From: an uncultured bacterium
GTDB taxonomy: Bacteria; Bacillota_I; Bacilli_A; Acholeplasmatales; Anaeroplasmataceae
Assembly: GCA_949293265.1 (NCBI GenBank)
Contig: CASFCK010000007.1
Location: forward strand, 1 to 64,000
Length of the DNA stretch: 64,000 nt
Direction of reading: 5' to 3'
A program made the translations under genes and the position numbers. The notes under the pieces are model-generated. The model was not told the DNA's origin. It did no database searches and was given only the letters and a program-made list of their open reading frames with translations. Positions 1-64,000 of this stretch are shown piece after piece (the stretch's first letter is position 1; the number at the start of each line of letters is the position of its first letter).

Positions 1-135
1 TAATTTCAAAATTTCTCTTTTTAAATTTTCTGTATTTTCAGCTTCACCACCGGTTAATATTGGATACTTATTTTTATCAGCTCTCGCTAATCCTTCAATT
101 GTACTAGTCAAGAAAAGTGGACACAAAAATTTCAT
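1..135 (-). CDS. Partial unrecognised reading frame running off the left edge
   Basis: A reverse-strand frame opens with an ATG at 135 and stays open for 45 codons to the window edge. It contains a GLARAD segment and an LTGGEAEN segment followed by a charged stretch. I do not recognise the family. No Shine-Dalgarno sequence is visible upstream of the ATG, so it may be an internal or decayed fragment rather than a true 5' end. The following 178 bases (136-313) hold only the promoter of the next gene. Confidence 0.25.
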   Translation of the reverse strand, partial: MKFLCPLFLTSTIEGLARADKNKYPILTGGEAENTENLKREILKL

Positions 136-263
136 GTTATATGCTTTTTTAGTGAGTATTTAGACTATGATCGGATTATTTTGGAATATTAATTTTTCTT
201 AGTGTACTAACGTAAATTTTTGAGCATATAAATAGATAAATAATGTAGCAATTAATATTTAGT

Positions 264-292
264 TTGTTATTATTATATAATTGTGCTACAAT
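264..292 (+). promoter_or_regulatory. Sigma-A type promoter
   Basis: TTGTTA at 264-269 and TACAAT at 287-292 are separated by 17 bp. They lie just upstream of the ligase/polymerase-like gene starting at 314, leaving a very short leader that contains the ribosome binding site GAGGTGAT. Confidence 0.6.
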
Positions 293-313
293 TTAGCTAC
301 TTGAGGTGATAAT

Positions 314-1702
314 ATGACATTTGATGAAAAATGTGATAAATTTGCACATAGTTATATATATATAGGTATAGTAGCATTTATATCTATATTTGGTTGGTAT
401 TTTGATTCTTTAAACATTACCTATATTTGTATGGCATGTTTATTAGTCTTAACACCATTTTTAACAAAAGATATAAAAACATTATTAATATTTTTACCTT
501 TTGGCATGACGGGTTTTAGACATTTCTTTTTCTTTAACTCTATACCAATTCAAATCTTTATTGTAGGTGGAGCTTTAATATTAAGTTTACTTATCTATAT
601 AATTAGATACATTAGAACCCCTAATAAAGATAAATTTAAAATTAATATAATATCTTATAGTTTAATAGGTTTTGGTATTATCTGCTTATTAGCTACATTA
701 GTAAGAAATATTTTCTATAATGAAGCTGCTTTTATCGATTATCAAGAATATTATAATATATCATATGGTTATTTAACTTCAGTAGCTATCATAGCTTTAG
801 CTTTATTTAGTGTGTTAATAACCAATATGAATGATTATAAAAATGATAATTCAATATTTGAACGCATTTTTTATGTGTTTGGTCTTTATTTATTACTACA
901 ACTTATTATAGCTGGCTTTGAAGGTGAATTTAGTTTAAAACCATATAGTCGTATAGGTTGGTGTGATAAGAACACAATGGCTATGGCAATTGAGTTTTGT
1001 TTACCATTTTTAGCTTATATATTTAGCAAAAATTATAAACGAGTTGACTCATTTATAATAATGGCCCTATTAATTTTATATATAATGATGGGTGATTCAA
1101 GAGGAGGACAAGTTACAACCTTCTTAATGTGTTTCTTATTATTATATTTAATAGTTATTAGACTTAAACATAAATTTGTTATTTACTTTTCTTTAATAAT
1201 ATTAGGAGCATTATCAGCTTTAATTTTATATTTTACAATCCCAACTTTAAAAGCTAGTATAGATCGTTTATTTGATCGTGGTATGGATGTTACAGGTAGA
1301 GATATATTCTGGGGTTGGATTATTGATTATACTTATAAAACACCAAGTCATATTTTATTTGGTGGTTCACCAAGTTATTTATTTGAAGCTTGGCCACCAT
1401 TTGCAGAACAGTTTTATGGGGCAGGTATAAATAATGATGGCGTATTATTGTGTCATAACACATTTATGACAGCAATGGCGGCTTGCGGAACACTAGGTGT
1501 TATATTTATGGCTTATCATTTTGTGGAAGCCGGGGTTGGAATATTTAAACATGCTGGTGAAAGAAAATTAGAATTATTAATTTTATTATTCTATGGTTTT
1601 GTTCATGGAATGATTGATAATACTTTCTTCAATCCTTTATTTATGGTTCCTTATATATTTATACTTTCATGTTATACTAAAGGTTTTAAAGAAATAATAT
1701 AA
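314..1702 (+). CDS. O-antigen ligase / polymerase-like membrane protein (Wzy/WaaL family)
   Basis: A 462-residue polytopic membrane protein with about ten hydrophobic segments. The family link rests on a GDSRGG motif after a hydrophobic segment in the middle of the protein, and a later large loop containing GRDIFWGW and a conserved HNTF histidine followed by hydrophobic segments; this is the usual layout of the Wzy_C domain (O-antigen ligase or polysaccharide polymerase). Such proteins join lipid-linked glycan repeats outside the membrane. The next gene is Wzz-like, which supports a surface-polysaccharide role. ATG at 314 follows GAGGTGAT at good spacing. The exact glycan and whether it ligates or polymerises cannot be told. 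Confidence 0.75.
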   Translation: MTFDEKCDKFAHSYIYIGIVAFISIFGWYFDSLNITYICMACLLVLTPFLTKDIKTLLIFLPFGMTGFRHFFFFNSIPIQIFIVGGALILSLLIYIIRYIRTPNKDKFKINIISYSLIGFGIICLLATLVRNIFYNEAAFIDYQEYYNISYGYLTSVAIIALALFSVLITNMNDYKNDNSIFERIFYVFGLYLLLQLIIAGFEGEFSLKPYSRIGWCDKNTMAMAIEFCLPFLAYIFSKNYKRVDSFIIMALLILYIMMGDSRGGQVTTFLMCFLLLYLIVIRLKHKFVIYFSLIILGALSALILYFTIPTLKASIDRLFDRGMDVTGRDIFWGWIIDYTYKTPSHILFGGSPSYLFEAWPPFAEQFYGAGINNDGVLLCHNTFMTAMAACGTLGVIFMAYHFVEAGVGIFKHAGERKLELLILLFYGFVHGMIDNTFFNPLFMVPYIFILSCYTKGFKEII

Positions 1703-1710
1703 GCAAAAAC

Positions 1711-1739
1711 TTTTAATTTATTTAAGTTTATGCTATAAT
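1711..1739 (+). promoter_or_regulatory. Extended -10 promoter
   Basis: TGCTATAAT (extended -10 with TATAAT at 1734-1739) lies 25 bp upstream of the Wzz-like start, with only a weak -35 match (TTTTAA at 1711-1716). The second polysaccharide gene may therefore be transcribed separately from the first. Confidence 0.45.
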
Positions 1740-1764
1740 ACAATATCTATGTTTGGAGGTTACT

Positions 1765-3162
1765 ATGAACGAAGATAAAGTTTTAAATAATGATGAAGGT
1801 GTTTCAATTGGTGAAATTTTTTCTTGGATTTGGAAAAAGAAAATACTTGGTTTAATTATATTTGTTGTTGTAGCTTTAATTTCTTTTTTAGCAATATTTT
1901 TCATTAGTAAAAATAAAACCAATTATGTTGTTAATTTTGATTATGGTACTACACCATATTTTTCAGATAATAAATTTTTAGATGGAACAAACTTTAACTT
2001 TTATAATTTGGTAAAAGAAGATGTTTTACAAACAGTTAAAGATAATAGTGAAAATAAGGCTTATAATGATATAGATATAGCTAATTTAGTTAAATCTATA
2101 TCTATCACTAAAGTTAGAGAAACTGAAGAAGAAAGTAATGAATTGTTAGATGAATATTATCAAATAACAGTTTCAGCAAATTGTTTTAGTAGTGATGATC
2201 AAGCAAGAGCTTATTTAATAGATTTAATAAATTTACCATTAAATAAAAATGAAGCTTTTTTAAATACGTTGACTTTTGATATTAATTTAATTAATGCTGT
2301 TGATTCTAAAACATATAAAGAAGAAGTAACATATATTAAAGATCAAGTTAATCTACTAACTTCAGGTTATGATAATTTAATTTCAATATTTGGTAATGTT
2401 TCTATTTATGTTCAACAAGATGAAGATGGTAATGTTACATTTAATACTTATGATGGGGTTAATAGTGAAATTGCTTCTAGTGTATACACATTATCGCAAT
2501 TAAGAAATAGAATAACAGATTTAATAGCTCGTTATAATTACAATTATTTAGAAGATATAGTTGAAGCTAATATGTATGTTAAAATTAATGGGGTAGAAGA
2601 TAAAGAAGCTATTAATTATTACAATACACTATATGAGAATCGTAAAAAAGCTCTTTCATATCAAAATTTAAATATTGATAAACAATTAAATAATTTAAAT
2701 AGTCAAATAAATGAAATTATTGGTTCTACAAGTGGTACTCAATTAGTAGATTTATCAGTTATTCAAGGTCTAATTGATCAAAGAGCGGCACTAATTGCTC
2801 AACAAACCGAAAATAATATTCAATTAGAAAACATTGAAGAAATGTTAAAGATGATTAATAATCCAGATAATGATTTTGCTGATGATATAGCTTTTGGAAC
2901 AAGATTAGAAGAATTAAGACAATTAATTAGTGAAGAAACAAAAACATATACTTCTATATATGTAGAATTATATAACAGAATTAATGAAGTTAATTATCGT
3001 CAAGCTGCAATTCTTGATACTACTGGTGGTATATCATTAATCATTAATGCGGCAATCAGTGTTATCTTAGGTTTAATTGTAGGAGCTGTTGTTGCAGGTG
3101 TTGTGGGTTATAACAGCACTAAAAAGCGTAATGGAATTCTATTAAACGAAGGAAAAGCTTAA
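1765..3162 (+). CDS. Wzz-like polysaccharide chain-length / co-polymerase protein
   Basis: A 465-residue protein with the two-membrane-segment plan of polysaccharide co-polymerases: one segment at about residues 30-50, a long extracytoplasmic, largely helical region with repeated coiled-coil-like stretches, and a second segment near the C terminus rich in Gly/Ala/Val. It would sit in the membrane and set chain length for the neighbouring ligase/polymerase-like protein. I chose ATG 1765 because GGAGG (1755-1759) stands 5 bases before it; an in-frame TTG at 1753 overlaps that binding site and is unlikely. No cytoplasmic tyrosine-kinase domain is present. Function is inferred from topology and neighbourhood. 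Confidence 0.65.
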   Translation: MNEDKVLNNDEGVSIGEIFSWIWKKKILGLIIFVVVALISFLAIFFISKNKTNYVVNFDYGTTPYFSDNKFLDGTNFNFYNLVKEDVLQTVKDNSENKAYNDIDIANLVKSISITKVRETEEESNELLDEYYQITVSANCFSSDDQARAYLIDLINLPLNKNEAFLNTLTFDINLINAVDSKTYKEEVTYIKDQVNLLTSGYDNLISIFGNVSIYVQQDEDGNVTFNTYDGVNSEIASSVYTLSQLRNRITDLIARYNYNYLEDIVEANMYVKINGVEDKEAINYYNTLYENRKKALSYQNLNIDKQLNNLNSQINEIIGSTSGTQLVDLSVIQGLIDQRAALIAQQTENNIQLENIEEMLKMINNPDNDFADDIAFGTRLEELRQLISEETKTYTSIYVELYNRINEVNYRQAAILDTTGGISLIINAAISVILGLIVGAVVAGVVGYNSTKKRNGILLNEGKA

Positions 3163-3183
3163 TAATTTAATATACTTAAACTT

Positions 3184-3290
3184 AACCTAGCTATTAAAAT
3201 GGTACTAGAGGAAAGGATAGTAAGTTGACAGTAAAAACTCAACTTGCTGGGCACTTCTAGTACCATTTTATATCTAAGCTAGGTTTTTTT
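3184..3290 (+). terminator. Nested three-tier hairpin ending in a T-run
   Basis: Three stacked helices fold on one axis. The outer stem is 3184-3192 with 3277-3285 (9 bp), directly followed by a T-run. The middle stem is 3196-3209 with 3256-3269 (14 bp, perfect). The inner stem is 3219-3228 with 3239-3248 (10 bp, one G-U). Between middle and inner stems an asymmetric loop has a purine-rich 5' side (GGAAAGGAT) and GGGCACT on the 3' side. It can end the polysaccharide transcript, but it is much larger than a normal terminator, so an additional RNA role is possible. Confidence 0.7.
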
Positions 3291-3357
3291 ATGATGAAAA
3301 CCCTTTTATGTATTTTTAGATATAGGCAATTGTTAAGATTTGTGATAAAATAATAGC

Positions 3358-3428
3358 GTCTTATATAATAGCTATGATATGGTTAGCAAGTCTCTACCCT
3401 AGAACCGTAAATTTTAGGACTATAAGAC
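3358..3428 (+). promoter_or_regulatory. Guanine-class purine riboswitch aptamer
   Basis: The sequence matches the purine riboswitch core. P1 pairs GTCTTAT (3358-3364) with ATAAGAC (3422-3428). Conserved elements in order are TATAAT, GATATGG, CAAGTCTCTACC, CCGTAAAT and GGACTAT. The J3/1 base that sets specificity is C (GACTAT), which is the guanine/hypoxanthine type and not the adenine type (GATTAT); the U of CTCTACC that helps to recognise the ligand is kept. An extended -10 (TG-A-TAAAAT, 3343-3351) just upstream would start transcription near 3358. A terminator hairpin follows, so purine excess should stop transcription before purK. Confidence 0.93.
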
Positions 3429-3462
3429 AGATATACAATAGTATATCCTTTTTGCGTTTTGT

Positions 3463-3491
3463 AGAGGACGATTATATCGTCCTCTTTATTT
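3463..3491 (+). terminator. Riboswitch expression platform (attenuator hairpin)
   Basis: A perfect 10-bp hairpin, AGAGGACGAT (3463-3472) with ATCGTCCTCT (3476-3485), is followed by TTATTTAT. It lies between the guanine aptamer and the purK ribosome binding site (AAGGAG), the expected place for a transcription attenuator. Confidence 0.8.
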
Positions 3492-3509
3492 ATATAAGGA
3501 GATTTATTT

Positions 3510-4583
3510 ATGACTATTGGTATTATTGGTGGTGGCCAACTTGGCATGATGATTGCTGAAGCTGCTAAAAGAAAAAAGCATAAAACAATTTGTTTAGACC
3601 CTAATCCTTTTTGTAGTGCCTCGTATGTGTGTGACGAGGTTATTGTAGGGTCTTTTAATGATTTAAAAAAATTAAAAGAACTTGGCTCTAAGGTAGATGT
3701 ATTGACATATGAATTTGAAAATATAGATGCTTTAGGGCTTGATTATATTATGGCAAACTATAATTTGCCAGAGGGGATCAACCCACTATATATATCTCAA
3801 AATCGAATTAGAGAAAAAGATAATGCTTTTAAACATGGCTTAAAGCCTGTTCCTTATTATAAAGTTTTAAATAAAGAAGATTTAATTAGAGGGATTGAAA
3901 AAATAGGTTTACCCGTTTTATATAAAACGACAACTTTAGGTTATGATGGCCATGGCCAATATTTAATAAAGAACATAAATGATCTAGATAAAGTTGTTTT
4001 AGCTAAGGAAGGTATTTTAGAAAAATATTTAGATTTTGATTATGAATGTTCTATTATTATGATTAGAGATAATTTTAAAGTAGTAAGTTTACCTATTAGT
4101 ATAAATAAACATAAAAATGGTATTTTAGATTTAAGTATAGTAGATAAAGAAGAACCAATTTTTACCAAGATAAAAGAAGCCTCTTATAACTTTATGATTA
4201 CATCTAATTTTTATGGGATTTTATGTATTGAATATTTCGTTAAAGGAAATGATTTTTATTTTAACGAAATGGCACCACGTCCGCATAATAGTGGCCATTA
4301 TTCAATTGAAGGTTGTTCTTTAAGTCAATATGATTTATTAGTAGCTTTCTTAACTAAAGAAAAACTAGATGAACCTTTACTACAATCACCAACAATTATG
4401 AAAAACATTTTAAGTGAAGATTATGATAAGTTAGATTTATTTAAAGGTCTAAAGGATGTATATATTCATGATTATTATAAAAAAGATTTAAAGCCAAGAA
4501 GGAAGATGGCACATATAACTTTTACTAATTTAACAACTGAAGATTATTTAAAAAAATATGCTAGGGTTTTTGAAGGAGAATAA
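3510..4583 (+). CDS. purK: 5-(carboxyamino)imidazole ribonucleotide synthase
   Basis: PurK uses ATP and bicarbonate to carboxylate AIR to N5-CAIR, which PurE then converts to CAIR. The 357-residue length is typical. The N terminus has the nucleotide-fold motif GIIGGGQLGMM; the middle has TYEFENID, a GYDGHGQ ATP-grasp segment, and NEMAPRPHNSGH, which is diagnostic for PurK. It is the first gene after the guanine riboswitch. ATG 3510 follows AAGGAG. The partner gene purE is not adjacent here but at 52813. purL begins one base after the stop codon. Confidence 0.96.
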   Translation: MTIGIIGGGQLGMMIAEAAKRKKHKTICLDPNPFCSASYVCDEVIVGSFNDLKKLKELGSKVDVLTYEFENIDALGLDYIMANYNLPEGINPLYISQNRIREKDNAFKHGLKPVPYYKVLNKEDLIRGIEKIGLPVLYKTTTLGYDGHGQYLIKNINDLDKVVLAKEGILEKYLDFDYECSIIMIRDNFKVVSLPISINKHKNGILDLSIVDKEEPIFTKIKEASYNFMITSNFYGILCIEYFVKGNDFYFNEMAPRPHNSGHYSIEGCSLSQYDLLVAFLTKEKLDEPLLQSPTIMKNILSEDYDKLDLFKGLKDVYIHDYYKKDLKPRRKMAHITFTNLTTEDYLKKYARVFEGE

Positions 4584-4584
4584 A

Positions 4585-7500
4585 ATGAATTATCGAATTT
4601 ATGTAGAAAAGAAACCGGGATTTGAAGTTGAAACAAAGTCTGTTTTAGCAGATTTAAATTTAAACCTTAATTTAAATCTAAAGGAATTACGATTAATCAA
4701 TTTGTATGATATTTTTAATTGTGAAAAAGAGTTATTAGAAAAAGCTAAATATGGAGTATTAGGTGAAGTTGTAACTGATAGGGTATATGAAAAGTTAGAT
4801 ATTAGTGATTATAAAAGCTTGGCTATTGAATATTTGCCTGGTCAATTTGATCAAAGAGCTGATGCGGCTATTAGTTGTTTTAAACTAATAGATCCTAATA
4901 GTGAAGTTGTTATTAAAAGTGCTAGATTATATTTGTTTAATAAAGAATTAACAAGCGAAAATATGGCTAGAATTAAACATTATTTGATAAATAAAGTTGA
5001 AGCTAGAGAAAAAGATTTAAACAATTTATCTATTGATGTAAATGAAGAAATTGAAGAAGTGAAAATACTTACGGGTTTTAGAGAAATTAAAGATTATAAT
5101 AAAGCAGTTAAAGATTATGATTTAGCTATGTCTGGTGCGGATTTAGAAACAGTTGTTAAATATTTCAACAATGAAGGCCGTGATCCTTATGAAACAGAGC
5201 TTAAGATTTTAGATACTTATTGGTCTGATCATTGCCGTCATACAACTTTTATGACAAGATTTAGTGATGTTTCTTTTGTAAATTCGCCATTAAAAGACGA
5301 TTTAGAAAAAGCATATAATAAATATTTAAAATTAAGAAAAGAATTAAATAGAGAAAATAAACCATTATGCCTAATGGATCTTGCTACTATTGGAGCTAAA
5401 GTATTAAAAGCTAAAGGTTATTTAGATGATTTAGAAGAATCAGAAGAAAATAATGCTTGTTCAATATTTGTTAATTTAAAAAATAATGGTAAAAAAGAAA
5501 AATGGTTAATTCAATTCAAAAACGAAACTCATAACCATCCAACTGAGATTGAGCCATTTGGTGGAGCTTCAACCTGCTTAGGTGGGGCTATAAGAGACCC
5601 ACTTGCTGGTAGAGCATATGTTTATCAAGCTATGCGGGTGACCGGTGCTGGTAATATATATGCATTAGTTAAAGATACAATGCCTAATAAATTACCCCAA
5701 AGAGTTATTTCTTTAAAAGCCGCTAGTGGTTATTCATCATATGGTAATCAAATTGGTTTGGCTACTGGTCATGTAAGAGAAATATATCACCCAAATTATG
5801 TAGCTAAAAGACTTGAAGTTGGGGCTGTTGTTGGGGCTGTAAACGCTAATGATTTTGTTAGATTAAGCCCTGAAGCTGGTGATTATGTTTTATTACTAGG
5901 TGGTTTAACAGGCCGAGATGGTATTGGGGGAGCTACAGGTTCTAGTAAAGAACATAATGAGCAAAGTTTAGAGAAATGTTTTTCAGAAGTTCAAAAAGGT
6001 AATGCACCTGAAGAAAGAAAATTAGAACATTTATTTAAAAGACCAGAAGTAACTAAATTAATTAAGAAATGTAATGATTTTGGAGCTGGTGGTGTATCGG
6101 TAGCGATTGGCGAATTAGCTAGTGGTTTAGATATTTATTTAGATAGAGTTCCAGTTAAATATTTAGGTTTAAATCCAACTGAATTAGCTATATCAGAATC
6201 ACAAGAGCGAATGGCAGTAGTAATCGCAAAAGAAAATTATGAAGAGTTTAGACGATATGCAGAAGAAGAAAATGTTAGAACTACTCATGTAGCTAATGTC
6301 ACTGCTAATAAACGTTTAAGAATGTATTATCATGATCAATTAGTTGTTGATATTAGTAGAGATTTTATTGATAGTGCTGGAGCTATCCATGAAACTGATG
6401 TTTTAGTAAACGGAGATATTGTTGATGAATTTAAATATGAACCTAAAGCTAATCTTAAAGATAGTTTGATAGCTATATTAACAGATCCTAATGTTACTAA
6501 TCAAAAAGGCTTAATTGAAATGTTTGATTCAACAATTGGTAGGAGCACAGTTCTTTTACCTTTTGGGGGTAAAACTCAAAGAACGGAAACCCAAGTATCT
6601 TCTGAATTAGTACCAGCTGGTAAAACGGATATGGCAACTGTTTTAGCTTATGGTTATAATCCATATATTTCTACAAGTAATCCTTATTTAGGAAGTATGT
6701 ATGCTATAGTTGAGTCATTAGCTAAAATAGTAGCTAGTGGCACAAATTATAAGAAAGTGCGTTTATCTTTCCAAGAATATTTTAAGAAAATGACATCTGC
6801 TTCTGATTTTGGCTTACCACTTATGGCCTTATTAGGCGCACTAGAAATGCAATTAGCCTTTAAATTACCAGCAATTGGTGGTAAAGATAGTATGAGTGGT
6901 TCATATAAAGATATAAATGTTCCGCCAATGTTAATGAGTATAGCTTTAGGTACTTGTGAAGCTAAAAATATTATTTCACCAGAATTTAAGGATAGCGGTA
7001 ATTATGTCTATTTATTTAAACACCATCCTTTAGCTAAAAATATTGTTAATACTAAAGAATTAAAAAAGAATTTCACTTTAATAAATAAATTAATTAAAAA
7101 TAAAACAATTATTAGTGCCTATGCCCTTTCCTTTGGCGGTATAGGTGAAGCTTTAGCTAAGATGAGTTTTGGTAATAATATCGGAGCTAAAGTAAAGCTT
7201 AACTTAAATGAATTAGGAGCCTATGATTATGGTTCAATAATAGTAGAAAGTAAAGAAAAAATAAATGATGCTATCTTATTAGGTAAAACAATTAAAAATA
7301 AACTTATTATAAATGATGAAGTATTTGATATAGATGAATTATATGAAATCAATTTAAAACCATTTAAGACAATTTATAAAGAAAAAGTTCAAAGTAATAG
7401 TCCTTTAAAGCCAATAAAATATCAAGACTTTAAAAAGAAATTTAAAAACCCAAAAATGGGTAAGGTCCAAGTATATATTCCGGTATTTCCAGGTACTAAC

Positions 7501-8259
7501 TGTGATTATGATACAAGGGATGCCTTTATAGATGCTGGAGCTGATGTTAAAATAGAAGTATTTAATAACATGACTCCTGAACTAACTTTAAAATCAATTA
7601 ATAAGATGGCTAAAAATATAGATGAATGTGATATTTTGGCTTTATGTGGCGGTTTTAGTGCTGGTGATGAGCCTGATGGTTCTGGTAAATTCATAGCTAG
7701 TATATTAAATAATAACGAAGTTAAAGAAGCAATATTACGACTTCTTAAACGTAAATGTTTAATTCTTGGTATTTGTAATGGATTCCAAGCCTTAATAAAA
7801 GCTGGTCTCTTAAATACAACAGTCCCATTTGATTTATTAGAAAATAATCCAACTTTATTTAGAAATGATATTAATCGTCATATATCACTAATTGCTAAAA
7901 CTAAGGTTATGTCAAATAATTCGCCTTGGCTTTATGGCTTAAAAGAAAATGAAGTATATAATATAGCCTTCTCACATGGTGAAGGTAAGTTTGTTTGTGA
8001 TGAGGCTACATTTAATAAATTAAAGAAAAATGGACAAATAGCTTTCGTTTATGTTGATTGTTCTAACAAACCAACAATTGAAGCACCGTATAATCCTAAT
8101 GGTTCTTATTATGCTATTGAAGGTATAACAAGTCCTGATGGTTTAATTTTAGGTAAAATGGGACATACAGAGCGTTATAAAAAAGGATTATACAAAAATA
8201 TATATGGTAATAAAGAACAATCAATATTTAAAAACGCAATAAATTATTTCAAAAAGTAG
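4585..8259 (+). CDS. purL: Phosphoribosylformylglycinamidine synthase, single-chain type
   Basis: FGAM synthase of about 1224 residues, fusing the synthetase and glutaminase that other Gram-positives carry as separate PurS, PurL and PurQ. Visible marks include DPYETELKILDTYWSDHCRH in the first third, NETHNHPTEIEPFGGA, and GGKDSM in the second synthetase half. The C-terminal glutamine amidotransferase contains FPGTNCDYD, CGGFSAGDEPDG and GICNGFQ with the nucleophile Cys1064, and an HGEGKF histidine. I start it at ATG 4585, 8 bases after GGAG; the frame is open upstream into purK but that region lacks its own binding site. The single-chain form agrees with the lack of purS and purQ in the operon. 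Confidence 0.96.
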   Translation: MNYRIYVEKKPGFEVETKSVLADLNLNLNLNLKELRLINLYDIFNCEKELLEKAKYGVLGEVVTDRVYEKLDISDYKSLAIEYLPGQFDQRADAAISCFKLIDPNSEVVIKSARLYLFNKELTSENMARIKHYLINKVEAREKDLNNLSIDVNEEIEEVKILTGFREIKDYNKAVKDYDLAMSGADLETVVKYFNNEGRDPYETELKILDTYWSDHCRHTTFMTRFSDVSFVNSPLKDDLEKAYNKYLKLRKELNRENKPLCLMDLATIGAKVLKAKGYLDDLEESEENNACSIFVNLKNNGKKEKWLIQFKNETHNHPTEIEPFGGASTCLGGAIRDPLAGRAYVYQAMRVTGAGNIYALVKDTMPNKLPQRVISLKAASGYSSYGNQIGLATGHVREIYHPNYVAKRLEVGAVVGAVNANDFVRLSPEAGDYVLLLGGLTGRDGIGGATGSSKEHNEQSLEKCFSEVQKGNAPEERKLEHLFKRPEVTKLIKKCNDFGAGGVSVAIGELASGLDIYLDRVPVKYLGLNPTELAISESQERMAVVIAKENYEEFRRYAEEENVRTTHVANVTANKRLRMYYHDQLVVDISRDFIDSAGAIHETDVLVNGDIVDEFKYEPKANLKDSLIAILTDPNVTNQKGLIEMFDSTIGRSTVLLPFGGKTQRTETQVSSELVPAGKTDMATVLAYGYNPYISTSNPYLGSMYAIVESLAKIVASGTNYKKVRLSFQEYFKKMTSASDFGLPLMALLGALEMQLAFKLPAIGGKDSMSGSYKDINVPPMLMSIALGTCEAKNIISPEFKDSGNYVYLFKHHPLAKNIVNTKELKKNFTLINKLIKNKTIISAYALSFGGIGEALAKMSFGNNIGAKVKLNLNELGAYDYGSIIVESKEKINDAILLGKTIKNKLIINDEVFDIDELYEINLKPFKTIYKEKVQSNSPLKPIKYQDFKKKFKNPKMGKVQVYIPVFPGTNCDYDTRDAFIDAGADVKIEVFNNMTPELTLKSINKMAKNIDECDILALCGGFSAGDEPDGSGKFIASILNNNEVKEAILRLLKRKCLILGICNGFQALIKAGLLNTTVPFDLLENNPTLFRNDINRHISLIAKTKVMSNNSPWLYGLKENEVYNIAFSHGEGKFVCDEATFNKLKKNGQIAFVYVDCSNKPTIEAPYNPNGSYYAIEGITSPDGLILGKMGHTERYKKGLYKNIYGNKEQSIFKNAINYFKK

Positions 8260-8271
8260 AGGTAAAATAAA

Positions 8272-8988
8272 ATGGAAAAGAAAGAACAATTATATGAAGG
8301 TAAGGCAAAACAAATTTTTGCGACTGATGATCCTAATTTAATTATTATGCATTATAAAGATGATGCTACTGCTTACAATGGGATTAAAAAAGCTCAAATT
8401 AAAGAAAAAGGTGAATTAAACAATAAAATAACCACAATCATCTATGAATATTTAGCTAAAAATGGTATTCCAACTCATTTTATTAAAACCTTAAATGAAA
8501 GAGAAGAATTATGTCAAAAAGTAACAATCTTCCCTTTAGAAGTAATAGTAAGAAATTATATTGCTGGTTCTATGGCTAAAAGATTAGATATAAAAGAAGG
8601 AACTAAACCTAATAATGTAATCTATGAATTATGTTATAAAAATGATGCTTTAGGCGATCCGTTAATTAATGATCATCATGCTGTAGCTGTTGGCGCATGT
8701 ACATATGAAGATTTAGCTGTAATCTATGATTTAACTAAAAAAATAAATGAATTGTTAATTGAATTATTTAAAAATGTTGGAATTATACTAGTTGATTTTA
8801 AAATTGAATTTGGTCATAATAGGGCTGGTGAAATTCTTTTAGCTGATGAAATATCTCCAGATACAGCTCGTTTATGGGATGAAAAAACCCATGACAAATT
8901 AGATAAAGATCGTTTTAGACGCGATTTAGGTCATGTTACGGAAGCCTATCAAGAAATATATAAGAGACTAGGTAATTTAAATGTTTAA
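8272..8988 (+). CDS. purC: SAICAR synthase
   Basis: PurC joins CAIR with aspartate using ATP to give SAICAR. The 238 residues match the usual bacterial length. Diagnostic segments are [10 protein letters not shown] at the N terminus, [14 protein letters not shown] in the middle, and DFKIEFG followed by [14 protein letters not shown] in the C-terminal half. A short spacer with AGAGGT separates it from purL. Its last 8 bases overlap purF, which suggests coupled translation. Confidence 0.96.
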
Positions 8989-10375
8989 TGAATTACATGA
9001 AGAATGTGGTGTCTTTGGCGTATATGGTTGTCATGATGCAAGTGATCTATGTTATTATGGACTTCATAGTTTGCAACATCGTGGCCAAGAAGCTTGTGGC
9101 ATTGTAAGTAGAGATGGAACAAATTTTTATGTAGAAAAAGGTCTAGGATTAGTAACGGAAGTTTTTAATGAAAATAATATAGCTAAATTAAAAGGTTTAA
9201 CCGCTATTGGCCATGTTAGATATTCTACTGCTGGTGGAGGCGGATTAGAAAATGTTCAACCTATGTATTTTAGACATCATACCGGTAACTTTGCTTTAGC
9301 GCATAACGGTAATATTGTTAATTCTAATGAATTAAAAAGATATTTAGAAGATGGAGGTTCAATCTTTCAATCTACCTCAGATACTGAAATATTAGCTCAT
9401 TTAATAAAAAAAGAGAAAAAAGAATCTAATCGGTTACTAGCAATAAGTAGTGCCCTAAACATGCTAGAAGGAGCATTCTCTTTTCTTATTTTAACGCAAG
9501 ATAGACTTTATTGTTGTCGTGATAAATATGGTTTAAGACCATTATCGCTAGCTAAATTAAATGGGGGATATGTCGTTAGTAGTGAAACTTGTGCATTTGA
9601 AGTTGTCGGTGCTAAATATATTAGAGATGTAGAACCAGGGGAAATTGTAGTTATTGATAATGAAGGTCTTCATTCATATTTCTTTAGTCAATATCAAAGA
9701 AGAAAAATGTGTGCCATGGAATATATTTATTTTGCTAGGCCAGATAGTGATATTGAAGGAACTAATGTTCATACCTTTAGAAAAGAAAGTGGTAAATTAT
9801 TATATTATCAACAACCTATTAAAGCTGATATCGTAATAGGGGTTCCAGATTCAAGCCTATCTGCCGCCATTGGTTTTTCAGAAGCTTCAGGTATACCTTA
9901 TGAAATGGGATTAATTAAAAATAAATATATCGGTCGGACATTTATTCAACCAAGCCAAGATTTAAGAGAACGTGGCGTAAAGATGAAGCTTAGTGCTGTT
10001 AGCACAATTATTAAAGATAAAAAAGTTGTATTAATAGATGACTCAATAGTTAGAGGAACAACCTCAAAAAGAATAGTTAAAATGCTAAAAGAAGCCGGAG
10101 CCCTAGAAGTTCATGTCTACATTGCTTCACCGCCGATTACCTCTCCTTGTTTTTATGGCGTGGATATTTCTACATATGATGAATTAATTTCTGCACATAA
10201 AAAAATAGAAGAAGTAAGAGAATTAATTGGGGCAGATAGTTTAGTGTTTTTAAATGAAGAATCACTTTATAAAACTAGTAAAAGAACGGAGTTATGTACA
10301 GCTTGTTTTTGTGGTAAGTATCCTACTGCATTATATCAAAGTTTTAAAGACGCGAATAAAGATGGGAAGTTTTAA
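8981..10375 (+). CDS. purF: Amidophosphoribosyltransferase
   Basis: PurF makes phosphoribosylamine from PRPP and glutamine, the committed step. The 464-residue chain begins with an 8-residue propeptide followed by Cys9 (EECGVFG), the N-terminal nucleophile released by self-processing in this family. The glutaminase half has HRGQEA and GHVRYSTAG; the phosphoribosyltransferase half has the PRPP loop [15 protein letters not shown]. Cysteines at about residues 437-446 (CTACFCG) fit an iron-sulfur type like that of Bacillus. It overlaps purC by 8 bases. Confidence 0.96.
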
Positions 10376-10377
10376 AT

Positions 10378-11115
10378 ATGATTACAAATTCTTATGATAA
10401 TTCAAAACCGTTAATTGAACCAAGTAAGTTTTATCAAAAAGGACAAATAGCTGATAAATGTATAGTTACTTTTTCTTATAAAGTTGTTGATTATGTAAAA
10501 CAAAATTATAATTTAGTAGTTGAAACTAAAGTTGATTCAGCAAATGGTGATATTTTGATTTATTCATTTACCAAAAATGAAGAAAAAATATTGTTTTATA
10601 TGTCACCAATAGGTTCAAATGTTGCCGGAACTATGTTAGATGAAATTAGTTATGTTACAGGAGCTACTAAATTTATATTTTTTGGCTCTTGTGGCATTTT
10701 AACAGAAGATTGTTACAATAAAATAATAGTTCCTACTAAAGCTTATCGCGATGAAGGTTTTTCATATCATTATTTAGAAGCTAGTGACTATATCGATATT
10801 AAAAATGCAAAATGTTTAATAAACATTTTAGAAAGAAAAAATATAGCCTATATCAGTGGTAAAACTTGGACTACAGATGCAATATATAGAGAAACAATAA
10901 ATAATGTTAATAAGAGAAAAGCTGATGGTTGTATATGTGTAGAGATGGAAGCGGCAGGGCTTGAGGCTATTTGTGAGTATCGTAATTTAGATTTATTTAT
11001 ATTTTTTGTTAGTGGAGATATTCTTTATAAAAAAGAATGGGAAAAGGGTAGTGGCGAAAGCAATAAACAACAAAACGCCTTTGATATTGCTCTTATGTTA
11101 ACAAAAGAGATTTAA
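10378..11115 (+). CDS. Nucleoside phosphorylase family protein (uridine-phosphorylase-like)
   Basis: A 245-residue protein of the PNP/UDP phosphorylase superfamily, which splits nucleosides with phosphate to a free base and ribose-1-phosphate. Marks are the central FFGSCGIL (usual G-S/T-C-G phosphate-binding segment), [11 protein letters not shown], and [10 protein letters not shown], where the two Glu residues normally hold the ribose. It starts two bases after purF ends and precedes purM, so it is a full member of the purine operon. Such a salvage gene inside a de novo operon is unusual. The substrate (uridine, inosine or other) cannot be decided by eye. Confidence 0.8.
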
Positions 11116-11129
11116 AAACAGGAGGAAAT

Positions 11130-12152
11130 ATGGGATCTATTGAATATGAAAAAGCCGGGGTTAATTTAGAAGCTGGTTATGATGTTGTCAGTAGAATAAA
11201 AAAACATGTTAGTAAAACAAACAGGAAAGGCGTAGTAGCTAATATTGGCTCCTTTGGGGGATTATTTGATCTAGCTAGTTTAGGTTATAAAGAACCGATG
11301 TTAGTATCTGGTACTGATGGAGTTGGAACTAAGTTAAAGTTAGCCTTTGAAATGAATAAGCATGATACAATTGGTCAAGATGTTGTAGCTATGTGCGTTA
11401 ATGATGTCTTAGCTCAAGGAGCTGAACCACTTTTCTTCTTAGATTATGTAGCAGTTGGTAAAAACTATCCAGCTAAAATTGAACAAATCGTTAAAGGCGT
11501 AGCTGATGGTTGTCTAAAAGCCGGTTGTGCCCTTATAGGTGGGGAAACAGCTGAAATGCCTGGTTTATATGGACTTGATGAATATGATTTAGCTGGTTTT
11601 TGTGTTGGTTGTGTAGAAAAAAGTCAAATTATAGACGGAACTAAAGTAAAACCTGGTAATACTTTAATAGGTTTAGCATCAAGTGGCCTACATTCTAATG
11701 GCTTTTCTTTAGTTAGGAAAATAATTAAAGATAATGATATAGATTTAAACACCCCGTATATTTTTTCAAGACCAATCGGTGAAGTTTTATTAGAACCAAC
11801 TAGAATTTATGTTAAACCAGTCTTAAAAGCAATTAAAGCCGGTTTAGTAAATGGGGTTGCACATATAACTGGTGGTGGTTTTGACGAAAATATTCCGCGA
11901 ATGATACCAGAAGGTACAGGTCTTAATATCGACGAAGGTACTTGGCCTATTCCACCAATTTTTAGTTTCTTAGAAGAAAAAGGCCATATCCCCCATCGCG
12001 AAATGTTTAATATTTTTAATATGGGTATTGGTATGGTTTTAGCTTGTGATGTTGATAAGGCTATAGATTTATTAACTCTTTTAATCAATGAAGGGGAAAA
12101 GGCTTATGTCATTGGTCAAGTAACTAAAACTAGTGGAGTTATAATAAAATGA
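11130..12152 (+). CDS. purM: Phosphoribosylformylglycinamidine cyclo-ligase (AIR synthetase)
   Basis: PurM closes the imidazole ring of FGAM to AIR using ATP. At 340 residues it has the standard length. It starts with [10 protein letters not shown], and contains [39 protein letters not shown] and HITGGGF, all typical. ATG 11130 follows AGGAGGAAAT. Its TGA stop overlaps the ATG of purN (ATGA), a coupling arrangement. Confidence 0.96.
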
Positions 12153-12730
12153 ATATAGCAGTATTTGCAAGTGGAAATGGTTCTAATTTTGCCGCTATAG
12201 CAGAAGCTGTAAAAACAGGTAAAATTAAAGCTAGTTTAAAAGCCCTAATTGTTGATAAGCCTAAGGCTTATGTTATAACTAGAGCTAAAGAATACAATGT
12301 TCCTTGTTATGTCATTGAATTAAAGAATTTTAATAGTAAAAAAGAATATGAAGAAAAAATAGTTTCTATTTTAAAGCCATTAAATATTGATTTAATTTGT
12401 TTAGCTGGATATATGAAAATATGCGATGAAGTATTATTGAATAATTACCCTAATAAAATAATCAATATCCATCCAGCTCTTTTACCAGCCTTTAAAGGAG
12501 CACATGCTATTTTAGACGCTTATAATTATGGCGTGAAAGTAACAGGTGTCACTATTCATTATGTAAATAAGGAAATAGATGGTGGTAAAATCATAGCTCA
12601 AGAAGCAATTATGATTGCTGACGAGGAAAAAATAGAAGATTTAGAAGCAAGAATACATGAAGTAGAACATAATTTATATGTTAAAACAATAAATAAATTA
12701 TTGGAGGATTATGATGCGCGCATTAATTAG
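12149..12730 (+). CDS. purN: Phosphoribosylglycinamide formyltransferase (10-formyl-THF dependent)
   Basis: PurN formylates GAR with 10-formyltetrahydrofolate. The 193 residues carry the family features: ASGNGSNF near the start, LAGYMKI, and [15 protein letters not shown] with the catalytic Asn-His pair, then [14 protein letters not shown]. It overlaps purM by 4 bases and purH by about 17. Its need for formyl-THF connects it to folD in this operon and fhs at 49434; no formate-dependent purT is seen. Confidence 0.95.
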
Positions 12731-14243
12731 TGTTAGTGATAAAACTAATTTAATTTGGTTTGCTAATGAATTAATTAAATTAGGATATGAAATAATAGCT
12801 ACAGGTGGAACAAAAAAAGCCTTAGATGAAGCTAATATTAAGACTATATATGTAGAAGATGTTACTGGTTTTCCGGAAATATTAGATGGTAGAGTTAAAA
12901 CTTTGCATCCTAAAATTCATGGAGCTTTATTAGCTAAGAGAGATAATCAAAATCATATGGAAGCTTTAAAAGAATTAAATATTGCTACAATTGATTTATT
13001 ATGTGTTAATTTATATCCTTTTAAAGAAACTATTAAAAATCCTAATATTGATTTAGCTCAAGCTATTGAACAAATCGATATTGGCGGTCCTAGTATGTTA
13101 AGATCAGCAGCTAAAAATAATAAAGATGTGTATGTTGTTTGTGACCCTTTAGATTATGAAGATGTAATTAACCATTTAAAATCTACTGCTGATAATTTTG
13201 ATTTTAGATTAAAACTAGCGGCTAAAGTCTTTGCGCATACAGCCTCATATGATATAGCTATTGCTAATTATTTTGCTAAAGTAACTAATAATGATACTAA
13301 TTTATTTATTGAAGGTAAGAAAGTTACAAATCTAAGATATGGTGAAAACCCACATCAAAAAGCTTCATTCTATCAAATTGGTGAAAAAGAAAGCTATAGT
13401 TTAGCTAATGCTAAATTCTTACAAGGTAAAGAATTATCATATAATAATATCGCTGATGCTAATGCGGCCTTAAGAATAGTTAGTGAATTTAGTGAACCAT
13501 TTGTAGTAGGATTAAAACATATGAATCCTTGTGGGGCAGCTATTGGTAAAGACAATTTAGAAGCTTGGCAAAAAGCTTATGCTGCTGATCCAGTTTCTAT
13601 TTTTGGCGGTATTGTAGCAACAAATAGAGAAGTAACAGAGGATTTGGCATTAGCGATTAAAAGTGTGTTTTTAGAAGTTTTAATAGCGCCAAGTTATACT
13701 ACAGAAGCTAAAAAAGTTTTAGCAAAAAAGAAAAATTTACGCGTTATTGAAGTTGATATGACTAATTATAATTTAGAAAGCCAATATACTTCAGTTCATG
13801 GTGGTATGTTAGTTCAAGATGAAGATATTAATCAAAACACAACAGTTTTAACTAAAGATATGAATGTTACTACCCCAAATATTAGTCAAGAATTATTAGC
13901 TGATTTAACATTTGCATGGAAAATAGTAAAACATACTAAATCAAACGCTATAGTATTAGCTTCAAATTTGGCCACTTGTGGAATTGGGGCTGGTCAAATG
14001 AATCGGATAGGTTCACTAGAAATCGCCTATAATGAAGCAAATGAGTTTAAACATACTGATAATTTAGTCTTAGCTAGTGATGGTTTCTTCCCTTTTAGTG
14101 ATTGTGTAGAATTTGCGGCTAAAATAGGAGTTAAAGCTATTGTTCAACCTGGTGGTTCAATAAGAGATGAAGAATCAATAGAAAAAGCAAAGGAAAATAA
14201 TATACCGATGTTATTTACAGGAAGGAGACATTTCAAACACTAA
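12714..14243 (+). CDS. purH: Bifunctional AICAR transformylase / IMP cyclohydrolase
   Basis: PurH carries out the last two steps to IMP. The N-terminal MGS-like cyclohydrolase domain has ATGGTKKAL, VTGFPEILDGRVKTLHPKIHG and DIGGPSMLRSAAKN; the C-terminal transformylase domain has NLRYGENPHQ and LKHMNPCGAA with the catalytic Lys-His. About 509 residues, normal length. Two ATGs stand in tandem (12711 and 12714); I favour 12714 because GGAGG (12703-12707) is then 6 rather than 3 bases away. It ends with TAA, and purD starts in the last base of that codon. Confidence 0.96.
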   Translation: MRALISVSDKTNLIWFANELIKLGYEIIATGGTKKALDEANIKTIYVEDVTGFPEILDGRVKTLHPKIHGALLAKRDNQNHMEALKELNIATIDLLCVNLYPFKETIKNPNIDLAQAIEQIDIGGPSMLRSAAKNNKDVYVVCDPLDYEDVINHLKSTADNFDFRLKLAAKVFAHTASYDIAIANYFAKVTNNDTNLFIEGKKVTNLRYGENPHQKASFYQIGEKESYSLANAKFLQGKELSYNNIADANAALRIVSEFSEPFVVGLKHMNPCGAAIGKDNLEAWQKAYAADPVSIFGGIVATNREVTEDLALAIKSVFLEVLIAPSYTTEAKKVLAKKKNLRVIEVDMTNYNLESQYTSVHGGMLVQDEDINQNTTVLTKDMNVTTPNISQELLADLTFAWKIVKHTKSNAIVLASNLATCGIGAGQMNRIGSLEIAYNEANEFKHTDNLVLASDGFFPFSDCVEFAAKIGVKAIVQPGGSIRDEESIEKAKENNIPMLFTGRRHFKH

Positions 14244-15487
14244 TGATTAAAGTATTAATTGTTGGTAGTGGTGGTAGATGCGATGCTATAGCCGCTAAAA
14301 TAAAAGAATCAGAACTTGTCGATTTAGTCTTTTGTGCACCAGGTAATGCAGGAATCGCTAGACATGCTATAAATGTACCTATTGCAGTTGAAGAAATAGA
14401 TAAATTAGCTGAATTTGCCGTAAAAGAAAAAATTGATTTAACTATAGTTGGACCTGAAGTAAGTTTATCTTTAGGTATAGTTGATAAATTTAATTCTTTA
14501 GGTTTAAAAATATTTGGTCCTACTAAGGCAGCAACAACTATTGAAAGTAGTAAAAGCTATGCCAAGGAATTAATGAAGAAATACCTTATTCCAACGGCAG
14601 AATATGAAGTTTTTACAAATTATGAAGAGGCTATTAAATATGTTGAAAATAAAAAAATGCCAATTGTTTTAAAATATGATGGCCTTGCAGCCGGTAAAGG
14701 TGTTATAATAGCTAAGACATATGAAGAGGCAAAAACTAATCTTTATGATATGTTGATAGACAAAGAATTTGGAGAAGCCAAGGTTGTTATTGAAGATTTT
14801 TTAGAAGGTGAAGAATTCTCTTATATGTGTTTTGTTAAAAATGACAAAGTGTATAAGATGATTCCAGCTAGAGATTATAAGCGAATTTATGATGGTGATT
14901 TAGGTCCTAATACAGGTGGGATGGGGGCATTTACAAACTTACCATTTATTACAAAAGAAGATGAAGATTTTGCTTATAATGAAATAATGGTAAAAACAGC
15001 TAAAGCTTTAGTTAAAGAAAACCGACCATTTATGGGTGTTTTATATGGCGGATTAATAAAAACAAGCTCAGGAATCAAAGTAATTGAATTCAATGCTCGC
15101 TTTGGTGATCCAGAAACAGAAGTTGTCTTAAGTTGTTTAACTAGTGATTTATATAAAGCTATTATAGATATAATGGCTGACAAAGAACCGGAGTTAATAT
15201 TTGATAAGCGTCCTACTTTAGGAGTTGTTTTAACTAGTATTGGTTATCCTGGCAAATACGAAAAAGGTAAAAAAATATTTATTCCCGCTTTTGAAGAAGG
15301 TTTCATTTACCATATGGGAACTAAATTTAATGGTAATGAAATAGTTACTAACGGCGGAAGAGTTTTAATGGTTGTAGCTAATGGATATACTTTAGAGGAA
15401 GCTAGAATAAACGCTTATGAAATGGTTAAACAAATAGATACAAAAAATTTGTACTATCGTAAAGATATAGGATTAAAATTTATTTAG
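14243..15487 (+). CDS. purD: Phosphoribosylamine--glycine ligase (GAR synthetase)
   Basis: PurD couples phosphoribosylamine with glycine using ATP. The 414 residues show LIVGSGGRCDAIA at the N terminus (most homologues have GREHA here, a small departure), IVGPEVSLSLG, the ATP-grasp segment VLKYDGLAAGKGV, and the PurD signature RFGDPETE. Overlap of one base with purH indicates tight coupling. A short spacer follows before folD. Confidence 0.95.
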   Translation: MIKVLIVGSGGRCDAIAAKIKESELVDLVFCAPGNAGIARHAINVPIAVEEIDKLAEFAVKEKIDLTIVGPEVSLSLGIVDKFNSLGLKIFGPTKAATTIESSKSYAKELMKKYLIPTAEYEVFTNYEEAIKYVENKKMPIVLKYDGLAAGKGVIIAKTYEEAKTNLYDMLIDKEFGEAKVVIEDFLEGEEFSYMCFVKNDKVYKMIPARDYKRIYDGDLGPNTGGMGAFTNLPFITKEDEDFAYNEIMVKTAKALVKENRPFMGVLYGGLIKTSSGIKVIEFNARFGDPETEVVLSCLTSDLYKAIIDIMADKEPELIFDKRPTLGVVLTSIGYPGKYEKGKKIFIPAFEEGFIYHMGTKFNGNEIVTNGGRVLMVVANGYTLEEARINAYEMVKQIDTKNLYYRKDIGLKFI

Positions 15488-15508
15488 CCTCGAAGAAAGA
15501 GGATTTTT

Positions 15509-16369
15509 ATGGGAATTGTAATTAGTGGAACTAAACTAGCAACAACAAGAAAAGAAGCGCTTAAAGAAGCCATAATTAAGGCTAAAGAAAAATATGATAG
15601 GGCACCAAAATTAGCAGTTATTTTAGTTGGTAATGACGTTGGTAGTTTATCTTATGTTAAAGGTAAGGAAAAGGCTGCATCTGAGGTTGGAATTGATATA
15701 TCTACGTATCATTACGAAGATAATGTATCAGAAAAAGAATTAGAAGATAAAATCATAAGTTTAAATCATGATAATACGATAGATGGTATATTAGTTCAAT
15801 TACCTTTACCTAAACATATTAAACAAGATAAAATAATTGATTTGATTTCACCTTTAAAAGATGTTGATGGCTTCCATCCTTATAATGTGGCATCACTATA
15901 TTTAAAACATGAAGGAATATTACCTTGTACACCTAAGGGCGTAATTGCTATTCTAGATAGTAAAAACATTACAATAGAAGGTAAGAGAGCGGTAGTAGTT
16001 GGCAGGTCTAATATTGTTGGTATGCCACTTGCTAAAATGTTATTAGATAGAAACGCAACAGTTACAATTTGCCATTCTAAAACTAAAAATTTAGAACAAA
16101 TAACAAGTGAGGCAGATATTTTAATAGCTTGTTTAGGTAAACCTAAATTTATTAAAGATTATATGGTTAAAGAGGGAGCTACCGTTATTGATGTTGGCAT
16201 TAATAGAGATAAAGCTACTAATAAGTTATGCGGTGATGTCGATTTTATAAATGTAGAACCTAAAACAAGTTATATAACTAAAGTCCCTGGTGGGGTTGGC
16301 CCAATGACTATTTGTTGTTTATTAGAAAATACTTATATAGCATATTTAAATCAATTCAAAAGAAATTAG
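15509..16369 (+). CDS. folD: Methylenetetrahydrofolate dehydrogenase / methenyl-THF cyclohydrolase
   Basis: FolD converts 5,10-methylene-THF through methenyl-THF to 10-formyl-THF, the donor for PurN and PurH. 286 residues. Diagnostic parts are VGNDVGSLSYVKGKEKA with the catalytic Lys, DGILVQLPLPKH, PLKDVDGFHP, CTPKGV, VVGRSNIVGMP for NADP binding, and PGGVGPMTI near the C terminus. ATG 15509 follows AGAGG. Its position between purD and purB ties one-carbon supply to purine demand under one promoter. Confidence 0.95.
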   Translation: MGIVISGTKLATTRKEALKEAIIKAKEKYDRAPKLAVILVGNDVGSLSYVKGKEKAASEVGIDISTYHYEDNVSEKELEDKIISLNHDNTIDGILVQLPLPKHIKQDKIIDLISPLKDVDGFHPYNVASLYLKHEGILPCTPKGVIAILDSKNITIEGKRAVVVGRSNIVGMPLAKMLLDRNATVTICHSKTKNLEQITSEADILIACLGKPKFIKDYMVKEGATVIDVGINRDKATNKLCGDVDFINVEPKTSYITKVPGGVGPMTICCLLENTYIAYLNQFKRN

Positions 16370-16402
16370 TTATTGTATTAACAAATAAAAAAGGAGAATA
16401 CT

Positions 16403-17707
16403 ATGATTGACAGATATTGTAGAAAAGAAATGCATGACATTTGGACTGATGAAGCTAAATTTAACGCTTATTTAAAAGTTGAAATTGAAGCTTGTAAAGC
16501 CTGGTCTAAATTAGGTGTTATACCTAAAGAAGATGTTGATTTAATCGAAAAAAACGCTAGTTTTAATGTTGATAGAATTAAAGAGATTGAAGAGGTTACT
16601 CGCCATGATGTTGTTGCTTTCACTAGGGCAGTATCTGAAACGTTAGGGCCAGAACGAAAATGGGTTCATTATGGTCTTACTTCTACGGATGTTGTTGATA
16701 CGGCTAATGGTTATATTTTAAAACAAGCTAATAAGATTTTAAGAGCTGATATTATTAAATTTTTAGCTGTATTAAAAGAAAAAGCTTTAGTATATAAAAA
16801 AACACCATGTATAGGTAGAACTCATGGCATTCATGCCGATATTACATATTTTGGTTTAAAATTTGTTTTATGGCATGAAGAAATGATGCGTAACCTAGCT
16901 AGATTTGATGAAGCGGCTAAACATGTTGAAGCAGGTAAATTAAGTGGGGCAGTTGGTAATTTTTGTAATATCCCCCCATTTATTCAAGAAGAGGTTTGTA
17001 AAAATTTAGAACTAGAAAGTGCTAAAGTATCAACCCAAGTTTTACAACGCGATCGACATGCATATTATTTAGCTACTTTAGCGGTTATAGGTTCAAGTTT
17101 AGAACAAATGGCTATGGAAATTAGAAATTTACAAAGAACAGAAGTTCATGAAGCTGAAGAAGCATTTAGAAAAGGCCAAAAAGGTAGTTCTGCTATGCCG
17201 CATAAACGTAACCCAATTGGTAGTGAAAATATATGCGGATGTGCTCGTGTATTAAGAGGATATATGGTTACGGCATATGAAAATGTTGCCTTATGGCATG
17301 AAAGAGATATATCACATAGTTCAACTGAGAGAATTATATTACCTGATGCTACTGCTTTACTTGATTATATGCTTAATAGATTTACAAATATTATTAACAA
17401 TTTAGTTGTTTATGAAGATAAGATGTTAAAAGATATATATATGACTAATAAAGTTATTTTTGCTCAGCGAGTTATGAATGCTTTAATCAATAAAGGATTA
17501 GTTAGAGAAGAAGCATATGATCTAGTTCAGCCAATAGCTATGGAAGCTTATAATAACGATTTAGATTATGAGGAATTATTAAAGAAAAACCCTAAAGTAA
17601 GAGAAAAATTAACACTAGCTGAATTAGAAAATTGTTTCACTTTAGACTATTATTATAAAAATGTAGATTATATATATCAACAAGCAGGTATAAAGGAGGA
17701 TAAATAA
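16403..17707 (+). CDS. purB: Adenylosuccinate lyase
   Basis: PurB cleaves SAICAR to AICAR and adenylosuccinate to AMP, releasing fumarate. The 434 residues include the N-terminal EIEACKAW segment, [23 protein letters not shown] with the catalytic His, and the fumarase/lyase superfamily signature [15 protein letters not shown] on the mobile loop. RBS AAAGGAG precedes ATG 16403. The stop codon directly abuts the guaB start. Adenylosuccinate synthase (purA), needed for its second role, is not in the window. Confidence 0.96.
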
Positions 17708-19171
<1,464 letters not shown>

Positions 19172-19178
19172 GTAGTTT

Positions 19179-20720
19179 ATGAAACACGAAAAAATATTAG
19201 TATTAGACTTTGGTGGTCAATATAATCAATTAATCGCTAGAAGAGTTAGAGAATTAAACGTCTATTGTGAAGTTCATTCTTACACGATGTCTATAACAAA
19301 AATCAAAGAATTTGCTCCCAAAGGAATTATTTTTACAGGTGGACCTAACTCATGCTATTTACCAGATTCTCCATTAATAGATAAAGAAATATTTGAACTC
19401 GATATTCCAATTTTAGGGATATGTTATGGTTCACAATTAATGGCTCACTTATTAGGTGGCAAGGTAGAAAAAGCTAATGTATCTGAATATGGTAAAACGG
19501 AGATTAACATAGTTGGTGATTCTAAATTATTTGTTGATTGTCATCGATTAACAACAGTGTGGATGAGTCATACAGATTACATTAAAGAACAACCAAAAAA
19601 CTTTGTTGTTACAGCCTATTCTGAAGATTGCCCTGTTGCGGCTATGGAGGATGAAAAACATAAATTATATGCTGTACAATTTCACCCTGAAGTTATGCAT
19701 ACAGTAGAAGGAAAAATGATGTTAAAAAACTTTGTTTATTTAATTTGTGGTTGCCGTGGTGATTGGCAAATGGCAAATTTCGTTAAACAAAGCATTAAAG
19801 AATTAAAAGAAAAGATAGGCGATGGTAAAGTTTTATGTGCCCTATCAGGTGGTGTAGACTCAAGTGTGGCAGCTGTATTATTATCTAAAGCTATTGGTAA
19901 ACAATTAACTTGTGTTTTTGTTGATCATGGTTTATTACGTAAAAATGAAGCAAAAGAAGTTGAAGAGGTATTTGGTCCTAAAGGACCATATAAATTAAAC
20001 TTTATTAAAGTAGATGCCAGCGAAAGATTCTATCAAAAACTTAAAGGCGTAACAGAACCAGAAAGAAAAAGAAAAATAATTGGGGAAGAGTTTATTAGAG
20101 TTTTTGAAGATGAGGCTAAAAATATAGGACATGTTGATTATTTAGTACAAGGTACAATTTATCCTGATGTAATTGAATCAGGATTAGGAAAATCAGCAGT
20201 GATCAAATCACATCATAATGTTGGAGGTTTACCTTCAGTTGTAGATTTTAAAGAAATAATTGAACCATTAAGACTCTTATTTAAAGATGAAGTTAGAAAA
20301 GTTGGTTTAGAATTAGGTATACCAAGTAAATTAGTGTACCGTCAACCATTCCCAGGCCCAGGACTAGGTATAAGAATAATTGGTGAAGTAACGAAAGAAA
20401 AAATAAAAATAGTCCAAGAAGCCGATTATATTTATCGCGAAGAATTGACTAAAGCTGGAATTGATAAAGAACTAGGTCAATATTTTGCCGCTTTAACAAA
20501 TATGCAATCTGTTGGGGTAATGGGTGATGAAAGGACATATGAATATGCTATAGCTTTAAGAGCAGTTAATACTAGTGACTTTATGACTGCTGATTGGGCT
20601 CGTATCCCTTATGATGTTATGGATATAATATCAAGAAGAATAGTAAATGAAGTTAAAGGTGTAAATAGAGTGTTATATGATTTTACATCTAAACCACCTG
20701 CAACAATCGAGTTTGAATAA
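19179..20720 (+). CDS. guaA: GMP synthase (glutamine-hydrolysing)
   Basis: GuaA aminates XMP to GMP using glutamine and ATP. The 513 residues contain the class I amidotransferase domain with GGPNS and GICYGSQ (nucleophile Cys82) and VQFHPE, the PP-loop ATP pyrophosphatase motif [10 protein letters not shown] near residue 223, and the dimerisation domain with [16 protein letters not shown], ending in KPPATIEFE. It is the last gene of the purine operon. Its stop region is one arm of a 13-bp repeat whose other arm lies at 23843, so an integrative element sits directly behind it; the protein itself is intact. Confidence 0.96.
20708..20720 (+). repeat. Left attachment-site copy in the guaA 3' end (attL)
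   Basis: CGAGTTTGAATAA forms the last codons and stop of guaA. It matches 12 of 13 bases of the sequence at 23843-23855. The 3' end of guaA is a well-known integration target for tyrosine-recombinase islands, which supports reading the pair as attL and attR. Confidence 0.75.
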
Positions 20721-20779
20721 GAAGTGGCACTTAAAAAGTCCAGTGTTTATGCGGATTCCAAACAAATTTGTTTAATACG

Positions 20780-20800
20780 TGGCAACGATTTGGCAACAGA
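20780..20800 (+). repeat. Left integrase arm-type direct repeat
   Basis: TGGCAAC-GATT-TGGCAACAGA, itself two TGGCAAC units 11 bp apart, recurs as TGGCAAC-ACTT-TGGCAACAGA at 23723-23743 near the other end of the element in the same orientation. Its subterminal position in both ends suggests binding by the tyrosine recombinase. Confidence 0.6.
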
Positions 20801-20841
20801 TTTTCCTTATTCAATGAATGAGATTACTTTATGAGCATAAG

Positions 20842-20892
20842 AAAACCTTACTGATTTTCAGAAATGACAACTGAAAATTGGTAAGGTTTTTT
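20842..20892. terminator. Hairpin terminator at the left end of the element
   Basis: AAAACCTTACTGATTTTCAG (20842-20861) pairs with the segment ending at 20890 across a loop of about nine bases, and is followed by a T-run. On the reverse strand the run of A residues before CCTTAC gives a matching T-run, so it can work in both directions: for read-through from guaA and for the XRE gene transcribed towards it. Confidence 0.65.
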
Positions 20893-20897
20893 GATGT

Positions 20898-21458
20898 CTA
20901 TTTTTTCTTTTTACGCTTTGCTCCTTTCTTTTCTTCTTTTTCAGCCTTCTTGGCACAGTCATCTATAAAATCAAAAAGCTCCTGTGGGTAGACCTTCGCC
21001 CAGATTTGGTGGGTATCCAGTTCCGGATATTTGTAGCGCCATTCATCATATTCCTCTTTGGTAATTTCTCCGCTTTCCCACTTTTTGGCTTCAGCGAGCC
21101 ATGCTCGAAGCATTTTATCCATTGTGGAATAGGTGGAATAGTCGGATTTATCAAGGCGTAAGACAACTTCTCCATCTACTTCCCCGATTTTCAGACCGCG
21201 CATATCTTCCAACGCAAAGAAAGTGTGCATAAGACCAATATTTGTATCAATATCCGGCACAGTCAGAGCATGGGTGCTGACATCAAAGATACCAGCCATT
21301 TCCTTGACAAGGTCATGCTTGGGTGTTCTTGCTTCTGATTCATACTGTGCCATACGGACATCAGAAGTCTTGCCGAGAAAGCCGAGGACTTCTCCAAGCT
21401 GCTTTTGCGTCATGCCTTTTCGATTACGGAAAAAACGAATACGTTGCCCGATTGCCAT
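20898..21458 (-). CDS. XRE-family helix-turn-helix regulator
   Basis: A 186-residue DNA-binding protein with an N-terminal XRE/Cro-CI helix-turn-helix (IRFFRNRKGMTQKQLGEVLG, then AQYESEARTP) at residues 6-60, and a C-terminal region of unknown fold ending in a Lys-rich tail. It starts at ATG 21458 after AAGGAGG. It reads away from the broken excisionase and integrase genes across a shared control region holding four copies of a TTAA...TTTAG motif, so it most likely represses the recombination genes and itself. Its G+C and codon use match the element and not the host. Confidence 0.8.
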   Translation of the reverse strand: MAIGQRIRFFRNRKGMTQKQLGEVLGFLGKTSDVRMAQYESEARTPKHDLVKEMAGIFDVSTHALTVPDIDTNIGLMHTFFALEDMRGLKIGEVDGEVVLRLDKSDYSTYSTMDKMLRAWLAEAKKWESGEITKEEYDEWRYKYPELDTHQIWAKVYPQELFDFIDDCAKKAEKEEKKGAKRKKKK

Positions 21459-21470
21459 TGTAATGCCTCC

Positions 21471-21625
21471 TTAAATAAATCTGTTTAGGTAAGTATAGCA
21501 CGAGTCAATGAGGATAGCAAGAAGAACTTAAATAAAAATGTTTAGGATTTTCTGGGAAAGTACTTGACTTAACTAAAAATGTTTAGTATTATACAAAATA
21601 CAGACTTAAACAAAAATAGTTAAGT
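21471..21625. promoter_or_regulatory. Divergent control region with four operator-like repeats
   Basis: Four copies of a 20-bp motif with consensus TTAANNAAAAATGTTTAGKA lie at 21471-21490, 21528-21547, 21569-21588 and 21606-21625; a fifth relative is at 23807-23826 near the right end. The third sits exactly between TTGACT (21564-21569) and TATTAT (21587-21592), a promoter with 17-bp spacing pointing at the excisionase. A repressor bound there would block transcription. The adjacent XRE protein is the obvious candidate binder. Confidence 0.65.
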
Positions 21626-21648
21626 GAAAATAAGAAAGGGGGGATCAC

Positions 21649-21828
21649 ATGGAGACCAAAAACTTTATGACGGTAGATGAAGTGGCATAGGAATTAAATG
21701 TTTCTAAGTCCTATGCTTACAAAGTCGTCAGAGAATTAAATGCGGAAATGCAGAAGCTAGGTTATCTGACAGTTACTGGAAGAGTGAATACCAGCTTCTT
21801 CCACAAGAAATTATGTTATAGCGAATAA
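21649..21828 (+). pseudogene. Excisionase-like helix-turn-helix gene with an internal amber stop
   Basis: ATG 21649 behind AAGGGGGG opens a 60-codon frame of excisionase type (MTVDEVA, then ELNVSKSYAYKVVRELN, ending TSFFHKKL), but codon 14 is TAG (21688-21690). The surrounding residues are those of an intact winged-helix excisionase, so a single change of a Gln codon to amber is the simplest explanation. Without it the element could not direct its own excision. Position between the operator region and the integrase is the usual Xis place. Confidence 0.7.
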
Positions 21829-21849
21829 AACAGGAGAGGAGATGATGTA

Positions 21850-22435
21850 ATGGCTGTATACAAAGATGGAGACAAATGGCGTGTTATTTATCGCTACACT
21901 AATTATAAGGGGGAGCGGAAGCAGACACAGAAACGAGGATTTGTAACCAAGCGTGAAGCGGTTGCGTGGGAGCATGAGGTCATGTTAAAAAGTGAGTCCA
22001 AGCTGGACATGACCTTTTCCAGCTTCTTTGAGATTTATGAGGAAGATAAGAAAAAGAGGGTAAAGGAAAACACATGGGAATCAAAGAGCCATATTATCCG
22101 AACTAAAATACTTCCATTTTTCGGAGAGCGTAAGATTGCGGAGATTGAGCCAAAGGATGTGATTGCATGGCAGAATGAGTTTCTTGCCTATAAGGGAGAG
22201 AATGGGGAAGTATATTCCCCGACTTACCTTAAAACCATTCATTCACAGCTAAGCGCCATTTTCAATCACGCAGTAAGGTATTATCATCTGCAGTAAGAAT
22301 GTCTTATATAACCGTCGGCTAAGAAATGAGGAGTTTTTGCAGCTTTGGAATACTGCTATGCTGAAACAGCCTTTTTATAAAAACACTTATTTTGTTGGTA
22401 AGAGTAAGTCGAAAACGGCTTTATAAAAATTAGAA
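21850..22435 (+). pseudogene. Truncated tyrosine-recombinase integrase
   Basis: The frame 21850-22296 encodes 148 residues: an N-terminal AP2-like arm-binding domain (VYKDGDKWRVIYRYTNYKGE), then the SAM-like core-binding domain (MTFSSFFEIYEEDKK to LSAIFNHAVRYYHL). It stops where the catalytic domain should begin. Downstream to about 22430 short fragments such as EEFLQLWNTAMLKQPF resemble the start of the catalytic domain in another frame, and the R-H-R-Y catalytic residues are absent. It is therefore the remains of a Tn916-type or ICE integrase. RBS AGGAGAGGAG precedes ATG 21850. Confidence 0.8.
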
Positions 22436-22450
22436 AATTGGAGGTGTAAC

Positions 22451-23023
22451 ATGGCAGAGTTATTTCAATGTTTTCCGCATTTAATGAGCGAAAGGCTTAT
22501 TATTAGAAAAATGACCGAAGATGATATCGATTCTTTGAGTGAAATAACCAATAATGAAAATGTGTACCGATACATTCCGCTATTTTTATATAAAAAGAGT
22601 CGCGGCAATTTACTGGCAGCAATTAGAAACCTCGGTGGTAGTGACTTTGATAAAAAGAAAATGATTGTTGCAGGCATTTATCTAAGTGCAGAACCTGACA
22701 GGCTCATAGGACTTGCTGAAATGTTTGATTATAAAAAAAGAACAAACCAGATAACGATAGGTTATCGAATCAATGAAGCATATTGGCACAGAGGAATTGC
22801 AACGGAAACGGTAGCATTGCTGATAGCATATTTATGTGACGATATAGGGATTCAGACAATAAAAGCATTTGTTATGCCGGAGAATAAATACTCTGAAAGA
22901 GTTCTTATGAACAATGGCTTTACTAAAGATAAGAATATGGTTCAGGGTAAAAATTGGGGCGGAAAAGAAGTGGTTGGTTTGCACGTATTTAACTACAAAA
23001 ACGGTCATTTAAATCTCTTTTGA
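22451..23023 (+). CDS. GNAT-family N-acetyltransferase (RimJ/RimL-like)
   Basis: A 190-residue acetyltransferase. The N terminus has SERLIIRKMTEDD, typical of the RimJ/RimL group; the acetyl-CoA-binding motif region is IGYRINEAYWHRGIATETVALLI at about residues 97-120, followed by the conserved NKYSERVLMNNGF segment. It would transfer acetyl from acetyl-CoA to an amine or protein N terminus. GGAGGTG precedes ATG 22451. It lies inside the element behind the broken integrase and seems intact. Substrate unknown; an antibiotic or tRNA/ribosome target cannot be inferred. Confidence 0.8.
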   Translation: MAELFQCFPHLMSERLIIRKMTEDDIDSLSEITNNENVYRYIPLFLYKKSRGNLLAAIRNLGGSDFDKKKMIVAGIYLSAEPDRLIGLAEMFDYKKRTNQITIGYRINEAYWHRGIATETVALLIAYLCDDIGIQTIKAFVMPENKYSERVLMNNGFTKDKNMVQGKNWGGKEVVGLHVFNYKNGHLNLF

Positions 23024-23033
23024 TAAAAAAACA

Positions 23034-23062
23034 TTGACACCAAATGTGACACCACGTATAAT
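23034..23062 (+). promoter_or_regulatory. hicAB promoter with tandem operator-like repeats
   Basis: A near-consensus promoter: TTGACA (23034-23039) and TATAAT (23057-23062), 17 bp apart. TGACACCA occurs twice, at 23035-23042 and 23047-23054, 12 bp apart and inside the promoter, where HicB or the HicAB complex could bind for autorepression. Confidence 0.75.
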
Positions 23063-23082
23063 ATAGATAGGAGGTATTCAGA

Positions 23083-23340
23083 ATGTCAAAATGGGATAAA
23101 CTATTAACGAAAATATGTGCTTTATCAAAAGACCTCCGGTTTGATGAATTGCGTAAGGTATTGGAAAGCTATGGATATGTAATGAATGCCCCAAAGGGCG
23201 GAAGCAGTCATTACACGTTCAGAAAAGTCGGATGTCAACCGATTACGATACCGAAGCATGAACCCATCAAAAAAGTGTATGTAGAGATTGTAAAGCAGAT
23301 TGTGGAAAGTGAGGTGGTGAATGATGAAAACGCTGAATGA
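23083..23340 (+). CDS. hicA: HicA family toxin
   Basis: HicA toxins are small double-stranded-RNA-binding-fold ribonucleases that cut mRNA. This 85-residue protein has the family layout: an N-terminal helix region with FDELRKVLESYGY, the active-site strand GGSSHYTFRK with the catalytic His, then ITIPKHEPIKKVYVEIVKQIVE. It is slightly longer than many HicA proteins (about 60-80). AGGAGG precedes ATG 23083. The 3' end overlaps hicB by about 17 bases, as expected for the pair. Confidence 0.85.
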   Translation: MSKWDKLLTKICALSKDLRFDELRKVLESYGYVMNAPKGGSSHYTFRKVGCQPITIPKHEPIKKVYVEIVKQIVESEVVNDENAE

Positions 23341-23686
23341 TTATTTTGCAATGAATTATCGTATGGAAATTGTAGAGGATAAGGATGAGGGCGGTTTTGT
23401 GGTTTCATTTCCGGAGCTTCCGGGATGTATTACCTGTGGAGAAACAGTAGAATCCGCTGTCGCAAACGCTTTAGATGCCAAGAAAGCATGGTTGGAAGCT
23501 GCTATGGAAGATGGTATTGAAATCCATGAGCCGGACAGCTTAGAGGATTATTCTGGACAGTTTAAACTTAGAATCCCACGAAGTCTTCATCGTTCCCTTG
23601 CAGAACATTCTAAGAGGGAAGGTATCAGCATGAATCAGTATTGTGTATATCTTCTTTCCAGAAACGATGCAGTTTATTCAAAATAG
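23324..23686 (+). CDS. hicB: HicB family antitoxin
   Basis: HicB neutralises HicA and represses the operon. The 120 residues show the partially degraded RNase-H-like domain (EDKDEGGFVVSFPELPGC, then ESAVANALDAKKAWLEAA) and a C-terminal ribbon-helix-helix DNA-binding part (LRIPRSLHRSLAEHSKREG, MNQYCVYLLSR). Two ATGs are in tandem; I choose 23324 because it gives better spacing from GAGGTG (23311-23316), although 23321 is possible. It is the last gene of the element. Confidence 0.87.
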   Translation: MKTLNDYFAMNYRMEIVEDKDEGGFVVSFPELPGCITCGETVESAVANALDAKKAWLEAAMEDGIEIHEPDSLEDYSGQFKLRIPRSLHRSLAEHSKREGISMNQYCVYLLSRNDAVYSK

Positions 23687-23842
23687 TAGTTGCATACAGT
23701 ATTTGCAATTGTTATAATGAAATGGCAACACTTTGGCAACAGAAAATCAGTAAGCCAAAATAAAATGTGCAAATGAAGTAAAATATCGGCGTATTCCAAA
23801 TAAAACTTAAACAAAATAGCTTAAGCTAAAGAAGCGACTTGC

Positions 23843-23855
23843 CGAATTTGAATAA
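23843..23855 (+). repeat. Right attachment-site copy (attR)
   Basis: CGAATTTGAATAA repeats the guaA stop region (one mismatch with 20708-20720). A strong terminator follows within four bases, as expected for the ancestral sequence behind guaA before insertion. Confidence 0.75.
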
Positions 23856-23858
23856 AAA

Positions 23859-23887
23859 AATAACCGCTCATTTGAGCGGTTATTTCA
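23859..23887. terminator. Displaced guaA/purine-operon terminator
   Basis: A perfect 12-bp palindrome, AATAACCGCTCA (23859-23870) and TGAGCGGTTATT (23873-23884), is followed by TCATT and preceded by an A-run. It lies directly behind the right guaA repeat, so it was probably the original end of the purine operon, now 3.1 kb downstream. Confidence 0.8.
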
Positions 23888-23899
23888 TTATGTTAGGCG

Positions 23900-24525
23900 A
23901 AGCCTCACATAAAAACCGCCTGTTATGCAGGTGAGAATAGAAAAGCGGTAGCGATGTATTAAAAAAATAAAAACTCCTATATAATGTAATTGGTCTGGCA
24001 ACCAAAACAAAATATAGAAGGAAAGCAATATATGGCAAATTAAGAGCAGATATTGGAGCAATATTAAGACAACTATGTGAATATAAGGATGTCGAAATTG
24101 TAGAAGCACATGCAATGAAGGATTATATTCATATGCTTGTAATGATACCACCAAAGTTAGCAATATCAAGCTTTATGGGAAAAGAGTAGCCTTATGATAT
24201 TTGAAAGACATGCGAATTTGAAATATAAGTATGGCAATAGAAATTTTTGGGCCAAAGGATATTATGTCTCAACTGTAGGTTTAAAAGATGAAGTTGTACG
24301 AGAATACATAAAAAATCAAGAAATTGAAGATATGAAGGAAGATAATTTAAGTAAGAAAGAATATGTTGACCTATTTAAAAAGCCCTAAAAATAAAGGCCG
24401 CTAGCTAAAGCGGCTTGTCAGTGTTCAAACACGGTTGTCAGATTATTCACATGCCCCTTGAGGGGCTTGTGAAGTTATATGCCCTTATAGGGGAGCCTAA
24501 ATACCACCCGTTCAATGGGTGGATT
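23900..24525 (+). mobile_element. Decayed IS200/IS605-family element
   Basis: The transposase remnant at 23971-24388 is flanked by imperfect hairpins typical of this family: CGCCTG/CAGGTG at 23917-23933 on the left and CCACCC/GGGTGG at 24504-24522 on the right, plus GCCGCTAGCTAAAGCGGC at 24397-24414 just after the gene. No inverted repeats or target duplication are expected for this group. Exact ends are estimated. Confidence 0.65.
23971..24388 (+). pseudogene. tnpA: IS200-type Y1 transposase (TnpA) remnant
   Basis: The single-strand transposase of IS200/IS605 in two pieces. The first, open from 23971 to a stop at 24187, gives TKYRRKAIYGKLRADIGA and KDVEIVEAHAMKDYIHMLV; the second, from about 24194 in another frame, gives FERHANLKYKYGNRNFWAKGYY and REYIKNQEIE with the catalytic Tyr. 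At the join (about 24175-24195) a short segment corresponding to GYLKGKSA is damaged. The HUH metal-binding motif reads Tyr-Ile-His instead of His-Ile-His. The N terminus is also missing. Frameshift, start loss and active-site loss make it non-functional. Confidence 0.85.
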
Positions 24526-24529
24526 GTTA

Positions 24530-25433
24530 TTAAAACAATTTGTTAAAAGCACCATATTCTTTTTCTAGATTAGTTATAGCACTATTGATTCTAGAATCAT
24601 GTGATGTAGTTTCATCATATGTAACATTTAAAGTAGCCTTCATATCAATACTACCATTAAGTTCGATTTCTTGAGTATTATTAGTACTAAGAGAAGCATT
24701 GATATCCATTTCCATACTAGTTACATAACCAAACGTGTTAAATTTAATTATGATATCGCCAACTATAACAAATTCTAAATTGAAATAAGAACCAATTCCT
24801 GGTAGATATGAATCTAATGCATCTTCAGCTAATGAAGCATACACAACTAAATTTTCACCATCTTTACCATATTCAATATTATCATATATTTGTGCACCTT
24901 GAGCCATATAAGTTGAAAAATAATAAGATTCAATAGATTCTTCTAAATCATTATTAACAACGTTAGAAGCTCTATTATCTGAGTACTCAATAGGAGCATC
25001 TTCATAAAGATTATTATCAACATTATAAATAGTATTTTCAACATAAACTGTTTCATCTTCACTATCAGTAGTACTTGCTTTTTTTGTCAATTCTGAAATC
25101 ATAACTACATAATCCTCATCAAATGTTTGATTATCTTATGAAGCTGTAAATGAACTAGCAAAACTGTATAAATCACTACTATCACTACCATCAATAATTA
25201 AATATGTATTTTGTTTTGTAGATTCGTTGTAAGTGCTTCTATCTTCACCTATAGTAGCAGTCATTCTAACATCGACAAGAAAACTATAATCACCAGCAAT
25301 AGTTTTGTAGTCTTGTCTTGCGAATTTAGACTTAATTTTTGCAACTTCTTCATCACTTATTGTTTCTCTAGTAGAACAACTAGTAAGTGAAAAAATTGAA
25401 ACCATTCCTAATAAGATTAATAATTTTTTTCAT
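24530..25433 (-). pseudogene. Lipoprotein gene broken by a homopolymer shift and a nonsense codon
   Basis: Reading leftwards from ATG 25433 (GGAGG upstream), seven A residues follow the ATG; with six the frame would give a lipoprotein signal (LLILLGMVSIFSLTSC with lipobox Cys) continuing into STRETISDEEVAK. In that frame an ochre codon at 25138-25136 interrupts the protein, and the rest continues in the same frame to 24530. The joined product would be about 300 residues, acidic, exported and lipid-anchored, of no family I recognise. A promoter (TTTACT, 17 bp, TATAAT) lies upstream. Two separate lesions argue for a pseudogene over one sequencing error. Confidence 0.75.
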
Positions 25434-25561
25434 TTTATTCCTCCAAGTTCACTAATATTATAGATACACCTATAACTAAAGTAAAAATATTATGAAATTT
25501 AAACTTTAAAAATTATTATTCTTTTAGTATAATAGCCTTCGTGTAAAGGAGATGACTGATT

Positions 25562-25921
25562 ATGGAAAAACCAATTATTGCTTTAATAGTATTTGCAATA
25601 CCTATTTTATTTGGAGCAATTTCAGCACGTAGGATTAATTTTTTACAAGGATTTATTGTGACCTTATGTTGGTATTTTATCTTCGCTGGAATATATACAT
25701 TATTTGGTAGATTTGCTAGTGATACTGATTTTTATAAAAAGTTATCTGAATATATGTCATATGCTATAATTGTTCCGACGACTTTTATAAATATGATGTT
25801 AATACATTTAGAAATAGATGAAAGCATCGTCGAATATATAGATATAATTGCCATTATTGCACCATTAATATTTATGGTATTGACAAGTATTATATTTAGA
25901 ATATTTAGAAGAAAGAATTAA
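25562..25921 (+). CDS. Small membrane protein, unknown function
   Basis: A 119-residue hydrophobic protein with about four membrane segments: residues 4-20, 28-50, 65-85 and 94-115, ending in a basic RIFRRKN tail that is probably cytoplasmic. AAAGGAGATGACTG precedes ATG 25562, and TATAAT occurs about 35 bases upstream, so it has its own promoter. A bidirectional terminator follows and separates it from the converging esterase gene. I do not recognise the family. Confidence 0.7.
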   Translation: MEKPIIALIVFAIPILFGAISARRINFLQGFIVTLCWYFIFAGIYTLFGRFASDTDFYKKLSEYMSYAIIVPTTFINMMLIHLEIDESIVEYIDIIAIIAPLIFMVLTSIIFRIFRRKN

Positions 25922-25922
25922 G

Positions 25923-25950
25923 CCCATAATTACTTATGGGTCTTTTTTAC
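25923..25950. terminator. Terminator between converging genes
   Basis: CCCATAA-TTAC-TTATGGG followed by TCTTTTTT on the plus strand. It ends the small membrane protein gene and overlaps the end of the convergent esterase gene. Confidence 0.75.
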
Positions 25951-27398
25951 GCGCCTTGTGAAATGCCGGTATATTTAAAATCAATATTGCTAAATTTAAC
26001 AGTTGTACCTCTAGTTGCATAAAGCCCAACATAGAAGAAATTGTTGTCAATAGCAAAAAAATCGAAGTCAGTGTAAGTTTTAGTATAGGTTTTACCTTTA
26101 TAAATTACTTTTATATTTACAACTTGACCAATTCGAGCAAGTTTAAGTTTGGCTTTATCACCAACTTCATAATAAGAAGAGTTATAAGAAGTAGGTAAAA
26201 GTTTTTTGTTTTCACGACTATAAATTATATTTGTTTTATTTTCATCATTATAAAAACCACAAGCCACATAGTTAGATAAAATAGAACTATCAGGAATAGA
26301 TTGATCAATGTAGATGTCATCTCTTAACATTAAGCCAAATCCGGCAGCTAAATCAACCTTTTTATTTAAAACTTCAACATCGGTTGTTATTATAAAATTC
26401 TTTTCTTTTTTGATTTGTTTAAATGCGATGACTATTCCTTCAGTTTCTCCTATTGTCCCTTTTAAATACTCACCATCTTGACCGATGATGAGGTTATTAT
26501 TATCTTCTTTTACAAAATACCCAGTTGTTAATAATAATGGATTACTACCATTATCACCAAATGCTGTCGCAAACCAATCTTTGTTATTTAGTTTAAAATT
26601 TTGACTTGGATTATAATTACAAGCTACAAATGGTTTATACGGAGCCTCGATATAATTAGGGTTTGCAACTAAATCATTTTCTTTGATTGGCATGACTAAA
26701 GTTTCTTTTATATATTTAGCTAAAGGATTAGTTCCACTTTGAATTATTTTAGCAAATAGATATGCAACTACTTTAGCGCCATAAATGTTTAAGTGTGTTG
26801 TATCAACTGTTTCTGGTTTAGCTTTAGGCCAAGCATGTAAAAATATAGCTTCTTCATAACCTAGTTCAAGATAAAGCTTTTTAGTAGCAGTAGTAAGATC
26901 GACTACAGTTGTATTAGTATTCACACCTAAAGTAATTATAGCTTTACGATAATCACCATATTTAGTAATATGAGCATTTTCAGCAGTGAAATCATTAGCC
27001 TTATTACATCTGACGATAGGACAAGCTAGAATAGGAATAGCTTTTTTAGATAGGGCTAATTTAACATAATAATTGTAGAGATAATATTGAAATGATTTAG
27101 GATTAGAAACATCTAAATTCGCGGCAGTAAAGCGATTAGGGTCTTCGTATTTTTCATCATTGTGGCCAAAACCAATTATTAAGAAATCTCCAGGTTTAAG
27201 ATTATTTTTAAGTTTTTCATAATTATCTTCAATTAAAAAAGACTTTGAACTTCGACCAGATAGGGCTAAATTATTAACTTTTAAATTAAAATATTGGTCT
27301 AGTTTTGTTCCATATCCATAACGAGGATAGTAATATTCATCATTAAAACAAGATAAAGTTGAATCACCAACTACATAAATTTTAGGTTTATTTTCCAT
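25947..27398 (-). CDS. SGNH/GDSL hydrolase, rhamnogalacturonan-acetylesterase-like
   Basis: A 483-residue esterase. The N-terminal 240 residues hold the SGNH blocks: VVGDST with the nucleophile Ser, LALSGRSS with the oxyanion Gly, GFGHND with the Asn, and DTTHLN with the catalytic Asp and His. This pattern is closest to CE12 acetylesterases, which take acetyl groups off pectic rhamnogalacturonan. The C-terminal half looks like a beta-rich domain with alternating hydrophobic residues, perhaps sugar binding. No signal peptide is seen, so it would act in the cytosol on imported glycans, or be mis-started. It is transcribed alone from a good promoter. Confidence 0.8.
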   Translation of the reverse strand: MENKPKIYVVGDSTLSCFNDEYYYPRYGYGTKLDQYFNLKVNNLALSGRSSKSFLIEDNYEKLKNNLKPGDFLIIGFGHNDEKYEDPNRFTAANLDVSNPKSFQYYLYNYYVKLALSKKAIPILACPIVRCNKANDFTAENAHITKYGDYRKAIITLGVNTNTTVVDLTTATKKLYLELGYEEAIFLHAWPKAKPETVDTTHLNIYGAKVVAYLFAKIIQSGTNPLAKYIKETLVMPIKENDLVANPNYIEAPYKPFVACNYNPSQNFKLNNKDWFATAFGDNGSNPLLLTTGYFVKEDNNNLIIGQDGEYLKGTIGETEGIVIAFKQIKKEKNFIITTDVEVLNKKVDLAAGFGLMLRDDIYIDQSIPDSSILSNYVACGFYNDENKTNIIYSRENKKLLPTSYNSSYYEVGDKAKLKLARIGQVVNIKVIYKGKTYTKTYTDFDFFAIDNNFFYVGLYATRGTTVKFSNIDFKYTGISQGA

Positions 27399-27419
27399 AT
27401 ATATGCCTCCGATAGCTTA

Positions 27420-27448
27420 ATTATAGCTTTTAAAATTATAACTAGCAA
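27420..27448 (-). promoter_or_regulatory. Promoter of the SGNH hydrolase gene
   Basis: On the reverse strand TTGCTA (27448-27443) and TATAAT (27425-27420) are 17 bp apart. A GGAGG ribosome binding site lies just before the ATG at 27398. Confidence 0.65.
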
Positions 27449-27510
27449 GGTTTAAATTGTTTCTACCTTATTATATATATACAAAAGTCAAAAAATAAAT
27501 AAAAAAAGGG

Positions 27511-27539
27511 TTGCATAATGGAATCAAGTAGTATATAAT
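27511..27539 (+). promoter_or_regulatory. Promoter of the S10-spc-alpha ribosomal cluster
   Basis: TTGCAT (27511-27516) and TATAAT (27534-27539) with 17-bp spacing. It is the only strong promoter seen upstream of rpsJ and probably drives much of the 14-kb cluster. About 130 bases of leader follow. Confidence 0.75.
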
Positions 27540-27546
27540 GTAAAAG

Positions 27547-27670
27547 CTTTCGAGCAAAAAATAAGGCGTTGAAGTGGGAGGTTGTTGACACACCGAAGAG
27601 CGTTGTCATACAGTGTGTTGAGTTTTTCCATGGAGCTAGTCTATGCTTGATTATAGGCGGAAGGAGAAAA
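27547..27670 (+). promoter_or_regulatory. Structured S10-operon leader
   Basis: The 130-base untranslated region before rpsJ contains paired segments such as GACACAC (27589-27595 area) with GTGTGTT about 30 bases later, and further GC-richer pieces unlike the AT-rich spacers nearby. Ribosomal operons of Firmicutes often have such leaders for autoregulation by a ribosomal protein. The frame is also open upstream of rpsJ but has no start-site support, so I treat it as RNA. Confidence 0.45.
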
Positions 27671-27676
27671 TTAAAA

Positions 27677-27985
27677 ATGGCAAAAGATAAAATTAAAATT
27701 CGTTTAAAATCTTATGATCACAGATTATTAGATTTATCAGCAAAGAAAATTGTTGATAGTGTTAAAAAAACTGGTTCAGAAGTTAATGGTCCTATTCCAT
27801 TACCAACTGAAAGAGAAATATTCACAATCTTACGTTCACCACACGTAAATAAAGATTCACGTGAACAATTCGAACGTAGAACTCATAAGAGATTAATCGA
27901 GATTGTTAATCCAACATCACAAACAATTGATGCCTTAATGCATATCGATTTACCTTCAGGTATTGATATCGTATTAAAGAAGTAA
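27677..27985 (+). CDS. rpsJ: 30S ribosomal protein S10
   Basis: S10 (102 residues) is a small-subunit head protein and also NusE in transcription antitermination. It begins [15 protein letters not shown] and contains GPIPLPTE and RTHKRLIEI, fully typical. I start it at ATG 27677 with GGAGAAAA upstream; an open extension to 27569 lies in the leader and does not resemble S10. First gene of the cluster. Confidence 0.97.
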
Positions 27986-28135
27986 TCAATTTGTAATCGA
28001 CTATCCATAATGTTGTTAAAGATATTGGTGGCGAAAGGAAGCGTCTTAGAAAACCGAGTAGCGTAAAATTAGTAAGAGTAACGCTTTTCTCTTACTATGA
28101 ATACAATAAATAAATTAAGAAAGAGGTAAAACAAA
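27986..28135 (+). promoter_or_regulatory. Structured rpsJ-rplC spacer with alternative hairpins
   Basis: This 150-base gap is long for the cluster, where most spacers are under 30 bases. Two helices exclude each other: AGCGT (28060-28064) with ACGCT (28081-28085), and AGTAAGAG (28071-28078) with CTCTTACT (28089-28096). Neither has a T-run, so translation control or RNA processing is more likely than termination. AAAGAGGT then precedes rplC. Confidence 0.45.
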
Positions 28136-28777
28136 ATGGCTAAGGGAATCTTAGGCAGAAAATTGGGCATGACTCAAATTTTCGATGCAGCTGGAAATTT
28201 AATTCCAGTAACAGTTATTGATGCTACACCAAACGTTGTTTTACAACAAAAAACTGTTGAAAATGATGGTTATGTAGCTGTTCAATTAGGTTACGAAGAT
28301 AAACGCGAATCTTTAAGTAACAAACCAGAAAAAGGTCACGTTTTAAAAGCTAACACTGCTCCTAAGCGCTTCATAAGAGAAATTCGTTTCTCAGATGATC
28401 GCGGGAACGAGTTAACATCTTATAACGTTGGTCAAGAAGTTAAATGTGATATATTTAGTGCTGGTGACATCGTTGATGTTACAGGTACTTCAAAAGGTAA
28501 AGGTTTTGCAGGTACTATTAAAAGATACAATCATCACCGTTTACCTATGAGCCATGGTACATCTGCATGTCATCGTATCGTTGGTTCTATGGGACCTATT
28601 AAAGGTAACATGAAAGGCAAGAAGATGCCTGGTCATATGGGTAACGTAAGAGTTACATTACAAAATTTAGTAATTGCTGCTGTAGATACAGAACGCAATC
28701 TTATTTTAGTTCGTGGTAATGTACCAGGACCTAAAAAAGGTTTAGTTATGATTAAGACAGCCGTAAAATCTAATTAA
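28136..28777 (+). CDS. rplC: 50S ribosomal protein L3
   Basis: L3 (213 residues) binds 23S rRNA near the peptidyl-transferase centre and starts subunit assembly. Typical segments: [15 protein letters not shown] at the N terminus, the loop [16 protein letters not shown], and GHMGNVRVT near the C terminus. RBS AAAGAGGT. It follows the unusually long structured spacer after rpsJ. Confidence 0.97.
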
Positions 28778-28796
28778 TTAGGAAAGGAGATTTATT

Positions 28797-29426
28797 ATGC
28801 CTACTATTGCATTATTAAATCAAGCTGGAGATAAAGTAAGAGATTTAGTATTAAATGAAGAAGTCTTTGGTATCGAACCTAATCAACAAGTAGTTTACGA
28901 TGTTGTTAATTGCCAACGCGCAGCTATGCGTCAAGGTACTCATGACGTTAAAAACCGTTCTGAAGTAAGCGGTGGCGGTAAGAAACCATGGAGACAAAAA
29001 GGTACAGGTAGAGCTCGTCAAGGTTCAACTAGAGCTCCACAATGGCGTGGAGGTGGCGTAGTATTTGGCCCAACTCCTAGAAGTTATGCATTCAAATTAA
29101 ATAAAAAAGTTAAACAATTAGGTATGAAATCAGCATTATCTTATAAAGTTAAAAATGATAAGATGGTAGCTGTTGATACAATTAGTTTTGATGCTAAAAG
29201 AACTAAAGATTTCATTAAATTTTTAGCTAACATTAAAGTTGAAGGTAAAGCTATGGTTGTATGTGCTAGAGATGAATTTAATGAAAATGCAATTTGCTCA
29301 TCAAGAAATGTTCCTGGTGTAGTACTTGTTTGTTGTGATAATTGTGCAGTATACGATATGTTATGCTTTGATAAATTAGTTATCACTGAAAAAGCTGTAG
29401 CTTATTTTGAGGAGGTTTTGAAGTAA
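28797..29426 (+). CDS. rplD: 50S ribosomal protein L4
   Basis: L4 (209 residues) lines the peptide exit tunnel. The long basic loop [19 protein letters not shown] and the [13 protein letters not shown] segment are characteristic. AAAGGAG precedes ATG 28797. The stop is separated from rplW by one base. The C-terminal part is somewhat cysteine-rich ([12 protein letters not shown]), which is not common in this family. Confidence 0.96.
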
Positions 29427-29427
29427 T

Positions 29428-29712
29428 ATGGATGCTAGAGATATTATTAAAGGACCTATTGTCACTGAAAAATCAATGAAATTAAAAGAAGATTTCAACA
29501 AATATACTTTCAAAGTAGATAAAAAAGCTAACAAAATTCAAATTAAACAAGCTGTTGAAGAAATCTTTAAAGTAAAAGTATTAAGCGTTGCTATTATTAA
29601 TGTCTTACCTAAACGTAAAAGAGTAGGACAACATGTAGGTTATACAGCTGCTTATAAGAAAGCTGTTTGCAAACTTGCAGATGGTCAAAAAATAGAAGCA
29701 TTTGAAATATAG
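29428..29712 (+). CDS. rplW: 50S ribosomal protein L23
   Basis: L23 (94 residues) sits at the tunnel exit and is a docking point for trigger factor and SRP. Typical parts are [24 protein letters not shown] and KPKRKRVG-like basic loop ([12 protein letters not shown]). RBS GAGGAGG lies within the end of rplD. Confidence 0.96.
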
Positions 29713-29724
29713 GAGGAAATATAA

Positions 29725-30558
29725 ATGGCAGTAAGAGTTTATAAGCCAACGTCTAATGGTAGACGTAATATGAGTGTTTCTACATTTGAAGAAATCACTT
29801 GTACAACTCCTGAAAAATCATTATTAGCTCCTCATAAAAAGAATGCAGGACGTAACAATTCAGGAAGAATCACTGTTCGTCATCAAGGCGGCGGTGTTAA
29901 GCAAAAATATCGTATTATTGATTTTAAAAGAAATAAATTTGGTATCCCTGGACGTGTAGCTACAATCGAATATGATCCAAATCGTAGTGCTAATATCGCT
30001 TTAGTTGTATATAAAGATGGCGAAAAGAGATATATTTTAGCACCTAAAGGATTAAAAGTTAATGATGTAGTTATGTCTGGTAAAGATGCTGAAATTAGAA
30101 CTGGTAATGCTTTACCTATTAACTTAATACCTGTTGGTGCTTTAGTTCATAATATTGAATTACACCCAGGAAAAGGCGGTCAATTAATCCGTTCAGCTGG
30201 TGCTTCAGCTCAAATATTAGGCCGTGAAGATAATTATGTATTACTTCGTTTAATGTCTGGTGAAGTTAGAAAAGTTTTAGCAACTTGTCTAGCTACAATC
30301 GGTGAAGTTGGTAATGAAACACATGAATTAGTTAACATTGGTAAAGCTGGTCGTGCTCGTCATATGGGCAAAAGACCTGAAGTTCGTGGTTCAGTTATGA
30401 ACCCTAATGATCACCCTCATGGTGGTGGTGAAGGTAAATCACCAGTTGGTCGTCCTTCTCCTGTTACTCCTTGGGGTAAACCAGCTTTAGGCTTAAAGAC
30501 ACGTAAACATAAAAAAGCTTCTAACAAGTTAATTGTTCGTAGAAGAAATGACAAATAA
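29725..30558 (+). CDS. rplB: 50S ribosomal protein L2
   Basis: L2 (277 residues) is needed for subunit joining and peptidyl transfer. It contains [27 protein letters not shown] and the conserved C-terminal [15 protein letters not shown], which includes the essential His. AGGAGG precedes ATG 29725. Standard place between rplW and rpsS. Confidence 0.97.
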
Positions 30559-30577
30559 TGTAAGGAGGAAATGAAAG

Positions 30578-30853
30578 ATGGCTCGTTCAATTAAAAAAGG
30601 ACCTTTTTGTGATGATCATTTAATGAAAAAAGTAGAAGCACAAAATGCGTCTGGTGAAAAGAAAGTAATTCAAACTTGGTCACGTAGATCAACTATTTTC
30701 CCTGCATTTGTTGGTCATACAATTGCCGTATATAATGGTCGTGAACACACTCCAGTATATATTACTGAAGATATGGTTGGTCATAAACTTGGTGAATTCG
30801 CTCCTACGAGAACTTACCATGGTCATGGTGACGATAAGAAGGCAGCTAAATAA
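30578..30853 (+). CDS. rpsS: 30S ribosomal protein S19
   Basis: S19 (91 residues) forms a complex with S13 in the head that contacts tRNA. It has the typical [14 protein letters not shown] start, [10 protein letters not shown], and [21 protein letters not shown] precedes ATG 30578. Confidence 0.97.
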
Positions 30854-30864
30854 GGAGGATAATT

Positions 30865-31200
30865 ATGGAAGTAAAAGCAGTAGCAAAAAATGTTGGTATT
30901 ACTCCTCGTAAAGCTCGTTTAGTTGTTGACTTAATTCGTAACAAAAATGTTATGGAAGCTAATGCTATATTAAGATTAACTAATAAGCTAGCTTGTGAAG
31001 CAGTAATAAAAGTATTAAATTCTGCAGTAGCTAATGCAGAAAATAACCACAGTTTAAATAAAGATAATTTATATGTTAAAGCTTGCTATGTAAATGATGG
31101 CATGCGTTTAAAAAGAATGTTCCCTCGTGCTAAAGGTAGAGGCGACATCATTATTAAAAGATATTGCAACATCACAGTAGTTGTTGCTGAAAGAGAGTAG
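30865..31200 (+). CDS. rplV: 50S ribosomal protein L22
   Basis: L22 (111 residues) forms the narrow part of the exit tunnel with L4. Characteristic segments are [20 protein letters not shown] and the C-terminal hairpin [15 protein letters not shown]-like stretch ([16 protein letters not shown]). AAGGAGG precedes ATG 30865. Its TAG stop is followed after ten bases by rpsC. Confidence 0.96.
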
Positions 31201-31210
31201 GAGGAGTATC

Positions 31211-31990
31211 ATGGGTCAAAAAGTTAGTCCAGTCGGATTACGTGTTGGTATTATTCGTGATTGGGATGCTGCATGGTATGCTGATAAAACTAAAGTAGCT
31301 GATTTATTACTAGAAGACGTAAAAATCAGAAAATATTTAGATGAAGTATATAAGAAAGCTCAAGTTTCACGTGTTATTATTGAACGTTTAAACGGCGTTG
31401 GTAAAGATCATAAAGATAGAGTAAAAATTACTATCTATACTGCAAGACCTGGTTCAGTTATTGGCCGTGATGCAGAAACTAAAAATGCTGTCGTTAAAGA
31501 ATTAGCATATAGAACTAAAAAAGACATTATTATTAATGTTGTTGAAATTAAAAAGCCTGAATTAGATGCAACTTTAGTTGCTAGATCAATGGCTGAACAA
31601 TTAGAAAATCGTGCATCTTTCCGTCGTGTGCAAAAGATGGCAATTCAACGTGCATTAAAGGCTGGAGCTAAAGGTGTTAAAACATCTATTTCTGGTCGTT
31701 TAGCTGGTGCTGAAATGGCACGTAGTGAAGGTTATATTGAAGGACAAGTTCCTCTACATACTCTTCGTGCAGATATCGATTATGCAGTTGCTGAAGCTTT
31801 AACTACTTATGGTAAATTAGGTATTAAAGTTTGGATTTATAAAGGTGAAGTTTTAGAAGTAAAACCTCGTCAAGTTGAAGAACGTAAAGTTAGAAAACCA
31901 CGTCCTCAACAAAAAGGTAATGAAAATAAAAAACCTGCTAAAGAAGCTAAAGCTCCTGCAAAAAAAGATGACTCTAAGGGAGGTAAATAA
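31211..31990 (+). CDS. rpsC: 30S ribosomal protein S3
   Basis: S3 (259 residues) lies at the mRNA entry. The start [19 protein letters not shown] at ATG 31211, behind AGGAGG, fits all homologues; the frame stays open further upstream inside rplV but that is not coding. A KH domain follows with [11 protein letters not shown], and the C-terminal domain has [19 protein letters not shown]. The last 45 residues form a Lys/Pro/Ala-rich tail longer than in many relatives. Confidence 0.96.
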
Positions 31991-31992
31991 TT

Positions 31993-32406
31993 ATGTTAAT
32001 GCCTAAAAGAGTTAAATTTCGTCGTCCACATAGAGTTTATTATCGTGATAGACTTGCAAAGGGCGGTACTGAATTAGCATTTGGTGAATATGGTTTAAGA
32101 GCAACTGAAGGTTGTTGGTTAACAAACAGACAAATTGAAGCAGCCCGTGTTGCTATTACACGTTATATGAATCGTCAAGGTCAAGTATGGATTAAGGTAT
32201 TCCCACACTTAGCTAAAACTCATAAACCTCTAGAAGTTCGTATGGGTTCTGGTAAAGGTGCTCCTGAATCTTGGGTTGCTGTAGTTAAAACTGGTTTAAT
32301 TTTATTTGAAGTTGCTGGTGTTAGCGAAGAAGTGGCTCGTGAAGCTTTAAGATTAGCTTCTCATAAATTACCTTGCAAAACAAAATTTGTGAAAAGAGGT
32401 GCCTAA
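31993..32406 (+). CDS. rplP: 50S ribosomal protein L16
   Basis: L16 (137 residues) organises the A-site region of the large subunit. [14 protein letters not shown] at the N terminus, [19 protein letters not shown] and [15 protein letters not shown] are diagnostic. ATG 31993 lies 8 bases after GGGAGG; a second ATG at 31999 is in frame, but homologues keep the MLMP start. Confidence 0.96.
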
Positions 32407-32408
32407 AC

Positions 32409-32612
32409 ATGATGAAGACTAGTGAAATCCGCGAATTAAGCGTTGAACAAATCAATAAGAAAATTGCAGATTTAAAAGAAGAATTATTTAATATTCGTTT
32501 TCAAGCTGCTTTAGGTACAGCTGAAAATCCTTCTAAAATGAAGGAAATCAAAAGAACAATTGCCCGCATGTTAACTGTATTAACAGAAAAACAAAATGCG
32601 GCAAAAGAGTAG
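32409..32612 (+). CDS. rpmC: 50S ribosomal protein L29
   Basis: L29 (67 residues) is a two-helix protein at the tunnel exit. It shows SEIRELSVEQINKKIADLKEE and FNIRFQAALG followed by NPSKMKEIKRTIARM. I use ATG 32409 because AGAGGTG lies 8 bases before it; a neighbouring ATG at 32412 is also possible, and the longer upstream frame belongs to rplP. Confidence 0.95.
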   Translation: MMKTSEIRELSVEQINKKIADLKEELFNIRFQAALGTAENPSKMKEIKRTIARMLTVLTEKQNAAKE

Positions 32613-32624
32613 TAGGAGGACAAC

Positions 32625-32885
32625 ATGGAACGTAATAGTCGTAAAGTTTTTCAAGGAACTGTAGTTTCAGATAAGATGGATAAGACTGTTGTTGTAGCTG
32701 TAGACAGTTTTAAAACTGACCGCATCTATAAAAAACGTATTAAACAAACATCTAAATTTCATGTTCATGATGAAAACAATAGTGCTAAAGTTGGCGATGT
32801 TGTTCGCTTCATGGAAACTAGACCACTTTCAAAAACTAAATTTTATCGTTTAATCGAAGTGGTTAAAAAAGAAGAATCAATTTAG
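32625..32885 (+). CDS. rpsQ: 30S ribosomal protein S17
   Basis: S17 (86 residues), an OB-fold primary binder of 16S rRNA. Typical are [19 protein letters not shown] and [24 protein letters not shown] precedes ATG 32625. Confidence 0.96.
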
Positions 32886-32906
32886 TTTCTGAAAGGAGTA
32901 ACAATT

Positions 32907-33275
32907 ATGGTACAACAAGAAACAAGACTTGCTGTAGCTGATAATTCAGGTGCACGTGAGTTATTAATAATAAAAGTATTAGGCGGTGCATTACACCGTT
33001 ATGCCAATGTTGGTGACATCGTTGTATGTTCTGTTAAAGAAGCTGCACCTAATGGCGCAGTTAAAAAAGGCGATGTAGTTAAAGCCGTTATCGTTCGTTC
33101 TAAAAATGGTTTAAGACGTAAAGATGGCTCATATATTAAATTTGATGAAAATGCTGCAGTTATCATCCGTGAAGATGGTACACCTCGTGGTAGCCGTATT
33201 TTCGGTCCTGTTGCTAGAGAATTACGTGATAAGAATTTCATGAAAATTGTTTCTCTTGCTCCAGAAGTACTTTAA
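32907..33275 (+). CDS. rplN: 50S ribosomal protein L14
   Basis: L14 (122 residues) makes an intersubunit bridge. It has [16 protein letters not shown] at the start, [12 protein letters not shown] and [19 protein letters not shown] at the end. AAAGGAG precedes ATG 32907. Confidence 0.97.
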
Positions 33276-33290
33276 GGAGGAGGCTTAGGT

Positions 33291-33641
33291 ATGAATATTA
33301 AAGTTAACGATACAGTAGTTGTTATCGCTGGTAAAGATAGATTTACTACCGATAAAAAAGGTAATAAAGTTCCTAAGACTGGTAAAGTTCTTAAAGTTTT
33401 CCCTAAAGAAAATAGAGTAATAGTTGAAGGCGTAAACATTGTTAAGAAACACCAAAAACCAACTCAACAAAACCAAAGTGGTTCTATCGTAGAAAAAGAA
33501 GCTCCAATTGATGCTTCTAACGTTATGTTATTAGATCCAAAGAAAAATGTTCCTACTAGAGTTAGTTTAGTAGAAAAAGAAGTTAAAGGTAAAGTTGTAA
33601 AGGTTAGAGTTTCTAAAAAATCTGGTTATGAATTCAAGTAA
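33291..33641 (+). CDS. rplX: 50S ribosomal protein L24
   Basis: L24 (116 residues) starts large-subunit assembly. It has a KOW motif ([39 protein letters not shown]) and [12 protein letters not shown]. Slightly longer than the usual 102-105 residues, owing to a basic C-terminal extension. AGGAGG precedes ATG 33291. Confidence 0.96.
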
Positions 33642-33660
33642 TAGAAGAGGAGGAAACTAT

Positions 33661-34200
33661 ATGAATCGTTTACAAGAAGCTTATCAAACTTCTGTTAAGG
33701 CAGAATTAGCTAAAAAGTTTAATTATAAATCTTCAATGGAAATCCCTAAGTTAGAAAAAATCGTTATCAACATGGGTGTTGGTGATGCTGTAGCTAACGC
33801 AAAAGTTTTAGATGATGCTGTTGAAGAATTAACTCAAATTTCTGGCCAAAAGCCAATTGTTACAAAAGCTAAGAAATCAATTGCTAACTTCAAATTAAGA
33901 GAAGGTATGCCTATTGGTTGTAAAGTAACTTTAAGAGGCGAAAGAATGTATGAATTCTTAGACAAACTTGTATCAATTGCATTACCACGTGTTCGTGATT
34001 TCCGTGGTATTAATGGCAATGCTTTCGATGGTCGCGGTAACTATACTTTAGGTATTAAAGAACAATTAATCTTCCCTGAAATTAACTTTGATAAAGTTAA
34101 AAAAGTAAGGGGTATGGATATTGTTATTGTTACTACTGCTAAGAGCGATGAAGAAGGACGTACCTTATTACAATTATTAGGTATGCCTTTCAGAAAGTAG
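33661..34200 (+). CDS. rplE: 50S ribosomal protein L5
   Basis: L5 (179 residues) binds 5S rRNA in the central protuberance. Diagnostic parts: [37 protein letters not shown], and [18 protein letters not shown] start at ATG 33661 behind GAGGAGG; the frame is open a little further up but inside the end of rplX. Confidence 0.97.
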
Positions 34201-34212
34201 AAAGGATATATT

Positions 34213-34398
34213 ATGGCAAAAACATCATTAATTGTTAAAAATCATAGAAAACCAAAATATAGCGCTCGTAAATATACACGTTGCGAACGTTGTGGTCGTC
34301 CTCATGCTGTTATGGGAGATTTTAAACTTTGCCGTTTATGCTTCCGTGAATTAGCATATAAAGGACAAATCCCTGGCGTTAAAAAAGCCAGCTGGTAA
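34213..34398 (+). CDS. rpsN: 30S ribosomal protein S14, type Z
   Basis: A 61-residue zinc-binding S14. Two CxxC pairs (CERCGRP and CRLCFRE) hold zinc; the ending [11 protein letters not shown] is standard. This short form is the usual cluster-encoded type in Gram-positives. AAAGGATA precedes ATG 34213, a weaker binding site than those of the neighbours. Confidence 0.97.
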
Positions 34399-34423
34399 TA
34401 TCATCTAAAGGAGGAAATTAATT

Positions 34424-34816
34424 ATGATGACAGATCCAATTGCAGATATGCTTACTCGTATTCGTAATGCTAAACAAATTGGTCATCCAACAGTAGAAAT
34501 GCCTAATTCAAAAATGAAACAAGCTATTCTTGAAGTAATGAAGAATGAAGGCTATATTGCATCTTACAAAGCTACTGAAGGTGTAAAGAGTACACTTACT
34601 GTTACATTAAAATACACTGATAATCAAGAAAGTGTAATCAAAGGACTTAAATCTGTTTCAAAACCAGGGTTAAAAGTATATGCAAAAGCAGATGAATTAC
34701 CTAAGGTTTTAAACGGTTTAGGTATTGCTATCATTTCTACTTCTCAAGGAGTAATGACTGATAAGCAAGCACGTAAGTTAAATATCGGTGGCGAAGTTTT
34801 AGCTTACGTTTGGTAA
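34424..34816 (+). CDS. rpsH: 30S ribosomal protein S8
   Basis: S8 (130 residues) is a primary 16S binder and in many bacteria the spc-operon autoregulator. It has [14 protein letters not shown] at the start and the C-terminal [27 protein letters not shown] precedes two tandem ATGs (34424, 34427); I keep the first. Confidence 0.97.
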
Positions 34817-34837
34817 TATTTTAGGAGGAAAATTAAA

Positions 34838-35377
34838 ATGTCACGTATTGGAAATAAGCCAATTTTACTTCCTGCAGACGTTAACGTTACAATTAAAGAT
34901 AACCATATCGACGTTAAAGGTCCTAAGGGAGAGTTGAGTTTTGATTTCGACAAAAACTTAAGTGTAGTTGTTGAAGGAAACGAATTATATGTTAAACGTC
35001 CTGATGACACTAAATGGATGAAAACTATTCATGGTACAACTCGTGCTTTAGTTCATAACATGGTAGAAGGTGTTTCTAAAGGTTTTACTAAATCATTAGA
35101 AATTAACGGTGTAGGTTACCGTGCTGCTTTACAAGGAAATAAAGTAGTTTTAAGTGTTGGTTATTCACATCAAGTTGAACTTGAAATTCCAGCTGGATTA
35201 AAAGTTGAATTACCTAAAAATACAATTGTTAATGTATCAGGTATTGATAAACAATTAGTAGGTCAATTCGCTGCTGAAATTAGAGAAGTTCGTAAACCTG
35301 AACCATATAAAGGTAAAGGTATTAAATATAGCGATGAACATATTCGTCGTAAGGAAGGTAAAACTGCTAAGAAGTAG
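34838..35377 (+). CDS. rplF: 50S ribosomal protein L6
   Basis: L6 (179 residues), two similar domains near the factor-binding site. Marks: [23 protein letters not shown] and the C-terminal signature [29 protein letters not shown] precedes ATG 34838. Confidence 0.97.
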
Positions 35378-35396
35378 TTAGAAAGGGGTACACATT

Positions 35397-35756
35397 ATGA
35401 TTAATAAAGTTTCAAGTAATATTACTAGACAAAAACGTCATTTACGTATTCGTCAAAATGTTAAAGGTACATCTTTAAAACCACGTCTTTGCGTTTTCCG
35501 TTCTAATAAACAAATTTATGCTCAACTTATCGATGATGAAGCAGGAAAAACATTAGCTCAAGCTTCAACTCTTGAAATCAAAGATTTGAAAAATGGTGGC
35601 AATGTAGAAGCAGCAACTGAAGTTGGTACTTTAATTGCTAAACGTGCTTTAGAGTTAAAAATTAATAAAGTTGTATTTGATCGTGGTGGTTATTTATATC
35701 ATGGTCGTGTTAAAGCCTTAGCTGATGCTGCTAGAGCAGCCGGCTTAGAATTCTAA
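35397..35756 (+). CDS. rplR: 50S ribosomal protein L18
   Basis: L18 (119 residues) binds 5S rRNA with L5. It has [25 protein letters not shown]-type sequence at the N terminus and [22 protein letters not shown] near the end. GAAAGGGG precedes ATG 35397. Confidence 0.97.
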
Positions 35757-35766
35757 GGAGGTTATC

Positions 35767-36276
35767 ATGCGTCAAGATAAAGAAGTTAAAGACGTACAAC
35801 CAGAATACGAAGAACGCGTTGTAGCAATTAATCGTGTTACAAAGGTTGTTAAAGGTGGTAGAACTATGCGTTTTTCTGCTTTAGTAGTTGTTGGAGATCG
35901 TAAAGGTAACGTAGGCTTTGGTACAGGTAAAGCTAGCGAAGTACCTGATGCAATTAAAAAAGCAGTTGAAAATGCTAAGAAAAATGTATTTGCTGTTTCT
36001 ATAGTAAACACTACAATTCCTCATACTGTAGAAGGTAGATATGGTGCTGGTCATGTTTTATTAAAACCTGCTGCTCAAGGTACCGGTGTTATTGCTGGTG
36101 GTCCTGTTCGTGCAGTTGTTGAACTAGCTGGTATTTCTAATATTTTATCAAAATCATTAGGATCTAAAACTCCAATCAACGTTATTAGAGCTACAGTTGA
36201 TGGATTAAAACAATTAAATTCTGTAGAAGCTGTTGCTGCAAGACGTGGCAAAACAGTAGAAGAGATTTTGAGGTAA
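35767..36276 (+). CDS. rpsE: 30S ribosomal protein S5
   Basis: S5 (169 residues) acts in decoding accuracy and mRNA helicase activity. [32 protein letters not shown] and [16 protein letters not shown] are typical. AAGGAGG precedes ATG 35767. The small rpmD gene follows after five bases. Confidence 0.97.
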
Positions 36277-36281
36277 CAATT

Positions 36282-36455
36282 ATGTATAAAATTACATTAG
36301 TTAAAAGTTTAATTGGTCGTAAACCTAATCAAGTTAAGACTGCAAAAGCTCTAGGTCTTACTAAGATTGGTCAAAGTGTAGAAAAAGAGGAAAATGAAGC
36401 AATTAAAGGAATGATCGTTACCATAGCTCATATGGTAAAAGTTGAAATTAAGTAA
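36282..36455 (+). CDS. rpmD: 50S ribosomal protein L30
   Basis: L30, 57 residues. It reads [20 protein letters not shown], then [10 protein letters not shown] and ends [12 protein letters not shown], which covers the whole family pattern. It lies between rpsE and rplO, the standard place. ATG 36282; TGAGG inside the end of rpsE is the likely binding site. Confidence 0.95.
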
Positions 36456-36472
36456 TAAGGAGGTGCCTCAAA

Positions 36473-36910
36473 ATGTTAAATGAATTAAAACCTGTTCCTG
36501 GTGCTAGACATGCAAGAAAACGTATTGGCCGTGGTATTGGTAGCGGTACTGGTAAAACTGCTGGTAAAGGTAACAAAGGTCAAAATGCTCGTTCAGGCGG
36601 TGGCGTAAGACCTGGTTTCGAAGGTGGACAATTACCTTTATTCCAACGTTTACCTAAGAGAGGTTTCCACAATGTTAATCGCGTTGAATATAGCGTAGTA
36701 AATGTGGAAGATTTAAACGTATTTGCAGATGGTGCTGTTGTTGATGTAAAAGCTTTACAAGAAGCTGGTTTAGTAAAAAAAGTTAACGATGGTGTTAAAG
36801 TATTAGGAAATGGCAAACTTACAAAAAAACTAACAGTTAAGGCCGATAAATTCTCTACAAAAGCGAGAGAAGCTATATTAGAAGCTGGTGGAACTGTAGA
36901 GGTGATGTAA
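36473..36910 (+). CDS. rplO: 50S ribosomal protein L15
   Basis: L15 (145 residues) is a late assembly protein. The Gly/Arg/Lys-rich N terminus ([19 protein letters not shown]) and [21 protein letters not shown]-type segment are diagnostic, followed by the globular C terminus with [19 protein letters not shown] precedes ATG 36473. Confidence 0.96.
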
Positions 36911-36911
36911 G

Positions 36912-38219
36912 TTGTTAGAAAAAATTAAAAAGATTTTCAGTAATCGTGAAATATTAAGAAAATTAATATTTACGTTTCTAATTCTTTTAGTATTTAAAAT
37001 TGGAACTTACATTCCTATTCCGATGGTAGATACATTAGCTATTCGTGCAGAAATAGTTAATAACAACTTCCTTACCATCTTAAACGCCTTTTCAGGCGGT
37101 GGTTTATCTAATTTCTCTATTTTAGCATTAGGTATTTCACCATATATCACTTCATCAATTGTTATTCAAATGTTACAAGTAGTAATTCCTAAATGGAAAG
37201 AATGGTCAGAACAAGGTGAAGTTGGTAAACAAAAATTAAATCGTATAACAAGATATGTTTCAATAGTTTTAGCTTTAGTTCAAGGTTTAGCCCTATTATT
37301 TGGTTTAGGAGCTCGTCCGGAAAACATTTTAGTAGCTGATGCTATTCAATATGAAAACCTATTCTGGTTATTCTATATCTATATGGCTATAGTAATTACA
37401 GCTGGTTCATGTTTTACAATGTGGTTAGCTGACTTAATTACTCGTCATGGTATTGGTAATGGTTCATCAATGATTATTGCTGCTGGTATTATTACATCAG
37501 TTCCATCAATGTTTACTACATTATGGACAAAATATATTGCTGATGGCGCTGCTAATGCTGGTAATATTACATGTTTTATTGTAATAATTGTATTATACAT
37601 TTTAATGATTTTCGCCGTTGTATTCTTTGAAGGTGCAAAAAGAAGAATTCCAATTCAATATGCTAACCGTCAACAAGGTGGAAACAGTGATTTACCTATT
37701 AAATTAAATAGTGCTAGCGTTATCCCTGTTATCTTTGCTTCAACTATTTTATCTATCCCACTTACAATAGTAGGTATGTTAGGTCAAAGTAATACAGTAG
37801 CTGGTATCTGGGTTAACAATGTATTCTCGTATCATGAACCTATTGGTATGACTTTATACATCTTATTAATTTTCTTCTTCTCATTCTTCTATTCATTTAT
37901 GATGGTTGATCCTGAAAAAATAAGTGAAAATTTAGACAAGCAAGGAGCTTATATTCCAGGTTATAGAAGAGGCGAAGAAACAAAAAATCAATTAGCTAGA
38001 ATATTATTTAGAACAACACTTCTAGGTGCTACTTATTTAGCTATTGTAGCATTAGTACCTATTATTGTTTCTCTAGCATTTGGATTTACAACTACTGAAG
38101 CTTCAATTATTACAGTTGGTGGTACATCATTAATTATCGTTGTTGGTGTTGCCTTAGAAACATGTAATCAATTAGAAACAGCTTCAGAAACAAAAGATTA
38201 TCGAGGCTTTTTGGAGTAG
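36912..38219 (+). CDS. secY: Preprotein translocase subunit SecY
   Basis: SecY is the channel of the Sec translocon. The 435 residues have ten hydrophobic segments; typical parts are GTYIPIPMVDT in the first periplasmic stretch, the plug region NAFSGGGLSNFSILALGISPYI, WLADLITRHGIGNGSS, and the cytoplasmic loop with PGYRRGEETKNQL. It uses TTG 36912 as start; GAGGTGATG just before it overlaps the end of rplO, suggesting coupling. Second gene from the end of the spc part. Confidence 0.96.
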   Translation: MLEKIKKIFSNREILRKLIFTFLILLVFKIGTYIPIPMVDTLAIRAEIVNNNFLTILNAFSGGGLSNFSILALGISPYITSSIVIQMLQVVIPKWKEWSEQGEVGKQKLNRITRYVSIVLALVQGLALLFGLGARPENILVADAIQYENLFWLFYIYMAIVITAGSCFTMWLADLITRHGIGNGSSMIIAAGIITSVPSMFTTLWTKYIADGAANAGNITCFIVIIVLYILMIFAVVFFEGAKRRIPIQYANRQQGGNSDLPIKLNSASVIPVIFASTILSIPLTIVGMLGQSNTVAGIWVNNVFSYHEPIGMTLYILLIFFFSFFYSFMMVDPEKISENLDKQGAYIPGYRRGEETKNQLARILFRTTLLGATYLAIVALVPIIVSLAFGFTTTEASIITVGGTSLIIVVGVALETCNQLETASETKDYRGFLE

Positions 38220-38222
38220 TTT

Positions 38223-38867
38223 ATGAAATTATTAATTATGGGCCGTCCTGGGGCTGGCAAAGGTACTCAGGCCGTAAATATTAGAGAATACTATCATATT
38301 CCTCATATTTCAACAGGGGATATATTTAGAGAAAATTTAAAACAACAAACAAAATTAGGTTTATTAGCTAAAGGCTATATGGATAAAGGTGAACTTGTTC
38401 CTGATTCATTAACTATTGAATTAGTTAAAGATAGATTAAGCCAAGCTGATTGTAAATCTGGTTTCTTATTAGATGGTTTCCCTAGAAATCTAGAACAAGC
38501 TTATGCCTTAGATGCTTTCTTAAAAGAAAACAATGATGCATTAGATGCTGTTTTAGATATCGATGTAAAACCAGAAGTATTAATTGATCGTATAGTAGGT
38601 AGAAGAGTTTGTCCTAGTTGTGGTGCTACATATCATATTAAAAACAACCCTTCAAAAGTTGAGGGTATATGTGATAAATGTGGAAACAACTTAATTCAAA
38701 GAGCTGATGATACTTATGATACAGCTTATAACCGTTTAAAGGTTTATGATGAAAAAACAGCTCCTTTACTAGATTATTATAGAGATCAACATTTATTAAA
38801 GACAGTAAATGGTGATCAAGATTTTGCAAAAGTATTTGAAGATATTAAAGAAGTTTTAGCTAAATAA
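38223..38867 (+). CDS. adk: Adenylate kinase
   Basis: Adk balances AMP, ADP and ATP. The 214 residues have the P-loop GRPGAGKGTQA, STGDIFRENL, LDGFPRN, and a LID with four zinc-binding cysteines (CPSCGATYH and CDKCGNNL), the long Gram-positive type. It follows secY after three bases, as in many Firmicutes; methionine aminopeptidase (map), which often comes next, is absent. Confidence 0.96.
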   Translation: MKLLIMGRPGAGKGTQAVNIREYYHIPHISTGDIFRENLKQQTKLGLLAKGYMDKGELVPDSLTIELVKDRLSQADCKSGFLLDGFPRNLEQAYALDAFLKENNDALDAVLDIDVKPEVLIDRIVGRRVCPSCGATYHIKNNPSKVEGICDKCGNNLIQRADDTYDTAYNRLKVYDEKTAPLLDYYRDQHLLKTVNGDQDFAKVFEDIKEVLAK

Positions 38868-38902
38868 TACAATAATTTAGCACATTGTTATATGTATTAA
38901 GT

Positions 38903-38922
38903 CGTCCTCTTAATGAGGACGG
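38903..38922. other. Hairpin between adk and infA
   Basis: CGTCCTC-TTAA-TGAGGACG forms a strong stem in the 91-base adk-infA spacer. No T-run follows, so it is not a simple terminator. It may mark the place where map is missing, or act as an mRNA processing site. Confidence 0.4.
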
Positions 38923-38958
38923 CCAAACTAAAACTTAAGCTTTAATTTAGGAGGAAAA

Positions 38959-39180
38959 ATGGCAAAAAAAGACGATGTTATTGAGTTAGAAGGAAAAGTA
39001 GTAGACGTATTACCTAACACTCAATTTATTGTAAAATTAGAAAATGATCATCAAGTTTTAGCCCACGTTTCTGGTAAAATCCGCATGAATAACATACGCA
39101 TTTTACCAGGTGATAAGGTTACAGTTGAATTATCAACTTATGATTTAACACGTGGCAGAATCACTTATAGACATAAGTAG
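38959..39180 (+). CDS. infA: Translation initiation factor IF-1
   Basis: IF-1 (73 residues), an OB-fold protein that blocks the A site in initiation. [39 protein letters not shown] and GRITYRHK are typical. AGGAGG precedes ATG 38959. Confidence 0.97.
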
Positions 39181-39199
39181 AGATAACGGAGGTAATAAA

Positions 39200-39313
39200 A
39201 TGAAAGTTAGACCATCAGTTAAACCAATGTGCGATAAATGTAAAGTAATCAAACGTAAAGGACGCGTTATGGTTATTTGCGAAAATCCAAAACATAAACA
39301 AAGACAAGGATAG
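39200..39313 (+). CDS. rpmJ: 50S ribosomal protein L36
   Basis: L36, 37 residues. [20 protein letters not shown] followed by [17 protein letters not shown] covers the whole family, including the zinc-binding CxxC, Cys and His. CGGAGGT precedes ATG 39200. Standard place after infA. Confidence 0.96.
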
Positions 39314-39333
39314 AATTTTAGGAGGATTAAATT

Positions 39334-39699
39334 ATGGCACGTATTGCAGGTGTAGATATTCCAAATGAAAAACGTGTTGTTGTATCATTACAATATATTT
39401 ATGGTATTGGTCCAACAATCGCTAAAAACATTTTAAAAGATGCTAATGTTAGTGAAGATACTAGAGTTAAAAATTTATCTGAAGATGAATTAACACGTAT
39501 TAGAAGTCAAATTTCTAAATATAAAATCGAAGGTGAATTACGTAGAGAAGTAGCTCTTAACATTAAAAGATTAATGGAAATTGGTTGTTACCGCGGCTTA
39601 AGACATCGTAAAGGTCTTCCTGTTCGTGGTCAAAATACACGTAATAATGCTCGTACTCGTAAGGGTCCAGCACGTACTATCGCAAATAAAAAGAAATAA
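39334..39699 (+). CDS. rpsM: 30S ribosomal protein S13
   Basis: S13 (121 residues) contacts the P-site tRNA and bridges the subunits. [25 protein letters not shown]-type start, [16 protein letters not shown] and [11 protein letters not shown] are diagnostic. AGGAGG precedes ATG 39334. Confidence 0.97.
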
Positions 39700-39712
39700 G
39701 GAGGATTAAATT

Positions 39713-40096
39713 ATGGCACGTAAGGTTACAAAACGTCGTGTTAAGAGAAATTGCCCAGTGGGTGTTGCTCATATTCACGCAAGTTTTAATAATACAATAG
39801 TTACAATTACTGATCCTGCTGGTAATGTTATTGCATGGAGCAGTGCTGGTGCATTAGGTTTCAAAGGCAGCCGTAAATCTACAGCTTTTGCTGCTCAATC
39901 AGCTAGTGAAGCTGCAGCAAAATCAGCTTTAGATCAAGGTGTAGTAAAAGTAGAAGTTTCAGTTAAAGGTCCTGGTCAAGGACGTGATGCTGCTATTCGT
40001 TCTCTTGAAGTAGCCGGATTAGAAATCACATCAATTAAAGATTGTACACCAGTTCCACATAACGGATGTCGTCCACCAAAACGTCCTCGTGGTTAA
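39713..40096 (+). CDS. rpsK: 30S ribosomal protein S11
   Basis: S11 (127 residues), on the platform. It has [40 protein letters not shown] and the ending [19 protein letters not shown] precedes ATG 39713. Confidence 0.97.
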
Positions 40097-40117
40097 TCAT
40101 AAAAAGCGAGGCCGATT

Positions 40118-41071
40118 ATGAAGGAATTAAAATTTGAAAAGCCAAAGGCTATTGTTAAATATTTATCAGAAGATAAATCATATGGTTCATTTGAAGTAGC
40201 ACCATTAGAAAGAGGCTTTGGACTTACTATTGGTAATGCTTTAAGAAGAATTATGTTATCATCTTTACCAGGAACAGCTTTTGTTAGTGCTAAAATTGAA
40301 GGTGTTCAACATGAATTTGAAAATCTTTCAGGCGTTGTTGAAGATGTTATTACTATCATCTTAAATTTAAAAAGAGTTGTTTTAAAAACTGAATCAACAG
40401 ATCCAAACTTTGAAACAATTCTAGAAATTAACAAAGATGAAGGTGAAGTAACAGCCGGAGATATTATTCACGATCTAGACGTAAGCGTAGTTAACCCAGA
40501 ACAACATATTTGTACTGTAGCTGCTGGTGGCAGCATTAATATGTTCTTAAAGGTTCGTCGTGGTGTAGGTTATGTTAGTGCAGATAAAAATAAACAATAT
40601 GTAGTAGATGAATCTACTATAGCTATTGATTCTATCTATACACCTGTTACTAATGTATCTTATGAAATAACAAAAGATATCGTTGATAATGATGCTTCAT
40701 TTGATAAATTAACAGTTAACGTTACAACTAATGGTTCTATCTCAGCTGTTGATGCAATTGGTATTGCAGCTAAAATGATGATTGAACACTTAGAAGTTGT
40801 AAATGCTATTTCAGAACAAGCAGAAGCAAATAGTTATATGGCTGAAAAAGAAGAAGAAAATAAGAATTCAAAAATGGAAAAAACAATTGAAGACTTAGAT
40901 TTATCTGTTCGTTCATATAACTGTTTAAGAAGAGCTGGTATTAATACAGTTGCTGATTTAATAGCTAAATCAGAAGAAGATATGATGAAGGTTCGTAATT
41001 TAGGACGTAAATCATTAAAAGAAATCAAAGAAAAATTAGAACAATTAAACTTAGGTTTCCATAAAGAATAA
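40118..41071 (+). CDS. rpoA: DNA-directed RNA polymerase subunit alpha
   Basis: The alpha subunit (317 residues) starts polymerase assembly and contacts promoter DNA and activators. The N-terminal domain has FEVAPLERGFGLTIGNALRRIMLSSLPG; an acidic linker (MAEKEEENKNS) leads to the C-terminal domain with LDLSVRSYNCLRRAGINTV and VRNLGRKSLKEI. Two residues typical of the domain, Arg (LRRAGI) and Asn-Leu-Gly (RNLGRKS), are kept, so UP-element binding is plausible. Confidence 0.97.
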   Translation: MKELKFEKPKAIVKYLSEDKSYGSFEVAPLERGFGLTIGNALRRIMLSSLPGTAFVSAKIEGVQHEFENLSGVVEDVITIILNLKRVVLKTESTDPNFETILEINKDEGEVTAGDIIHDLDVSVVNPEQHICTVAAGGSINMFLKVRRGVGYVSADKNKQYVVDESTIAIDSIYTPVTNVSYEITKDIVDNDASFDKLTVNVTTNGSISAVDAIGIAAKMMIEHLEVVNAISEQAEANSYMAEKEEENKNSKMEKTIEDLDLSVRSYNCLRRAGINTVADLIAKSEEDMMKVRNLGRKSLKEIKEKLEQLNLGFHKE

Positions 41072-41086
41072 CAAGGAGGATACAAC

Positions 41087-41446
41087 ATGTCTTATTCTAG
41101 ACTACGTCGTAGCAGTGCTCAAAGAAAAGCTTTACTTCGTGATTTAATTACTGATTTAATTTTAAATGGTAAAATTGAAACTACAGAAACTAAAGCTAAA
41201 GAATTAAAAAGATTAGCTGATAAGATGGTTACATTAGGTAAAACTAATACTCTACATTCTCGTAGACAAGCAGCTACTTTAATTCGTTTTGAAAAAGACG
41301 ACAATAATAAATATGCTATTCAAAAATTATTTGATGAAATAGCTCCTAGATTTGCAAATCGCAACGGTGGTTATACTAGAGTTATTAAAACTGGTTTCCG
41401 TCGTGGTGATGCTGCACCTATGGCTATTATTGAATGGGTTGAATAA
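41087..41446 (+). CDS. rplQ: 50S ribosomal protein L17
   Basis: L17 (119 residues), near the tunnel exit. It has [38 protein letters not shown] and the C-terminal [28 protein letters not shown] precedes ATG 41087. Last gene of the cluster, closed by a terminator eight bases on. The ecfA/ecfT/truA/rplM genes that often follow are not here. Confidence 0.97.
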
Positions 41447-41454
41447 TATGATTA

Positions 41455-41481
41455 AGCTGCATTTAGCAGCTTTTTCTTTTT
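41455..41481 (+). terminator. Terminator of the ribosomal cluster
   Basis: AGCTGC (41455-41460), loop ATTTA, GCAGCT (41466-41471), then TTTTCTTTTT. A classic intrinsic terminator behind rplQ. Confidence 0.85.
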
Positions 41482-41551
41482 GTTTAAAGCTCTATTATTA
41501 TACGATAATTTATAGTATAATTAATTGAAATTATTAGATTGTAGGGATAAT

Positions 41552-42448
41552 ATGAACAAAGAAAATAAATTAATAATTACACAAAAATTTAAAGTTAAAA
41601 GAAGTACAGAATTATTAACTTTTTTATTAGAAAAATTAAATACATCAAGAAATAATGTTAAACATTTATTAAGTAATAAACAAGTATTAGTTAATGGAAA
41701 TCAAGTAAGCCAATTTAATTTTCCTTTAGCTAATGAAGATGAGGTTAGTATTACAAAACATCCAGTTTTATCAAATAGTATAAAGGCACAAATAAAAGTG
41801 AAAAAACCTAAAATCAATATTATTTATGAAGATGAAGATTTTATAGCTATAGATAAACTAGCTGGATTACTTGCTGTAGCTAGTGATAAAGAACTAGTTG
41901 ATACAGCTTATAATCAAGTATTTGAATATTTAAAAGCTAAGAATAAAAGGCCATATGTAATACATAGAATAGATAAAGAAACATCAGGTGTTTTAGTTTT
42001 TACTACCAATCCTAAACTACAATCTAGACTTAGATTAGATTGGAATAAGTATGTAAAGTATCGGGGTTATGTAGCAATTTGTGAAGGGCATTTAGAAAAA
42101 AAAGAAGGAACTTTAAAAAATTATCTAGCAAATAATGAATATAATTTAGTTTATGTCTCTAATAATAAACAAGATCAACTAGCTATTACTAATTATAGAG
42201 TTATTAAAGAAAATAAAACTATGTCATTATTAGATATTAATATTGATACAGGCAGGAAAAATCAAATTAGGGTTCAGTTAGCCCATTTAGGCCATTCTAT
42301 TATTGGTGATGAAAAATATGGTCATAAAGAAACTTTTAAGAGGCTAGGGTTACATGCTAGTAAACTAGTATTTGTTAACCCCTATAATCATAAAGAAATT
42401 AGTATTGTTGCAAATATTCCTAGTTCATTTTATGCTTTGTTTAAATGA
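41552..42448 (+). CDS. RluD/RluC-family 23S rRNA pseudouridine synthase
   Basis: A 298-residue synthase: an N-terminal S4 RNA-binding domain (RSTELLTFLLEKLNTSRNNV to GNQVSQFNF), then the catalytic domain with HRIDKETSGVLVF, where the Asp is the catalytic residue, and the C-terminal RKNQIRVQLAHLGHSIIGDEKYG. It isomerises uridines in large-subunit rRNA. I use ATG 41552; an in-frame TTG at 41525 lacks a binding site. Odd point: a frameshifted copy of its last third lies at 45892-46180 behind an ABC exporter module. Which rRNA position it modifies cannot be told. Confidence 0.88.
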   Translation: MNKENKLIITQKFKVKRSTELLTFLLEKLNTSRNNVKHLLSNKQVLVNGNQVSQFNFPLANEDEVSITKHPVLSNSIKAQIKVKKPKINIIYEDEDFIAIDKLAGLLAVASDKELVDTAYNQVFEYLKAKNKRPYVIHRIDKETSGVLVFTTNPKLQSRLRLDWNKYVKYRGYVAICEGHLEKKEGTLKNYLANNEYNLVYVSNNKQDQLAITNYRVIKENKTMSLLDINIDTGRKNQIRVQLAHLGHSIIGDEKYGHKETFKRLGLHASKLVFVNPYNHKEISIVANIPSSFYALFK

Positions 42449-42479
42449 CATCTAAAATTCAATTTTAGATGTTTTTTTG
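42449..42479 (+). terminator. Terminator of the pseudouridine synthase gene
   Basis: CATCTAAAAT (42449-42458) and ATTTTAGATG (42462-42471) pair perfectly around a three-base loop and are followed by TTTTTTTGC. Confidence 0.85.
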
Positions 42480-42568
42480 CTGTTTTTTAACATTTTGACA
42501 AGATACATTATTTTTTCACTTTTTGCAACTTTTTATAGTTTAATTTACTTTTATAATTAATGAAAATA

Positions 42569-42597
42569 TTTACATTTTAAGTAATTAATGCTATAAT
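42569..42597 (+). promoter_or_regulatory. Promoter of the peptide / ABC exporter operon
   Basis: TTTACA (42569-42574) and TATAAT (42592-42597) with 17-bp spacing, in a 157-base AT-rich gap after the previous terminator. Transcription would begin near 42604, about 30 bases before the small secreted-peptide frame. Nothing else is seen in the gap. Confidence 0.75.
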
Positions 42598-42635
42598 TGT
42601 GCACGTTGATGTAAACAAAAAAGTAGGGAGATATT

Positions 42636-42863
42636 ATAAAAACAACATTACTATTTTTGATAAGTATATTTTTATTATCATTTACTCCTAATAACAATCA
42701 TAATGTAAATGATAGTAGTATTTCTAATATTGATTGTTTAAATAGCGAAGTTAGTACTTTTGATTTTGAACAAAGTTTTGAACAAAGCCTAAAGTCAGCC
42801 AATATGACAGATACAAGTTTTAAACAAATCAAAAACAAAATTAACCAAAAGCCTACGATATGA
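42636..42863 (+). CDS. Small secreted peptide with a non-canonical start codon
   Basis: The frame behind the ribosome binding site GGGAG (42626-42630) reads KTTLLFLISIFLLSF, a normal signal peptide, then about 55 mostly polar residues with one Cys and a repeated FEQS pair (FDFEQSFEQSLKSAN). About 75 residues in all. The codon in the right place is ATA (42636) or ATT (42633) and not ATG; the first standard start, TTG 42657, is too far from the binding site and would remove half of the signal. It overlaps the next gene by ATGA, so it is translationally linked to the exporter genes. It may be an exported peptide, a pheromone or a bacteriocin precursor; no family is recognised. Confidence 0.55.
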   Translation: MKTTLLFLISIFLLSFTPNNNHNVNDSSISNIDCLNSEVSTFDFEQSFEQSLKSANMTDTSFKQIKNKINQKPTI

Positions 42864-43846
42864 TTAATAAAATAAAAATTAGATTAAAAAGCTTATTAGG
42901 AAATAAAACTTTTTTCTTATCAGCTTTTTTTATAGTATTAATATCCTATTCAATCTTACCACTATTAAATTCTTATATTTATGAATATAATGTTGTTAAT
43001 TTATACAATAATATTAATCCTAATTATTTATTTGGGGAATATAAGACAGACTCAAATAAAATATTAAGTACGATAGATAGAGACAACTATGTTATTATTC
43101 AACAAGACTATTATGTGATTGATAATATTAGTTATGCGATATATATATCTAGTTCTAATATTAAAGATTTTTATTTACCTATATTAAACAGTTTATATGT
43201 TAATATAGATAATGAAGTAGAAGACAAATTTTTTTATAGTAATAGTTATAATGCTAATTTGATTACTATAAATGATAAAACATATGTTAATTCTAATATT
43301 AAATTAGATTTAGATTTAAGACATTTGATAGAAGATAATTATATACTAAATATTATTTTAATAATTGATGATAATTATAATGCTTATAAAGAAACAGATG
43401 TTGTAATTGTAAATGATAAGATTAATGATATAGAAAAAGAACGATTAACTGATATTAATTACATATATGGTAATACATTAACAAGCAGCCAAGATGGTAT
43501 GAAAAATATGGCTATTCTATTATCTTTTTTGATGTTATTACCTTTAATATTTATTACTATAATATCTTTATTCATCATAAATATATTATTTAATAAAACA
43601 ATAAATGAAGATAAGATTAAAAAGAAATTTTATTTAAAAACTAAATATTTAACAGAAGACTATATTATTGATTACTTATTAGTTTATTTAATTCCAATGT
43701 TAATAGGTTTATTTATTAGCTACCTTCTTGTTTATTTGTTAAATTATCAATTATTTATATCAATATATATAATATCTATAATATTTAGTTTATTTGTATT
43801 ATTAGTTTTTATTAAGATTCGTAAGAAGAAGTTGAGAATGTGTTGA
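42860..43846 (+). CDS. ABC exporter membrane subunit, N-terminal type
   Basis: A 328-residue membrane protein: one hydrophobic segment at residues 16-36, a large polar region of about 190 residues (extracytoplasmic by analogy), then three hydrophobic segments in the last third (LLSFLMLLPLIFITIISLF, YLLVYLIPMLIGLFISYLL and LFISIYIISIIFSLFVLLVFI), ending in a basic tail. This is the MacB/FtsX-like permease plan, strongly diverged. It overlaps the peptide gene by 4 bases and the ATPase gene by 7. With the protein encoded at 44450 it probably forms a two-chain permease. Confidence 0.6.
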   Translation: MINKIKIRLKSLLGNKTFFLSAFFIVLISYSILPLLNSYIYEYNVVNLYNNINPNYLFGEYKTDSNKILSTIDRDNYVIIQQDYYVIDNISYAIYISSSNIKDFYLPILNSLYVNIDNEVEDKFFYSNSYNANLITINDKTYVNSNIKLDLDLRHLIEDNYILNIILIIDDNYNAYKETDVVIVNDKINDIEKERLTDINYIYGNTLTSSQDGMKNMAILLSFLMLLPLIFITIISLFIINILFNKTINEDKIKKKFYLKTKYLTEDYIIDYLLVYLIPMLIGLFISYLLVYLLNYQLFISIYIISIIFSLFVLLVFIKIRKKKLRMC

Positions 43847-44484
43847 TTGAACTTAAAAATATAAGTAAAAAATATAATGATAAGATAATTTTTGAACAAG
43901 CTAATTTTTCTATAGAAAATGGTGAAATGTCAGCTATTATTGGTCAATCTGGAACTGGAAAAACCACATTAATTAACATTTTATCTGGGTGTGATACTAA
44001 TTTTAGTGGTCAGTACTATTTTAATAATGAATTGTTAGAAAACAAAAACATTCACGCAAAATTAAAAAATAAAGTTAGTTTTGTCTTACAAGAAATAGGG
44101 GTATTAGATTATTTAACTGGTGAAGAAAATATTTTGTTGCCGTTTAACTATAGTAAAGGAAAAGTAAACTTAGAATATTTAAAATATATTTGTAAATTAT
44201 TAAATATAAATAATATATTAAACAAGAAAACTAAATATTTATCTGGTGGTGAAAAACAAAGAATAGCAATTGCGAGAGCTTTAATAACTAAACCAGAAAT
44301 TTTATTAGCTGATGAGCCAACAGGGGCTTTAGATGATATTAATACTTTTAATACTATTAATTTATTATCTGATATAAATAAAAACTTAAAAACGACAATT
44401 TTAGTTGTAACTCATAGAAAAGATATCTTAAAATTTTTTAATAAGGTGTATGAAATTGAAAACAAGAAAACAAATGTTGTTTAA
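43840..44484 (+). CDS. ABC transporter ATP-binding protein, MacB/lactococcin-972-exporter type
   Basis: A 214-residue ATPase with all motifs: Walker A GQSGTGKTT (about residues 34-42), Q-loop in FVLQEIG, signature LSGGEKQRIAIARAL, Walker B ILLADEPTGALD, and H-loop VVTHR. Size and sequence resemble MacB/LolD-type ATPases and the small ATPases of lactococcin-972-like bacteriocin loci. It starts with GTG 43840 inside the end of the previous gene and overlaps the next by 35 bases, so the three genes form a tight operon. Confidence 0.88.
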   Translation: MLIELKNISKKYNDKIIFEQANFSIENGEMSAIIGQSGTGKTTLINILSGCDTNFSGQYYFNNELLENKNIHAKLKNKVSFVLQEIGVLDYLTGEENILLPFNYSKGKVNLEYLKYICKLLNINNILNKKTKYLSGGEKQRIAIARALITKPEILLADEPTGALDDINTFNTINLLSDINKNLKTTILVVTHRKDILKFFNKVYEIENKKTNVV

Positions 44485-45598
44485 AGATTTTATAGGTATT
44501 AATTATTTAACTGATAAATCAAAAACTGTTAAAGTAGTTATTATGATTTTTATAACTTTATTATTTATGCTTTTAATTTTGTCATTGTCATATATTTATG
44601 AATCAAATATTAAAACAAATTTAGAATATTTAAATAAAAACATGGCTTATTTTAATGATTTAGATGAAGATGAAATTAAATATTTTGAATGTTATAAATA
44701 TACTGATAAAATTTATAAAACTGAAACTATCAAAGTTAATTATGTTGATGCTCATAATAGACAAATAAAACAGTCAATAAAGACTTTTCAAAATGTTGAG
44801 CAAATTAAAAATGTATTTAATATTACTTTTTTAACAAATGATTTTGATGGAATTGTTTTATTAGAAGGAAAAGAAAAAATTAATCGAGATTTAATAGGAA
44901 AAGAAGTTAAATTATTAGATAAATCAGGTAATATAGTTTTAGTTCCTATTGTTAATATTGGTATCAATGTTTATAATTTTCAATTTTTTGATATTTTTTC
45001 TTTTAATACTTATTATGAAGAAGCATTTATAAATGTTAATTATTGTAATAAACTTTTAGTTGAAGAAACAAATAATACTGATTATATTATTTCTTTCAAT
45101 AAAGAGATAGATAAAGAAATAGATTATGATATTAAAATGTTATTAGGTTTAAACATTATTGATTACATTTATTCTCCTAGTTATGAATCATATTATGCAG
45201 TAACTGAATCAAATATTTCATCTACCCATATGTTTATAGATTTTATGAATGTACTGAGCTTGATATTTACAACATTTGCGTTAGTATTATTGATATTTTT
45301 ATTTATTTTGCTGTTTGATTTAAAAGAAAATGAAATAAGGATAAGACTAAAATTAAATATAAGTAAAAAGAGATTATTCACATATATTTTATTAGGTGGC
45401 CTTTTCTATTTAATAGTATTATTAATAGTTAGTTATTTATTATATTTAGGCATTATGTATATATTTAGTTATACTATATGTATAACTATTACAAGTAGTA
45501 TAACATGTAAATGTTTAATAGTATTATTAATATATTTTATTATCCTTAGTTTGTTTAATGCTATATATTCATATTATTTGATAAATAAAAAGGCTTGA
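44450..45598 (+). CDS. ABC exporter membrane subunit, second chain
   Basis: A 382-residue membrane protein with one N-terminal hydrophobic segment (residues 29-49), a polar region of about 200 residues, and three or more hydrophobic segments at the C terminus (VLSLIFTTFALVLLIFLFIL, YILLGGLFYLIVLLIVSYLL, CLIVLLIYFIILSLFNAIY). The layout repeats that of the first membrane subunit, as expected for paired FtsX-type half permeases. The start is uncertain: ATG 44450 overlaps the ATPase gene by 35 bases and has AAGGTG close by; ATG 44474 is an alternative without a clear binding site. Confidence 0.6.
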   Translation: MKLKTRKQMLFKDFIGINYLTDKSKTVKVVIMIFITLLFMLLILSLSYIYESNIKTNLEYLNKNMAYFNDLDEDEIKYFECYKYTDKIYKTETIKVNYVDAHNRQIKQSIKTFQNVEQIKNVFNITFLTNDFDGIVLLEGKEKINRDLIGKEVKLLDKSGNIVLVPIVNIGINVYNFQFFDIFSFNTYYEEAFINVNYCNKLLVEETNNTDYIISFNKEIDKEIDYDIKMLLGLNIIDYIYSPSYESYYAVTESNISSTHMFIDFMNVLSLIFTTFALVLLIFLFILLFDLKENEIRIRLKLNISKKRLFTYILLGGLFYLIVLLIVSYLLYLGIMYIFSYTICITITSSITCKCLIVLLIYFIILSLFNAIYSYYLINKKA

Positions 45599-45624
45599 TG
45601 ATAAAATATAAGGCTAAATTAGTA

Positions 45625-45657
45625 CCGGTTGTCTAGTTTTAGGCAATCTTTTTATTT
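45625..45657 (+). terminator. Terminator of the ABC exporter operon
   Basis: GGTTGTC and GGCAATC pair (with G-U pairs) around TAGTTTTA and are followed by TTTTTATTT. The next 230 bases up to 45890 hold no gene that I can see; a hairpin ACCTAT...ATAGGT at 45849-45871 followed by T residues on the reverse strand may end the convergent lipoprotein operon. Confidence 0.65.
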
Positions 45658-45891
45658 ATCTTTAAAAAGAAATTAATTTATTCTAGAATAATTTATATTA
45701 ATGGTAGTGTCAAATATTCTATGAAAAATGATATTTGATGATTGGAATATTTAATAAAATATAGATGATAAATTTATTATTTGTATGAGAAGCCTTCAAA
45801 TTGATTGTTTAAAAAAGTAGTTCTTTGAAAAAATAGTAATACGAAAAGACCTATTTTAAAATTTTATAGGTCGGCTTCGATATTGTTACTT

Positions 45892-46246
45892 GAATATAAT
45901 TTAGTTTATGTTTTCAAATAATAGAAGTGATCAATTGACTGTAATGAATTATAAAGTAATAAAAGAAAATAAAACTCTTTTTCTATTAGATATAAATATA
46001 GACACTGGTAAAAAAAATCAAATCAGAGTTCAATTAGCCCATTTAGGCCATTCTATTATTGGTGATGACAAATACGGTCATAAAGAAACATATAAAAGAT
46101 TAGGTTTGCAGACCTCGAGATTAGTATTTATTAACCCCTATAATCACAAAGAAATAGATATTATAGCGAAAACACCAGCTTTATTTATACATAAGGATTT
46201 TCAAAATAAGGATCAACTATATCTTGATAACCAGGGAAAACATTAA
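45892..46246 (+). pseudogene. Duplicated 3' fragment of a pseudouridine synthase gene
   Basis: From GAATATAATTTAGTTTATG on, this matches the last third of the synthase gene at 41552-42448: KVIKENKTLFLLDINIDTGK and the family block QIRVQLAHLGHSIIGDDKYGH, then NPYNHKEI. An extra T in a T-run near 45912 shifts the frame relative to the parent, and no N-terminal or catalytic HRID segment is present. The nucleotide match is clear but not perfect, so it is either an old duplication or a piece that came with a foreign copy. Its open frame runs into the end of the convergent lipoprotein gene. Confidence 0.85.
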
Positions 46247-46922
46247 GAGAATAAGTAAGGTTTGTGATTTGACTTTGGCAATAATAATAATAAATAGTAT
46301 AAGCATCAAATAAATTAGTTACAGCATCATCATTTAAAATATTATTACTTATAGCTTCATTTAAATTGTACACATTTTCACCATTATAAAATACTATTTC
46401 ATCATGTTCACGCAATTTAAAGTTATAATCTTTATAATAATGGTCTATTAATGCTAAATCATTAAAGTCTTTGATATATTCTTCACCATAATTATAAGAA
46501 AAAGTTCTATACCACCAATTATCATAGACTAAAAGAACATAATAATCATTAAAATTACCAAAATGATAAGCCACATTTAAATAGCCAAGATATATATCAT
46601 ATTTAAAAGCATACTCTATTAGACCATAACCAATATTTAAATCATGAAGATTATAATAATTACTGTAGTTATAAGCTACATAAATATCATCATTATTTAT
46701 ATAATTTTCAGCTACATAAGGTGTAGTGTAGTTTTTATCGGCAAAACTTTTCCATTTTAGTGGTTTGGTGTAAGGTAGATTATTTAAATCTAGTGTTGAT
46801 TTATCTACTTTAATAACATAATTAAAATAGTGAATATTTATATATTCAACTTTTTTATTTTGATTACATCCTATGATAAACAAGAGTGGAATAAGCAATA
46901 TAATTGTAAATATTTTTTTCAC
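46185..46922 (-). CDS. Tyr-rich lipoprotein, unknown function
   Basis: A 245-residue lipoprotein: KKIFTIILLIPLLFIIGC signal with lipobox Cys, then a polar exported domain very rich in Tyr, Asn and Asp. I start it at GTG 46922, eight bases after GAGGAG; a GTG at 46931 overlaps that site. Similar in length, start region and several segments (NLPYT near residue 50, YNLNEAISNNILNDD versus YNLSEAYNKKILNDN near the end) to the gene upstream, so the two are paralogues. Last gene of an operon led by a subtilisin-like protease. No known domain recognised. Confidence 0.7.
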   Translation of the reverse strand: MKKIFTIILLIPLLFIIGCNQNKKVEYINIHYFNYVIKVDKSTLDLNNLPYTKPLKWKSFADKNYTTPYVAENYINNDDIYVAYNYSNYYNLHDLNIGYGLIEYAFKYDIYLGYLNVAYHFGNFNDYYVLLVYDNWWYRTFSYNYGEEYIKDFNDLALIDHYYKDYNFKLREHDEIVFYNGENVYNLNEAISNNILNDDAVTNLFDAYTIYYYYCQSQITNLTYSLNVFPGYQDIVDPYFENPYV

Positions 46923-46927
46923 TTTAA

Positions 46928-47626
46928 TCACTCCTCAACCGCTAAATAATTTTTCCACCAAGGATATGCAGAAATTTTTTCACAAATATTATATAGGTTA
47001 TATATATCTTCAATGTCATTATCGTTTAAGATTTTTTTATTATAAGCCTCACTTAGATTATAAACTTCACCTTTATTATTACCAACACCAATAATACAAG
47101 GAGCAGAAACGACAAATGTATATTTACTTATTTTAAATATATCACTAGATGTTTCATAGCCACTCAAAGGATATGTTGTCAAAAAAGTCTCATATCCATT
47201 GTAATTGCCATAATAATAAGCACAAATAGGTATATCAGAATATTTATAGTAAGCGTATTTAACGTTACAATGATATGCTAATTTAGATAATTCTTTATTA
47301 TAACAAAAATCAGGATTATATTCATAACTCATATAAATAGGGGCACAATTTTCAAAATTTTCTTTAGTGTAGGCAATTGTCTGTTTAGCATCTAAGAATA
47401 GTCTAATATTCATTAAATAATTTGTATATGGTAAATCTTCAAAAGATATAGAGCTTTTGTTAAATTCTATTGTATAATAATTATAGTTATTATATCTAGT
47501 ACCACCATAATTAATAGTAATGGTCGGATTGCTTTTTCTAGTTTGAATCAAATTACTATTTTGACTGTTATTACAAGCAGTAAGAAATAATAGTATAAAG
47601 AATATTATATAAAATACTTTTTTCAC
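46928..47626 (-). CDS. Tyr-rich lipoprotein, paralogue of the downstream gene
   Basis: A 232-residue lipoprotein with signal KKVFYIIFFILLFLTAC and an exported domain rich in Tyr and Asn. GTG 47626 follows GAGGAGGG; a longer upstream frame belongs to the protease gene. A 43-bp block that covers its binding site, start and first codons is identical to the one at the protease start (49251-49293). Shared segments with the downstream paralogue include the YTIEFNKSSISFEDLPYT region and EVYNLSEAYNKKILNDNDI. Possible protease substrate, chaperone or immunity partner; all guesses. Confidence 0.7.
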   Translation of the reverse strand: MKKVFYIIFFILLFLTACNNSQNSNLIQTRKSNPTITINYGGTRYNNYNYYTIEFNKSSISFEDLPYTNYLMNIRLFLDAKQTIAYTKENFENCAPIYMSYEYNPDFCYNKELSKLAYHCNVKYAYYKYSDIPICAYYYGNYNGYETFLTTYPLSGYETSSDIFKISKYTFVVSAPCIIGVGNNKGEVYNLSEAYNKKILNDNDIEDIYNLYNICEKISAYPWWKNYLAVEE

Positions 47627-47651
47627 TTTAATCCCTCCTCGTATAATAGTA
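47609..47651. repeat. 43-bp identical repeat, copy at the lipoprotein start
   Basis: The block is identical to 49251-49293. It spans first codons, GTG start, ribosome binding site and some upstream bases of a reverse-strand gene. In this copy its upstream part also encodes the last residues (YYTRRD) of the protease. Confidence 0.85.
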
Positions 47652-49268
47652 GGCACTTTTTAATGTCGATATATTTTCAACAACTATTTCTCCTATATTA
47701 GCTAAGCCTTTACATAATTTACAAATTTTTAAATTTTCACCAAAACCACTTGTCGAATTATCTATGATGTGTGGCGATTTTTTATATTCTCCACATGTGC
47801 AATACGCATAATGAAATTTTGAATCTATTCTAATATATTTGAAAGTATAACTATGTATTGAAGTATATGAGTTGCAATATTTACAAATATGTCCCAAATA
47901 TGTATGCTGTTCGGTAATAATATAGTCACAAGCGATACATATTTTAGTATGTGTACTACCATTATTATTGATAATAAATGTATGCTCATGTGATAAGGCT
48001 TTATATGCGTTTAGTCTACCGTCAGAAACGCATTTATTTGAAAATGAATCTAATTTATCGACTGAATTAAGTAGTATTTTCTTGATGCTTGAAAGAGATA
48101 GTTCAGGATATTTTTCTATCATTAGTGCTACACAAGCAGAAACAAAAGGCGCTGAAAAAGATGTGCCAGTAAAATAATCATAAGCGTCAGTTGAAGATAT
48201 TCCAACACTATAAACATCAACACCAGGGGCAAATAAATCAACAGTTTCTTTTCCATAATTCGAAAATCCACATATTTCGTCTAAACTATTAGAAGCTCCA
48301 ACAGTAATGACATTATCTAATCTATAGCTAGACGGATAATGTATGACATAATCGTTATTATAGCCACTATTACCAGCAGAACATACTACTAACCCATTGT
48401 AATTTATGAATGCTTGTTGAAAAACACGATTTATGTCATCGCCAATTCCACGGGATAAATTTAATATTTTTATTCCGTCAGCTGTTACGCGGTTTATAGC
48501 ATCTAATAAATTACTAGCATGATTTCCACCGGGTAAACATCTATATGAAACAACTTTTGCGTTATATGCTAATCCTTTTATGCCAACATCATTGTTTTTA
48601 GCCGCAATAATGGCACTAACTGCTGATCCATGGCCATCAAGATCGACGAATGGGCCATAATTATCGTTTACATAACTATAACTTAAAGTTCTATCAACTT
48701 GATCAACCAAGTCCTCATGTTCTTCATATATTCCAGTGTCTATTATTGCTATTTTAACATTCATTCCAGTTGCAATATTCCAGGCATCATCTGCACCAAT
48801 TAAATCAAGAGGATAATTTGTACTAGGCACTAAACTTGATGTTTTTTTTGCATGTGATTCTTTTTGTACTATTGGTGAAGTAAAATTAACTGTATAATTT
48901 GGTTCAGCAAAATAAATATCACAATGCGACTCTAAAACTTTAATATAGTTCAGAATATTTTCTTTAGTAGTAGGTGGGAAAAACAGTTGCAATAACCTTT
49001 TAAAATCAGGCTTAATATTATGTTCATTGAATGAAGAAGTTAAATCTAAAATTTTTGAACAGTTTATTTGTTTGAAATCATTTATAGAATAGTTAATGTT
49101 TTGGCTATTAAGTGCAACTATTATCGAATCATTTGCAAAATGATCATCTATTGTTGCAGAACAAATGATTTTGTCTGTATTTTTTTGATGATTTTTCTGA
49201 AATTCAGTAAAACTCATGCATAAAAAGACACTTAATATTAATGTAATTGAATAAAATACTTTTTTCAC
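47628..49268 (-). CDS. Secreted S8-family (subtilisin-like) serine protease
   Basis: A 546-residue exported protease. GTG 49268 behind GAGGAGGG gives the signal KKVFYSITLILSVFLCMSF. Residues 35-130 look like an inhibitory propeptide ending in IYFAEPNYTV. The catalytic domain (about 155-425) has the triad Asp177 (IIDTG), His213 (DGHGSAV) and Ser370 (GTSFSAP), with oxyanion Asn300 (SAGNSG). The last 120 residues have His/Cys pairs (CIACDY, CKYCNS, CTCGEY, CKLCKG), a zinc-ribbon-like pattern seen in surface proteins of gut Firmicutes. Its stop codon lies in the ribosome binding region of the next gene. All parts look functional. Confidence 0.88.
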   Translation of the reverse strand: MKKVFYSITLILSVFLCMSFTEFQKNHQKNTDKIICSATIDDHFANDSIIVALNSQNINYSINDFKQINCSKILDLTSSFNEHNIKPDFKRLLQLFFPPTTKENILNYIKVLESHCDIYFAEPNYTVNFTSPIVQKESHAKKTSSLVPSTNYPLDLIGADDAWNIATGMNVKIAIIDTGIYEEHEDLVDQVDRTLSYSYVNDNYGPFVDLDGHGSAVSAIIAAKNNDVGIKGLAYNAKVVSYRCLPGGNHASNLLDAINRVTADGIKILNLSRGIGDDINRVFQQAFINYNGLVVCSAGNSGYNNDYVIHYPSSYRLDNVITVGASNSLDEICGFSNYGKETVDLFAPGVDVYSVGISSTDAYDYFTGTSFSAPFVSACVALMIEKYPELSLSSIKKILLNSVDKLDSFSNKCVSDGRLNAYKALSHEHTFIINNNGSTHTKICIACDYIITEQHTYLGHICKYCNSYTSIHSYTFKYIRIDSKFHYAYCTCGEYKKSPHIIDNSTSGFGENLKICKLCKGLANIGEIVVENISTLKSAYYYTRRD

Positions 49269-49293
49269 TTTAATCCCTCCTCGTATAATAGTA
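49251..49293. repeat. 43-bp identical repeat, copy at the protease start
   Basis: Second copy of the start-region block at 47609-47651. A more diverged third relative occurs at 46910-46940, upstream of the last lipoprotein gene. Confidence 0.85.
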
Positions 49294-49311
49294 AACTTAT
49301 TATCTAAAACT

Positions 49312-49340
49312 AGTATATCATAATAAATAAAAAAAACCAA
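49312..49340 (-). promoter_or_regulatory. Promoter of the protease-lipoprotein operon
   Basis: On the reverse strand TTGGTT (49340-49335) and TATACT (49317-49312) are 17 bp apart, and TGA before TATACT gives an extended -10. It is back to back with the fhs control region. Confidence 0.6.
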
Positions 49341-49433
49341 ATTAACAAATTATCTAGATATGGTTTATTATTTAATCTTTTAAATAATATAAAATTATGC
49401 TAGAATAAATACGTGTTTTTTAGGAGGTTTCAA

Positions 49434-51089
49434 ATGACAGATTTAGAGATTGCTCAAAATGTTAAAGCTTTAAATATTAAAGATGTAGCTAATAAATTAA
49501 ATATTAGTGAAGATATGTTATTAATGTATGGTAACGATAAAGCTAAATTAAGCTTAGAATTATTAAACAAAACTAAAAACAACAGCAAATTAATATTAGT
49601 AACAGCTATTTCTCCAACTCCAGCAGGTGAAGGTAAATCAACAACAACAATCGGTTTAGCTGATGCCCTAAGTTCATTAGGTAAAAAAACCTGTGTTTGC
49701 TTAAGAGAGCCTAGTTTAGGTCCGGTTTTTGGTGTTAAAGGCGGAGCTTGTGGTGGTGGTTATGCACAAGTTATTCCAATGGAAGATATTAATCTTCATT
49801 TTACAGGTGATTTACATGCAATAACAACAGCTAATAATTTAATTTGTGCGATTATTGATAATCATATTTATCAAGGTAATAAGTTAAATATTGATCCAAC
49901 TAGAGTCTTAATTCACCGTGTTCTTGATATGAATGATAGAGCTTTAAGAAATATTGTTATCGGTTTAGGTGGTTCAACTAATGGGGTTCCTAGAGAAGAC
50001 CATTTTGATATAACAGTAGCTAGTGAAGTAATGGCAATTTTATGTTTAGCTAAGAATGAAGAAGATTTTAAAGAACGTATTAATAATATGCTTGTTGCCT
50101 ACACTTACGATAAAAATCCAGTTACTGTTGCGGATCTAGGTTGTGCAGGAGCGATATCTTTAGTTATGAAAGATGCTTTAAAGCCTAATTTAGTTCAAAC
50201 ATTAGAACATACACCAGCTATTGTCCATGGTGGTCCATTTGCTAATATTGCTCATGGTTGTAATAGTTTAATTGCTACTAAAATGGCTCTAGGCTTAGCT
50301 GATTATGTTGTTACTGAAGCTGGATTTGGTGCGGATTTAGGGGCAGAAAAGTTTTTTGATATTAAATGTAGAGTTGGTAATTTAGTACCTAATGCAGTAG
50401 TAATAGTAGCTACTATTAGAGCTCTTAAAATGCATGGTGGAGTTGCTAAAGAAGATTTAGCTAAAGAAAATGTTGGGGCTTTAAAATTAGGCTTGAGTAA
50501 TCTTAAAAGACATTGTGAAAATATAAGTAAATATAATTTGCCATTTGTTATTGCTATAAATAAATTTAATTCTGACACAGAAGCAGAGATAGAGGCTTTA
50601 GAAGAATTTGCAAAAGAAAATAATTATGTAGTTTCTTTATCAGAAGTCTTTGCTAAAGGTAGTTTAGGTGGTTTAGATTTAGCTAATAAGGTATTAGAAG
50701 CTTGTTCAAAAGAAAATAATTTTAATTATTTATACGACCTAAATTTAACTTTAAAACAAAAAATTAATAAAATTTGTAAAGAAATATATCGTGCAAAAGA
50801 AGTTAATTATTCCCAAACAGCTAAAAATGCTTTAGCTAAATTAACTAAATTAGGTTATGACAAATTACCTATTTGCATGGCTAAAACGCAATATTCATTT
50901 AGTGATAATTCTAAATTACTAGGTGCACCAGAAGATTTTATGATGGAAATAAGAGATGTAATGCCATCAGTAGGGGCAGGCTTTATAGTATGTTTAACTG
51001 GTGAAATAATGCGTATGCCAGGTTTACCAAAAGAACCTGCAGCATTGAAAATGGATGTAATAAACGGTAAAGCAGAAGGATTATTTTAG
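49434..51089 (+). CDS. fhs: Formate--tetrahydrofolate ligase
   Basis: Fhs activates formate on THF with ATP to make 10-formyl-THF, the donor for PurN and PurH. 551 residues. Typical parts: [12 protein letters not shown]-like P-loop ([18 protein letters not shown]), [34 protein letters not shown], and [19 protein letters not shown] 49434 follows AGGAGG; TAGAAT with an upstream TGC at 49398-49406 is the likely -10. It is the first gene of a trio with a PEPCK-like protein and purE, so the trio joins folate and purine metabolism. Confidence 0.96.
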
Positions 51090-51098
51090 GGGGTTATT

Positions 51099-52811
51099 AT
51101 GCGAAAATATGGTTATAATTTAACAGATAAAATGTTAGTTTTAAACTTCACTAAAGTATATTGTAAAAGTGCTACTGAAGTTTTAAATAGTGATTGTTTT
51201 AAGGATGTTTTTTCGGGATTTGTTAAACATTGTAAAAAACATGAAAAATTAGATATTTTAAAAACTTTAGATTTAACAGCTAATCCTATAGATGATTTTA
51301 TAGATTTATTTAGATTACTCCATAGTTTTGATTATGAAGAGGTAGAACATATAAATCCAAAGTTTTCGCGTGTATTAAAAGAAAGAGGAGCGCTTTACGA
51401 GTTAGTCGAAGAGTTTTATGATTACTGGCGTAAACTTGAACGTTATAGTTATATTGTTGCTAAAAAAGTCGAAGGTGGAGTTCAAAGTGGTGTTTTTTTA
51501 GCAACCAATCAAACATTTACTGAGGTTATTTTAAAAACTTACCGTTCAATTTCTGAAAAAATTGCCGGTCATAAATTTCAAGTTTATCGCCAATTACCTG
51601 CTGGTATAAATGCGGCTATGTTAATTAGTCATTATAATTGGGCAAAAGAAGAAAGTATCTATGCTCAATTTAATGAAGTTCCTTGTATTGAATCAGTTTT
51701 AATTAGACCACCATTTATTTCCTACACTAAAAAGAATAAAAGAACAGGTGTTTATTCTATTGCTAAGGAAAACCCATTAAAAAATATTAAAATTAATCCA
51801 AATGAATATCTATGTTATCCAATTAAAGTTGGTAGTGCTTTAGCTTTTGTTTATTTTCATAAGCATTTTATGACGCACGGAATAACATTATCTAATTTAT
51901 TTGAAGCCGCAAGTTTAAATGATTTAGATAATAAAAAGCCAGAATTATTATATTTATTTGGCTATGGAGCTGATGAATCTTCATATTATTATGATAAAGA
52001 AAATGATATCTATGTTGGGATGGCTCCGTTAAGTGATGATGTTGATTATTTTGGTTATATGAAAAAAATGTTATTAACATTATATAATACTAAAATGATT
52101 AAAGAAGGAAATTTACCTATTCACGGAGCTTGTGTTCAAATAAAACTTAAAGATAATACAACTAAAACACTAGTTATAATTGGTGATAGTGGGGCAGGTA
52201 AATCAGAAACACTAGAAGCTTTAAGAGCTGTAGCTGGAGATGAGATAGTTTCAATGTCAACAATCTTTGACGATATGGGAACATTTAGAATCGAAAAAGG
52301 AAATGTTATGGCTTATGGTACAGAAATTGGAGCTTTTGTTAGATTAGATGATATGTCTAGTGATTATGCTTATAAAGAAATGGATAGAGCTATATTCTTA
52401 AACCCTGATAAAATAAATTCACGTTTAGTAATTCCGGTATCTACTTATTATCAAATAATGTATGGCTATAAAGTTGATATGGTTTTATACGCAAATAATT
52501 ATGAAGATAAGGAAGAACTAAGATTATTTAATAATAAAGATGAAGCCTTACAAGTATTTATTGAAGGGGCAAGAATGGCAAAGGGAACAACTGGAGAAAT
52601 CGGCCTTACTAAGTCTTTTTTTGCCAATCCTTTTGGCCCTGTTCAAATGGAGGAAGAAACAAGAGTTATTTTAGATAAAATATATTCAAAATTATTTGAA
52701 AATAAAATCCCTGTCGGAGAAATGTACACTAGACTTGCTATTCCAGGTTATGAACAAAATGGACCACATAAGATGGCTGAAATTTTATTGAAGAAACTTG
52801 AGGAGGAATAA
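51099..52811 (+). CDS. PEPCK/HPr-kinase-like P-loop protein, unknown function
   Basis: A 570-residue soluble protein. The C-terminal half (about 345-570) has a P-loop [10 protein letters not shown], followed at some distance by an acidic IFDDMG, and by a [12 protein letters not shown] block near the end; this order resembles the phosphoenolpyruvate carboxykinase/HPr kinase fold. The N-terminal 300 residues have no domain that I recognise; they include [17 protein letters not shown] and [17 protein letters not shown]. Ten bases after fhs, and one base before purE, so co-expressed with both. It may be a kinase, a carboxykinase relative or a sensor; the full PEPCK active site cannot be confirmed by eye. 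Confidence 0.6.
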
Positions 52812-52812
52812 A

Positions 52813-53280
52813 ATGATTGGTGTAGTTATGGGAAGTATTTCTGATTATGAAGTTATGAAAGATGCCTGTACTGTTTTAGAAGAGTTTAATATTCCTTATG
52901 AAAAGAAAATCGTATCTGCTCATAGAACCCCTGATTTACTAGTTCAATATGCTAAAGAAGCTAAAAAAAGAAAAATTGACATAATAATTGCTGGGGCAGG
53001 TGGAGCAGCCCATTTACCAGGTATGTTAGCGGCAAACACGATAGTTCCAGTTATCGGGGTGCCAGTTAAATCTAGGTCTTTAAATGGTCTTGATTCTTTA
53101 TTATCTATAGTTCAAATGCCTGCTGGTGTTCCGGTTTTAACAGTAGCGATTAATGGTGCTAAAAATGCGGCATTAAGTGCTATTAGTATTTTAGCTATTA
53201 GTGATAGAGAGATAGCTTTAAAATTAGAAAAATTTAGAGAAAATCAAACAAATACAGTTTTAAATACTAATTTAGAGTAA
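52813..53280 (+). CDS. purE: N5-carboxyaminoimidazole ribonucleotide mutase
   Basis: PurE (class I, 155 residues) moves the carboxyl of N5-CAIR to give CAIR, finishing the step begun by PurK. Diagnostic parts: [20 protein letters not shown] with the catalytic His, [12 protein letters not shown], and [30 protein letters not shown] 52813 follows AGGAGG. It is separated from purK by 48 kb, whereas the two are usually adjacent, and sits instead with fhs. Confidence 0.96.
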
Positions 53281-53284
53281 TATA

Positions 53285-53330
53285 GGGCATATTTCTGTAA
53301 ATTCAAATCAGAAATATGCCCTTTATTTTA
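53285..53330 (+). terminator. Terminator of the fhs-purE operon
   Basis: GGGCATATTTCTG (53285-53297) and CAGAAATATGCCC (53309-53321) form a perfect 13-bp stem around an 11-base loop, followed by TTTATTTTA. Confidence 0.88.
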
Positions 53331-53435
53331 AATTAATATAATTTAATTAAAACTGTAAATTTATTGTAAAAAAAGGAAAAAGAGATTTCTTTATATTTAT
53401 TTTATGTTAGAATATAGGACAAAGGAGTTGAGTTT

Positions 53436-54212
53436 ATGGAAGATATTTTAGTTGTTGATAACTTACGAAAAACATTTAATATGTCACGTAAACAACAAAA
53501 ACTAGAAAAAACAAACATAAAAGTTAAAATTGCTGTTGATAATATTTCTTTTAATGTCTATAAAGGAGAAATATATGGCTTACTTGGGCCAAATGGTGCT
53601 GGTAAAACGACAACATTAAGAATGCTATCTACGTTAATTAAACCAGATAGTGGTGATGCAAGAGTTAATGGTTTTAGTATATTAAAAGAACCAGACAAAG
53701 TAAGAGAAAATATAGGCTTTTTAACTAGCGAATTAAAGCTAGAAGATTTTTTTACGCCTAATTATTTATTTGACTTCTTTGCTAAATTACATCATATTGA
53801 TGAAGAAACCATCAAAGAAAGAAAAGAAAAACTATTTAAAAAATTTGGCATAGATGAATTTAGAGAAGTTAAAGTAGCTGATCTATCTACTGGTATGAAA
53901 CAAAAATTAAGTATCGTTATTGCGATTTGCCACGACCCTAGTATTATCATTTTTGATGAGCCTACAAATGGACTTGATGTTTTGACGGCTAAAATAGTTA
54001 CTGATTATTTAGTTGATTTAAAAAATGAAGGTAAAACAATTATTTTATCTACGCATATTTTCTCTTTAGTAGAAAAACTATGTGATCGAGTTGGAATTAT
54101 TATTAATGGTAAATTAGTAGTATCAGATGACGTTAAATCACTATGTAAAGAGCGTAACTTAGAAGAGGTATTCTTCGATATTTATAAGGAAAATGTAGGC
54201 GGTGAAGAATAA
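53436..54212 (+). CDS. ABC transporter ATP-binding protein, NatA-like
   Basis: A 258-residue ATPase: Walker A GPNGAGKTTT, Q-loop region IGFLTSELKL, signature LSTGMKQKLSIVIAI, Walker B IIIFDEPTNGLD, H-loop STHIF. The LSTGMKQK form of the signature and GPNGAGK are typical of NatA/CcmA exporters. AAAGGAG precedes ATG 53436. The last codon overlaps the permease start. It would drive efflux of sodium or another substrate; NatA-type identity does not prove sodium as cargo. Confidence 0.88.
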   Translation: MEDILVVDNLRKTFNMSRKQQKLEKTNIKVKIAVDNISFNVYKGEIYGLLGPNGAGKTTTLRMLSTLIKPDSGDARVNGFSILKEPDKVRENIGFLTSELKLEDFFTPNYLFDFFAKLHHIDEETIKERKEKLFKKFGIDEFREVKVADLSTGMKQKLSIVIAICHDPSIIIFDEPTNGLDVLTAKIVTDYLVDLKNEGKTIILSTHIFSLVEKLCDRVGIIINGKLVVSDDVKSLCKERNLEEVFFDIYKENVGGEE

Positions 54213-55345
54213 TGAAAGATATTTTAGTTGTTTTACAAAAAGAATTAAAAAGATTTTTTACCGACTATAGAATGTTACTAGCAATGATTCTTCCAGGTAT
54301 TCTAATTTATGTAATTTATAGTTTTATGGGTCCAATCATTAATTCAAATTTCTCAGCTAGTAAAGACTATAATTATCAAGTTTATATAGTTGGTGAAGAT
54401 AAAGACTATCTTACTGCTTTAGAAGCCGGATTTGAAGCACTAGAATATAATGTAACATTTAATAAGGCTAATAGTCTAACAGAAGTTAAACCCAAAATAG
54501 AACAAGAAAGTGTCGATTTAGTTGTTGAATTTGTAGAACAAGGTACTAATCTAAGTATAAATTTATACTACAATAGCGCTAAAACTGAATCACAAACCAT
54601 CTATCTTTCAACTTCAACAATCTTGTCTCAACTACAAGTAGACCCGAGTGACTACAAGTTTACGTTGCTACCAAACGATCTAGCTACAGCTGAACAAACT
54701 AGTTCAACATTTATTTCAATGATGTTACCATTCTTATTATTAGTTTTCTTATGCACAGGTGTTATGTCTGTAGCTCCTGAAAGTATAGCTGGTGAAAAAG
54801 ATAGAGGGACAATTGCTACCCTGCTTGTAACACCGCTTAAAAGAACACATCTAGCAATAGGAAAAATTGTAAGTTTAGCAGTAATTTCTTTAGTTGGTGG
54901 TATATCAAGCTTTATTGGTATGATTTTGTCATTACCAAACCTAATGAGCGCGCAAGGAAATATTGAGTTGTTTTATACACCAATTGATTACATTTACTTG
55001 TTATTTATTATAATTTCTATTTTATTCTTATTTGTTGGATTATATAGTGTTATTAGCGCTATTGCTAAAAGTGTTAAAGAAGCTTCTGCCTATGCTACAC
55101 CAATCATGATAATAGTAATTATAATTGGTGTGTTATCTATGGCAGGCTCTTTACCTACTGATAATATTGGTGTTTACTTTATTCCTATTTATAATAGTGT
55201 AGTAGCTATGTCTACTATTTTGTCATTAGAATCTAATATAGTAGGAATAATAATATCCATAATAAGTAATTTAATTTATGCTATACTTATTAGTGTTGTT
55301 TTAGGCAAAATGTTTAATTCAGAAAGAGTTATGTTTAATAAATAA
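54212..55345 (+). CDS. ABC-2 type permease, NatB-like
   Basis: A 377-residue ABC-2 permease. It has one N-terminal hydrophobic segment (about 21-41), a soluble outside domain of about 120 residues with a YIVGEDKDYLTALEAG segment, then five to six hydrophobic segments. The conserved ESIAGEKDRGTIATLLVTPLKR coupling segment before the second group is typical of NatB/ABC-2 proteins. Overlaps the ATPase gene by one base and so forms a NatAB-type pair with it. Confidence 0.85.
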   Translation: MKDILVVLQKELKRFFTDYRMLLAMILPGILIYVIYSFMGPIINSNFSASKDYNYQVYIVGEDKDYLTALEAGFEALEYNVTFNKANSLTEVKPKIEQESVDLVVEFVEQGTNLSINLYYNSAKTESQTIYLSTSTILSQLQVDPSDYKFTLLPNDLATAEQTSSTFISMMLPFLLLVFLCTGVMSVAPESIAGEKDRGTIATLLVTPLKRTHLAIGKIVSLAVISLVGGISSFIGMILSLPNLMSAQGNIELFYTPIDYIYLLFIIISILFLFVGLYSVISAIAKSVKEASAYATPIMIIVIIIGVLSMAGSLPTDNIGVYFIPIYNSVVAMSTILSLESNIVGIIISIISNLIYAILISVVLGKMFNSERVMFNK

Positions 55346-55468
55346 AAACATTTGTATAAAATCACATTAAATAAAACAATTATTGCCACAAATAGATTAG
55401 TCCTAATCTAGCTAAGGTGATAAAGTAAATAATCTAAGATTTAATTAATAAAGAGGATTTAAATTGAG

Positions 55469-55645
55469 ATGGTAGATGATTTTATGACTAATAATGAAGC
55501 TAAAAGAGAAACAATGTTAATCGCAATGACGCGTGCTTAAAGCAATGTTTTAGGCTTTGAACCATATAATTTCTATGCCTTAAAGCCTGAAGAGCATTAT
55601 TGGTATAAAGAAACACCAAGTATATCTACATTGAGGGATAGATAG
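55469..55645 (+). pseudogene. Short broken frame of unknown origin
   Basis: ATG 55469 opens a 59-codon frame interrupted by TAA at 55538-55540. The pieces on either side (KRETMLIAMTRA, and NVLGFEPYNFYALKPEEHYW up to STLRDR) read like normal protein, so this appears to be the remains of a longer gene. Family unknown. The gap between the permease end (55345) and this frame shows no gene. Confidence 0.45.
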
Positions 55646-56312
55646 GTATAGTATTAGAATAATATTTACTTTAATTATTATATTTATACCTATATTTATA
55701 TATCTTTTAGCACCTAAAGAAAAATTTCTTAAAATTATATTATATATAATAGTTATATATTTATTAATTTATAAAATTGGAGAGTATTATTATCATTTAG
55801 TAATTGAAAAAAATAATCAATACCCAGTTGAATTTTCAGCAGTTTCTTATTTTTTAATTTCAATTGGTGTACTTGTAAGATGGAAAGGATTAAGAGAATT
55901 TGCAAGTTTTCTAGCTACATTAGGTGGTTTCTTTTACGCGGTTGCGAATATTATAGCACCTGAATCTTTTTTACATAACACAAGATTTTATCTAGAAATG
56001 GCTAGACTTAATCATACATTGTTATTTATAGCTGGTTTAATCACTAATACTATTTATTTTAATAGAGGTTATAAATATCCTTATATTATAGGCATTACAT
56101 TAGTAATAATACATGCTTTTATAGCTAAAGATATATTTAGTTATTCTAATACATCTTATGTAATATATGAAGTTGTTTTAGCAATATTTTTGAAAGATAT
56201 AAATCTAGATTATTTAATTATTAAAATAGTCTATTATCCTTTAATTGTTATTACTTATTTATTATTAGTTAAATTATTTATTAATATGAATAAAGAGTAT
56301 TATATTAGTTAA
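55638..56312 (+). CDS. YwaF-like integral membrane protein lacking a standard start codon
   Basis: The frame is open from 55635 to 56312. From ATA 55638 the product is 224 residues with about seven hydrophobic segments, including PVEFSAVSYFLISIGVLVR, ATLGGFFYAVANIIAPESF and NHTLLFIAGLI, which fit the YwaF/TIGR02206 family of unknown function. No ATG, GTG or TTG occurs before ATG 55998, which would drop half of the protein. GAGGG at 55633-55637 lies just upstream. Either translation starts at ATA or ATT (55653), or the start was lost and the gene is dying. The family match covers the full length. Confidence 0.5.
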   Translation: MDRYSIRIIFTLIIIFIPIFIYLLAPKEKFLKIILYIIVIYLLIYKIGEYYYHLVIEKNNQYPVEFSAVSYFLISIGVLVRWKGLREFASFLATLGGFFYAVANIIAPESFLHNTRFYLEMARLNHTLLFIAGLITNTIYFNRGYKYPYIIGITLVIIHAFIAKDIFSYSNTSYVIYEVVLAIFLKDINLDYLIIKIVYYPLIVITYLLLVKLFINMNKEYYIS

Positions 56313-56315
56313 TTG

Positions 56316-56342
56316 ACAGGGCTTTAGAATGCCCTGTTTTTA
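56316..56342 (+). terminator. Terminator behind the YwaF-like gene
   Basis: ACAGGGC (56316-56322) and GCCCTGT (56331-56337) around TTTAGAAT, then TTTTATA. Confidence 0.8.
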
Positions 56343-56373
56343 TAACTCCTAAAAGGTGTAATAGAAGTGTAAT

Positions 56374-57420
56374 ATGCTTAGAAAATATTTAGATTATTTG
56401 CTGAACTAGGATGTTGTCAAAGCAAGAAAACCATTAATTATTTATGGGGCTAGACAAGTTGGAAAAACATATCTTGTTTTGGAATTATTTGCTAAAAAAC
56501 ACTATAAGGATAGATATTTAAGAATAGATTGTTCAAATGACTATAATTTTGTTAATTATATTTCTAATCATGACAGTTTAGAAAGCTTACTTGAATATCT
56601 TGAATTAAGATATAAGTTTAAACCAAGTGCTAAAAATTTACTAATATTTGATGAAGTCCAGGAATGTTTAGCTATTATTAAAATGCTTAAACATTTTTGT
56701 GAAAATAGAAGAGATATAAAGGTTATAGCTACAGGATCTTTAGTAAGAATTAAACTTAATAGAAACAGTAATAAGAATTTTTTATATCCTGTTGGTAAAG
56801 TTAATACTTTAATGATGTTTCCTTTAGATTTTGAAGAATTTTTGCTGAATTACGATAATGTTATTTACAATTATGTTAAAAATAAATATAGGAATAAAGA
56901 AGTAATAAATAAAGAAATACATGAAGAAATTTTAAAAATATTAGATATATATTTATTTCTAGGTGGGATGCCTGAAGTTGTTGATATATATTTACAATAT
57001 AAAGATAATAAAGTAAAGGCTTTTAATGAAGCAACGAAAGTTATTAATGAAATTTATGGTAATTATTTAGCTGATATGGAATTATACCAAGCTAGTAAAG
57101 AATCTATAATAAGATCAAGATTACTATATGATAATATTTTTAGTCAACTAAATAAAGAAAATAAAAATTTTAAAGTCTCTCAAGTTGTTGAAAACGCCAA
57201 AAATAGAGATATTATTAATCCAATATCTTGGTTACTAACAAGTATGGTTATATATAAAGCCAATTGTTTAAAAGAAATAGGTAGACATCTATTAATATCA
57301 AGTGAAGAAGGAATGTATCGTCTTTATTTAGCAGATATGGGAATTTTCACATATCAAAGTAAATTAAGTGCCCGTTCTTTTTTATTAGACGATATAATTA
57401 ATGATAATTTTTGTTACTAG
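56374..57420 (+). pseudogene. AAA-family ATPase (AAA_14/DUF4143) gene, broken and truncated
   Basis: ATG 56374 begins MLRKYLDYLLN and is stopped by TAG at 56407-56409, where relatives usually have Trp. The frame then continues with the P-loop YGARQVGKT, a Walker B FDEVQE, ATGSL sensor-like segment and GGMPEVVDIYL, but it ends at 57420 about 120 residues short of the neighbouring paralogue (57543-58868), so the C-terminal DUF4143 nuclease-like domain is gone. Translation from an internal start would lack the residues before the P-loop. Two lesions make it a pseudogene. It lies in tandem with its intact relative. Confidence 0.75.
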
Positions 57421-57445
57421 TTATCTATAAAGCCCCTACAGCAAT

Positions 57446-57527
57446 TTACAAAAAAATGTAAAAACACAATGTAAAACATTACAAAAAAATGTAATATATA
57501 CGTGTAAAACATTACAAAAAAATGTAA
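57446..57527. repeat. Array of three identical palindromes with 33-bp period
   Basis: The 16-bp dyad TTACAAAAAAATGTAA occurs at 57446-57461, 57479-57494 and 57512-57527, exactly 33 bp apart. Half-site-like GTAAAACA follows in the two spacers. The array fills the gap between the broken and intact AAA ATPase genes and ends 15 bases before the second start. The three-helical-turn spacing suggests cooperative binding of a dimeric protein on one face of the DNA. Confidence 0.85.
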
Positions 57528-57542
57528 AATGCGGTGATAAAT

Positions 57543-58868
57543 ATGTTGAAAAGGAAAATTGATGATTATTTAATAAAATGGAAAAAAAACGACAATAGAT
57601 TACCACTTATCATTTATGGGGCTAGGCAAATTGGCAAAACAACATCAATTAGAGAATTTGCTAAAAAAAATTATAAAAGCGTCATTGAGATAAATTTCAT
57701 TTCTAACCCTGAATGTATCAGTTTTTTTTCTAGTTTTAATATTGATGATATTATTAATAAAATATCATTTTATAATCCTGCGTTTAAATTTATACCAGGA
57801 GAAACATTAATATTTTTTGATGAAATCCAAGCTTTTATGGATGTGACAACTTCTTTAAAATTTTTTGCCTTAGATAAAAGATTTGATGTAATTTGTAGTG
57901 GAAATGCACTTGGTATCAATAATTTACATATTTCTTCAGTGTCAGTTGGTTACAAGGCGGAATATGTTATGCATAGTTTAGACTTTGAAGAATATTTGTG
58001 GGCCTTAGGTTATACAACTACCATGATAGATTTGTTAAAGAAACATTTATTTGAACTAGTTCCTTTAGATAAAGGGATCTTAGATGTTTTATTTAAACAT
58101 TATGATGATTATATGACTGTTGGGGGAATGCCTAAAATAGTTGATAATTATATAAAAACTATATTATTTGATGAAGTTTATTTATTACAAAAAGAATTAA
58201 GGAAAGATTATTTAGACGATATAAAACAATATGTAGATGGCTTAGATAAAGCAAAAGTAGCTAAAATATATGAAATGGTACCTTTACAGTTAGCTAAAGA
58301 TAATCATAAGTTTCAATTTTCTAAAATGGGGCATGGTGCTAGGTTTAGTTCTTATTTTGATTGTTTTAATTGGTTAAAAGATGCCGGAATAATTAATATT
58401 TTATATAATCTTAACAAATTAGAATTACCATTAAAATTAGAAATGCAAGATAATAATTTTAGGGTTTATTTTAGTGATATGGGTTTATTTATGGCTTTTT
58501 TAGATAAAAATAGTGAAAATATACTAAGAACAAATAGAGATTTTAATATTTATAAAGGAGCATTGTATGAGAGTGCTATATTAGAGTCATTATTAAAATC
58601 GGGATTTGAAAATATATTTTTTTATCGTTCTTTAGATTCTACTATAGAATTAGATTTTATCTTAGAATATTTCAATAACTTTATACCTATTGAGGTTAAA
58701 TCTAAGTCAGGTAGAACAAAATCTCTAAATAAAGTATTAGAAGAAAACAAAGAGATTAAACTAGCTATTAAATTAGCAAAAACTAATATTGGTTATAATG
58801 ATAGGATATTAACTATTCCATATCCTTTAGCTTTTTTAATTAAAGAATACTTAAATAAGACATTATAA
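57543..58868 (+). CDS. AAA-family ATPase with DUF4143 domain
   Basis: A 441-residue protein. The N-terminal ATPase has IDDYLIKWKKND, P-loop IIYGARQIGKTTS, Walker B IFFDEIQAF, a CSGNALG sensor segment and GGMPKIVDNYI. The C-terminal part has the DUF4143 pattern: YFSDMGLF, YKGALYESAILESLL and IELDFILEYFNNFIPIEVKSKSG, where E-x(n)-D and E-x-K look like a PD-(D/E)xK nuclease core. Function of the family is not settled. I use ATG 57543 behind GCGGTGAT; GTG 57534 is an alternative. Directly upstream is the 33-bp-period palindrome array. Confidence 0.8.
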   Translation: MLKRKIDDYLIKWKKNDNRLPLIIYGARQIGKTTSIREFAKKNYKSVIEINFISNPECISFFSSFNIDDIINKISFYNPAFKFIPGETLIFFDEIQAFMDVTTSLKFFALDKRFDVICSGNALGINNLHISSVSVGYKAEYVMHSLDFEEYLWALGYTTTMIDLLKKHLFELVPLDKGILDVLFKHYDDYMTVGGMPKIVDNYIKTILFDEVYLLQKELRKDYLDDIKQYVDGLDKAKVAKIYEMVPLQLAKDNHKFQFSKMGHGARFSSYFDCFNWLKDAGIINILYNLNKLELPLKLEMQDNNFRVYFSDMGLFMAFLDKNSENILRTNRDFNIYKGALYESAILESLLKSGFENIFFYRSLDSTIELDFILEYFNNFIPIEVKSKSGRTKSLNKVLEENKEIKLAIKLAKTNIGYNDRILTIPYPLAFLIKEYLNKTL

Positions 58869-58912
58869 TAAGTGAAATTTACTTTTATAATTAAGAAAAA
58901 TTAAATTTTCTC

Positions 58913-58940
58913 TTTACAAGTAGCAAAAAAAGTTTATAAT
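58913..58940 (+). promoter_or_regulatory. Promoter of the lysine-riboswitch operon
   Basis: TTTACA (58913-58918) and TATAAT (58935-58940) with 16-bp spacing; transcription would begin near 58947, a little before the riboswitch. Confidence 0.7.
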
Positions 58941-58961
58941 ATTGACATAAAAATAAAAAAT

Positions 58962-59123
58962 GATAAGAGGAGCAAGACAAAAGAGTACTAATTGGAGGAG
59001 GCATCCTAGGAATTTTAGGAAAGGTAAGCTTGCCGAACGACTATTTAGGCATAAATAGCTCGTGGGGTTGTAGATAAGATCTACTTCACTCCTACTAATT
59101 TATTTAGTAGAGGCGCTTAAATG
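58962..59123 (+). promoter_or_regulatory. Lysine riboswitch (L box)
   Basis: The conserved core is readable in order: AAGAGGAGCAAGAC...AGAGTA, GGAGG, then AGGAAAGGTAAGCTTGCCGAACG, which corresponds to the AAAGG...GCCGAAG block of the lysine aptamer, and finally the GTAGAGGCGCTTA part near 59107-59120. Stems such as GACTATTTA/TAAATAGCTC (59040-59060) and GTAGATAAGATCTAC (59070-59085) lie between. A terminator and a competing stem follow. It precedes an amino-acid ABC importer, so the importer probably carries lysine and is shut off when lysine is plentiful. Confidence 0.88.
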
Positions 59124-59150
59124 TTTTTAAGTTATATTAAGTCTATTAAG

Positions 59151-59181
59151 CGTCTACAATGTGGACGCATTTTTTATTTTT
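59151..59181 (+). terminator. Lysine-riboswitch attenuator
   Basis: GCGTCTAC (59151-59158) and GTGGACGC (59161-59168) pair with one G-U and a short loop, followed by ATTTTTTATTTTT. The upstream segment GTAGAGGCGCTTAA (59107-59120) can pair instead with TTAAGCGTCTAC (59147-59158), an antiterminator that would free the transcript. Confidence 0.8.
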
Positions 59182-59208
59182 AAATATAAAAATATAGAGG
59201 TAGAGAAA

Positions 59209-60084
59209 ATGAGAAAATTATTTAAAAGTTTATTTGTAGCAGGACTTAGTGCCTTAGCTTTAACTGCTTGTGCTAATACTGAAGTTACTAATGACCAATT
59301 AGTTATTGGTATGGAATGTGCTTACCAACCATTTAATTGGACTGTTAATAGTGCTAATGATTACACATTGCCAATTAGTGACACACATCAATTTGTTGAT
59401 GGTTATGATATTGCGGTTGCTAGATATTTATCTGAAGAATTAGATAAAGAAGTTGTAATTAAAAAATTAGATTGGGATAGTTTAATTCTTGCTTTAATGA
59501 ATGATGAAATTAATATGGTTCTTGCAGGTATGACTGACACAGCAGAAAGAAGAGAATTAATTGATTTTACTGATCCTTATTTATCTAGTGATTTAGCTTT
59601 CTTAATTTCTACAGAAAACAAAAACACTTATTTCCCTGATAATAGTAAAGAAAATCCAGCTACATATGAAGAATTATTAGCTGCATTTAGTGGTAAAGTT
59701 TTAGTTTGTCAAAAGAGTGTTGTTGGGGATGATTTTATTGATACTTATTTTAGCGGTGTAGATAACTCAATTATTCATGCTAGTGCCTTAGATACTTATC
59801 CACTTGCCGCAAATGATGTTAAATCAGGAAATGCGTTCGCGATGCCTGCTGAATTACCAGTAGTTGAAGCTATGACTAATTTAGGCAATTTATCAGTTTT
59901 ATATGTTGATTATTCTTTCTTATCTGAAGATGATCGAAACGGCATGAAAGTATCAATAGGAATTAAAAAAGGTAATACTGAACTAAGAGATGAAATTAAT
60001 AGTGCATTAGCTAAGTTAACTGATGCACAAAGACAAGAAATGATGGGGGCTGCAGCTACTCGTTCTGCTAGCAGTATTGCATAA
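59209..60084 (+). CDS. Amino-acid ABC transporter substrate-binding lipoprotein (lysine predicted)
   Basis: A 291-residue lipoprotein with signal KLFKSLFVAGLSALALTAC (lipobox Cys about residue 20) and a family 3 solute-binding fold: IGMECAYQPFNW, VDGYDIAVARYLSEEL, LAGMTDTAERRELIDFTDPY. It captures an amino acid outside the membrane. The lysine specificity is inferred from the riboswitch. I use ATG 59209 behind AGAGGTAGAG; the open frame above it is in the attenuator. The stop overlaps the permease start. Confidence 0.88.
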   Translation: MRKLFKSLFVAGLSALALTACANTEVTNDQLVIGMECAYQPFNWTVNSANDYTLPISDTHQFVDGYDIAVARYLSEELDKEVVIKKLDWDSLILALMNDEINMVLAGMTDTAERRELIDFTDPYLSSDLAFLISTENKNTYFPDNSKENPATYEELLAAFSGKVLVCQKSVVGDDFIDTYFSGVDNSIIHASALDTYPLAANDVKSGNAFAMPAELPVVEAMTNLGNLSVLYVDYSFLSEDDRNGMKVSIGIKKGNTELRDEINSALAKLTDAQRQEMMGAAATRSASSIA

Positions 60085-60866
60085 TGATAAATTTTAATCG
60101 TTTATTTAAAACTTTATCTGATAATTTTGATTTTATTGGGTATGGTATTTTATCAACAATCATTTTAGCGGTTTTTGGTACTGTTATCGGTTTAATTTTA
60201 GGTATATTTTTAGCCTATGGTAAAGGAATAAAAGTAAAAGAATTAGACAATTTAGCTATTAAAATTGTAAAAAATATTGTTAAAGGACTATGTAATATTT
60301 ATTCTATTGTTTTAAGAGGAACACCAATGATGGTGCAAGCCTTAATATTCAAATATAGTTGCCAAGCTATTGGTGTTAATTGGAATTTAATTAATTTGCC
60401 TGGAACTATTAATAATGTTTTAAATGGCTGGTTATTTGCTGGGTTAATTGTTATAACTTTAAATACAGCTGCTTATATGGGGGAAATAGTTCGTTCAGGT
60501 ATGAATGGTGTAGATAAAGGCCAAGAAGAAGGGGCTAGATCTCTTGGTATGTCAGCATCTAGAACATCAATTTCAATTATTTTACCACAAGCTCTTCGTA
60601 ATGCTTTACCTACTATAGGTAATGAATTAATTGTTAATATTAAAGATTCATCAGTATTAAATGTTATAGCTGTTACTGAATTGTTCTATCGTATTAACGA
60701 TATAGCCACTACTAATTATGCCTTCTTAGAATGTTATTTAATATTAGCAGTAATATATTTGATATTAACATTAATAGCTAGTTTATGTTTAAAATTAGTA
60801 GAAAAAAAATTAGATGGAGTTAAATTTAGTTTAAATCCATTTAGGTTTAAAAGGGGTGAATTATAA
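60084..60866 (+). CDS. Amino-acid ABC transporter permease
   Basis: A 260-residue inner-membrane permease of the polar amino-acid type with about five hydrophobic segments. [16 protein letters not shown] and the EAA-loop region [31 protein letters not shown] are diagnostic; the latter docks on the ATPase. It overlaps the binding-protein gene and the ATPase gene by one base each. It is likely a homodimer in the transporter. Confidence 0.92.
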
Positions 60867-61873
60867 TGAAAGCTCCTATATTAAATGTTACAAATTTAGC
60901 TAAATATTTTGGCCTTAATAAAGTTTTAAAAGATATTAATTTAGAAGTGAATAAAGGTGATGTTATTTCGATAATTGGGCCTTCTGGTAGTGGTAAATCA
61001 ACATTTTTAAGATGTTTAAATTTACTTGAAACGCCAACACGTGGAAATCTTAGTTTTAATAATGAAGTTTATTTTAATATTGATGCTTGTAAAGACGACT
61101 TTGTTGATTATAATGCCTATAATGAGGCAGCAAACAAATACAATGATGAACTTATTAGAACAGAAGATGAAGTAGCAATTTGGGCAAATAAATTAATAGA
61201 ACACAAAGAAAAAAAATTTAAAGTAAAGCTAAAACTAGCTAAAAAAGAATTTAAAGAAGTTAGAAAAAAACCTGTATTAAAGAGAGATTTTTATGATGAA
61301 GAAGGATATAAAAATGCGATATTAGAAAATCCTAATGTTATTGTTGATAGTAAAACAATTAATCATATTAGATCTAAAATTGTGATGGTTTTTCAAAGCT
61401 TTAATTTATTTAATAATATGAATGTTTTAGAAAATTGTATTATTGCTCAAACTAAAGTATTAAAAGTTCCATATGATGAAGCTAAAGAAAAAGCCATTAA
61501 ACATTTAACTAGTGTTAACATGCAAGATAGAATGAATTATAAAATATCAGAATTATCAGGTGGTCAAAAACAAAGGGTAGCAATTGCACGTGCTTTGTGT
61601 ATGGACCCTGAAATCATTCTATTTGATGAACCTACTAGTGCTTTAGATCCTGAAATGGTTGGTGAAGTTCTTGAAGTTATGAAAAATTTAGCTAAAACAG
61701 GTTTAACAATGATTGTTGTTACTCATGAAATGGGATTTGCAAAAGACGTTTCTAATAAAGTTATTTTTATGGAAAATGGTTATATTGTAGAACAAGGTAG
61801 CCCTTCTTTAATATTTAATAATCCAAAAGAACAAAGAACAAAAGAGTTCCTAAATAGATATATTAACAGATAG
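60866..61873 (+). CDS. Amino-acid ABC transporter ATP-binding protein with a large insertion
   Basis: At 335 residues it is about 90 longer than the usual 240-250. Walker [10 protein letters not shown] lies at residues 38-46, the Q-loop Gln at 177, then [27 protein letters not shown] and VVTHEMGF. The excess is one block at about residues 72-163, between Walker A and the Q-loop, rich in Lys, Glu, Tyr and probably helical ([39 protein letters not shown]). All catalytic motifs are intact, so the insertion seems tolerated and may be regulatory or structural. Last gene of the lysine-riboswitch operon. Confidence 0.9.
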
Positions 61874-61875
61874 TC

Positions 61876-61899
61876 TTAGCGTATAGCTAAGGCTTTTTC
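61876..61899 (+). terminator. Terminator of the amino-acid importer operon
   Basis: CTTAGC, loop GTATA, GCTAAG, followed by GCTTTTTC. Confidence 0.7.
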
Positions 61900-62012
61900 A
61901 TATATATGTATATTTCATATAAAAAACATATATATGAACAAAAATTAAATATATAAATTATCACTTGCTTTTCTAAAATAAAAGCACTATCCTAATATTA
62001 GGATGTACGCTA

Positions 62013-63213
62013 ATGAAAAAAATTTTTTTGATGGCTATTTTTTTAATATTTACATTAAACGCATGCAGAAAAGAATTACCTACTTATAAAGATGGGGATA
62101 GAGTAATAATCGATAATATTGTATATGAATTTGATGATTATAGAGAAAATGAATTTAGGCCTTATAACGCTAAATTTAGTGATAATATAATTTATCATAG
62201 TGCTTATTATCTTGATATGATTCATCCTGAAAAATATGAAGAAATTACAAAAGATAGTATGACTAGTAATGAACTATTTAAAATTGAAAATGGTAATAGT
62301 ATTAATTATGCATATTCCCCACTAGATTTAGATGTTAATGAATATGCAAGATGTTATAAAGGATTTTATGTAATCGGAATTGATAATAGTCTTCGTAATG
62401 ATTCGCTCGTTGATGTAACAATTCCAGGATCAATAGATGGTTATCTTGTACTTGGTATAGGTTATAAAGCTTTTGCCTATGCTAATATTCAAACAGTTCA
62501 AATCAGTGATTATAAATCGGACATATATATGGCGATTGCGCCATTTGCTTTTGAGAATATTAGTAATTTAAAGGAATTTAGTTCAGAGGCTAGTTTAGTT
62601 ATATTTCCTAGAGCTTTCGAAAATTTAGAATTAGATATATTTAGAACAAACAACAGTTTAATACTACAAAGTGCATCTATTTATAATTCGGTAATTAATA
62701 AACTAGAAATAGCAAATTTATTTGCCTTTCAAGATTATCAAGTGAAGGTTTATCCACCTTTTTATGAAACGAAAATTAATAGTTTTAAAATTAAAATTAA
62801 TAGTGTTCTAGATTCCACTAGATATGGAACTTCATTTATGATCTCAAATAACAATATTTATTATTTGTCGCAATCCCAATCTAATAATTACAATTTGTTT
62901 AGTAATATATTAGAAGGTAATACATTTGAACTATATTTAGATTACGGTGGTGCAATATATTCTTATCATTATGATTTAAGTCGTAGTATAAATTCTTTAT
63001 ATATGTTTGAAAATTATAAGTGTGTATCGTTTATAAATCAAGAAGAGTTTAAAAAACAAATTAAATATTTATATACGAAAAGATAGAAATAATTTTGTTG
63101 TAGAAGATAATATAGTTTATTTTATTAACAATAATGATAATAAGAAGTATGAAATTATTTCGGTGTCTTCTGATGTTGTTATTAATGTCTATGACATTTT
63201 ACTTGAGCCTTAG
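62013..63213 (+). pseudogene. Lipoprotein with leucine-rich (BspA-like) repeats, frameshifted near the 3' end
   Basis: ATG 62013 gives a 357-residue product to 63086: lipoprotein signal KKIFLMAIFLIFTLNAC, an N-terminal region of about 110 residues, then repeats of BspA/LRR_5 type (VTIPGSIDGYLVLGIGYKAF, IAPFAFENISNLKEF, VIFPRAFENLELDIF). Behind the stop the shifted frame from 63085 continues for 42 more codons (NFVVEDNIVYFINNNDNKKY, then VVINVYDILLEP) with the same style, so a one-base shift near 63083 probably cut the tail off. The front part may still be made. A surface-adhesion or signalling role is inferred only from the repeat type. Confidence 0.65.
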
Positions 63214-63233
63214 CGGTAATAAATAAGTGAACA

Positions 63234-63262
63234 ATAAAAAAAGGGCGGTGCCCTTTTTAATA
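63234..63262. terminator. Bidirectional terminator
   Basis: AAAAAAGGGC-GGT-GCCCTTTTTT serves both the lipoprotein gene and the convergent threonine aldolase gene, whose last codons overlap it. Confidence 0.8.
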
Positions 63263-64000
63263 TTTATAATAATTAGCTAAAACATTAGCAAAATTTTCTA
63301 CCTGTTCTTTTGTTGTAGCAAAAGAAGTAACAAATCTAACAATTAATTGCTCATCTTTTGTTTCTTGAATTTCAAATTCTACCTTATCTTTTAAGTAGTT
63401 ATATAATTCTTTACTTATGATAGGAAAAATTTGATTAGTATCGTTGTTAACATAATGTTTAATTTTATATTTAGCAAAGATATTTCTTAATTCATCAGCC
63501 ATTGTATTTGCATGTTTAGCTAAATTATAATATAAATCATTAGTAAATAAAGTTAAAAATTGGATACCTAATAAACGACCTTTAGCTAAGACAGCCCCTC
63601 TTTGTTTCATTAAATTTTTAAAATGGGGCTTTAATTCATCTTTTTTAATTATTAAAGCTTCACCAAATAAAGCACCATTTTTTGTGCCACCAATATAAAA
63701 TATATCAGCATAATTAGCAATATCTTTCATGGTTAAATCATTAGATTTAGCTGTTAAAGCTTGAGCTAATCTTGCTCCATCGATATATAAGTAAAGTTTG
63801 TATTTATCACAAATTTTACGTAATTGTTCTAAGTCTTTTTTAGTATATATAGTTCCAAGTTCAGTAGAATTAGAAATATAAACCATTTTAGGAATGACCA
63901 TATGAATATCACTATGCTCATTGATTTTCTTTTCTAGGTCTATAAAGTCTATTTTCCCATTTATGTTATTAGTGGTGATGACTTTATGACCAGTTAATTC
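63257..64000 (-). CDS. Threonine aldolase family protein (5' end outside the window)
   Basis: The frame runs from the right edge to 63257, 247 codons plus stop, without its start. It is a PLP-dependent beta-eliminating lyase/threonine aldolase: ELTGHKVITTNNINGKID at the edge, MVYISNSTELGTIYT, LYIDGARLAQAL, and FYIGGTKNGALFGEALI, where the Lys binds PLP. The known reaction cleaves L-threonine to glycine and acetaldehyde, which would feed the one-carbon and purine genes nearby. An internal ATG at 63901 is not the true start, because conserved sequence continues upstream of it. Confidence 0.88.
   Translation of the reverse strand, partial: ELTGHKVITTNNINGKIDFIDLEKKINEHSDIHMVIPKMVYISNSTELGTIYTKKDLEQLRKICDKYKLYLYIDGARLAQALTAKSNDLTMKDIANYADIFYIGGTKNGALFGEALIIKKDELKPHFKNLMKQRGAVLAKGRLLGIQFLTLFTNDLYYNLAKHANTMADELRNIFAKYKIKHYVNNDTNQIFPIISKELYNYLKDKVEFEIQETKDEQLIVRFVTSFATTKEQVENFANVLANYYKY

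What the first reader, a model, noticed from the sequence alone, without database searches (positions are those of the whole stretch)
57446..57527. Three perfect palindromes at exactly 33-bp spacing before an AAA ATPase gene
TTACAAAAAAATGTAA repeats identically at 57446, 57479 and 57512. Each centre is a run of A bases, which bends DNA, and 33 bp is about three helical turns, so all bends and dyads face the same way. The spacers are less conserved apart from GTAAAACA. Candidate roles: operator array for a dimeric regulator, or a binding site for the ATPase itself. Its gene starts 15 bases later.
Basis: partly seen in the sequence, partly recalled or inferred. Interest (0 to 1): 0.65.

Follow-up and report, generated by a model that had tools for sequence, protein, structure and literature searches.

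The report
Self-targeting operator array of PDC-S01 ATPases
Three identical DNA sites spaced exactly 33 bases apart sit in front of a candidate anti-phage ATPase gene, and most relatives of that gene in at least seven bacterial phyla carry their own differently spelled array at the same 32-33-base spacing, most likely so that the protein can bind there and control its own gene.

Summary
The array is real: TTACAAAAAAATGTAA at 57446, 57479 and 57512, exactly 33 bp apart, ending 15 bp before the ATG of a 441-aa AAA_14-DUF4143 protein. That protein matches PADLOC's phage-defence candidate PDC-S01 (AAA+ ATPase, predicted winged helix, PD-(D/E)XK domain). The array is a family trait. Of 193 non-redundant PDC-S01 genes chosen by protein similarity alone, 166 have a significant direct repeat before the start codon, and 163 of those have period 32-34; other genes in the same loci score 18 of 212, with scattered periods. 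Each gene has its own spelling (GGAATTTTGTGAT, GCCGAAAATGTGAT, TCGCTCATTTTTTTGTA and so on) of one grammar: variable left box, A/T tract, TGTRA. Paralogues in one genome differ. Site divergence tracks residues 226-280 best, the predicted winged helix. The array keeps a preferred register with the promoter in both Bacillota and Bacteroidota. Best reading: a same-face autoregulatory operator read by the defence ATPase itself. The palindrome is incidental: only 4 of 108 arrays, this one included, have inverted halves. Binding and repression are inferred, not shown. I found no description of the array in the open papers searched.

The parts
57446..57461 (+). array copy 1, TTACAAAAAAATGTAA
   Evidence: spacing 33
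57479..57494 (+). array copy 2, TTACAAAAAAATGTAA, preceded by TGTAAAACA
57512..57527 (+). array copy 3, TTACAAAAAAATGTAA, preceded by TGTAAAACA; ends 15 bp before the ATG
57533..57538 (+). likely ribosome-binding site GGTGAT (by eye)
   Evidence: sequence
57543..58868 (+). PDC-S01 gene, 441 aa, AAA_14 + DUF4143
   Evidence: Pfam, PADLOC PDLC04786 E=4.2e-135
57543..57977 (+). AAA+ ATPase core, residues 1-145; K32, D93, E94 invariant
57984..58160 (+). helical lid, residues 148-206
   Evidence: AlphaFold model
58161..58472 (+). predicted winged helix, residues 207-310 (presumed recognition helix 268-280); best predictor of site divergence
58479..58865 (+). PD-(D/E)XK-type domain (DUF4143), residues 313-441; D371, E384, K386 invariant in 79 sequences
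56374..57402 (+). neighbouring PDC-S01 pseudogene (in-frame TAG); no significant repeat in front of it

Best explanation
The array is an autoregulatory operator for the gene behind it. The PDC-S01 protein (AAA+ ATPase - winged helix - PD-(D/E)XK) reads a 16-18-bp, usually asymmetric site (variable left box, A/T tract, TGTRA) through its winged helix. Two to four sites at 32-33 bp, about three helical turns, place subunits on one face of the DNA so that they can bind cooperatively, probably as an ATP-dependent oligomer. They cover the promoter region (here down to a few bases before the ribosome-binding site) and hold a potentially harmful nuclease at a low, self-limited level. Each paralogue has its own site spelling, so several copies in one cell need not cross-regulate. 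Shown: the array, its conservation across the family, its spacing, its promoter register in two phyla and its covariation with the protein. Inferred: direct binding, repression, cooperativity, and the defence role.
For: 72 of 79 genes from GTDB genomes and 94 of 114 further Bacilli genes have a significant repeat; 163 of these 166 have period 32-34. Control genes in the same loci: 18 of 212, scattered periods. 131 of 137 spacings between motif copies are 32 or 33. Loci were picked by protein similarity, blind to the upstream DNA. Plasmid copies in Fusobacterium, Acinetobacter and Criblamydia also have period 32. Five S01 genes of the window's own genome have five different sequences at 33-34 bp, four of them individually significant. 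Site distance is best explained by residues 226-240 and 266-280; 0 of 100 within-cluster permutations reach the observed maximum; the top window lies inside 221-285 in 48 of 60 bootstraps. Promoter register: TATAAT starts 5 nt after the TGT of the last copy in Bacillota (14 hits, the commonest offset, 82 loci), TAnnTTTG 18 nt before it in Bacteroidota (11 of 22). The chain resembles 2qen, 2fna, CED-4/NLR and Orc1/Cdc6, AAA+ proteins with a winged helix.
Against: No binding or expression data. The winged-helix call rests on predicted secondary structure and on whole-chain similarity; folded alone that domain is of low confidence (pLDDT 67.7) and has no significant match. The covariation is moderate (partial rho about 0.23), cannot remove all relatedness, and for the left box alone the winged helix does not come first. 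The closest intact homologue (65%) keeps only one recognisable copy. 27 of 193 genes have no significant array. No strong sigma-70 promoter was found in the window's own array.
Confidence: 0.74

Rival explanations
1. The array is bound by a separate host regulator (or a nucleoid protein that likes A-tracts), not by PDC-S01.
For: A-tracts and TGTGA-like half sites are common targets of host regulators; no binding data exist for PDC-S01.
Against: Five S01 genes in one genome have five different site spellings, while near-identical spellings recur in different phyla with similar proteins, e.g. GGAATTTTGTGAT in Bacteroidota, Fibrobacterota and Clostridia. Site distance tracks one region of the S01 protein. 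A single host factor predicts the opposite.
Confidence: 0.1
2. The array is a set of tandem promoters: each unit holds -35 and -10 elements about 17 bp apart, and the repeats give strong or staggered transcription without any bound regulator.
For: Several units read TTGAAA-17/18-TATAAT or TAAAAT (L038, L131, L103). The spacing equals one promoter length.
Against: The conserved part is the spacer between the hexamers, not the hexamers; in Bacteroidota, with a different promoter consensus, the same array sits in another register. It does not explain private spellings per gene.
Confidence: 0.07
3. The array is the substrate of the protein rather than an operator: an iteron- or origin-like site, or a nuclease recognition site used in maintenance or mobility of the gene as a selfish single-gene element.
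For: Orc1/Cdc6-like AAA+ plus winged helix, many paralogues and pseudogenes, intact candidate nuclease residues, presence on plasmids and viral contigs.
Against: The array lies at a preferred register with the promoter and only in front of the gene; no terminal repeats or target duplications were looked for; chromosomal copies need no origin.
Confidence: 0.07
4. The array is a general repeat or chance AT-rich periodicity.
For: The region is AT-rich and A-tracts recur.
Against: 2000 shuffles never come near the observed score; control genes lack it; the exact site occurs three times in the genome, all here.
Confidence: 0.02

Closest known systems
RptR, repressor of a defence island (PMC12255303)
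   Same: [quoted passage not shown] repeats overlap the -10 box.
   Different: RptR is a small dedicated regulator that binds a 6-bp palindrome in 9-bp repeats. Here the candidate binder is the defence ATPase itself; sites are mostly asymmetric, about 16-18 bp, 32-33 bp apart, with a private sequence per gene.
DnaA autoregulation at the dnaA promoter (PMC8203912)
   Same: An AAA+ DNA-binding protein represses its own gene through several boxes in its promoter, with nucleotide dependence.
   Different: DnaA is a replication initiator without a nuclease-type domain; its boxes do not differ between paralogues and are not regularly spaced at 32-33 bp (own knowledge).
Restriction-modification controller proteins and BrxR/CapW
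   Same: Transcriptional control of defence genes at operators in their own promoters (PMC12255303 introduction; own knowledge).
   Different: Separate HTH or WYL regulators; no ATPase or nuclease-type domain in the same chain.
Archaeal Orc1/Cdc6 and its origin boxes
   Same: AAA+ plus winged helix, binding repeated boxes (2qby, 2v1u, 1w5t among the structural matches).
   Different: Replication initiator, no PD-(D/E)XK domain; membership is not claimed.
PADLOC PDC-S01
   Same: The gene itself is a clear member. It is reported as the fourth most common defence across prokaryotes (PMC12988326) and the most frequent single locus in rumen genomes (PMC13356809).
   Different: No upstream array was found described for it in the open papers searched; the paper that defined PDC-S01 was not in the library.

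Membership tests
PDC-S01 (PADLOC phage-defence candidate) | full-length match to the PDC-S01 profiles | tested here: met
   PDLC04786, residues 1-436 on 1-435 of 439, E=4.2e-135
PDC-S01 (PADLOC phage-defence candidate) | ATPase domain fused to a PD-(D/E)XK-superfamily domain (PMC12988326) | tested here: met
   AAA_14 and DUF4143 above cut-off; Walker residues and D371, E384, K386 invariant in 79 sequences
PDC-S01 (PADLOC phage-defence candidate) | protects against phage | not testable with these tools
Autoregulatory operator array | repeated sites overlapping the gene's own promoter | tested here: met
   for the family; in the window itself no strong promoter was found
Autoregulatory operator array | site covaries with the gene's own protein | tested here: met
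   moderate strength, relatedness not fully removed
Autoregulatory operator array | protein binds the sites and changes transcription | not testable with these tools
   needs gel shift and reporter
Palindromic operator of a dimeric regulator | inverted half-sites conserved in homologous arrays | tested here: not met
   4 of 108 loci; right half differs in relatives
General intergenic repeat | same array before unrelated genes in the genome | tested here: not met
   exact site only three times in the genome, all here
STAND/NLR-like or Orc-like AAA+ proteins | nucleotide-binding, helical and winged-helix domains in that order | tested here: inconclusive
   VIA Z 16.6 (2qen), 13.9 (CED-4), about 11 (Orc1/Cdc6); the middle domain alone has no significant match

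The most novel reading that the evidence does not exclude
PDC-S01 is a self-addressed switch. Every family member carries a private DNA address (a 32-33-bp-period array) read by its own winged helix. The promoter-bound oligomer is the resting form; loss of occupancy during infection both derepresses the gene and frees the nuclease, so that one gene is sensor, repressor and effector, and paralogues in one genome run in parallel on orthogonal addresses.
Probability: 0.25. Interest if true: 0.85.

Novelty: new variant of a known kind. Interest (0 to 1): 0.68.

Why it matters
PDC-S01 is reported as one of the most frequent defence candidates known (fourth most common across prokaryotes, PMC12988326; the most frequent single locus in rumen genomes, PMC13356809), yet no mechanism is established. 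A conserved array in front of most members gives a first concrete handle: a defined DNA ligand for each protein, a predicted reading domain, and hundreds of natural protein-site pairs from which a recognition code could be worked out. If the ATPase reads its own array, it would be a single-gene system that combines effector and self-regulator, and the array could be used to find and type such genes where annotation fails. The question is directly testable with one purified protein and one 120-bp fragment.

Tried and rejected
Palindrome as the defining feature: rejected, since only 4 of 108 arrays have inverted halves. General repeat: rejected. TTACA-N6-TGTAA as a genome-wide regulon: the other matches are near chance (11 on each strand against 6 for the pattern read backwards). 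Reverse test, arrays without the gene: a loose pattern (AAAATGTGAT twice at 32-33 bp) in 392 Bacillota genomes gave 6 places. Four lie at PDC-S01 genes or pseudogenes (three loci), one is a solo array with a ribosome-binding site and ATG but no ORF (L276), one precedes an uppP-like gene and looks like a different palindromic site (L273). On viral contigs the same pattern gave 16 places, two at PDC-S01 genes; by my rough estimate a few are expected by chance, several of the rest are coding or copies of one phage stretch, so no phage-decoy claim is made. Mean site distance of same-genome paralogues against cross-phylum close proteins differs only weakly (7.4 against 6.7 of 16), so it was not used as main evidence. 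Winged helix alone: no significant structural match. NCBIfam, solved structures by sequence: no useful relative. Rfam: no RNA family in the array. Archaeal members, though profile searches ring in archaeal controls, could not be fetched.

Full report
Observation. The three copies of TTACAAAAAAATGTAA are at 57446, 57479 and 57512, 33 bp apart. The repeat extends beyond the 16-mers: a 52-bp stretch matches itself at shift 33 with 44 identities, and 2000 dinucleotide shuffles of the region never score above 20 against the observed 36. The arms TTACA/TGTAA are complementary, but the A6 centre is not, so 'perfect palindrome' is an overstatement. The exact site occurs nowhere else in the 1.59-Mb genome. 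The last copy ends 15 bp before the ATG at 57543.

The gene. The 441-aa product has AAA_14 (PF13173) and DUF4143 (PF13635) domains and matches PADLOC's PDC-S01 over its full length (E=4.2e-135). A 79-sequence alignment keeps the Walker residues (K32, D93, E94) and the PD-(D/E)XK residues (D371, E384, K386) invariant. AlphaFold gives a confident model (mean pLDDT 89): AAA+ core, helical lid, a helix-helix-helix-strand-strand domain at about 207-310 that I read as a winged helix, and the nuclease-type domain. The closest solved structures are archaeal AAA+ ATPases 2qen and 2fna, then CED-4/NLR proteins and Orc1/Cdc6. The middle domain folded alone is of low confidence and has no significant match, though most weak matches are winged-helix DNA binders.

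The array is a family trait. The window's genome has about 18 AAA_14 genes or fragments. Five of its PDC-S01 genes, the window's included, have repeats at 33-34 bp, each with a different sequence; one is not significant alone. The pseudogenes tested have none. In 79 GTDB loci chosen by protein similarity only, 69 have a significant repeat within 150 bp of the start, 68 of them at 32 or 33 bp; of 212 control upstream regions from the same loci, 18 pass with scattered periods. In the enlarged set of 193 genes the figures are 72/79 and 94/114, with 163 of 166 significant periods between 32 and 34. A motif model finds mostly three copies per locus and 131 of 137 spacings at 32 or 33. The loci span Bacillota, Bacteroidota, Spirochaetota, Fibrobacterota and Kiritimatiellae; plasmid copies in Fusobacterium, Acinetobacter and Criblamydia have period 32 too.

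Grammar of the site. Ordered along the protein tree, the sites read as a variable left box, an A/T tract and TGTRA: GGAATTTTGTGAT, GCCGAAAATGTGAT, CGGATTATGTGAA, TCGCTCATTTTTTTGTA, TCGTCCTAAAAAGTGTAA, ATTACAAAAATGTGTAA. The window's site belongs to the last group: in 54-55% relatives ATTACAAAAA is kept but the right half is TGTG rather than TGTAA. Inverted halves are found in only 4 of 108 loci, the window among them. The dyad symmetry is thus a special case and not the basis of recognition in the family.

Who reads it. Spellings differ between paralogues of one genome and recur in distant phyla with similar proteins, which argues for the cognate protein and against a host factor. Across 108 loci the distance between sites is explained best, after allowing for the rest of the protein, by residues 226-240 and 266-280 (partial rho about 0.23). 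No within-cluster permutation of 100 reaches this, and 48 of 60 bootstraps put the best window inside 221-285. These residues lie in the predicted winged helix. The signal is moderate and relatedness is not fully removed.

How it works, most likely. In Bacillota the -10 box most often starts 5 nt after the TGT of the last copy, with a -35 box 17-18 nt upstream, so that the site fills the spacer; in Bacteroidota the TAnnTTTG box most often starts 18 nt before the TGT of the last copy. A preferred register with two different promoter types indicates an operator. Spacing of about three turns places all sites on one face. I infer a cooperative oligomer on the promoter that limits expression of a potentially harmful nuclease. 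Binding, repression and the link to phage infection are not shown.

Known or new. PDC-S01 is a named but, as far as the papers read here say, unvalidated defence candidate of great abundance (PMC12988326, PMC13356809). Searches of open full texts found no description of an upstream array; subscription papers and the defining PDC paper could not be read, so priority is uncertain. The nearest known arrangement is RptR, a dedicated repressor at three direct repeats before a defence island (PMC12255303), and DnaA, an AAA+ protein that represses its own gene (PMC8203912). Operator arrays are a known kind; a family-wide, privately spelled array apparently read by the defence ATPase itself is a new variant.

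Noticed in passing
window 58957-59126 (+): Lysine riboswitch (Rfam RF00168, 75 bits) directly after the PDC-S01 gene, before an amino-acid ABC transporter operon; ordinary.
   Followed up: yes
window 3341-3442 (+) and 27561-27663 (+): Purine riboswitch (RF00167) and S10-Clostridia leader (RF03136).
   Followed up: no
window 56374-57402 (+): A second PDC-S01 gene just upstream is broken by a stop and has no significant repeat in front of it; many PDC-S01 pseudogenes exist in this genus.
   Followed up: partly
L276:1435-1560 (G168:C8): Solo 32-33-bp array followed by a ribosome-binding site and ATG, then an early stop: possibly the relic of a lost PDC-S01 gene.
   Followed up: partly
L304:1250-1460 and L305 (viral contigs): Phage intergenic region with GGAATTTTGTGAT twice at 32 bp and several ATTCCGTCATATT copies, with no PDC-S01 gene found in the stretch; a decoy, a relic or chance.
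   Followed up: partly
L308, L311, L314, L318 (viral contigs): Several phage contigs share an intergenic AAAAATGTGAT pair at 33 bp in front of different genes.
   Followed up: no
L021, L166, L171, L013, L016: The sister ~400-aa AAA_14 subfamily has other repeats upstream, often long inverted repeats (e.g. CCGATTAAAT..ATTTAATCGG twice in L021), not the 32-33-bp array; not universal.
   Followed up: partly
L273 (G224:C38): TGTGATTGTAATCACA-type repeats at 33 bp before an uppP-like gene; probably a different regulator.
   Followed up: no
L025 (G000:C4:82986-83327): Another AAA_14 gene has a 23-bp-period repeat (ACCGATTATATTTTCCGAATTT) just upstream.
   Followed up: no
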